A stretch of DNA of 30,369 nt from a virus (IMGVR_UViG_3300042261_001206:1-30369); one strand, 5' to 3'. Positions 1 to 30,369 are shown, numbered from the stretch's first letter. Made by a program: numbers and translations. The notes: generated by a model not told the origin, from the letters alone.

Positions 1-523
1 CTATGTCATTTTCTACATATGTTTCAACATCTTCTGTTTTTAATAAGAATACAATTCCATCTCCTTTAAATGATAGAGTTGCTAAAGTTAATTCATCTTT
101 TGTGAATAGAATACTACACGGAAAATGTGTATTTATGTATTCTTTATCTGTTACACTGAAGAAACTACCCATATTGTGATGACTATGAATTACTACATTG
201 TAACCTTCATTTTGATATTTTGTTAAGTTTTCGTATTCTACAGTTGATGCTGTTACTGTTTGTTCAGGAATGACATATTCATTGCCTACAATGAATCCTT
301 TATCAGAATATTCTCCCTTACATAATATACTGAACTCACATCCTGGTAATTTTTTCTGTATTGCTTGACATAATAATAGAATTTGATGATGTACTTCTAT
401 TTTTGGCTCACCTTCAACTATGCTTAATCCTGAATCCCATTCATCATCTCTTACTGTTCTAAATGCATTTCTTTCAGTTTTATTTTCATATATCCATTTC
501 TTTAATTTATTGTCCCATCTCAT
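1..523 (-). CDS. JAB/JAMM-motif metallopeptidase (3' end outside window)
   Basis: Probable zinc isopeptidase of the JAB/Mov34 family, which removes or matures ubiquitin-like proteins. Translated from ATG at 523 it runs 174 residues without a stop to the window edge. The JAMM motif is complete: a candidate catalytic Glu63, then His113-Ser-His115, seven residues, and Ser123-Val-Thr-Asp126. His113, His115 and Asp126 would bind zinc. The start is supported by GAGGTAT upstream. It begins 9 nt after the stop of the E1-like gene and is the last visible member of a cassette with E1-, E2- and Ubl-like genes, so its likely job is to trim or deconjugate the small beta-grasp protein encoded at 2299-2565. 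A stand-alone DNA-repair (RadC-type) role is less likely given these neighbours. Motif seen directly; partner inferred. Confidence 0.85.
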   Translation of the reverse strand, partial: MRWDNKLKKWIYENKTERNAFRTVRDDEWDSGLSIVEGEPKIEVHHQILLLCQAIQKKLPGCEFSILCKGEYSDKGFIVGNEYVIPEQTVTASTVEYENLTKYQNEGYNVVIHSHHNMGSFFSVTDKEYINTHFPCSILFTKDELTLATLSFKGDGIVFLLKTEDVETYVENDI

Positions 524-532
524 ACTAATACC

Positions 533-1168
533 TCACTTGATTATGTTAAGAAAATGGTCTTTTATATCTATGGTTATTATCTTATTATTTATTGATTCTA
601 TGTTAAAATCTATGCTTGTGACTATTGTAGTTATTGCTGATGCTAAATACTGACACGGTGCTAAGAAACTTGGTACAATTTCATACCCTCTCTGTTCTGG
701 CTCTAATTCCCATATACTGCTGAAATCTGGGTTTATCATTATTGTAGTTGATAATCCATCATAACCTAATTTTACTCTCTTATTGTTCATTAATGCTTCT
801 GGTAATTCATCAAGTACATCTCGGCAGTCTATTATTAAACAGTCCTTTAATTCCTGCATCTCTACATTTGTCAATTCTTCTATTCTTTTGTTGAATAATC
901 TTATTTCTGTTTCATCTCTTCTTTCCATTATTAAATCCATGACAGCATTTGTTTTATCTTCGTCTATATCTAAAGTTCTAAAAGGAGTTCGGTTTAAATT
1001 GTGCTGTTCTATTTTATCAAAATCTATTAGGTATAGGTTTTTGGTTCCTATTAATGCCATATTTAATGCTACCCATGAACCAATCCCCCCTACACCTATG
1101 ATTAATACTTTCTCTGGAATATTGAGTTCAAGTTCTTTCTGTCTGTCATATAAATCTGCCATTACCAT
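533..1168 (-). CDS. E1/ThiF-family adenylyltransferase
   Basis: Likely activates the C-terminus of a ubiquitin-like protein by adenylation, as ThiF, MoeB and E1 enzymes do. The 211-residue product has the glycine-rich ATP loop GVGGIGS (25-31), the acidic strand end LIDFDKIE (48-54) followed by the NLNR signature (57-60), Lys72, and Asp114 after a hydrophobic strand. Cys172 in PSFLAPCQYL could be the thioester cysteine; zinc-binding CxxC pairs found in MoeB are absent. It is short, essentially the catalytic core. AAGGAG precedes the ATG at 1168; a second ATG lies at 1162. Its start overlaps the stop of the E2-like gene, suggesting translational coupling. Family assignment is firm; the substrate is inferred from the cassette. 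Confidence 0.88.
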   Translation of the reverse strand: MVMADLYDRQKELELNIPEKVLIIGVGGIGSWVALNMALIGTKNLYLIDFDKIEQHNLNRTPFRTLDIDEDKTNAVMDLIMERRDETEIRLFNKRIEELTNVEMQELKDCLIIDCRDVLDELPEALMNNKRVKLGYDGLSTTIMINPDFSSIWELEPEQRGYEIVPSFLAPCQYLASAITTIVTSIDFNIESINNKIITIDIKDHFLNIIK

Positions 1169-2274
1169 TCACTCCTTGTTACTCTTTCCTCTGTCACTTG
1201 ATTTCTTTCTTCTTGCGTTATATTATTTAAGAACTTATCTATTAGATATGTTTTTATTTCCATATTCAGAGCAGAGTCCATATTTGCTGTTTGTAGAGTT
1301 CTTGGTAAATCTCTTAATACTTCAAATAATGGTTTACCTTCTAATTCACCAATACAACATCTTTGTGTTCCTATGAAATGTAAGTTTTTACCTCTTGTTA
1401 CTTTTACGTCAGATGATGTTATTCTTGGAGTAACTCTTACTTTTAGCCCTGTTACATATAATTCATCCATTCCTTCATTATCTCCAGGGTATTGATATAA
1501 ATTGTTTCTGAAATGTACTGAAGTTGTATTTACTTTGTTTTTAAATTTTAACCAAAGTTCTCCCTCTTCTTCTACAAATTCCCAATTTTCTAATATTTCT
1601 TTGGAATTCTTAAGGATGTCTACAAATAGTTTATTTCTTGTATCCGTGAATTTATCTTTTAATTTTGTTATTCTTCTTTCATAATTGTTTTTAATAGTTT
1701 TTATCTGTGAATTTATATCTTCATAAATATCTTTGTAAATACTTTCTTTGATATCTTCAAGACTTTCTCCTTGAGTCTCTTTGATTTCCATTGTGTAAAC
1801 TTTTCCGTCTCCTAAAATAACAGCACTGTTTTGTATTTTTACTTTATCAAGTCCAACATCATTTCCTCTTCCTTCTATTGGATTAAGGGAAACTACACTT
1901 CTCATTTCCTTGTTTTTGATTTCTTTTAAGTTGTGTATGTCATCGACTATAATTCCTGCATATACTTCTGTTAATTTTTCAAGTTCTCTTTCTGTTAAAT
2001 CTTCTACAAAACGTTTAAAACCACTGTCTCCTGAATAGAAATATCTACCTTTTCCATTATATTTAACATCTTTACAATATTTGTCTTCATTGACTAATTT
2101 ATATAGATTATCGTGATGGCTGAATTCTGTTCTTAATGTTCTTGCCACATCAAGATATTTACCTGTTACTGCTCTCTTTACTCTTTCATCTTCATCCTCT
2201 GAGAATGTTATTTTTACTTTTAAATCATATCTACTCATTGTTTCAGATGCTTGCTTACTTATTTCGACTAACAT
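1162..2274 (-). CDS. E2-like (PRTRC system protein B-like) protein with central coiled coil
   Basis: Candidate conjugating enzyme of the cassette. The 370-residue protein has a basic N-terminal half, a charged helical stretch around residues 180-235 likely to form a coiled coil, and a C-terminal part containing KNLHFIGTQRCCIGEL. The pattern of Asn/His, Gly, then Cys-(Ile/Leu)-Gly resembles the active-cysteine region of prokaryotic E2-like proteins and PRTRC protein B as I remember them. It sits between the Ubl-like gene (24 nt upstream) and the E1 gene (overlapping), the position E2-like genes take in such operons. The N-terminal half matches nothing I recognise. The E2 assignment depends on one motif plus context; a structure prediction showing a UBC/RWD fold would settle it. 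An adaptor without conjugating activity is the main alternative. Confidence 0.5.
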   Translation of the reverse strand: MLVEISKQASETMSRYDLKVKITFSEDEDERVKRAVTGKYLDVARTLRTEFSHHDNLYKLVNEDKYCKDVKYNGKGRYFYSGDSGFKRFVEDLTERELEKLTEVYAGIIVDDIHNLKEIKNKEMRSVVSLNPIEGRGNDVGLDKVKIQNSAVILGDGKVYTMEIKETQGESLEDIKESIYKDIYEDINSQIKTIKNNYERRITKLKDKFTDTRNKLFVDILKNSKEILENWEFVEEEGELWLKFKNKVNTTSVHFRNNLYQYPGDNEGMDELYVTGLKVRVTPRITSSDVKVTRGKNLHFIGTQRCCIGELEGKPLFEVLRDLPRTLQTANMDSALNMEIKTYLIDKFLNNITQEERNQVTEERVTRSEW

Positions 2275-2298
2275 TGTTGCCTCCTATAAAAAGAGAAA

Positions 2299-2565
2299 TT
2301 ATAGTCCTGCTTTATTTACTTGGTGCAAGACTATCTCTCCACTGTAAGGGAAATCTTCTGGATATAATTTATTTCCTTCTGCGTCTGTTACTCCCATTCG
2401 TTTGATACCTTCTTCTTTTGCCATTTCTCTGACATCTTCTGCTGTAATTTCTCCTTCAAATTCTTTTTCTGCTTGTCCTTCAATTACTATTTTATTATAT
2501 GTTTCTGCATATTCTGGCACGTTTTCACCGTCCTTAAATTTAGTATAACCAAATATGGCTACCAT
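2299..2565 (-). CDS. Small beta-grasp-like protein, candidate ubiquitin-like modifier
   Basis: An 88-residue acidic protein that I read as the modifier of the cassette. From about residue 24 it shows strand (KIVIEGQ), strand (EKEFEGEIT), helix (AEDVREMAKEEGI), strand (RMGVTDAEG), and a last strand (GEIVLHQV) leading to a flexible tail ending NKAGL. This order suits a ubiquitin or PRTRC-C type beta-grasp. The tail has a single Gly before the last Leu, not Gly-Gly, so removal of one residue, perhaps by the adjacent JAMM peptidase, would expose a terminal Gly. GGAGCAGG precedes the ATG. First gene of the cassette and 40 nt downstream of a hypothetical gene. No sequence match is claimed; the call rests on predicted strand order, size and neighbours. 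Confidence 0.5.
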   Translation of the reverse strand: MVAIFGYTKFKDGENVPEYAETYNKIVIEGQAEKEFEGEITAEDVREMAKEEGIKRMGVTDAEGNKLYPEDFPYSGEIVLHQVNKAGL

Positions 2566-2573
2566 TCCTGCTC

Positions 2574-2592
2574 CATGAGTGGCTAACTCATG
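2574..2592 (-). promoter_or_regulatory. Hairpin just upstream of the Ubl-like gene
   Basis: Perfect 7-bp inverted repeat CATGAGT/ACTCATG with a 5-nt loop. On the minus-strand transcript its 3' arm abuts the GGAG used to start the Ubl-like gene 9 nt away, so it could influence ribosome access or mark an RNA processing site. Function inferred. Confidence 0.4.
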
Positions 2593-2605
2593 AAGTCAGG
2601 GGTAT

Positions 2606-3145
2606 TCATATCCATTCTACTTCGTCTGGGTCTTCATCTTCATCTTTCCAGACTACACTTAATTCTACATCAAATACTTCAACTGGTTCTACTGTTACTT
2701 CATCTATTATATCTATTGATGTTCCTATTTCTCTTATTTTTTTATCATATAGTTCTGCTATTATTGCATGTCTTTGTAGATTTGGGATTCTTCTTATTCT
2801 GAATTCATGTTGTAATCTATCGCTTACTCTTATTGTTATTCGACTTTCTTCATCTGATATTGATATATCATCTAATGTTGGAACTAATGGTGCCCCTGCT
2901 ATTTCTTTTTCTTCTTTCTTTCGTTTTTCTATTTGTCTTTTTCTGAGTGCTCTTAAGTCTTTTTCTGCTATTTTTTTTGCCTTTCTATGTTCTTCTTCTG
3001 CATTTATTATAAATTGTGGTTTATAGTCACAACTTCTACACCCTGTCATTGGTCCAGTTTCTATAATTTTTGCTACCACTGCATCAATATCATATCTGTA
3101 GTCTTCCATTTTACATGAATTGTCCATAAGAAATTGACATGTCAT
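2606..3145 (-). CDS. Hypothetical protein with charged coiled-coil segment
   Basis: Not recognised. The 179-residue product has an N-terminal part with four scattered cysteines (Cys3, Cys11, and a CRSC pair near residue 36), a strongly charged helical stretch at about 50-80 (EEEHRKAKKIAEKDLRALRK), then a segment rich in Ile, Arg and Asp and an acidic C-terminus ending in DPDEVEWI. The CxxC pair plus the earlier cysteines could bind a metal. It lies directly upstream of the ubiquitin-like cassette in the same orientation and may share its transcript. GAGATGAT precedes the ATG. Confidence 0.75.
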   Translation of the reverse strand: MTCQFLMDNSCKMEDYRYDIDAVVAKIIETGPMTGCRSCDYKPQFIINAEEEHRKAKKIAEKDLRALRKRQIEKRKKEEKEIAGAPLVPTLDDISISDEESRITIRVSDRLQHEFRIRRIPNLQRHAIIAELYDKKIREIGTSIDIIDEVTVEPVEVFDVELSVVWKDEDEDPDEVEWI

Positions 3146-3208
3146 TTTATCATCTCTTGTATTATATATGTTATTTATCGTATTTAAATGTTATTGATGC
3201 TTTATTTA

Positions 3209-3493
3209 TTACATAAACATTGGGTCTACATGTTTTGGTTGGCTACCCATGCGTATTGTTTGTTCTAATGGAACTATTTTATAGCCGTGTTCTTCTATTA
3301 TGTCCTTATTAACTAATTCTAACAGTTGTTCGCCTGTTTCACCAGAGTTTCTTATCTTTTGTAATATCATACAATATGTTTGAGATAGTCTTATTAGTGT
3401 GTACATTTGGTCGAATTCTTCCATTTCTTCTATTAAGTTATATATTTTTTTATCTAATATTTCTGCTTGTTCTTTTGTTTCTTCACTTATCAT
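3209..3493 (-). CDS. Hypothetical small helical protein
   Basis: Not recognised; 94 residues, mostly helical in appearance with an acidic N-terminal half (EETKEQAEILDKKIYNLIEE) and a Met/Pro-rich end. The ribosome-binding site GGAGGAGGT lies inside the last codons of the upstream gene, so the two are translationally linked. Followed by about 60 nt without a gene before the next start at 3145. Confidence 0.7.
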   Translation of the reverse strand: MISEETKEQAEILDKKIYNLIEEMEEFDQMYTLIRLSQTYCMILQKIRNSGETGEQLLELVNKDIIEEHGYKIVPLEQTIRMGSQPKHVDPMFM

Positions 3494-3496
3494 ATT

Positions 3497-3703
3497 TTAA
3501 CCTCCTCCATAAACTGCATAACCTACTTTATCAGTGGGTTCATGCACTGTTGGTTTCCTGCTTGCTAATTGACCTCTTATATATTCTTCTAATCCCTCTC
3601 TTTTTGCTATAATTTCTATGGCTTCATCTTCTGTTTCTGCTAACGCAAATGCCATTCCACATGTGTAATCACATAGCACATCTTCCCATACATATAGTTT
3701 CAT
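3497..3703 (-). CDS. Small conserved-type viral protein ending in GYAVYGGG
   Basis: A 68-residue protein beginning MKLYVWEDVLCDYTCGMAFA. I recall similar short proteins of unknown function in many tailed phages, with a YVWE..L.DYT.G start and a V(Y/W)GGG end, but cannot check this here. The three terminal Gly codons (GGA GGA GGT) also form the Shine-Dalgarno site of the next gene, 3 nt after the stop. GGAGGAG precedes its own ATG. Predicted compact alpha/beta fold, no membrane segment. Function unknown. Confidence 0.75.
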   Translation of the reverse strand: MKLYVWEDVLCDYTCGMAFALAETEDEAIEIIAKREGLEEYIRGQLASRKPTVHEPTDKVGYAVYGGG

Positions 3704-4018
3704 TCAAAACTCCTCCAGTTTTTCTACTACAATATATACAGTAAAATCACTTGAATTATTTTTTTGATGTTCTATTACTTCTGGTGATATTATAATCTCG
3801 TTTTTATCTTGTAAATAAAATGTTTCATTGTTTTCTATTGTTATTGTACTTAATAGTCTTCTTGTAAAATCTCGTACGCTTGTATTTTTTGGCATTCTAT
3901 ATGCTTCTTCTGAAGGTGTTACGAATACGATACTTGTATATTTATTATATTCCGTTGCATATGTTGATTCAGTACTTGAACTAAGACTTATTGGAATATC
4001 TGCTTTCCATGTTTGCAT
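3704..4018 (-). CDS. Hypothetical protein, start uncertain
   Basis: Not recognised; 104 residues, Ser/Thr-rich with a hydrophobic strand (YTSIVFVTP) and a second near the C-terminus (FTVYIVVEKL). The ATG at 4018 has no visible Shine-Dalgarno site, and the frame stays open upstream for about 30 codons, through the palindrome at 4052-4067 and into the end of the preceding gene, without an ATG, GTG or TTG. A non-canonical start (a CTG is available near 4080) or frameshifted expression from the upstream gene is therefore possible. It abuts the next gene. Confidence 0.6.
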   Translation of the reverse strand: MQTWKADIPISLSSSTESTYATEYNKYTSIVFVTPSEEAYRMPKNTSVRDFTRRLLSTITIENNETFYLQDKNEIIISPEVIEHQKNNSSDFTVYIVVEKLEEF

Positions 4019-4051
4019 TTCTGGTGTAATTGTATAACTACATGTTTCTTT

Positions 4052-4067
4052 GCCTATATCTATAGGC
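4052..4067. repeat. Near-perfect palindrome GCCTATA-TC-TATAGGC
   Basis: Two 7-nt complementary arms with 2 nt between, located between the 65-residue gene (stop at 4069) and the annotated start of the next gene. The very short spacer suits a dimeric DNA-binding site better than an RNA hairpin. Function inferred. Confidence 0.4.
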
Positions 4068-4068
4068 T

Positions 4069-4266
4069 TTAGCAGTTTAAAATATCTACAACCTTTAGTC
4101 CTTCTGTTTTAACCCAACTGCTACACGTTTCATTGCATTTTCTTAGTTTTATTGCGTTTTCTCTAACTTCTTCTACTTTTCCTTCAAATAGGTTTCCTTC
4201 TGCGTCTTCAAATAATAGGTCTACACCTATTAATTCTTTTATGTTTTTCTTTATTTCTACTTCCAT
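4069..4266 (-). CDS. Hypothetical small protein, possible SH3-like barrel
   Basis: Not recognised. The 65-residue product alternates short strands (GVDLLFEDAEG, FEGKVEEVREN, AIKLRKCNET, GLKVVDIL), suggesting a small barrel. It has three cysteines, two of them (CNETC) four apart. A clear AAGGAGG site lies upstream of the ATG, within the last codons of the 46-residue gene. Function unknown. Confidence 0.65.
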   Translation of the reverse strand: MEVEIKKNIKELIGVDLLFEDAEGNLFEGKVEEVRENAIKLRKCNETCSSWVKTEGLKVVDILNC

Positions 4267-4268
4267 TG

Positions 4269-4409
4269 TTATTCCTCCTTATATCCTCTTTTAATATCTT
4301 CTATAAAATCGTTTTCTATTGCTAAGGTTATTGATTCATATTTGTCAAAATGCCATTTTGGTGCTAATATACTTATATAATATTCTGTTTGTGATGTTAT
4401 AATATGCAT
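4269..4409 (-). CDS. Hypothetical 46-residue protein
   Basis: Begins MHIITSQTEYYISILAPKWH and ends in an acidic/basic helix (DFIEDIKRGYKEE). Not recognised. It fills the gap between two better-supported genes with 2-5 nt spacings, and its last codons carry the Shine-Dalgarno site for the next gene. No clear ribosome-binding site of its own; translation may be coupled to the upstream gene, whose stop is 4 nt away. Confidence 0.55.
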   Translation of the reverse strand: MHIITSQTEYYISILAPKWHFDKYESITLAIENDFIEDIKRGYKEE

Positions 4410-4413
4410 ACTA

Positions 4414-4569
4414 TCAAAACCATTCGTGTACTATTTCTCCATGTTCTACTTTTAGTCTTAGATATTTGTTATTAGTGAATTTAATTGCTATGTAGTTTTC
4501 TCCCTTGTCTTTAAATGCATCTTCAATAGTCATACCTTTAATATCTGTTAAGAATTGTATTCCACTCAT
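4414..4569 (-). CDS. Hypothetical 51-residue protein
   Basis: Begins MSGIQFLTDIKGMTIEDAFK, followed by strands (YIAIKFTNN, YLRLKVEHG) and an end in IVHEWF, which looks like a small alpha/beta domain. Not recognised. Its ATG overlaps the stop of the 97-residue gene by 4 nt, consistent with coupled translation. Confidence 0.6.
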   Translation of the reverse strand: MSGIQFLTDIKGMTIEDAFKDKGENYIAIKFTNNKYLRLKVEHGEIVHEWF

Positions 4570-4859
4570 CTTATCCATTCCTTTGGTCCTTCTAATAACA
4601 TTGGTATTATATCTTTGTTTATTTGGTGAAATACTTCATATGAATGTTCATCTTTTAATGCTAAGTTTTTTATTCTTGTTATTCCATTTATATTAGATAA
4701 TATATCATGTGCTATTGTATTTCCTGGAATTCTATCTCTTACTCCTGCAACAGTTAATCTTTCAATTGGCATTTTTTTCTTTTCAAATTCTTTATAGAAT
4801 ATTGTTCTTTCCTTTTTTGCTTTCATTTTCCAATACCATCTCATTTGTTTATCCATCAT
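4566..4859 (-). CDS. Hypothetical basic protein
   Basis: Not recognised; 97 residues with a very basic N-terminus (KQMRWYWKMKAKKERTIF) that could bind nucleic acid, then a mixed region ending EGPKEWIR. GAGGTG precedes two adjacent ATG codons (4859 and 4856). The upstream gene stops within this start (TGA overlapping ATG). No membrane helix or catalytic motif visible. Confidence 0.7.
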   Translation of the reverse strand: MMDKQMRWYWKMKAKKERTIFYKEFEKKKMPIERLTVAGVRDRIPGNTIAHDILSNINGITRIKNLALKDEHSYEVFHQINKDIIPMLLEGPKEWIR

Positions 4860-5104
4860 TTCACCTCTATTATTTCAGGGATATTGTTTCTTTTACCTAA
4901 ATCGTCACTTAATATGTATCTTGTTTTTAGTTTGTAAATTCTTATTTCTACTATTGGGTCTCTTATTTGATTATTTATATAGTCTATTAGTTCTTCTTCT
5001 GTATCAAATTCTAATATATTTGGTAATTTATCATATTTGTCCATCAATGGAGCGTATTTTACAACCATATCTGGTGTGTGATATTTTATTGTTGCTATAT
5101 ACAT
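4856..5104 (-). CDS. Hypothetical 82-residue protein
   Basis: Begins MYIATIKYHTPDMVVKYAPL; contains an acidic helix (FDTEEELIDYINNQI) followed by a strand-rich basic end. GAGGTAT upstream of the ATG also encodes the end of the previous gene. Its fold looks like a small alpha/beta domain. Not recognised. Confidence 0.7.
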   Translation of the reverse strand: MYIATIKYHTPDMVVKYAPLMDKYDKLPNILEFDTEEELIDYINNQIRDPIVEIRIYKLKTRYILSDDLGKRNNIPEIIEVK

Positions 5105-5106
5105 AT

Positions 5107-5313
5107 TTATACCTCAAATGTTTGTTGTTTTAATAAAGTATCATCTATGGAGCCTGTTATATTTATTTTTCTTATTTCTATTATTTCATATATTGTTTTA
5201 CAAGCAGTACATACATATGTAGTTGTATATTTATTGTAAATTGCTCCAGTTGATAATTTCTTATAGTTTATTTGTTTTGCCTCATTTTTGTTACAAATTT
5301 TGCATTCTGGCAT
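5107..5313 (-). CDS. Small zinc-ribbon-like protein
   Basis: A 68-residue protein with a CKIC pair (residues 4-7) and a CTAC pair about 31 residues later (near residues 38-41), the spacing of a four-cysteine zinc ribbon. The start is set at the internal ATG 5313 because GGAGG lies a few nt upstream; an in-frame ATG at 5346 lacks such a site and would overlap the upstream gene further. Likely a protein- or nucleic-acid-binding adaptor. Partner unknown. Confidence 0.7.
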   Translation of the reverse strand: MPECKICNKNEAKQINYKKLSTGAIYNKYTTTYVCTACKTIYEIIEIRKINITGSIDDTLLKQQTFEV

Positions 5314-5599
5314 ATTCTTCTTCCTCCCATTTTTCAATGAATGCACTTTGCATATCTGTTGGTAGGATATTGAATGGTATAATTACTGACCTTTGTGGTC
5401 TTTTTATATATAATTTGAATAATCTTATTCTTGTTATTCCGTTTGGTGCTGGCATTTCCCATATTTCCCATGCTTTAATTGTTTGTTCTGTAAATCCACT
5501 AACCATTGCTATTACTGTTGATGGTCCAATATGATGTACTAATATGTCTCCTATCTTTATTTCTTTGCGGAGTTTATCATTGAATATCATTTTACTCAT
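5291..5599 (-). CDS. Hypothetical beta-rich protein
   Basis: Not recognised; 102 residues. The middle (EIKIGDILVHHIGPSTVIAM and later ITRIRLFKLYIKR) looks like an SH3- or KOW-like barrel, and the C-terminus is an acidic helix (FIEKWEEEEYARM). ATG at 5599 overlaps the stop of the upstream gene (ATGA). Its end overlaps the zinc-ribbon gene start by 23 nt, within which lies that gene's ribosome-binding site. Confidence 0.7.
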   Translation of the reverse strand: MSKMIFNDKLRKEIKIGDILVHHIGPSTVIAMVSGFTEQTIKAWEIWEMPAPNGITRIRLFKLYIKRPQRSVIIPFNILPTDMQSAFIEKWEEEEYARMQNL

Positions 5600-5799
5600 C
5601 TTGGTTGATGTCCATTTAAACTATCTTGTGCGTTTTCTATTTTTTGTCTATTTGATAGTAATTCTTTGTTTAGTCTTCCTTTATCTTCCATTAGGTTTTT
5701 TATAATATATTCTAATTGTTTAACAACAATACATGGTTCTTCACATCTACAAGGATGTGCAGAGAAGTCATTTATATCATATTCTTCATTATTTGTCAT
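5596..5799 (-). CDS. Hypothetical 67-residue protein, first gene of the leftward operon
   Basis: Not recognised. Short acidic N-terminus, a cysteine cluster (CRCEEPC near residues 18-24) and a helical segment likely to form a coiled coil (YIIKNLMEDKGRLNKELL). AAGGT lies before the ATG. It appears to be the first gene downstream of the 226-nt control region, and everything from here to position 1 is packed with small gaps in the same direction. Confidence 0.65.
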   Translation of the reverse strand: MTNNEEYDINDFSAHPCRCEEPCIVVKQLEYIIKNLMEDKGRLNKELLSNRQKIENAQDSLNGHQPR

Positions 5800-6025
5800 T
5801 TTATCATACCTTTTGTTTATTTGTTATGATATTATTTATATCGTCTATAATGCTTTCTTTTCTTGTTTAATTGATGATAACATCCTCTAATTATGAACTT
5901 CTTTAAACTGTTTATATGATTGATAACTGTCCTTAAACTGTCTATTAATACTCTATTTAGCCAATTGATGTGTCTTTTCTATTAAAAATATATAATAAGT
6001 CTTCTATAAGTGATTATCTTCGTAT
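5800..6025 (-). promoter_or_regulatory. Control region of the leftward operon, with direct repeats
   Basis: The 226 nt hold no convincing gene. Very AT-rich. TTAAACTGT occurs twice in direct orientation (5903-5911 and 5933-5941), exactly 30 nt apart, about three helical turns. Several TATA-like stretches exist on the minus strand, including TTATATATTTTTAA (near 5980-5995) and GATATAAATAA (near 5830), but base composition makes a single choice unsafe. Likely promoter and operator for genes 5799 to 1. Confidence 0.45.
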
Positions 6026-6163
6026 CTATAGTTTAAAGTCGTATTCCTCATCACTGAAGCATTTTTTTATTCTTTTTATGAAGTCGGCTGTATGCTCACA
6101 TGAGTGGAAGGCCATTTTAGTCCGTGTTAAGGATTTTGTGTCAGTTATAATGATTTCTATCAT
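6026..6163 (-). CDS. Hypothetical 45-residue protein
   Basis: Begins MIEIIITDTKSLTRTKMAFH and ends with DEEYDFKL. Not recognised. A TTGGAG site lies about 8 nt upstream of the ATG, and the 5' neighbour stops 39 nt before it. Two cysteines, no membrane helix. A longer plus-strand open frame over the same bases lacks a ribosome-binding site and is judged a shadow. Confidence 0.55.
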   Translation of the reverse strand: MIEIIITDTKSLTRTKMAFHSCEHTADFIKRIKKCFSDEEYDFKL

Positions 6164-6202
6164 AATGTTTTCTCCAAAAACATAATCACGAATAATGTTT
6201 TT

Positions 6203-6361
6203 TTAGCAGTGGGAACCCTGCTTCTCTTCCCTGACTTCATAATAAAATGCTACCATAAACCATAAGATTGATGCTATTCCGTAGAAAATGTTTGAATTCT
6301 GAAATGATAATATAGCGTAGTAGATGCTTGTGATTAAAAAAATAATGATGAGGGGATTCAC
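6203..6361 (-). CDS. Small membrane protein with two predicted helices
   Basis: A 52-residue protein starting at GTG 6361, overlapping the stop of the upstream gene (GTGA). Two hydrophobic stretches, about residues 3-20 and 25-41, are separated by a short QNSN turn, and a charged tail (YEVREEKQGSHC) follows. Size and topology fit a holin-like or other small viral membrane protein, but no lysis enzyme is visible nearby, so no function is assigned. Confidence 0.6.
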   Translation of the reverse strand: MNPLIIIFLITSIYYAILSFQNSNIFYGIASILWFMVAFYYEVREEKQGSHC

Positions 6362-6567
6362 TGAATCACCCTCAAAGTTTCACTGTCTAAAGGATAATGC
6401 CCTGATGCTAACATGCCCCGAATAAAAACTGGATGCTGTAAATCAAGGAACAATTCAAGCCTACTGTCTTTATCAATAATGCCTCTTAATATAAGGATTT
6501 TATTAATTTCTATTGCTTTTTCTTGGTCTTCTGGAGATAATGTGTTAAAATCAGTGGTACCCGCCAT
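6358..6567 (-). CDS. Hypothetical 69-residue protein
   Basis: Not recognised; soluble, helical, slightly acidic (LSPEDQEKAIEINKILILRG). GGAGG lies in the upstream gene's last codons, whose stop immediately precedes this ATG (TAAATG). It is more GC-rich than the genes to its left. Function unknown. Confidence 0.7.
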   Translation of the reverse strand: MAGTTDFNTLSPEDQEKAIEINKILILRGIIDKDSRLELFLDLQHPVFIRGMLASGHYPLDSETLRVIQ

Positions 6568-6717
6568 TTAGTTCGCCTCCAGGATGTTTTTCTGCAATTC
6601 CTTTTCAATATCATCAATTGCGTTAAATAAAATCTGCTCTTTAGCCTTAAGATAATCCCTATGCGACATTTTGCCTGATAAACTATGGAATTTTAATAAT
6701 ATCAGTTCAATAATCAT
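6568..6717 (-). CDS. Hypothetical 49-residue helical protein
   Basis: Begins MIIELILLKFHSLSGKMSHR, followed by a long amphipathic helix (YLKAKEQILFNAIDDIEKEL). GGAGGTAGT lies just before the ATG, a strong site. Ends directly against the next gene, whose Shine-Dalgarno site it encodes. Not recognised. Confidence 0.65.
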   Translation of the reverse strand: MIIELILLKFHSLSGKMSHRDYLKAKEQILFNAIDDIEKELQKNILEAN

Positions 6718-6744
6718 AATACTACCTCCAAAAAAAATGAGAAG

Positions 6745-6783
6745 AGAGTGTTTGTTTTTGAAAAAAACAAATTAAAACACTCT
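6745..6783 (-). terminator. Long hairpin at the end of the 95-residue gene
   Basis: Inverted repeat AGAGTGTTT (6745-6753) / AAACACTCT (6775-6783), whose loop can pair further through TTTGTTTTT and AAAAACAAA. It covers the last codons of the gene read leftwards. No strong T-run follows, so it could stabilise or process the transcript rather than end it. Confidence 0.45.
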
Positions 6784-7059
6784 ACCCTGTTGCCTCTGAT
6801 TCTGATTCTGATACTGTCTCTGAGGTGCTTTGTAATCCTCAGGAACAGGTTTACCGTCAGATACGGTTTCTAAAATGTTTTCTCCGATAGGAATAGTCAA
6901 GGTTTTGTTCATTGGCTCGCCGTTAATTTCAACCTTACTTTTAACGATGATTTTATTCTGTGCAAATTTTATAAAACCTACACCGTCTACGCCTACTTCA
7001 TATTGTGCCAGCACTTCTTTCGTGGCTGGATCTACGATTTTTGCTCCTCGTGCTACCAT
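6772..7059 (-). CDS. Hypothetical protein with beta-rich core and Gln/Asn-rich tail
   Basis: Not recognised; 95 residues from ATG 7059. Strands alternate through ILETVSDG, then a disordered tail rich in Gln, Asn and Arg (QRQYQNQNQRQQGRVF). A small beta-barrel followed by a polar tail recalls single-strand-binding proteins, but the barrel is too short to claim that. AAGGAAGTG precedes the start; a GTG three codons earlier (7068) is closer to that site than is usual. A structured leader with an inverted repeat lies upstream. Confidence 0.7.
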   Translation of the reverse strand: MVARGAKIVDPATKEVLAQYEVGVDGVGFIKFAQNKIIVKSKVEINGEPMNKTLTIPIGENILETVSDGKPVPEDYKAPQRQYQNQNQRQQGRVF

Positions 7060-7081
7060 TCTTTTCACTTCCTTTTTGTAT

Positions 7082-7120
7082 TCATAGATAATATGTTTTC
7101 CAATAAGAAAACATCTATGA
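7082..7120. repeat. Two-part inverted repeat upstream of the 95-residue gene
   Basis: Outer arms TCATAGAT (7082-7089) and ATCTATGA (7113-7120) enclose inner arms ATGTTTTC (7093-7100) and GAAAACAT (7107-7114) with a 6-nt centre; inner and outer arms share two bases on the right. It lies about 25 nt before the gene start, so operator or 5'-leader hairpin are both possible. Confidence 0.45.
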
Positions 7121-7220
7121 TATTTAATTCGATTTTAATGATTTATTTTCTATAATAATGATAATGTTTTTATCGCAGTGGGTCACTGGAACTCCGGTGG
7201 GAGACCAACCTTCTTTTCCA

Positions 7221-7251
7221 ACAAAAAACAGAGCAGGGATTAGACCCTGCT
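7221..7251 (-). terminator. Intrinsic-type terminator of the 298-residue gene
   Basis: On the minus strand AGCAGGG, a 6-nt loop and CCCTGCT form a 7-bp stem (7232-7251) followed closely by TTTTTT. The stop codon lies in the loop. The 131-nt stretch 7121-7251 otherwise shows no gene. Confidence 0.65.
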
Positions 7252-8136
7252 ACTGCTAAGTTGGTTAGGAGTTGATATGGCTTTATGACTGTTATAGTTA
7301 CGAACTATTGAATTCACCTTTTTAATGACTTCTTCATCATCAATTGTAATGTCTCTGTATGACTTGAATGTATAACCATTGATATATGGTGCATTATAGA
7401 TATTAACTTGTACATTGAAAGTGCTTCTAATCCAGGTTCTTATGAAGTTCTCACTGTTCTTATTAAAGGTGTCAATATTCCATTGTTTACCGTTATATTT
7501 AGCGGGTATGTACAACTTCTTATTACCTTGATGATATACCCATTTAAACTGTGACATTTGTTTATTGTAGTACTTATTGTATTGTGGTGCAAATATCTTG
7601 ATAGATACGCGTTGGTCGTTGCTTGTTACACATGTAAGGTCAAGATATAGCAACTTATCCTGTACATCTTGTATGTATGAAGGGTCACCCATGTATGTAG
7701 TCACCCTATCTGTATGTTTACGCTGTACTTTATTCAATTGATATGTGTCTGATATATTAGGGTTAGTTCTTATAATATCACCTTTGTTATTGAATTGATG
7801 ATTAGGTCTGAATGCAAAGTATGGATTGTCAAGTTCATTGTCAGATAACCAATGTTCTACTACATCTATTACCCATAAACAAGACTTATGGGATTTATTA
7901 AGAGATGCAGGTTGAGATATATTAGAATCATCAGGGAATGAATCATCAGTTTCGCTATTTAAGAATCGATAATCATCCCTTGATACAAAAGGATTTTTAT
8001 CTTCAAACAAAGCAAATTGACCTTCATACAATTCTTCTGTTTCCTCATCTGTTTCATAAGACATCCATTTTTCCTGTTTTATAGGAATCTGTTCATCCAG
8101 TTCATTCATTTCATCTACTTCTACTATAGTTGTCAT
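7240..8136 (-). CDS. Hypothetical 298-residue protein of the accessory array
   Basis: Not recognised. The N-terminal 80 residues are very acidic (Glu/Asp-rich) and likely disordered. The rest is rich in Asn, Tyr and Lys with aromatic strands (FKWVYHQGNKKLYIPAKYNG) and looks like a folded beta-rich domain. Start set at ATG 8136, 6 nt after GAGGTG of the shared leader; an upstream TTG would lie in that leader. It is the last and largest gene of the array and ends in its own terminator. No membrane segment or catalytic motif seen. Confidence 0.75.
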   Translation of the reverse strand: MTTIVEVDEMNELDEQIPIKQEKWMSYETDEETEELYEGQFALFEDKNPFVSRDDYRFLNSETDDSFPDDSNISQPASLNKSHKSCLWVIDVVEHWLSDNELDNPYFAFRPNHQFNNKGDIIRTNPNISDTYQLNKVQRKHTDRVTTYMGDPSYIQDVQDKLLYLDLTCVTSNDQRVSIKIFAPQYNKYYNKQMSQFKWVYHQGNKKLYIPAKYNGKQWNIDTFNKNSENFIRTWIRSTFNVQVNIYNAPYINGYTFKSYRDITIDDEEVIKKVNSIVRNYNSHKAISTPNQLSSSRV

Positions 8137-8163
8137 ATACAACACCTCATTTTTTTTTATAAT

Positions 8164-8295
8164 TCAATTAATATGATTTAACTTTTTATATATTTCATGA
8201 TTAGGGTCTTTAGATGTAGACCCTATAATCTTAACATCTTCACATGTACGAATTCTACTATACAGTAATGAATATATGATGCCATTGATTACCAT
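8164..8295 (-). CDS. Hypothetical 43-residue protein
   Basis: Begins MVINGIIYSLLYSRIRTCED and continues with a polar half (STSKDPNHEIYKKL). GTGAGGTG precedes the ATG. It overlaps the stop of the upstream small membrane protein and ends just before the leader copy of the next gene. Not recognised. Confidence 0.55.
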   Translation of the reverse strand: MVINGIIYSLLYSRIRTCEDVKIIGSTSKDPNHEIYKKLNHIN

Positions 8296-8408
8296 ACTAA
8301 ACACCTCACTATAAATGAATAATATTTTTTAATCAGTGGTTTTGATAATATCACTAACCAGAAAGGGGTTAAGGCCAGGGCAATAGGGCCTATATAGGAA
8401 AGGTCCAT
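8289..8408 (-). CDS. Small single-helix membrane protein
   Basis: A 39-residue protein whose ATG at 8408 overlaps the stop of the upstream gene (TAATG). Residues 5-22 (YIGPIALALTPFWLVILS) form a membrane helix, followed by a basic KPLIKKYY segment, suggesting an inside C-terminus. Its stop overlaps the next start (ATGGTAA). Such overlaps on both sides support translation. Function unknown. Confidence 0.55.
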   Translation of the reverse strand: MDLSYIGPIALALTPFWLVILSKPLIKKYYSFIVRCLVW

Positions 8409-8758
8409 TATATCAACCTCTGTTGAGTTTTATGGAAATCTAAATCAGCAACGATATCATAAGAAGAAGGAAAAACAATTCTTTCCCTTCTACCAATTTT
8501 ACTTTTATAATATCTTTCTTTTTCTTTATTCCAACTTCTAATTGTAACAAAACCTTTATTATTTTTATCTTTTAATAATATAATTAAACATTTATCAAAA
8601 TTAAATTTAAAATCTTTTCTAACCTCACCCCTATATAATCTATCATTATCTTTAAATTCATCACTTAAACTACTAATCCTACTAACATCAACTCTTACAA
8701 TTTTTAAACTTTTTAAATCTATATTAAACATCTTATCCCACATTCTATAAAACTTCAT
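8408..8758 (-). CDS. Hypothetical basic 116-residue protein
   Basis: Not recognised. Lys/Arg- and Asp-rich with strands such as CLIILLKDK and GFVTIRSW, so probably a compact alpha/beta protein. Start set at ATG 8758 because the leader's GAGGTG is 6 nt upstream. First of three overlapping genes sharing one leader copy. Extremely low GC compared with the repeat island to its right. Confidence 0.65.
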   Translation of the reverse strand: MKFYRMWDKMFNIDLKSLKIVRVDVSRISSLSDEFKDNDRLYRGEVRKDFKFNFDKCLIILLKDKNNKGFVTIRSWNKEKERYYKSKIGRRERIVFPSSYDIVADLDFHKTQQRLI

Positions 8759-8794
8759 ACACAACACCTCATTTTTTTTTAATTCAATAAAAGA

Positions 8795-8899
8795 TTATAT
8801 AAGTCTACTGCCATAGTAGATATGACAATGACTTATATGTGAGTACAAATAGATATGTTCGGCTATTTGCACACCTAAGTAACTGATTACTATAGACAC
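8795..8899 (-). CDS. Possible 34-residue peptide
   Basis: Starts at GTG 8899, about 7 nt after GAGGTG of a leader copy: SIVISYLGVQIAEHIYLYSH and on to GSRLI. Supported only by the leader and an open frame; it could instead be an untranslated leader RNA. Confidence 0.4.
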   Translation of the reverse strand: MSIVISYLGVQIAEHIYLYSHISHCHIYYGSRLI

Positions 8900-8919
8900 A
8901 ACAAACACCTCCATTTTTT

Positions 8920-9204
8920 TTAATTCACTAAAAAACGATTAAATAAAGAAAGATAATGAGAGAGAGCAGTGGATTTGGTGATACAGGACTTCAAGCACTC
9001 CCACCAGGGGGCAGGCAGAGAACCCAGAGAGGGGCTATAGTGAGACTGCCAAGATAGGAAGAGATGGAATCCGAAGCCCGAAGGGCTGAGGCTAGATTCC
9101 GAAGCCCGAAGGGCTGAGGAGATACTAAGGGGGGACTGCCAAGATAGGGAGAGAGGGGCTATGGGGGACTGCCAAGATAGAAGAAAGAAAAAAAAATTAA
9201 TCAT
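8920..9204 (-). CDS. Doubtful 94-residue frame through the repeat island
   Basis: Its ATG overlaps the upstream stop (ATGA) after GGAGGGAG, a good translation context, but the product is a low-complexity Ser/Leu/Pro string in which LSWQS recurs three times because the DNA is repetitive. A second pair of DNA repeats is read in two different frames, which argues against selection on protein. The repeat island may have inserted into or replaced a gene here. It runs into the next leader. Confidence 0.3.
   Translation of the reverse strand: MINFFFFLLSWQSPIAPLSLSWQSPLSISSALRASESSLSPSGFGFHLFLSWQSHYSPSLGSLPAPWWECLKSCITKSTALSHYLSLFNRFLVN
9027..9180. repeat. GC-richer tandem/dispersed repeat island
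   Basis: Three families interleave. GACTGCCAAGATAG occurs at 9044, 9134 and 9167. GAGAGGGGCTAT occurs at 9027-9038 and 9151-9162. TCCGAAGCCCGAAGGGCTGAGG occurs at 9070-9091 and 9098-9119 and contains the hairpin AGCCC-GAA-GGGCT. The plus strand is purine-rich. A weaker relative of the first two families appears at about 9790-9817 (GGCTACAGGGAGACTACCAA). Spacing is irregular, so this is not a CRISPR array. The transcript of either strand could be structured. Confidence 0.7.
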
Positions 9205-9326
9205 AATAACTTACACTCCCTCCATAAACCCATACTAATCAACTCATCTTTACTTATATAAATACCTAAAAAAACACTATATTCTACAATCACATCACTC
9301 CAAAAACAAAAACTTATATCAAACAT
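9201..9326 (-). CDS. Hypothetical 41-residue protein
   Basis: Starts 5-6 nt after GAGGTG of a leader copy (MFDISFCFWSDVIVEYSVFL), then a short polar end (WRECKLL). Aromatic and hydrophobic, with one possible strand or membrane-associated segment. Its stop overlaps the ATG of the doubtful repeat-island frame. Not recognised. Confidence 0.5.
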   Translation of the reverse strand: MFDISFCFWSDVIVEYSVFLGIYISKDELISMGLWRECKLL

Positions 9327-9366
9327 ACACAAACACCTCATTTTTTTTTTAATTCATTAAAAATAA

Positions 9367-9384
9367 AGGGCCTATTTAAGGCCC
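9367..9384 (-). terminator. Terminator at the end of the Cys-rich gene
   Basis: GGGCC (9368-9372) and GGCCC (9380-9384) are complementary across a 7-nt AT loop. Read leftwards they are followed by TTTATTTTTAA. The stop codon of the gene is in the stem. Confidence 0.6.
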
Positions 9385-9584
9385 AAACAGTCACCGCCAG
9401 TGTTGTACTCATCCAAACTGTAAGGACAAGTATTGATACAACTGCAAGTTACACAGTCAGTATATCCAAAATGGTTGAAGATAGGGTTGTACTGGTCAAT
9501 AGGACCAATTACTGTCCAACAGACACGACCAGATGAATGTACTGTGTAGTACTCCCCATTATTGAATAGTTGTTCTGAATACAT
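9372..9584 (-). CDS. Small cysteine-rich protein
   Basis: A 70-residue protein with a cysteine cluster in its C-terminal half (DCVTCSCINTCP, plus one later Cys and one Cys in CWTVIGP). Spacing C-x2-C-x-C-x3-C suggests a metal site or disulfides. Start set at ATG 9584 after GGAG of a leader copy. Not recognised; it could be a small zinc-binding inhibitor, but nothing proves this. Confidence 0.65.
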   Translation of the reverse strand: MYSEQLFNNGEYYTVHSSGRVCWTVIGPIDQYNPIFNHFGYTDCVTCSCINTCPYSLDEYNTGGDCLGLK

Positions 9585-9624
9585 AGATATCAACTCCTTT
9601 TTTTTAATTCATAATAAAAAAAGA

Positions 9625-9750
9625 TTAGAGAGATTCAACTTTGTGTAAACGCTCTAACCTTGTGGACAGTTCTTCTTTAGAAAGAGCGCCAGCCTCGAAG
9701 AGGCGGACGGACCTAACTGTCAAGAGAGATACTTGGTTTGTGTTGAACAT
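9625..9750 (-). CDS. Hypothetical 41-residue protein, first of the array
   Basis: Begins 5 nt after GGAGGTG of a leader copy: MFNTNQVSLLTVRSVRLFEA, then a charged helix (SKEELSTRLERLHKVE). Probably an all-helical small protein. It is the first gene of the leader-tagged array downstream of the 9777-9970 intergenic region. Confidence 0.6.
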   Translation of the reverse strand: MFNTNQVSLLTVRSVRLFEAGALSKEELSTRLERLHKVESL

Positions 9751-9776
9751 ACAACACCTCCTATTTTTTTTAATTC

Positions 9777-9972
9777 GTTAGAAGAAAAGGCTACAGGGAG
9801 ACTACCAACTTAGTTAGGTGCGAAAGGAAGCACAGATCCATTCTACGCAGTTATATGGGGTAGTGAGCATGTAGGGTATATACAAAACTAGAATTAACAT
9901 TAACTGTATGCAGCATAAGTGAGTATTCTGACGCATATTTTGCAACATATTACATAACGTTAACTAAAATAG
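9777..9972. other. Intergenic region upstream of the accessory array
   Basis: No gene seen. It holds a minus-strand TATA-like GTATATAC (around 9876-9883) that could drive the array, two related repeats (TTAACATTAACT near 9894 and ATAACGTTAACT near 9955), a small hairpin GTGC/GCAC at 9818-9833, and a diverged copy of the repeat-island motifs at 9790-9817. A promoter or origin role is only a suggestion. Confidence 0.35.
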
Positions 9973-9998
9973 TAAAAAAAATAGGGGCAAAGCCCCTC
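9973..9998 (-). terminator. Intrinsic-type terminator of the ligase-like gene
   Basis: Minus-strand AGGGGC-TTT-GCCCCT stem (plus coordinates 9983-9997) is followed by an uninterrupted run of eight T (plus-strand TAAAAAAAATA). It lies about 35 nt after the stop codon. Confidence 0.8.
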
Positions 9999-10031
9999 AA
10001 ACAAGAAATTTTGGTGAATTATATGTAAAAA

Positions 10032-11276
10032 TTATGCCCATTTCGACTCTGGGATCTTAAAAGCAGAGTATTCTTCGTACTCTCCCTCGTATTTTATCTT
10101 ATTTTTAAATTCTAACCATGAATCTGTACCATAATGTCTAGGTAAAAGTCGTAAAATGTTACCATCTGCATCTATTTCAACAACATCTCCAAGGTCTTCC
10201 TTCTCTAAATACTCAGGATACTCGAAAACAGCCCTGCCATCACTAGTATTTAGGTAAGATTTGCGTCCACCACCCTTTCGGGAGCCGATTCTGAGCCTTA
10301 AAACCTGTGTATTTACAAGAATTTGAGCTCTTTCCAGTGTAGGATCGTATGGTGCGTTCAAATTACGTGCCACAACCGTCCCATATTCGTTGGTTGCGTC
10401 CCAAATTTGCTCCATGTTATGCAAAATAAGCCTTTCATTAGTCAATTCATGAAAGTGCCATAGTAAATTAAGCCTCTCTGAGAGAGGTCGGCGGTGAAGC
10501 CATACATCATTCCAGCATAAAACGTCCCAAATTTTCAAACCGCCAGGAGTGTTTAGCGCTTCTACAACATATGAAGCATTAATCGATGCTAGTTCGCTTT
10601 TAGCATCATCTATTTCAACGACTTCATTATTAGAATATGCTTCGAGAAGATCTGCGTCTCTGTGTATCTGGATGAGTTCATCGCTGTATGGCTCCACCGC
10701 ACAAGGGAATCTGATCTGGTTCTGTTGATCAGAAGGGTGAATGTGAATATAGGGGATACCTATAACCGGAGTAACAGGCTCAGTCTTCGCACGGGGAGCT
10801 GATATTGCGAATGACATTGCTACTGGGTCCGGTTGTAGTTTCCAAGTATCCCTAATTTCTTGCCAAAGAAGATTGCGATCCATCGCTATCTCTCTGAGTA
10901 CCTCGCTCGCTGCGTATATTGGTTTATTATTTGCTAAATTGCTGCACCACTGTCTTTCGTATGAGGTAAGACGAGATAGAATGTCGCCAATGCGATTTTC
11001 TTCGACGGCTTCGTAATATTCCTGACATGTTACTGTATTTGCGCCCGCTACTGAGGAGGCAATATCTTGTTCGGAAAGATGTACGCCTATTGGATTTAAA
11101 AGGAGTAATATTGCGTATGGGTCTTGTAGATAGCGTACAAATTCTTTCCTGCCTGTTGTTTCATAATTGTTATATACGTTTACTAGACTATAGAATAAGT
11201 TTTCTTTGTAGGGCGAAGGTCGTGGTTTCCTAGTTCGCTGAATTTTTCTTGTTGTCAGTAAGCCGTCTCTAATCAC
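10032..11276 (-). CDS. ATP-dependent DNA ligase-like protein lacking the catalytic lysine
   Basis: A 414-residue protein starting at GTG. From about residue 190 it follows the order of ATP-dependent DNA ligase motifs: VEPYSDELIQIHRDAD (ligases: E-x-K-Y-D-G-E-R-x-Q-I-H), SYVVEAL (strand before the DGE motif), IWDVLCWNDVWLHRRPLSER (ligases: F-D-x-L-Y-x-N-G...PLxxR), and YGTVVARNLNAPYDP (ligases: E-G-x-(V/M)-x-K-x-L-x-x-x-Y). The nucleotide-accepting Lys of motif I is Pro here, its Gly is Asp, and the motif V Lys is Arg, so adenylation seems impossible. The N-terminal 180 residues are unrecognised. It is GC-richer than its neighbours, transcribed from a divergent TATA promoter, and ends in a terminator. 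Fold assignment is by eye; another fold with chance similarity remains possible. Confidence 0.5.
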   Translation of the reverse strand: MIRDGLLTTRKIQRTRKPRPSPYKENLFYSLVNVYNNYETTGRKEFVRYLQDPYAILLLLNPIGVHLSEQDIASSVAGANTVTCQEYYEAVEENRIGDILSRLTSYERQWCSNLANNKPIYAASEVLREIAMDRNLLWQEIRDTWKLQPDPVAMSFAISAPRAKTEPVTPVIGIPYIHIHPSDQQNQIRFPCAVEPYSDELIQIHRDADLLEAYSNNEVVEIDDAKSELASINASYVVEALNTPGGLKIWDVLCWNDVWLHRRPLSERLNLLWHFHELTNERLILHNMEQIWDATNEYGTVVARNLNAPYDPTLERAQILVNTQVLRLRIGSRKGGGRKSYLNTSDGRAVFEYPEYLEKEDLGDVVEIDADGNILRLLPRHYGTDSWLEFKNKIKYEGEYEEYSAFKIPESKWA

Positions 11277-11292
11277 GTGTGATACTATACCG

Positions 11293-11348
11293 AGTCTTTA
11301 CTTATATACTTTTCGGTCCCAATATAGAAAACTTTATAAGTAAAGACT
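11293..11348. promoter_or_regulatory. Divergent archaeal-type promoter inside a 14-bp inverted repeat
   Basis: Perfect arms AGTCTTTACTTATA (11293-11306) and TATAAGTAAAGACT (11335-11348). Rightward: GAAAAC then TATA box TTTATAAG (11333-11340), 24 nt before the endonuclease ATG at 11365. Leftward: CCGAAAAG then TATATAAG (plus 11301-11308), 24 nt before the GTG at 11276. Neither start has a Shine-Dalgarno site. This spacing is what leaderless archaeal genes show. The shared flank TAAGTAAAGACT could also be an operator. Confidence 0.75.
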
Positions 11349-11364
11349 ATCTACGTATAATTAC

Positions 11365-11997
11365 ATGACGAAGTACGATTATAATGAGGATTTTTTTGAT
11401 GAGATTGCCGAACCTCAAGGTTGGGTTCTAGGATGGATATCCTCAGATGGTCATGTCAGAAAAGATACAAATGAGATTATTCTTAATTTACAAACTAGCG
11501 ATGTATATATATTAGAACAAATTGGACTTCTTCTTAGGAATGATAAAAAAGTACTTTATAATAATAATTATAACAAGGTTGGAATTTATTTGTGTAATAA
11601 AAAATTACGTAATGATGTTATTGATTTGGGAATTCCAGCCGGGAAAAAAAGTGATATAATAGAACCATTAGATCTTCCAAAAAAAGCTATTCCCGCTTTT
11701 TGGCAGGGAATGTTCGAGGGTGATGGAACTATTTATTATCATAAAGGAGATTCTGCTTATCATATGAAATTGACTGGCAATAAATATATGTGCCGAGGAT
11801 TCCGTGAATACTTCGGCTTTGGTGCTGGTGGTTTAAGTAGAGACCATAACTCTTATCAAACAGAAATTTACTTAGGCCGAAAACGATTCCCAAATATTTA
11901 TAATTCTCTTTATTGTGAATACAATTTACAGAATAATCTTTTTTTAAAAAGAAAACACCAAAAATTTATGGACTGTTTTAATAATTTTAATACCTAA
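11365..11997 (+). CDS. Free-standing LAGLIDADG homing endonuclease
   Basis: A 210-residue site-specific DNA endonuclease of the single-chain LAGLIDADG type. The two signature helices are WVLGWISSDGHV (residues 19-30, Asp at the active position) and AFWQGMFEGDGTI (about 111-123). Each is followed by the strand-rich half-domain expected, with a basic C-terminus (KRKHQK). No intein splice motifs and no intron-split neighbour are apparent: the genes on both sides look complete, so it appears to be an independent mobile gene between the ligase-like gene and the terminase. Leaderless start from the divergent TATA promoter. It is more AT-rich than the flanking ligase-like gene. The cleavage target cannot be told from the sequence. 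Confidence 0.9.
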   Translation: MTKYDYNEDFFDEIAEPQGWVLGWISSDGHVRKDTNEIILNLQTSDVYILEQIGLLLRNDKKVLYNNNYNKVGIYLCNKKLRNDVIDLGIPAGKKSDIIEPLDLPKKAIPAFWQGMFEGDGTIYYHKGDSAYHMKLTGNKYMCRGFREYFGFGAGGLSRDHNSYQTEIYLGRKRFPNIYNSLYCEYNLQNNLFLKRKHQKFMDCFNNFNT

Positions 11998-12000
11998 ATC

Positions 12001-12060
12001 GAAACCTTTTTAAGACCCCAGTTAAACACCTACATTCACTGTTTTTCTTGCAATAGGTGT
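12001..12060 (+). promoter_or_regulatory. Probable promoter and leader of the morphogenesis genes
   Basis: GAAACCTTTTTAAG (12001-12014) has the BRE/TATA look of the promoter at 11327, which would place the transcript start near 12038. The leader has an inverted repeat ACACCTA (12026-12032) / TAGGTGT (12054-12060); its right arm contains the GGTG that can pair with 16S rRNA just before the terminase ATG. A T-run end signal for the endonuclease gene is the alternative reading. Confidence 0.5.
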
Positions 12061-12065
12061 AACGA

Positions 12066-13547
12066 ATGGACTCGGGCTATATTTCGGACGGACAAAGGAA
12101 GAATTTCCTAAAAAATTGTAAACAAGACCCCGTATATTTTGCGGAAAACCTTTTAAATGACGAATATGGCGAACTTTTCATTCTAGAAGACTACCAAAAA
12201 CAATACTTGCGCTGCCCCGCCACTAAAAAGCTTCTTTTTTGGGGCAGGCGACTTTCAAAATCACTGATGATCAAAATAGAAGCAATACATAAATCACTAT
12301 TTACACGAGCACATAGAACACTAGTAGCATCACCGACAATGGAACAGGCAATATACTTTGGAGAAGACATACAAGATATGTTAGACGCATCTCCACTGAT
12401 AGACTCTATGTTCATAAGCAAGAAAAGTACCAAATTCAAGCTCAAAAATAATTCTAGAATATACATGGCAACAGCTGGGCGTGGAGGAAAAGGTCAATTA
12501 GGTAAAAATGCTCATTTTCTAGCCTTTGACGAAACCCAAATCATCCCAGAAGAAACATTCGTCTCATTAAGACCAACGTTACGTGGTCAACAAAGAGAAA
12601 AAACACTTGTTTATGCAGGAACACCCCTAGGGAAAATAAATGAGTTTTATAGAGCGTATATTAATTCTAAATTTTTTATAAAAATGGGTGAAGCTTACAA
12701 AGGAGAGGGAGGACCAAGAGATTTCGTTGCATTTGAACAGCCTACTGCTGTCATCAACGAACAAAAGGAACCCATCTCCTCCACAACTGGACGTATCACC
12801 CTCGAAGAATTGCAAGATGACTACCGTGATATGCCGCTAACTGGCTTCCTACGTGAATACTGTCTTGAATGGATGGATTCAATAGGAGAAGTATTCTCCA
12901 AAAGTTTACTTGACAGAGCCTTCCGATGGAACGACAGCAAAGAATGGACTAGCGACGAAAAGATAGTAATGGGCCTCGACCTTGGAAAGCAGAGAAATGC
13001 TAGTGTCCTAACAATAGGAGAACTAACCGGAGCCGGAGTCAAAACGATAAACGTCATAGAATGGGACTTAGGAACGCAGTATCATGAAATAGCAGACGAT
13101 GTATGGAAGCTTAAAACAGATTATCCCAATGCCTTAACCCTTTGTATAGATGAAACAGGGGTTGGAAAGGGTGTTATAGAGATATTTGAGAATGAAGTTG
13201 ATAAAAAATGGAAAAGTTTAGACATATTAGGGTTCGATTTCAGTGGAGCTAAGAAAAAGAAAGAACTAGTAGAAGCTGGAGTAACAGAATTGGAAAAAGG
13301 ACTATCAACCCTCGTATATGATGCTAAGCTATACACAGAAATGTTAGAGTTTAAAAGAGAAGTTACCCCACAGAACAATATTGTCTACAGAAAGGCAGTA
13401 GGTGGGTCAGACGACTTCGTAGATTCACTATTATTATGTTTACATGCAGGAAGAGATTATTACGGATATACAGAACAAGAAGAATATATAGAAGATACTG
13501 GTTTTAGCATTTTAAATAGAAAACCTGTTGGAAGGTCAGTAATATGA
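12066..13547 (+). CDS. terL: Terminase large subunit
   Basis: ATP-driven DNA packaging motor and headful/site nuclease, 493 residues, the usual length. ATPase part: Walker A-like GRRLSKS (60-66), in which the Gly before Lys is Ser; Walker B FLAFDE (151-156) with catalytic Glu156; coupling motif YAGTP (183-187). RNase H-like nuclease part: GLDLG with Asp305, CIDETG with Asp362, and SDDFVDSLL with Asp450/Asp453. All are in the expected order and spacing. No small subunit is recognisable next to it; the ligase-like gene occupies the usual place. It overlaps the portal start by 4 nt (ATGA). Confidence 0.95.
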   Translation: MDSGYISDGQRKNFLKNCKQDPVYFAENLLNDEYGELFILEDYQKQYLRCPATKKLLFWGRRLSKSLMIKIEAIHKSLFTRAHRTLVASPTMEQAIYFGEDIQDMLDASPLIDSMFISKKSTKFKLKNNSRIYMATAGRGGKGQLGKNAHFLAFDETQIIPEETFVSLRPTLRGQQREKTLVYAGTPLGKINEFYRAYINSKFFIKMGEAYKGEGGPRDFVAFEQPTAVINEQKEPISSTTGRITLEELQDDYRDMPLTGFLREYCLEWMDSIGEVFSKSLLDRAFRWNDSKEWTSDEKIVMGLDLGKQRNASVLTIGELTGAGVKTINVIEWDLGTQYHEIADDVWKLKTDYPNALTLCIDETGVGKGVIEIFENEVDKKWKSLDILGFDFSGAKKKKELVEAGVTELEKGLSTLVYDAKLYTEMLEFKREVTPQNNIVYRKAVGGSDDFVDSLLLCLHAGRDYYGYTEQEEYIEDTGFSILNRKPVGRSVI

Positions 13548-14920
13548 AAATATTAGGTTATGAAATTAATCTTAGAGGCGGAAACCAAAGGGATAAGGAC
13601 GAGTTAGCCGCAGCTAAGAAAGGACCGAAGGGAAAGGTGGCGCCATATTCTGAAATATCGTCAAAAACCTTTGGAACTTATAAAACAGCAAGTGGCGACA
13701 CTACAATTACCAATGAATTAGTAGAAAACCTCTATAAAAAGACAATTATGAACAGAGTTGTCGATAAAATGGCAGATGATGCCTCAAGATTAGGTTTTCG
13801 TTCAATATGTACCGATATAGACGGTCAAACTCACGATAAGGCTCAAGAAATCGGTCGCTCGCTCGATAAATTGATGACTCGCCGAACATTACGCCAAATG
13901 TATCGAGATATGCTAATATATGGAGATGCATACCTCTATAAACAAGTAGGAAAGTCGCCAGACGGCCTTACAAACGTCCTAAAGGTATATGGAATGAGCC
14001 CAAAACGAATAAGTGCCAAAATTGAGAACAATGAACTGAAAGGATGGCAGTTTCAGGGGCCAAGTGGGACTGTTGACCTCAAAGTAGAGGAAGTAATTCA
14101 TATTCCGCGCAATCCACTCACAGGAAATCTATATGGAATAAGTATATTCGAATCAACACTACAAATTTTAAATTTAATACTTAACAGCCAATTAAACTCG
14201 GCTGTACTTATCGATCACTATGCATTGCCACTTATACACTGGCAAATAGATGCAAAACACGAAAGAAGGAAAACACCTCTTTCAGAAATCAAAAATTTCA
14301 TAGGAAGATTGGGGAAAATGACCACAGGATCTGATTTAGTTACAGATGCGTCAATAGGTCATGAAATAGTTGGAGCTACCACCAGCATCCCTGATATTTC
14401 AACGATTTTAGATAAATTAGACTCTTATTTTTTCGCAACAACTGGTGTACCCGGTCAAATTTTAGGAATGGAAGCAGATAACCTATCTGCAATCACCAGA
14501 CAACTGCAAACTTATTATGAAACCATAGCTGGACTTCAAAATAATGCTGCCGACTATGTATCGGAGCAATTATACTGGCCAGAGATAGAAAATGCCGGAA
14601 TTGAAGATTTATATGACTTATCATACACATATAGGAAGCCAATGGTCGAACAAGAGAGCAGAATACAGACTTGGGTGCAAAATGCTGTTGCAATGGATCT
14701 AATAGACATGAATGAAGGTCGAGAAGCTCTAGGATATCAAGGGCCACCTCCTTCAGAGTCAAATGGAATGCAATGGATCTTAGGAAATCCAAATGCAGGG
14801 CAAGAGCCCGAATTTGACAAAAAACAAACACAAGAAACTCCTCCAGGGGTAAAACAAAAGGGAGCACCAGCAGCTAAAGAGAAAAGTGCCCAAAAACCTC
14901 AAGGAGAAAAGAATAAATGA
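13544..14920 (+). CDS. Portal protein
   Basis: Dodecameric channel at the capsid vertex through which DNA is packaged and to which the tail is attached. The 458-residue protein lies directly after terL, as portals do, and has family features: an N-terminal NRVVDKMADDASRLGF region, a wing with YGDAYLY, and the central GNLYGISIFESTLQILNLIL stretch that forms the stem helices. The last 45 residues are disordered, Pro/Lys/Gln-rich and probably not part of the ring. GGAAGG precedes the ATG, which overlaps the terminase stop. The next gene starts within its stop codon. Confidence 0.92.
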   Translation: MKILGYEINLRGGNQRDKDELAAAKKGPKGKVAPYSEISSKTFGTYKTASGDTTITNELVENLYKKTIMNRVVDKMADDASRLGFRSICTDIDGQTHDKAQEIGRSLDKLMTRRTLRQMYRDMLIYGDAYLYKQVGKSPDGLTNVLKVYGMSPKRISAKIENNELKGWQFQGPSGTVDLKVEEVIHIPRNPLTGNLYGISIFESTLQILNLILNSQLNSAVLIDHYALPLIHWQIDAKHERRKTPLSEIKNFIGRLGKMTTGSDLVTDASIGHEIVGATTSIPDISTILDKLDSYFFATTGVPGQILGMEADNLSAITRQLQTYYETIAGLQNNAADYVSEQLYWPEIENAGIEDLYDLSYTYRKPMVEQESRIQTWVQNAVAMDLIDMNEGREALGYQGPPPSESNGMQWILGNPNAGQEPEFDKKQTQETPPGVKQKGAPAAKEKSAQKPQGEKNK

Positions 14921-15591
14921 TTTTTTGCGGGTGTCCAATCCAAAATAGGGAAGAATATGTCGATGGCTACATAGAAGCCTTCGAAAATCAAACATATCCC
15001 CTAGAAGAACTCCATATGTGTTTCTTAGTCAATGACTCGACGGATGACACCCTAAATAAGTTAATAAATCACAAAAACGATCATAACTTCGGAAAATTTA
15101 CCATAATAGACCTAAGTGGCTTCGGTTATGTCGACAAACCTCACTCGCGCAATAAATTTAGCTATCAATCGATGGCTCGCTTGCGTAATATCTGGCTAGA
15201 TCGATTTAACTATGAAACCCATGTTTTCTCGGTAGATTCCGATATAATAATACCCCAAAATGCTTTAGAGCGCCTATTATCTCATAAGCTAGATATATGT
15301 TCATTATTAATACACAATTCAGTAAAAGAAGCAGAAGCCTATAATTTTATGACTAGAAACAAAAAAGGAAACTCATATCACCGCATTAGAAAGCCTGGAG
15401 TTAACCCAGTAGATATAACAGGTGCAGTCTACCTTATAGATGGTAAAGTCATAAACGCAGGAATACGATACGGCTATCGAAGAGGTGGAGAAGATATATA
15501 CTTCTGCGAAATGGCCCAAAAACATGGATTTGGTATATACTGCGATATGGATTTAGAGGCAATTCATCTTAAGGAGGGTGTAAATGAATAA
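14917..15591 (+). CDS. GT-A family glycosyltransferase
   Basis: A 224-residue protein with a GT2-like GT-A fold. It has an N-terminal strand and loop (FCGCPIQNREEYVDGYIEAF), an acidic NDSTDDT stretch, the metal/nucleotide-sugar-binding DSD in VFSVDSDIIIP (about residue 107-117), and a C-terminal GGEDIYFCEMAQKHGFGIYC followed by a His (AIHL), matching the ED/H acceptor and metal region. No membrane helix, so likely cytoplasmic. Embedded between portal and head protease genes with overlaps on both sides, so it is expressed with the structural genes. It probably decorates a virion protein; modification of DNA or host glycans is possible. AAGGAG precedes the start. Confidence 0.85.
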   Translation: MIFCGCPIQNREEYVDGYIEAFENQTYPLEELHMCFLVNDSTDDTLNKLINHKNDHNFGKFTIIDLSGFGYVDKPHSRNKFSYQSMARLRNIWLDRFNYETHVFSVDSDIIIPQNALERLLSHKLDICSLLIHNSVKEAEAYNFMTRNKKGNSYHRIRKPGVNPVDITGAVYLIDGKVINAGIRYGYRRGGEDIYFCEMAQKHGFGIYCDMDLEAIHLKEGVNE

Positions 15592-16222
15592 CAACGTACT
15601 AGGCGTAATAAAAGTAAGACAAAGAGATACACCAAGTTTATACAACACATTCGTTAACATATCTAACATTTGTGACCAAATAATTGTAGTAGATGACGAG
15701 TTGCTGCTAAATAAACAAGAAGACTTAACACTAATAGAGAATTTTGATGTTGAAGTAAAGGAAGAGCCAGTTAATGAAATAGATTATCCTTCATACTCAC
15801 CTGATTGGATATTTACATGTTACACTGACGAAAATCCATCATATCGATTCAACTATATGCAACCATCTCTATGTGCAAATCCCTTCGTGAATACATGGCG
15901 TGCTAACTTCAGATATTACTGGGACACATTAGAATACATAAGAGTAGATGGTTTATGGTTAGCCCAACATTATCCAATCTTATACCGTTATATACCAGAA
16001 ATGGACTACGAATGGGACGGAGGACTAGTCCCAAGTAATCAGCCGGGTCCAACAGAGGACTCAATGCTAAAAACATTTTCTGCTAGATTCTTAAATGACG
16101 ATATGCGAGATGAAGAGTTTATAAAATTTTTGGGGAGGAAAGAAAGTTATGATTTCCAAACTATAAGGTTTTTCGAAAGCCTTATGGACATAGAAATAAC
16201 AATTAGTACGGCGGTGGACTAG
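15584..16222 (+). CDS. Second glycosyltransferase-like protein
   Basis: A 212-residue protein following the first transferase with an 8-nt overlap and AAGGAGGGTG upstream. The N-terminus (GVIKVRQRDTPSLYNTFVNI, then QIIVVDDE) has the strand-helix-strand-DD pattern of GT2-like enzymes. The middle has WIFTCYTDENPSYRF and the aromatic segment YIRVDGLWLAQHYPILYRY, which I have seen in phage glycosyltransferase-like proteins. A clear DxD is not visible beyond VVDDE. It may act with the first enzyme or provide acceptor specificity. A degenerate enzyme is possible. Confidence 0.55.
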   Translation: MNNNVLGVIKVRQRDTPSLYNTFVNISNICDQIIVVDDELLLNKQEDLTLIENFDVEVKEEPVNEIDYPSYSPDWIFTCYTDENPSYRFNYMQPSLCANPFVNTWRANFRYYWDTLEYIRVDGLWLAQHYPILYRYIPEMDYEWDGGLVPSNQPGPTEDSMLKTFSARFLNDDMRDEEFIKFLGRKESYDFQTIRFFESLMDIEITISTAVD

Positions 16223-16452
16223 TGCCCGGAATAAGAAGCTATAAACATTTAAATGAAGTTATTTTAGAAGTACTTATGGAAGGGGAGCGTGAAATGACCG
16301 CCAGAGAGATACATTATATCATATTAGATAGATATAGTACCGATAAAGTAAGAATAAATGGAGTTAAAATTGCAAAACGTCTAAAAGGCCAAAAAAACGT
16401 TCAAGTACGGTATGGAACTGATGGTTTATGCCATTATTTCTATGCAGAATAG
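16222..16452 (+). CDS. Small winged-helix DNA-binding protein
   Basis: A 76-residue protein from GTG 16222, overlapping the upstream stop by one base (TAGTG). Predicted helix (NEVILEVLMEGEREMTAREIH), a second helix, a recognition helix (INGVKIAKRLKGQ) and a two-strand wing (VQVRYGTDGLCHYFYA) give a winged helix-turn-helix. Archaeal viruses often carry such regulators. Placed at the end of the terminase-portal-transferase group and just before a promoter-like element, it may control late genes. Target unknown. Confidence 0.7.
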   Translation: MPGIRSYKHLNEVILEVLMEGEREMTAREIHYIILDRYSTDKVRINGVKIAKRLKGQKNVQVRYGTDGLCHYFYAE

Positions 16453-16506
16453 TAACCTTTTTTAGACGGCAAATATTAAGACTTCTCAAGTGTCAATATA
16501 AGGAGG
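16452..16506 (+). promoter_or_regulatory. Promoter-like element and strong RBS before the protease/scaffold gene
   Basis: GTAACCTTTTTTAGAC (16452-16467) resembles GAAACCTTTTTAAGAC at 12001. If a TATA box, the transcript would start near 16490, leaving a short leader with AAGGAGG (16500-16506) 6 nt before ATG 16513. Its T-run could also terminate the preceding transcript. Confidence 0.45.
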
Positions 16507-16512
16507 GTTCAA

Positions 16513-17715
16513 ATGAAAAGTAGAGATAAATTTCAATTGATTTCTGACACATACATTGAAGAATCTGAGAATAATCCTCCAAAAATATCTGGATTTGCAA
16601 TACACCCTGGTAAATTCAATCAAGTTGTTGAAATACCTGAAGGGGAACTTGAAAATATAGCAAACTCATTAAAAGGTTCAAAACTCATGATAGACCACAG
16701 TTATTCTGTGAGAGACATCATCGGAAAAGTTAATGACGCATTTACATCATTTGATAAAATGGCTGGTAAAGAGGCCGTTAAGTATTATGCCGAGACGGAT
16801 GACGAAGAAGTTCTTGAGAAAATGAGTAAAGGCTACATAGATTCATGTAGTATCGGATTTAAACACGATTCTATTTGTTCTAAATGTGGTGAAGATTTTC
16901 ATGAATGTGAGCATTGGTTTGACGAAGCTCATGTCATATGTGAAAATTGTGATGTTTTCGAGCTATCCATTGTAACTCATGGAGCAGATGGAGAAGCAAC
17001 AGCTGGGGTTGCTGGTTTATCAAAACAAACAATAAGCAATTTTAAAAAGCAATTTGAAGATAAATTAGAAACACAGCAGGACGATAATAAAATTGAAGGA
17101 GGAAATGTTATGGAATCCAACGAAGGTCAGCCAGTAGACGTTTCAGAATTAGTAAGTGCTATCAAAAAAGCTGAATCCGCATCTATTGAGAAAGATAATG
17201 AGATTTCCACTCTCAAAGAGAAATTGGAAGATCTAGAAACTTTCAAAAAAGATATTCAGGAACAGATTGATAGTGATAAAAGTAAAACTACATCTGAAAA
17301 AGAAGACTTGACTGACGAACTCAATGAAAAAACAAAAGCTCTAGATGATTTATCTGCTAAAGTAAGACTACAGGAAGCTACTGAACTCGCAGAGAGAGAA
17401 GTAGTTGTAGGATTAATCAAAGAAGCAGAAAAAGAAGAAGAAATCGAAAGACTGTCAAAAGACCAGTCAATAATCGATATTACTACACCTATTGTAGAAA
17501 AATTAGAAGCTCAAAAGAAAGAGAAAGGAAGTAAAAAAGTACCAGAAAGTTCTGACTTTAAAAGAACATCTGACAAAAAATACGATCTTAGCAAACTTAG
17601 TTTAGAAGAAAAAGACGTAGATCCTTTCATGCAAGGCTTAGTACACACTGTATTTAAATATGACAGAGTGCACAAAGGCGAGAATTACATGGGCTTTAAA
17701 GATAATAACGTATAG
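16513..17715 (+). CDS. HK97-type prohead protease fused to scaffold, with zinc-knuckle insert
   Basis: A 400-residue protein combining the maturation protease (about 1-160) with a coiled-coil scaffold (about 200-350). Protease signs: ISGFAIHPG, MIDHSYS with candidate catalytic His62, GYIDSCSIGF with candidate Ser111/Ser113, and VFELSIVTHG with Glu150. Unusually, four cysteines (122, 125, 143, 146) plus His130, Cys132, His134 and His140 sit between the Ser and Glu positions, as in a zinc knuckle. The scaffold part is Glu/Lys-rich helix. The C-terminal 50 residues (about 350-400) would bind the capsid protein. Strong AAGGAGG upstream. An internal start gives the scaffold alone. Confidence 0.88.
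   Translation: MKSRDKFQLISDTYIEESENNPPKISGFAIHPGKFNQVVEIPEGELENIANSLKGSKLMIDHSYSVRDIIGKVNDAFTSFDKMAGKEAVKYYAETDDEEVLEKMSKGYIDSCSIGFKHDSICSKCGEDFHECEHWFDEAHVICENCDVFELSIVTHGADGEATAGVAGLSKQTISNFKKQFEDKLETQQDDNKIEGGNVMESNEGQPVDVSELVSAIKKAESASIEKDNEISTLKEKLEDLETFKKDIQEQIDSDKSKTTSEKEDLTDELNEKTKALDDLSAKVRLQEATELAEREVVVGLIKEAEKEEEIERLSKDQSIIDITTPIVEKLEAQKKEKGSKKVPESSDFKRTSDKKYDLSKLSLEEKDVDPFMQGLVHTVFKYDRVHKGENYMGFKDNNV
17110..17715 (+). CDS. Nested in-frame scaffold protein
   Basis: Within the protease gene, GGAGG (17098-17102) stands 7 nt before an in-frame ATG at 17110 (residue 200 of the long product). Translation there would give a 201-residue scaffold without the protease, beginning MESNEGQPVDVSELVSAIKK. 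The same arrangement is known for lambda C/Nu3 and other phages, where the free scaffold is made in excess. Coiled coil spans about residues 22-110 of the short form. Seen: site and frame. Inferred: use in vivo. Confidence 0.75.
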   Translation: MESNEGQPVDVSELVSAIKKAESASIEKDNEISTLKEKLEDLETFKKDIQEQIDSDKSKTTSEKEDLTDELNEKTKALDDLSAKVRLQEATELAEREVVVGLIKEAEKEEEIERLSKDQSIIDITTPIVEKLEAQKKEKGSKKVPESSDFKRTSDKKYDLSKLSLEEKDVDPFMQGLVHTVFKYDRVHKGENYMGFKDNNV

Positions 17716-17725
17716 AGGTGATTTA

Positions 17726-18163
17726 ATGTCCTACAATGTACAAGACGGTAGGGATGTCTCATATAAGCTAGATGGAGATATAACTGAAGTATCACCTTAT
17801 GGAAGAGCTATGGTTTACTCCGGTGAAGTAGTCGGAGCAATTAAGCTTGGAGCAGAGGGAGATACTAAATTTGCAGGTATATTTGTAACTGTAACAATAA
17901 CAAGATCACAACAGTCACCATTTAACACAGAAGCTTATGATGGAGATCAAGTAACTGCCAAAAAATATGGAATGGTAGAAGTAGTAGCTGATGGAGCAGT
18001 AGAGTACGGAGATCCTCTATGTATAGGAGAAGACGGTGCTTTAAAAGTTCTAGAAGATTACGATATTAGTCCAACCGATGAACAGCATTTATTATACTTA
18101 GGAAGAGCTGAAAGTGAAGCAGCCGATGGCGAAAAATTTGTCGCCAGAATTATACCAAAATGA
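17726..18163 (+). CDS. Capsid decoration/stabilisation protein candidate
   Basis: A 145-residue beta-rich protein between scaffold and capsid genes. It contains SGEVVGAIKLGAEGDTKFAG and VVADGAVEYGDPLCIGEDGA, the repeated Gly-Asp-Pro/Leu turn pattern found in DUF2190-type head decoration proteins (recalled, not searched). Start set at ATG 17726 after GAGGTG, although the frame is open 22 codons further upstream inside the protease gene. It would sit on the outer capsid surface and may be a substrate of the glycosyltransferases. Confidence 0.7.
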   Translation: MSYNVQDGRDVSYKLDGDITEVSPYGRAMVYSGEVVGAIKLGAEGDTKFAGIFVTVTITRSQQSPFNTEAYDGDQVTAKKYGMVEVVADGAVEYGDPLCIGEDGALKVLEDYDISPTDEQHLLYLGRAESEAADGEKFVARIIPK

Positions 18164-18173
18164 GGTTGATAAC

Positions 18174-19016
18174 ATGCAAGATATAGAAAGATTCGCAGGA
18201 GAAGAAGGTGGATTCACAACTGGTGATGTTCGATGGGAACCTTATCTCGAAAGAGTTCTTTTAGAATACATTGAAAAGATGTCCATCTTACGAAACTATG
18301 TCCAAGTATTACCAATCCCAATTGGAACTTGGAGTATGAAGATACCAAGAAACTACCCAACCGGAATGGCTGTAGACCTTTCTGAAGGTTCAGAAATTCC
18401 AAGAGTAAGGCAAGTCGTAGATGTATTCGAGCTTTCCGTTGCAAAATACGGTACAGCTGCTGAAATGACTGACGAAGCTAAAGAAACCGACTGGCTCGGT
18501 ATTTTAGGTCGCGGACAGATGCAGGAAGCTGCTAAAAGAATGCAGAGAAAACAAGATTACGATATTGCTGACGTAATGCTCAATGGGTACGAAACTTCAG
18601 TTGACGCTGACACAAGTGGTCAGTTACAATATGAAGATGTTGTATCTCTAAAAACAGAAATGATTAAAAAAGACATCGATCCAAACACAATGTTAGTAAA
18701 TCCTGATGAATATGCAGATTTACAGATAGATGACAGATTTGTAAACTTTTACCAGTCTGGAACTGACCAAACACTCAGAAATGGTGTTGTAGGTCGTGTA
18801 GCTGGAATAGATCTCGTACCAACAAGATTTATACCCGCAGGATTCTGTCTAATGATGGATACTTCTTTAAACCCAGTTGTAATGGTAACAAGAAGTGATG
18901 TAAGAGTAGCTCAGACCCGTGATGAAGAAAGACAAGTAGATGCCTTCTTTATGACAGCATGGTCTAAGCCAGCAGTTGTGCGCCCTGTAGCTTTAGGCGC
19001 AATAATAGTAGAATAA
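18174..19016 (+). CDS. Major capsid protein, HK97 fold
   Basis: A 280-residue protein forming the icosahedral shell. Features of the fold: an N-terminal arm (GGFTTGDVRWEPYLERVLLE), an E-loop region (MKIPRNYPTGMAVDLSEGSE), the long spine helix (GILGRGQMQEAAKRMQRKQD), and a beta-rich P/A domain ending in the PVALGAIIVE strand. No N-terminal delta domain is visible, in keeping with a separate scaffold. Start set at ATG 18174 after GAGGTTG; an upstream in-frame ATG (18114) lies inside the decoration gene without a good site. Confidence 0.9.
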   Translation: MQDIERFAGEEGGFTTGDVRWEPYLERVLLEYIEKMSILRNYVQVLPIPIGTWSMKIPRNYPTGMAVDLSEGSEIPRVRQVVDVFELSVAKYGTAAEMTDEAKETDWLGILGRGQMQEAAKRMQRKQDYDIADVMLNGYETSVDADTSGQLQYEDVVSLKTEMIKKDIDPNTMLVNPDEYADLQIDDRFVNFYQSGTDQTLRNGVVGRVAGIDLVPTRFIPAGFCLMMDTSLNPVVMVTRSDVRVAQTRDEERQVDAFFMTAWSKPAVVRPVALGAIIVE

Positions 19017-19041
19017 TTAAATATATTTTGGAGGCTTTTTG

Positions 19042-19404
19042 ATGGCCGAGAAGAAAGAAAAAACATACAAAATTAAGTTCAATTCCGCTTTACCAGAGCG
19101 AGAATTTGTTGTAAACGGGACCAAGGTAAAAGTTTTACCAGATGGTAAAAAAATTAAAGAACAAATTGTCCCTAAACTAGTGATAAAATCAGGACAAACA
19201 AAAGAAATTGATCAAGCAACATATGACTTTATGGTCGATAAAGACCTTCTGTTAACAAAAGAAAAGAAAGAGGAACAAGATCAGCTTCGTACTAAGTATG
19301 GTGGGATGCAAAGAAACAGAGCAGCCTCTGAGTCTGCACCCCCAAATATGACCGACGAAGATAAAAAACTCTTATCTATTGATAAACCTTACGTAGAGGA
19401 ATAA
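19042..19404 (+). CDS. Hypothetical head protein
   Basis: A 120-residue Lys/Glu-rich protein between the capsid and connector genes. An N-terminal strand-rich half (YKIKFNSALPEREFVVNGTK) is followed by a charged helix and a disordered end. Start set at ATG 19042, 7 nt after GGAGG (a TTG lies just upstream). Not recognised. Its position suggests a minor head or connector component. Confidence 0.7.
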   Translation: MAEKKEKTYKIKFNSALPEREFVVNGTKVKVLPDGKKIKEQIVPKLVIKSGQTKEIDQATYDFMVDKDLLLTKEKKEEQDQLRTKYGGMQRNRAASESAPPNMTDEDKKLLSIDKPYVEE

Positions 19405-19406
19405 AA

Positions 19407-19841
19407 ATGGCTTTTCTAGATACATTCAATGTTGAATTTATTAAAACTTTCATAGGTATTGTAGATGATGATTCATTCGATAGTATCATAGAACAAACTA
19501 TCCCTTTCTACGCAGTCTTAATTGCCAAAACCTTAGATATCACATTAGAAGACTTAGATGCTTTACCCGAAGAAGACCAAGAATTCATCGCTGGCGTTAT
19601 AGCTGTCGCTGTAGCTTGCCACCTGATGACATCCGATCCTCAATTTGGATTAAAGCAACAAGGATACCGTATCGGTGACGTAGCAAGAAATTTTGCACGA
19701 AGATACACCCGTGATTTCGAGAACTGGTGCGATCTAAACGATACTCTAATGAGAGACCTTATGGATATGTATGGCAATGAAGGAGATAACTTATACGTCA
19801 AAAGACGTGGATTGATAGATGATTATACAACCCCGTATTAG
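19407..19841 (+). CDS. Head-tail connector (adaptor) candidate
   Basis: A 144-residue, mainly helical protein (SIIEQTIPFYAVLIAKTLDI, FIAGVIAVAVACHLMTSDPQ) with the all-helical look and size of gp6/gp15-type adaptors that bind the portal. It is the first of four small genes between capsid and sheath, the usual place for adaptor, stopper and tail-completion proteins. Begins 3 nt after the previous stop. Assignment from position and helix content. Confidence 0.6.
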   Translation: MAFLDTFNVEFIKTFIGIVDDDSFDSIIEQTIPFYAVLIAKTLDITLEDLDALPEEDQEFIAGVIAVAVACHLMTSDPQFGLKQQGYRIGDVARNFARRYTRDFENWCDLNDTLMRDLMDMYGNEGDNLYVKRRGLIDDYTTPY

Positions 19842-19848
19842 TGATAAA

Positions 19849-20247
19849 ATGACCATAAAAGATCTCGTAAAAGATTTAAGTATTCCGGGAGAAACAATCT
19901 GGTTACAACGTTACAGGTATCCTGATGATGCCGAAGAAGATGATTTTGGAGATCTAGAAAAAAAATGGTTTAACTATCACCAAATTACTGGCGTTTTCGA
20001 TAGACCATCTGAAGATCCAGGCTCAGGACGAGGTTTTGAAGAAATTGCTTACTACAAAATGTTTTGTGAAGCAGATTTTGACATACCTGATAATGACCTT
20101 GGAGAATATCGGATAAAAAACGAAATAGACTATAATGGGGCTAAATTTACTAGATATTTTAGAATATCTGAAATTAATAGGAATTTACAGTATCGTAATA
20201 AAACACATCATTATGAAATAATTTTAGAGTTGGCTAAAAAATGGTAG
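19849..20247 (+). CDS. Head-closure (stopper) protein candidate
   Basis: A 132-residue beta-rich protein (PGETIWLQRYRYPDD, ITGVFDRPSEDPGSG, FRISEINRNLQYRNKTHHYE), similar in size and style to head-closure/stopper proteins that follow the adaptor. Start set at ATG 19849, since GTGAT just upstream can pair with 16S rRNA and it leaves an 8-nt gap; another in-frame ATG at 19819 would overlap the previous gene by 23 nt. Function from gene order. Confidence 0.6.
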   Translation: MTIKDLVKDLSIPGETIWLQRYRYPDDAEEDDFGDLEKKWFNYHQITGVFDRPSEDPGSGRGFEEIAYYKMFCEADFDIPDNDLGEYRIKNEIDYNGAKFTRYFRISEINRNLQYRNKTHHYEIILELAKKW

Positions 20248-20780
20248 GACAGGTTAAACTAAATACAATTGTCAATGGAAGACCTATTACTGGAAGTCAG
20301 TTAAGAGATCCATTTGACTTAAGATTGTTCCCTGGTGCCGTTGATATTTCAAGAAACAGAAGTCTTCAGAAGCTAGGAAAAGATATTTCCTTTGTTACTA
20401 AACAAATAGCTTCACAGAATCCTGATGTTCTTGATATTAATGTCAGCTATAAAGTTGAAAATGGCGATCTTATTATAACGACATTTGAGGAGACAAAAGC
20501 TCCCTATGATTACTTATCATATGAAGCTGCGTTATCTGGAGAATTTAATGCTCCACAACCTAAAATGCACGTATTAAGAGCGACAATGGCAGTTTTACAC
20601 CAAAAGAATCAACCTTACCTTAATTCTCATGATATTGCCTATGATATAATAGGCCAATGGAGAGGGATGAGAGGATCAGGTTCTTCGACTAAAGGTGCTG
20701 GCCCTCTACTATCTTTAGGAGAGGGAGTCGCTGGCGTTGCTTATGGATTATCCTTATGGGGTGGTCACCTTGTACGCTAG
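20241..20780 (+). CDS. Neck / tail-completion protein candidate
   Basis: Not recognised; 179 residues. The middle has alternating strands (DINVSYKVENGDLIITTFEE), the end is Gly-rich (LLSLGEGVAGVAYGLSLWGG) and could be flexible or membrane-seeking. ATG overlaps the preceding stop. Its place between the stopper candidate and the next neck gene suggests a tail-completion role. The last 40 nt overlap the next gene. Confidence 0.55.
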   Translation: MVGQVKLNTIVNGRPITGSQLRDPFDLRLFPGAVDISRNRSLQKLGKDISFVTKQIASQNPDVLDINVSYKVENGDLIITTFEETKAPYDYLSYEAALSGEFNAPQPKMHVLRATMAVLHQKNQPYLNSHDIAYDIIGQWRGMRGSGSSTKGAGPLLSLGEGVAGVAYGLSLWGGHLVR

Positions 20781-21597
20781 TTCTACCTTTGGAAGAAGAA
20801 TAAGAGAGATGTGTGGTGAATATCACCCTGAAAATAGTGATAATCGCTGGTATTTACCTGTTGATAGTGTAAATGTTCCTGTAAACATTACTTCCCAGAC
20901 AAAAGCAACATATCCTGAAATTAGAGTACATCCATTCTTTGATGAAGAGGATAGTTACGCTGGATTCGGATATGGGTATAGTTCAGGGGATGCAGGATAT
21001 GGTGAAGATCCTAGTATACAATATATTAGGGCTAGAAGTGATTTATCTATCCGTACAATAAGAAGCCATATAGATATTTTTGATAAAAGTCTATCTGGTG
21101 TTACAAAAATAAGAGATGCACTTGTAGAAAGGCTATTAAAGTTTAAAATTGCTCAATGTAGGCTTATTAAAGAGTTAGAAGAAGATATGTGGATTCAAGA
21201 TGAAGATGATGAGAATATTTATAAGAACGCAAATTTCAATAGTCAATCAAGCATTGTTAGTGTCTATGATGAAAGTACTAAATTATTAAACACTGAAGAT
21301 GTTGGTGATAACGAAGGTTCATGGTTTATAAATGACAACGAAATGGTTGTTTACCCATTAACCAATCCTGATAATTTACAAATGAAGGAGTTAGTTACTA
21401 ATGGCTTAGTATTTTCTGATGGCTCTATGCTGTTTGAGGGCGGATTTTTAAAATTTCAAATAGTACGTTCTCAACCACAAAAAACAGGAAATCCTCATTT
21501 ACATCATTGGATTATACACACAATCTCAGATTATAAAGAAATGATTTCACAAGAATATAATAAAACATATGCAGAGGTTGATGTTGATGACGGATGA
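20737..21597 (+). CDS. Neck or tail-terminator protein candidate
   Basis: Not recognised; about 286 residues, acidic, Tyr/Gly-rich (SYAGFGYGYSSGDAGYGEDP) with helices near residues 100-150 and a strand-rich C-terminus. The start is uncertain: TTG 20737 has GAGGGAG 9 nt upstream, ATG 20743 and GTG 20761 are alternatives; all overlap the preceding gene. Positioned immediately upstream of the sheath group, where tail terminators are found. Confidence 0.6.
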   Translation: MLMDYPYGVVTLYASSTFGRRIREMCGEYHPENSDNRWYLPVDSVNVPVNITSQTKATYPEIRVHPFFDEEDSYAGFGYGYSSGDAGYGEDPSIQYIRARSDLSIRTIRSHIDIFDKSLSGVTKIRDALVERLLKFKIAQCRLIKELEEDMWIQDEDDENIYKNANFNSQSSIVSVYDESTKLLNTEDVGDNEGSWFINDNEMVVYPLTNPDNLQMKELVTNGLVFSDGSMLFEGGFLKFQIVRSQPQKTGNPHLHHWIIHTISDYKEMISQEYNKTYAEVDVDDG

Positions 21598-21796
21598 AGA
21601 TCAAAAACTCCAAAAAAGAGAAGACGATGCTCCAAGATTCCCGTTTAAGGATATATGCCCATCTTTTGGGATAGCAGTTGGTTCATATGCCTATAAAAGA
21701 ATAATTAGAAAAAAGGGCGTAAGACCAAATGATCTTTTAACGGAAGAGGAGTTTAAAAAAATTGTAAGAATTAGACATAAATCTAATAGGAGGTAA
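21587..21796 (+). CDS. Small basic protein upstream of the sheath gene
   Basis: A 69-residue protein with an acidic start (MTDEDQKLQKREDDAPRFPF) and a basic end (RIRHKSNRR). Start set at ATG 21587, 9 nt after GAGG; ATG 21581 and 21569 are too close to or upstream of that site. Overlaps the previous gene by 11 nt. Not recognised; perhaps a minor tail or neck component. Confidence 0.6.
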   Translation: MTDEDQKLQKREDDAPRFPFKDICPSFGIAVGSYAYKRIIRKKGVRPNDLLTEEEFKKIVRIRHKSNRR

Positions 21797-21801
21797 TTAT
21801 A

Positions 21802-23478
21802 ATGGTTCAGAGTATACCACACGTAAACGTAACTCACCAAGCTGGTTATGTTACAAGAGTTCAGTCAACTGACCAGACTCCTGGTTTTGTAATTGAAAGT
21901 GACTACGGACACACAAACGAAGCAGTCCTCATTAAAAATCCAGGACAATTAAGAAGAGAGTTCGGTGTGAATATGGACTTATATTGGGCTGCTGGAGGTG
22001 GACCTTTTTATGCCGTAAGAGCTGTAAAAGGAACCGCTGCAAAAGCAACTCAGATTCTTTCTGATGACAGTGCAACACCTGTCGAACTTATTAAATTAGT
22101 AGCAAAAAGATCAGGAAGTAAACCAATTTACTTTACCGTAAACTGTTACGGTGAAGCAGAACACAAAAGAGTAAGTATAACTTTAGAAGAGTTATATGGA
22201 CTATCAGAATATTACATAAGCGTAAGAGGTTCATTAACTGCAGAAAAAGATGCTTTCCAAGTTTTAGTTGAAAAAATTAATCAACAATCCGATATTGTCG
22301 ACGCATACTATAAAGTAGACGGTAATTGGGTACAGGAAATTCCAGAAGGATTTACTAACGATGATGTAGTTATTGGTAGTGAACACATAGAAACCGTACA
22401 CAGAGCTATATTAGGTTCACAGACAGGCGGAAGTCTTGGAGATGACGGAGAAGGTTTACTTGATGAAGATACACGAAGAAGCTTTAAAATGCTATCTGAT
22501 GTAGTTGATGATGAAGACGAAACCACAGATTTATCACCAGCTGAACAGGCTCACGAAGCAGCTTTAAAAGTTCTTGAAGAATCTCCAGTAGGTTTTGTAT
22601 TCTGTGTCAGATCTGTTGAATATGAGGACAGATTAGACCAAGAATGTATAGATGGTATGGGTGATTTATATCAAATTTACCTAGATCACATAAACAAAAT
22701 GAATACTCCCGAATTACACGGTTGGAGGTTTGCAGTTTTAGGTGCAAATGAAAACATGAACATGATCGAGAGAATTGAATATGCTGGAGATATGGACAAC
22801 GAAATGGTTGTATTTGTAGGCCAAGGTTTAGTAGACCTTAATGGCGTAGAATATGAACCTGATATGGCTGTAATGGCTGTTGCTGGTAAAATAGCTGCAA
22901 CAAGATATAATGTAGCAGTATGGGGTGGAAAAGCTTCTAAAGTTTTACAAACCGACCAAGCATTTATTACAGATATAATTCCCTCACCAGGATATCCAGT
23001 ATTTGAAGAATCAGAATCTGTTCCAGGTACTTACGAAATAACTGATGAAGAACAGGTTACAAGAGATGACTACATACGATACAATGAATCCGGTGTTGTA
23101 ACATTCATAAAAGATTCAATGGGTGTTAAAATCAGAGAAGGTATAACTACAATTTCCGAAATGTTACAGGAACTTGGAGTTTTAGCAGAAGATGAGTTAT
23201 CTGTTATAAGAATAATAAACCACGCTAAGTATGAAACTTATGATGCTTGTTACAGTATGATTGGAGAAGCAATGACTCCTACATTCAAAACTGATTTAGA
23301 GCAAGCTGTTGTAGGGAAACTAGCTGAGATGTATTCAGAAGGTGCTATTAGTGACTACTCTGCTGTAGCTACTATAGGTGCTTCAACTGGTAGAGCTCAT
23401 GGTAGGATCCAAGTTGATATAGGTATTACCCCTGTACACGCAGCTAGAATCATAAATGCATCAATAGTGGTAAACTAA
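21802..23478 (+). CDS. Tail sheath protein
   Basis: The contractile outer tube, 558 residues. The N-terminus (PGFVIESDYG, then PGQLRREFG and GGGPFYAVRAVKG) and the C-terminal domain (RAHGRIQVDIGITPVHAARI) match the pattern of phage sheath proteins, whose termini swap strands with neighbouring subunits. A large middle domain (about residues 110-330) contains an acidic linker (DDEDETTDL). AGGAGG lies just before the ATG. This gene shows that the virus has a contractile tail. Confidence 0.92.
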   Translation: MVQSIPHVNVTHQAGYVTRVQSTDQTPGFVIESDYGHTNEAVLIKNPGQLRREFGVNMDLYWAAGGGPFYAVRAVKGTAAKATQILSDDSATPVELIKLVAKRSGSKPIYFTVNCYGEAEHKRVSITLEELYGLSEYYISVRGSLTAEKDAFQVLVEKINQQSDIVDAYYKVDGNWVQEIPEGFTNDDVVIGSEHIETVHRAILGSQTGGSLGDDGEGLLDEDTRRSFKMLSDVVDDEDETTDLSPAEQAHEAALKVLEESPVGFVFCVRSVEYEDRLDQECIDGMGDLYQIYLDHINKMNTPELHGWRFAVLGANENMNMIERIEYAGDMDNEMVVFVGQGLVDLNGVEYEPDMAVMAVAGKIAATRYNVAVWGGKASKVLQTDQAFITDIIPSPGYPVFEESESVPGTYEITDEEQVTRDDYIRYNESGVVTFIKDSMGVKIREGITTISEMLQELGVLAEDELSVIRIINHAKYETYDACYSMIGEAMTPTFKTDLEQAVVGKLAEMYSEGAISDYSAVATIGASTGRAHGRIQVDIGITPVHAARIINASIVVN

Positions 23479-23491
23479 GGAGGTAAAAAGT

Positions 23492-23959
23492 ATGCCACAA
23501 GAAGACCAATTATTTATATTTGAATTAGGTGCAATTACCATTAATGGTAAACAAATTTATCTAGAAGAAATAACTCTAAACGTAACTCGTGATTTAGCGG
23601 AGTATTACACTACAGATTCTTTTGATGCAAAAGAAATACGTCCTGGTAGGAAAAAAATTGATTTTACTATCAGAAAAGCTAAAGATATGAGTGGTGCTGG
23701 ACAAACATTCCTCGATCTTTTCCTACACACACAACCATTCCAGATGACCTTATACGCAATGAACATGGCTAATGAGGAATGTAATCCTAGGCCAGTTGCT
23801 GCACTACAAGGTTGCAGACTGAGTAAAAATCAGCTTGGTAACTTTGATGGTTCTAAACCAGTGCAAGAAGATATAGAAGGAAAAGCTCAAAAAGTTATTT
23901 ACTACGACAAAGACAATAACATACACGAAGCTTCAATCTGTAATGAAATAAACGGATAA
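23492..23959 (+). CDS. Tail tube protein
   Basis: A 155-residue protein directly after the sheath, where the inner tube subunit is encoded. N-terminal strands (FELGAITINGKQIYLEEITL), a basic segment (RPGRKKIDFTIRK), and the C-terminal GNFDGSKPVQEDIEGKAQKV fit the single-layer beta-barrel tube fold. It shares this last motif with the gene at 24021, so the two are paralogues. AAGGAGGT precedes the ATG. Confidence 0.85.
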   Translation: MPQEDQLFIFELGAITINGKQIYLEEITLNVTRDLAEYYTTDSFDAKEIRPGRKKIDFTIRKAKDMSGAGQTFLDLFLHTQPFQMTLYAMNMANEECNPRPVAALQGCRLSKNQLGNFDGSKPVQEDIEGKAQKVIYYDKDNNIHEASICNEING

Positions 23960-23960
23960 T

Positions 23961-24011
23961 ATTTTTTTTAGGTGTTGTTAATTTTTTCAACACCATTTAA
24001 ACTTTTTTTAG
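23961..24011 (+). terminator. Hairpin flanked by T-runs after the tube gene
   Basis: GGTGTTG (23971-23977) pairs with CAACACC (23988-23994) over a 10-nt AT loop. A run of eight T precedes it and a run of seven T follows at 24003-24009. It could end a fraction of transcripts, giving more sheath and tube than downstream products, or the second T-run with its TTTAAAC flank may act as a promoter. Confidence 0.6.
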
Positions 24012-24020
24012 GTTGAGAAA

Positions 24021-24662
24021 ATGACAAAAGGAATTTATTTTGAACTAGGATTTATAAAATTTTTACCGAAGGACGACAAACCTTCTCAAATGTTAGTATC
24101 AGAAGAATTTACAATGACTATTTCAACCGAGAATGTAGCAAGGTATGCGTGCGATATAGTTGCACCAATTGATATAATGCCAACAAAAAAGAAATTTATG
24201 TGGTCAGTTAAAAGGCCCAAATTTTTCGAAACAGATAGATTCGCGATAGAAGCGATGTTTGGCGGAGATTTTGATTTAGCTGTCTTTAGAATTATGCATG
24301 AGACAGATATGACTCAAGAAAAATTAGATTTTATTAAAGATAAGAAATTTTGGAATGCAGCCGGTAAAATGGTTCAAAATCCATTGTATGCAGTTACAAG
24401 TATGCCAGAAGCTGTTTTAGGTACTGATACAAACATGGTCAGAGGAAGTAATAAAGAGGATAGAATAACTTTCTTTAAAGACGGAGAATGGTATATTGAG
24501 CATGTTATGAATTTACATCATTGTTGGATAGATTCATTAGAAATAGGTAATTGGGATGGAAGTAAACCTGTTTCTGAAACTATACAAGGAACTGCTGCAT
24601 TCTTTTCATTTTCACAAAGCGTTGCAGCTTATTATACAAATGCAACTAGCGGGGAGAAATAA
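24021..24662 (+). CDS. Second tube-type tail protein (paralogue)
   Basis: A 213-residue protein sharing the layout of the tube protein: FELGFIKFLP at the start, TKKKFMWSVKRPKF in the middle, and GNWDGSKPVSETIQGTAAFF at the end, the last matching 12 or more of 18 positions with the 23492 gene. An insert of about 55 residues with Lys/Trp-rich helices accounts for the extra length. Could be a minor tube or baseplate-proximal/terminator ring protein. GGTTGAG before the ATG. Confidence 0.75.
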   Translation: MTKGIYFELGFIKFLPKDDKPSQMLVSEEFTMTISTENVARYACDIVAPIDIMPTKKKFMWSVKRPKFFETDRFAIEAMFGGDFDLAVFRIMHETDMTQEKLDFIKDKKFWNAAGKMVQNPLYAVTSMPEAVLGTDTNMVRGSNKEDRITFFKDGEWYIEHVMNLHHCWIDSLEIGNWDGSKPVSETIQGTAAFFSFSQSVAAYYTNATSGEK

Positions 24663-24726
24663 TAATTCACATTCATTCTCATATTTCATGAGATGATTTA
24701 ATTAAGATAGTCGGAGGAGACTAAAA

Positions 24727-25206
24727 ATGAGTACAGTAGATGAAGTTGCAGGTGCTCCACCTGTATTATCAGACGACGAAGTAAAAAATTTAAAGAAAGC
24801 AGGAAAAAATTTAAAAGACCGAAAAAAAGCAGAAACTAAAGAAATTCTCGCTACTAAAGAAAAACTCGCTAGCCGTGTTGCTAGAAGATTTGATGTAAGA
24901 GTAGATGTAGGCGATAATGAAGTTTATGTTTTCAAAGCACGAAGACTAAGCGAAAAAGAAAGAGTAACAATGAATAATGTACGAAGAAATATCGCAGACC
25001 CAAGTATGTTAACTGATGAAGAGTATGATATACTGCAAAAACAGGGCTACGAATTATTATCTATTGTTATAGTAGAACCTCCTATGTCAGTAGAAGAATG
25101 GGAAGAAGTAGACTTAGCTTTAGTACAAGTTCTTTTAGAAAAAATAAGCGTCCTGCAATATGAAGCAAATGATGCAAAAGTTATAGATGATTTAAGAAAT
25201 TTATAG
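24727..25206 (+). CDS. Tail assembly chaperone, short form
   Basis: A 159-residue acidic/basic helical protein before the tape measure gene, the position of lambda gpG and its analogues, which hold the tape measure during tail assembly. Residues 20-50 are a Lys-rich helix, then a small domain (VDVGDNEVYVFKARRLSEKE) and a C-terminal helical part. GGAGGAG lies before the ATG. The last sense codons form a slippery heptamer directly before the stop, so part of the product continues in the -1 frame. Confidence 0.85.
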   Translation: MSTVDEVAGAPPVLSDDEVKNLKKAGKNLKDRKKAETKEILATKEKLASRVARRFDVRVDVGDNEVYVFKARRLSEKERVTMNNVRRNIADPSMLTDEEYDILQKQGYELLSIVIVEPPMSVEEWEEVDLALVQVLLEKISVLQYEANDAKVIDDLRNL

Positions 25207-25251
25207 ATAGGGTTGATGACTTCAAACTCGATTACTTAGTGTGTCGAGTTT
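25197..25251 (+). promoter_or_regulatory. Programmed -1 frameshift signal
   Basis: Slippery heptamer A-AAT-TTA (25197-25203) is in the zero-frame register and directly precedes the TAG stop (25204-25206). Downstream, AAACTCGA (25224-25231) and TCGAGTTT (25244-25251) form a perfect 8-bp stem with a 12-nt loop. The 20-nt gap is longer than in textbook cases, so the hairpin may not be the true stimulator. Confidence 0.8.
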
Positions 25252-25370
25252 TGAATAAAACCCCGTCCGAAGTAGGAGAGTTAGATTCCTATGATGTAGC
25301 ATTTTTAAAAGCAGGCTTAACATGGGAACTTGAATTTGCCTCTAAGATGGGTAGAGGTATGTTATTTTAA
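25203..25370 (+). CDS. Tail assembly chaperone, frameshift extension (T-like domain)
   Basis: Continues the 24727 gene in the -1 frame for 55 codons, ending at TAA 25368-25370, to give a fusion of about 214 residues. The sequence (IDRVDDFKLDYLVCRVLNKT, then SEVGELDSYDVAFLKAGL) is a compact helical domain with no start codon of its own in a useful place and ends 12 nt before the tape measure start. This matches the G-T organisation conserved in long-tailed phages. Confidence 0.8.
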   Translation: MDRVDDFKLDYLVCRVLNKTPSEVGELDSYDVAFLKAGLTWELEFASKMGRGMLF

Positions 25371-25382
25371 GGGGGCTGAAAT

Positions 25383-28300
25383 TTGGCATATTTAAGTCAT
25401 TCGGGATCAAAAGTAAGTGCAAGTGAGACAGAACGGTTGGACTTCATGATAAGCATGACCAACCTGACTTGGCCAGCGGTAGCTGCCATCACCAGTGGGT
25501 TTAATAACCTTACTGGAGTTGGTATGCGAACAGCACAGCAATTAAACGCTAATTTTACAAGAACTCAAGGTGCTATCCTTGGAGCTGGTGGTGTAGCTGG
25601 TATTGCCTTATTTGATATAACACAAAAAGCTATGGAATTTAACAGAGAAATGGCTTTAGTTAAAGGTTTAATAGGTGATATATCAACCCGCGAAATGGCT
25701 CAATTAAGTGCTATGGCAAGAAAGGTTGCCGTTGATTTCGGTGAAGCTCCAGCAGAAATAGCACGTGGGTTACAGATGGTAGCTCGTGCAGGTATAGATA
25801 ATTCTGCGGATCAGATTAAAGTATTAACAAGCGGTATGAGACTAGCTAAGATAGAAGCAATGGATGTTTCTGAAGCAGTTCAAAGTGTTATTACCGCAAC
25901 AACTCTTTTTGGAGATCAATATTCAAATGTTGAAAGATATGCGTCAGCGATAGCTCACGCAGCGAATGTATCAGTTACTTCAGCGCAAGAAATTGGATTA
26001 GCACTCAAGTATGTTGGAGGAGGTGCTAAAGAACATTGGCCAATTGAAGAAACGCTAGCAGCTGTAGCAACACTTTCTCAGAAAGGTGTACAGGGGTCAA
26101 CAGCTGGTATAGCAATTCGTTCATTTATGACTTATATATTAAGGGAAATGCCTAAGTCAGAAAAAGCACTTCAAACAATTGGTCTTTCCTTTGATGATTT
26201 TTGGACAAAGATAGAAGGACATAGAATTCGTTTAAAACCATTGCAAGATATTGTCCAAATGATTACTGAAGCCTCTTTCTCTAAAGGATGGGGAAGAGGA
26301 GAATTAATGAAATTCTTGGCTCAATTTGGTGAACCAAGACAAATGCAACAATATTTAAAATTATTTCCGACAAAAGATGAACTTGGCGGTGGAACTTGGC
26401 TTTTCAAACAGTTTAATGATGAAATGCAAAAAACATATGATATGCAAGAAAGGCTAAATAGTGTTTTATCATCTACTCAAGAAAAGTGGAATCAGTTTAT
26501 GGCTTCTGTTCAATCTATGGAGATATCTATAGGTGAAGGTGGACTTCCATTTTTATCCGCTATTTTAGATGCCGGTAAGGCTATCACAACTACAATTGCA
26601 AATACTAAACCCTTAGCGGACGCTCTAGCTGCTGCACTCATTACCTTAGTTGGGGCAGCTGGTGCTTTAGTTATTACTTGGGGGGCAGGAACATTCTGGC
26701 ATTCTATCCAGGGTGGTATTTCAAAAGTTAAAGGAGCTATAGGGGAATTAACAGGTGCAGTTAGTAGTCTTAATGCAGTTTCTAGACAAAGTAGTTTTCA
26801 ATATTATGGTGAAATGGCAGATAATATAAAAAGACAGGGTTTTAGAGCAGGAATGATGGGGTCTACAACTGAAAAGTTTAAACCACCTACTCATATTTCC
26901 GATGTATATTCAAAGTATGGTAGACAAGCAACCTCAGGAGATACTTTTAACATATATAGTCAATTAGCTAATAAGATGCATAAAGATGTAGAGTCAGGAA
27001 GAGTTACACCAGGACTTTCTCTAGATGAAGCAGGTAGCAGAGGAGAAATATTCCTTGAATACCAGAAGAAAGATTCTCAATTACGCCTTAAAAGACAAAG
27101 TGTTGAACATATAGCTGAAAGACAGGAAAAAATGGAATATCAAATTGGCCAAGCTGAAGAAGCTAGGGCTAAAATGACAAGTAAACATCCTGGCGGTTCT
27201 TTAGTTAAAGATTATTTAGATTATGGAGTTGGTGATCTTAAAAGTTACTGGGGTATAAGTTCAGGTAATTTAGAAAGAGCATTACCAAGATATATACAGG
27301 ATACGTTAAAGGATAACGTAGCAATGCAAAAAATGGAGTCAGAAGACCCTAGAGCATTTAAGGCATTAATGCAATACCAAGAAATTAAAGATAGAGGGGC
27401 AAAATACGGGGAGCAACATGCTGAAGCTTATAGATATATTAGTACAACAGACTTAAGATCTAGAGACCTTAAATCACGACTTTATGGTGATGATGGATTA
27501 AAAGAAAGACGTAAGACTGCTGAGGAGGCTCTTACAAAAGAGATGAATAAGTATCAGATGTCTATGGATACTAACTGGACTAAAAAAAGATATGAAAAGG
27601 TTAGAGACGGGTTAAGAGACCAGGCAGAAAGTCTTCAAGCTAGTGTCAATATGAACGAAAGCTTAATTAAAGATGCTAACGCTCATAGATCAGCTTATGG
27701 AGATACAATGCCAATGGCATGGAGCCCTCAACAGAAAAAGCAATTAAGAAAATTGTTCGGGGATGAAGGTTATGAAGAAATTGCTAATAGGTCTACTAGC
27801 GTAAGTAGAACATTAAATAAATTAACAAATGAAAATCAAACCCTTAAAGAACAACGTGATGGAGTTACTGCTGCCTTAGGTGACTTAGAATATTCTTATC
27901 ACGAACATAAATCATTTATTTATAAATTATCAGATAGAATTAAAGATTTTACTTATAGCTGGGGGAAACTTGGAGATTATCTAGGTAATCTAGGTGGTAT
28001 ATCCATGACAGGATTATATGCCAAGACTCTTGGAAAAAGCAAAACAATAGATTCTATTGTACAACAAATTCCGGGAATAAGCCAATTAGGTTCTGCCTTA
28101 AGTTTGCCACTTGCTAATTTACCGGTCTTAGGTTCATTAATTGCTGTAATGGTTCCATTAGCTGCAGCAGGCCTGACTTGGTGGTATAGATGGAATGCTC
28201 AAATGGAAATAGCCACGAAAAAGATGGCTACTTATAAGCAGCGTGCAAGTAACTTGGAACAATTAGAAGATCAAATCTTAACTAAAATGACGGGCACCGA

Positions 28301-30369
28301 AAAGGGGTCTGATGTATATAAAACTCTTGAAAAAGAACTAAGAAAAACAAGAGGGGATCTTGCTGTTGTGTATGATAGAATGGCAGGAACTAACCGTCAA
28401 ATATTTAATTTAAGAGCACAAAATCCAGAATATTGGCGTATGTTTAGGAAAGAACAAGGTCCTTCCTGGTACGGAGGAGGACCGCTAGACTGGATAAGTG
28501 GAGCAGTAAATCCAGGAGCATGGGCATCTGGAGAGAATATAGCAAGATTATTTGGAGCAGAATCACCTTCTAACAATCAGTGGATGACTGGTCCTAGGGA
28601 ACAAATGCTAACAGAGGCATATGGAGTTGAAAAACAAAGAGCTTCTCGTGTTAGTGCATTAGATGCTTCTCAACAAAGCCAAATGGCTATGATTGAGAGG
28701 ATGAAAAAAGAGGGTAAACTTACTGATGAAGAGTATAAAAAGAGGAAAGAGGAAGCATATTCTGATTACGGTACTAAAAAGTCTAAACTTGGAAGGGAAT
28801 TTGATAGGCAATTAGCTCCGATAGTAGGTTCTTCTAATGTAGAAGCAACAAAAGCATTATATCAGACAGAAGAAAAACTAAAAATGTCAAGAATGTTACT
28901 TGTTAATGCTACTCTTAAATTAATTTCAGCAATGATGTCATTAGTAGAAGTACTAATGCTACCTTTACGATTATTTGGTATTACCCCAGATGTGTATTCA
29001 GCTACAGCTGAAGAGGGGCAACAACCAACACAAGAAAATATCAGTAACAGTATGACCAGTATGGTCGAATCAATGCAAAAATCTATAGAAAGAATAGATG
29101 CATTAAAGGACGCAATTAATTCTGGAGCTAATCAAATATTATATGCTATTTATAGAACCAATTATTTCTTAGATTCTATAACAGGCTTGTTTGATCTTGT
29201 TACACATCCTTGGAAAGCATTTCAAGGAACTAATTATAATCCATTCCCAGAGTCTTATGATGTCTGGGTAGCTAAAAACAGAAGGGGCTTAGAACATCGT
29301 AGGCCTTATTATCCTCAAGGAGAAACTTCAGAAAGAGATAAGGCTATTAGAGCAGCTGCTATGGCAGGTAAATTACCAACTACAGGAGCTCCAGAAAAAC
29401 CATTATCTCCTGCTGATGCTAAGGAACTTTCAGAAGCAATTAAGAAGCAAAAAGAAACTGCGCAAAAGACATATGACTTAACATTAGGTATGGAACAACC
29501 AGGTGAAGGTTCTACTACCGGGAAAATAAGGAGTTTTGCCGAGGATATACCACTTATTGGACAATTCTTTAGATCTCAAGAATCAGCTACAATAGCTGGA
29601 GCATCTCTACCATCTAAAAAAGTATCTACAGCTATCGGGGCAAAAGAATTCGGTGAATTAGGCCCTGAAGATACAACTCAAGTAAGTCCTATAGGACAAG
29701 CTACTGGTGGAGGCCAAATGGAGCAGACAGCAATGATGGCTGCTGGTATGACTGGTATTCCTGGAGCAGATATGGCAGTTGGAAAAATATTAGGTGGCGC
29801 AAAAGAGCAAAACCTACCTGCTGCTGCTAGTAATGTAGATTTAAGTGATATTGGAGGCGAAGCTCCTCCTGAAATGACCGAACCTTCCACACCCCCCACT
29901 ACTTCACCATCAACAAAACAAGAACCTATACAGCCTGGAGAAGGATTTACTGTACCTCATGGCTACTTTGGAGCTTATCCTAAAACCCGTGGCCCGCTCG
30001 CTGGCTATGGACGTACCTCTGCTGGTGAATCTTTTACTAACTCTATCTCTAAATTAGGAGATAGGATAAGTAAAGGATTGCAAAGTGTTCAGGATGCAAT
30101 AACTGGAGCGAGCGAGCAAGGAGGCATTCAAGGTGCGCTTGGATGGATAGGGAAAATAATATTAGGCCCAATTTTAACAGTAGGAGCTGCAGTAAGCCAT
30201 GCAGTTATGACAGCATTTGCTTATATAGGTTCAATTCCTACTCGAATAACTGAATTTTTCTTTGGTCCAATGGGCAGAATAGGGCCAGAAAGTGGTAAGA
30301 CAGGAACTAAAGTTACTACCGCACCAAATAAACCAACTGGTAAGTTACACTCACCATTTACTATTTCAA
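25383..30369 (+). CDS. Tail tape measure protein (3' end outside window)
   Basis: Sets tail length and helps DNA delivery. Open for about 1662 codons to the window edge. Starts at TTG 25383, with GGGGG 7 nt upstream; ATG 25447 is not in frame. The N-terminal 330 residues contain the TMP core (FNREMALVKGLIG, PAEIARGLQMVARAG, LAAVATLSQKGVQGSTAG). Hydrophobic segments lie near residues 412-437, 909-936, 1169-1197 and 1592-1617, with long Glu/Lys-rich helices between them and a Pro/Thr-rich disordered stretch near 1510-1530. No lysozyme or peptidase motif is obvious in the visible part. The length implies a long tail. Confidence 0.93.
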   Translation, partial: MAYLSHSGSKVSASETERLDFMISMTNLTWPAVAAITSGFNNLTGVGMRTAQQLNANFTRTQGAILGAGGVAGIALFDITQKAMEFNREMALVKGLIGDISTREMAQLSAMARKVAVDFGEAPAEIARGLQMVARAGIDNSADQIKVLTSGMRLAKIEAMDVSEAVQSVITATTLFGDQYSNVERYASAIAHAANVSVTSAQEIGLALKYVGGGAKEHWPIEETLAAVATLSQKGVQGSTAGIAIRSFMTYILREMPKSEKALQTIGLSFDDFWTKIEGHRIRLKPLQDIVQMITEASFSKGWGRGELMKFLAQFGEPRQMQQYLKLFPTKDELGGGTWLFKQFNDEMQKTYDMQERLNSVLSSTQEKWNQFMASVQSMEISIGEGGLPFLSAILDAGKAITTTIANTKPLADALAAALITLVGAAGALVITWGAGTFWHSIQGGISKVKGAIGELTGAVSSLNAVSRQSSFQYYGEMADNIKRQGFRAGMMGSTTEKFKPPTHISDVYSKYGRQATSGDTFNIYSQLANKMHKDVESGRVTPGLSLDEAGSRGEIFLEYQKKDSQLRLKRQSVEHIAERQEKMEYQIGQAEEARAKMTSKHPGGSLVKDYLDYGVGDLKSYWGISSGNLERALPRYIQDTLKDNVAMQKMESEDPRAFKALMQYQEIKDRGAKYGEQHAEAYRYISTTDLRSRDLKSRLYGDDGLKERRKTAEEALTKEMNKYQMSMDTNWTKKRYEKVRDGLRDQAESLQASVNMNESLIKDANAHRSAYGDTMPMAWSPQQKKQLRKLFGDEGYEEIANRSTSVSRTLNKLTNENQTLKEQRDGVTAALGDLEYSYHEHKSFIYKLSDRIKDFTYSWGKLGDYLGNLGGISMTGLYAKTLGKSKTIDSIVQQIPGISQLGSALSLPLANLPVLGSLIAVMVPLAAAGLTWWYRWNAQMEIATKKMATYKQRASNLEQLEDQILTKMTGTEKGSDVYKTLEKELRKTRGDLAVVYDRMAGTNRQIFNLRAQNPEYWRMFRKEQGPSWYGGGPLDWISGAVNPGAWASGENIARLFGAESPSNNQWMTGPREQMLTEAYGVEKQRASRVSALDASQQSQMAMIERMKKEGKLTDEEYKKRKEEAYSDYGTKKSKLGREFDRQLAPIVGSSNVEATKALYQTEEKLKMSRMLLVNATLKLISAMMSLVEVLMLPLRLFGITPDVYSATAEEGQQPTQENISNSMTSMVESMQKSIERIDALKDAINSGANQILYAIYRTNYFLDSITGLFDLVTHPWKAFQGTNYNPFPESYDVWVAKNRRGLEHRRPYYPQGETSERDKAIRAAAMAGKLPTTGAPEKPLSPADAKELSEAIKKQKETAQKTYDLTLGMEQPGEGSTTGKIRSFAEDIPLIGQFFRSQESATIAGASLPSKKVSTAIGAKEFGELGPEDTTQVSPIGQATGGGQMEQTAMMAAGMTGIPGADMAVGKILGGAKEQNLPAAASNVDLSDIGGEAPPEMTEPSTPPTTSPSTKQEPIQPGEGFTVPHGYFGAYPKTRGPLAGYGRTSAGESFTNSISKLGDRISKGLQSVQDAITGASEQGGIQGALGWIGKIILGPILTVGAAVSHAVMTAFAYIGSIPTRITEFFFGPMGRIGPESGKTGTKVTTAPNKPTGKLHSPFTIS

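Follow-up and report, generated by a model that had tools for sequence, protein, structure and literature searches.

Bacterial operons that encode a ubiquitin-like protein (Ubl) together with E1, E2 and JAB proteins are known, several of them on mobile elements; row 6d of the same survey lists Ubl, JAB, E1 and E2, and lambdoid tail genes include JAB and Ubl (Iyer et al. 2006, PMC1779556). According to a later paper (PMC11354881), one such bacterial operon, Bil, is a defence system with four kinds of protein, among them BilA with its two ubiquitin-like domains.

The same four classes of protein are found at one end of a virus genome, IMG/VR record IMGVR_UViG_3300042261_001206. This whole stretch of 30,369 bases is termed the window. 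Dozens of widely differing phages carry the cassette too, in most cases next to the genes that copy their DNA. This pattern points to Ubl tagging as a common and apparently undescribed phage trait. The observation is more general than the initial annotation, made from the window alone, could see.

The cassette and its four proteins

Four tightly packed minus-strand ORFs occupy the left end of the window, with the content and order that the initial annotation described:

2299..2565, minus strand: Ubl, an 88 aa predicted beta-grasp protein; folded core at residues about 20-88
1162..2274, minus strand: E2-like protein, 370 aa; identity by homology to the E2 of a related virus, L077
533..1168, minus strand: E1, 211 aa; a minimal ThiF/MoeB-type adenylation domain
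2..523, minus strand: JAMM/JAB peptidase, of which the first 174 aa are present; the contig edge removes the 3' end

The E2 and E1 genes overlap by 7 nt, and Shine-Dalgarno-like sequences precede both. The nearest relatives of the cassette come from two other IMG/VR viruses, L077 (IMGVR_UViG_3300005095_000176) and L082 (IMGVR_UViG_3300003432_000001).

The peptidase contains the full JAMM signature general to prokaryotic Ubl operons (E..HxH-x7-S-x2-D): E63 (335-337), H113-S-H115 (179-187), seven further residues, S123, two more and D126 (146-148). The motif is thus as complete as initially annotated, but the protein is not: the contig ends before the ORF reaches a stop codon, and the C-terminus and anything downstream are missing. 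Matches to NCBIfam PRTRC_A (1.9e-4) and Pfam Prok-JAB (5.7e-4) fall under the curated cut-offs. In the PDB, the JAMM profile finds Rpn11, AMSH, CSN5 and, weakly, BilC (0.19).

The E1, an adenylating enzyme of the E1/ThiF type general to such operons, matches Pfam ThiF at 8.6e-20. Its GVGGIG lies at about 1079-1096, and the nucleotide-binding residues are invariant in the alignment. ThiF and MoeB are its best models; MccB tops the list of PDB matches to the E1 profile, which also holds Uba1, UBA5, ThiF, MoeB, Cap2 and BubCD (5.5e-10).

The window Ubl and E2-like protein have no family match of their own. Both had been assigned by inference, and both are now backed through relatives, the counterparts in L077 matching at 8.8e-5 (Ubl) and 2.6e-9 (E2) in phmmer.

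Modelling supports a beta-grasp Ubl that resembles SUMO, NEDD8 and ubiquitin. The AlphaFold core (pLDDT about 80-88) is arranged strand-strand-helix-strand-strand; ubiquitin, SUMO and NEDD8 family chains dominate among the Foldseek matches listed (E about 0.01-0.03); and SUMO proteins are the best PDB matches of the Ubl profile. The fold check proposed for the 88-residue protein in the initial annotation therefore gives agreeing answers from model and searches. VIA-align returned Z of at most 7.4, with matches that include Ras-binding domains, which have the same fold, and the hhalign score of the Ubl was equalled by 3 of 300 shuffles. The relatives are encoded at L077:780-1034 and L082:4371-4598 (8.9e-5 for the latter).

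A C-terminal Gly, the other general feature of such Ubls, lies one residue from the end. The tail, first given as ...NKAG, actually reads ...VNKAG-L (G87 at 2305-2307; L88 at 2302-2304), so removal of Leu88 would be required to expose the glycine. A Gly falls among the five C-terminal residues in 49 of 58 short proteins that occupy the Ubl position of the viral cassettes; for ORFs of similar size the figure is 24%. The L077 Ubl has EAKGG followed by an 11-residue tail; its GG may be incidental, because the same bases seem to serve E1 as ribosome-binding site. Two candidate Ubl relatives were rejected: the one Ubl match of the single-sequence IMG/VR scan, in L002, lies within a site-specific recombinase and was judged to be chance, and Mycobacterium phage Ryadel has nearby no annotated E1, E2 or JAMM, and no Ubl-like protein by eye. 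Separately, Vibrio phage D69 encodes, near its E2 and JAMM genes, a 263 aa protein (L008:2205-2996) with three similar repeats ending ...TGTKG, which may be a tandem Ubl.

The 370 aa protein has an N-terminal region, a predicted long helix (about 172-222), and a C-terminal E2-type segment that ends in Trp370. Conserved within that segment are H299 (codon 1378-1380) and, in CCIG, Cys307 (codon 1354-1356). The evidence that it is E2-like comes chiefly through L077, a locus fetched by its E1 alone. The L077 E2 carries HPNISSENRVCLG (HPNI..VCLG), and reads YHPNISSENRVCLGTLKGQP. It retrieves 127 PDB sequences at E up to 10; the 60 listed are all E2s or E2 fusions, and the best among these listed matches (0.0079) comes with an alignment that covers their active site. 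The alignment with E2 D2 spans ..VKRAYHPNISSENRVCLG.., and Pfam UQ_con matches the same stretch (0.012). The window protein keeps the cysteine and the segment downstream of it (CIGELEGKPLFEVLRDLPRTLQTANMDS, against CLGTLKGQPISVLVRDLPKTLSLINLDS in L077). HPN is not retained (LHFIGTQRCCIG); LHFIGTQ stands there instead.

Profile comparison (hhalign) of the window E2 with the E2s of loci in which E1 precedes JAMM scores 39.3, against 30.2 for the best of 300 shuffles, all of which it exceeds; the alignment falls mostly on the helical N-terminal part. Together these matches support an E2-like identity. An AlphaFold model of the window protein, built with 12 alignment rows, was too poor for a fold search (mean pLDDT 47.5), and a first comparison against a mixed phage alignment gave no informative signal. 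Prok-E2_D matched nothing in the window, nor did it match the control, and none of the window E2, Ubl and E1, each scanned as a single sequence against IMG/VR, retrieved a true relative. In a related locus, two tandem E2-like ORFs stand ahead of E1 (L086:4240-5229 and 5236-5982), as if the E2 had been duplicated.

Relatives and gene neighbourhoods across phages

When the E1 was used as a tblastn query, crAss-like and Flavobacterium phages yielded ThiF genes; next to these are genes for a JAMM protein, an E2-like protein and a protein whose N-terminus is Ubl-like. Two further carriers, Salmonella phage Arash and Vibrio phage D69, came to light through weak JAMM matches. Genes neighbouring these match Prok-E2_D at 4.4e-4 (D69, below the cut-off) and 0.024 (Arash, where there is also a neighbouring match to ThiF); another phage E2, that of L063, exceeds the cut-off (8.7e-7).

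A JAMM alignment of these phages (A1) then retrieved 67 IMG/VR loci, and an E1 alignment (A4) retrieved 80, 79 of them new as loci. A same-strand E1 lies within 1.5 kb in 64 of the 67 JAMM-found loci, and in the remaining three the contig or locus stops short; a JAMM gene accompanies the E1 in 67 of the 79 E1-found loci. Because each scan was run with a single gene, its partner was not selected for. An ORF with the pattern H..CxG is adjacent in 96 of 118 loci, compared with 53 of 977 other ORFs. The initial annotation had named separation of the genes in related viruses as the observation that would count against it; in these two sets the E1-JAMM pairing is instead retained.

Thinning to E1s at most 80% identical leaves 74 loci, of which 40 place E1 ahead of JAMM (order A, as in the window) and 34 place JAMM ahead of E1 (order B). 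In the E1 tree, the window and the 40 order-A rows form one clade (support 99/94). The order-B loci form a separate clade (98/93), in which the long-branched L124 also falls. The tree contains only three cellular E1s, all from plasmids, and hence does not root the family. Three plasmid E1 matches considered as possible Ubl operons were rejected as standalone ThiF genes beside transporters or transposases.

Within order A, the window groups with L077 and L082 (97/92), and L078-L080 come next. Both nearest relatives are closest to the window in Ubl and E1, L077 also in E2 and L082 in JAMM (1.3e-46 for the L077 E1 by phmmer; 7.2e-25 for the L082 JAMM). They differ from it in layout: L077 has the order Ubl-E1-E2-JAMM and an E2 that retains HPN, and L082 has one extra gene between E1 and JAMM.

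The two lineages also differ in the E1 itself. Nearly all order-B E1s have a cysteine at one column of a loop (for example DDPCTAKHT or CADLDQT), whereas order-A E1s, that of the window included, have none there. Cys172 of the window E1 lies a few residues from this column. The lack of a conserved cysteine predicts direct transfer from the adenylate to the E2; it could alternatively reflect sulfur-carrier or adenylation-only chemistry.

Of the 74 distinct viral loci, 31 carry the window-type JAMM motif, IHSHH[NT]MG; among 84,980 cellular genomes only two stretches match, in a scan specific to this JAMM variant. One of the two stretches was confirmed. It lies on a contig of the archaeal MAG PL23a_bin.95 (L156) with a full Ubl-E2-E1-JAMM cassette and phage-like genes, including a terminase-small-like gene recognised by eye; L156 is therefore probably a virus.

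Family scans place replication and recombination genes around the cassette in both lineages. Order-A loci are flanked by clamp loaders, sliding clamp, RusA resolvase, SbcC/SbcD, exonuclease and ligase; order-B loci by Sak4, DnaB and primase. A clamp-like gene lies upstream in 23 of the 40 order-A loci. Its identity as a clamp is based on four members that match PHROG families, and one clamp-like protein compared by sequence with the PDB had no match. In order B, a Sak4-like gene directly follows E1 in 22 of 34 loci, and a DnaB-like gene is present in 22 of 34. SbcD directly follows JAMM in L078-L080, the window's second-nearest kin, and the crAss-like cassettes stand between DNA primase and uracil-DNA glycosylase. 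For the window itself, whose contig stops within JAMM, no function could be recognised for the adjacent genes. The link to replication is therefore drawn from other viruses, many of which are kin, and the early genes of phages gather around those for replication anyway. A crAss-like gene of about 235-250 aa directly after E1 (L004:5654-6358, L005:5687-6436) is a possible fifth component; the L004 copy has no match in Pfam and NCBIfam scans.

The window's right arm is that of a contractile-tail virus, with terminase, portal, head protease, sheath and tape measure genes by family match and a capsid gene recognised by eye. The virus is thus tailed, as initially annotated. The archaeal host proposed at the same time is not established: the terminase shows mixed, weak similarities to Thermus and haloarchaeal tailed viruses and also to T4-like phages, the portal and sheath gave no match as host clues, and the window has no tRNA and no Rfam match. 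The binning of L156 in an archaeal genome is a weak hint that some carriers of the cassette infect archaea.

Several other features of the window deserve mention. A glycosyltransferase-like gene (14917-15591; Pfam Anp1, 1.5e-9) lies between the portal and head protease genes, and a LAGLIDADG-type endonuclease gene (11365-11997) immediately precedes the terminase. A 414 aa minus-strand ORF (10032-11276), divergent from the packaging genes, has no Pfam or PHROG match. In the left arm (8133-9790), about six copies of a leader-like repeat, AACACCTC, each followed by a T run, partly sit just before minus-strand ORFs, and perhaps represent a shared promoter or leader. A second IMG/VR contig (L006) starts just upstream of the terminase and encodes an identical terminase protein; it is a repeat assembly of this virus, or of one very close to it, that lacks the cassette region.

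A proposed conjugation cycle and its possible targets

Gene content and order, homology, active-site residues, the predicted Ubl fold, and conservation of the unit across viruses suggest that the four genes form a virus-borne, self-contained cycle of Ubl conjugation and removal, a reading to which we give a probability of roughly 75%. From these features we infer activity, direction of transfer, target and purpose, as follows. The JAMM peptidase, or a host protease, would trim the Ubl to its C-terminal Gly, which the minimal E1 would adenylate with ATP. Cys307 of the E2-like protein would receive the Ubl next, possibly directly from the adenylate, given that this E1 lineage has no conserved catalytic cysteine. 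The E2 would join it to a target, and the JAMM peptidase could remove it again.

The genes around the cassette in relatives suggest what would be tagged: the likeliest targets, at somewhat less than even odds, are proteins of viral replication, recombination or repair. The Ubl could act on them as a switch, by a logic comparable to that of SUMO or ubiquitin on PCNA. A more complete proposal can be entertained, in which a virus-specific Ubl system of at least two deep tailed-phage lineages modifies clamps or recombination proteins and thereby controls DNA replication and repair, with the window's lineage doing without an E1 thioester and passing the Ubl from adenylate to E2; taken whole, it is unlikely.

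A conjugation system might instead act on virion or host proteins, labelling particles or blocking or redirecting a host factor such as a defence protein. The initial annotation had suggested similar roles: labelling virions, modifying host targets or countering a host system. Bil, which has the same four kinds of protein, is known as a defence system (cited in PMC11354881), and mass spectrometry of purified Arash particles identified the homologues of E1 (Gp246, 5 unique peptides), JAMM (Gp247, 3) and E2 (Gp248, 2) (PMC10585845). That detection indicates that the three Arash proteins are expressed. They may also be associated with the virion, but the preparation held 116 proteins, including replication and metabolic enzymes, and abundant enzymes may carry over (PMC10585845). 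Relatives' cassettes, moreover, sit in replication or recombination modules, and such targets seem rather unlikely.

Two further readings dispense with a viral conjugation system of its own kind. The Ubl might be thiocarboxylated, like ThiS or MoaD, or the E1 might modify a peptide, like MccB, the 370 aa protein then being no protein-conjugating E2. The best models of the E1 (ThiF and MoeB), the first place of MccB in its PDB list, and the absence of a conserved cysteine from the aligned loop of order-A E1s all fit such chemistry. Against it, the cassettes retain a JAMM gene and an E2-like gene whose L077 version has an E2-type active site, and thiamine and molybdopterin operons contain no JAB gene (Iyer et al., PMC1779556); we consider this pathway improbable. 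Passing acquisition of a host Ubl operon, of PRTRC or Bil type, would account for the four protein classes shared with bacterial operons (PMC1779556). It is very improbable for a cassette whose JAMM motif is so largely viral in the scan above, and whose E1 groups with the 40 order-A rows in a tree that includes three cellular E1s.

If the conjugation cycle is active, ubiquitin-like tagging would be a common viral trait in prokaryotes, carried out by a simple four-protein cascade with a canonical-looking E2 (that of L077) and often encoded in phage replication modules. It would also bear on the origin of ubiquitin and SUMO control of replication. The proposal can be tested at once in cultured carriers: Bacteroides phage crAss001, the Flavobacterium Fpv phages, and Salmonella phage Arash.

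Comparison with described systems

The window shares with PRTRC-type operons, to which we take the row 6d gene set to belong, four protein classes encoded by separate genes. Its JAMM weakly matches PRTRC_A, and some order-B phage E2s (L063, D69) match Prok-E2_D. The differences are considerable: the window JAMM scores 21.1 bits against a PRTRC_A cut-off of 101.8, and the E1 15.4 bits against a PRTRC_ThiF cut-off of 144.75; E2 and Ubl match no PRTRC model in Pfam or NCBIfam; no ParB-type partner is recognised; and the carrier is viral.

Bil (BilABCD) and Bub have in common with the window a Ubl, an E1, an E2 and a JAMM-type DUB. The window Ubl, however, has a single beta-grasp core of about 65 residues, in contrast to two-domain BilA, and is virus-borne. 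Bil defends cells against phages through modification of virions, and the carrier here is itself a virus. Only the E1 matches in PADLOC, to E1-E2 models; the other window proteins have no match there. With scores so far below the PRTRC cut-offs and PADLOC recognising the E1 alone, the window is filed as neither PRTRC nor Bil. The resemblance to these operons noted in the initial annotation holds for the shared plan and fails for the particular PRTRC and Bil features tested.

Openly licensed literature yielded nothing on a Ubl cassette family spread across phages, though paywalled work could contain such a description. Close counterparts are the cassettes of Crassvirales, Fipvunavirus, Arash and D69, whose proteins are annotated as hypothetical, ThiF, metalloprotease or structural, and for which the present comparison provides likely functions. 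Like the window, these encode an E2-like protein, a JAMM peptidase with the signature HSHxxMxxFFSxTD, and an E1 or a fragment of one; the crAss-like and Fpv phages have a Ubl-like gene alongside. They differ in that JAMM precedes E1, the E1 cysteine is kept, and the E1s belong to the separate, JAMM-first clade, the lineage of crAss-like phages, Flavobacterium phages and Salmonella phage Arash.
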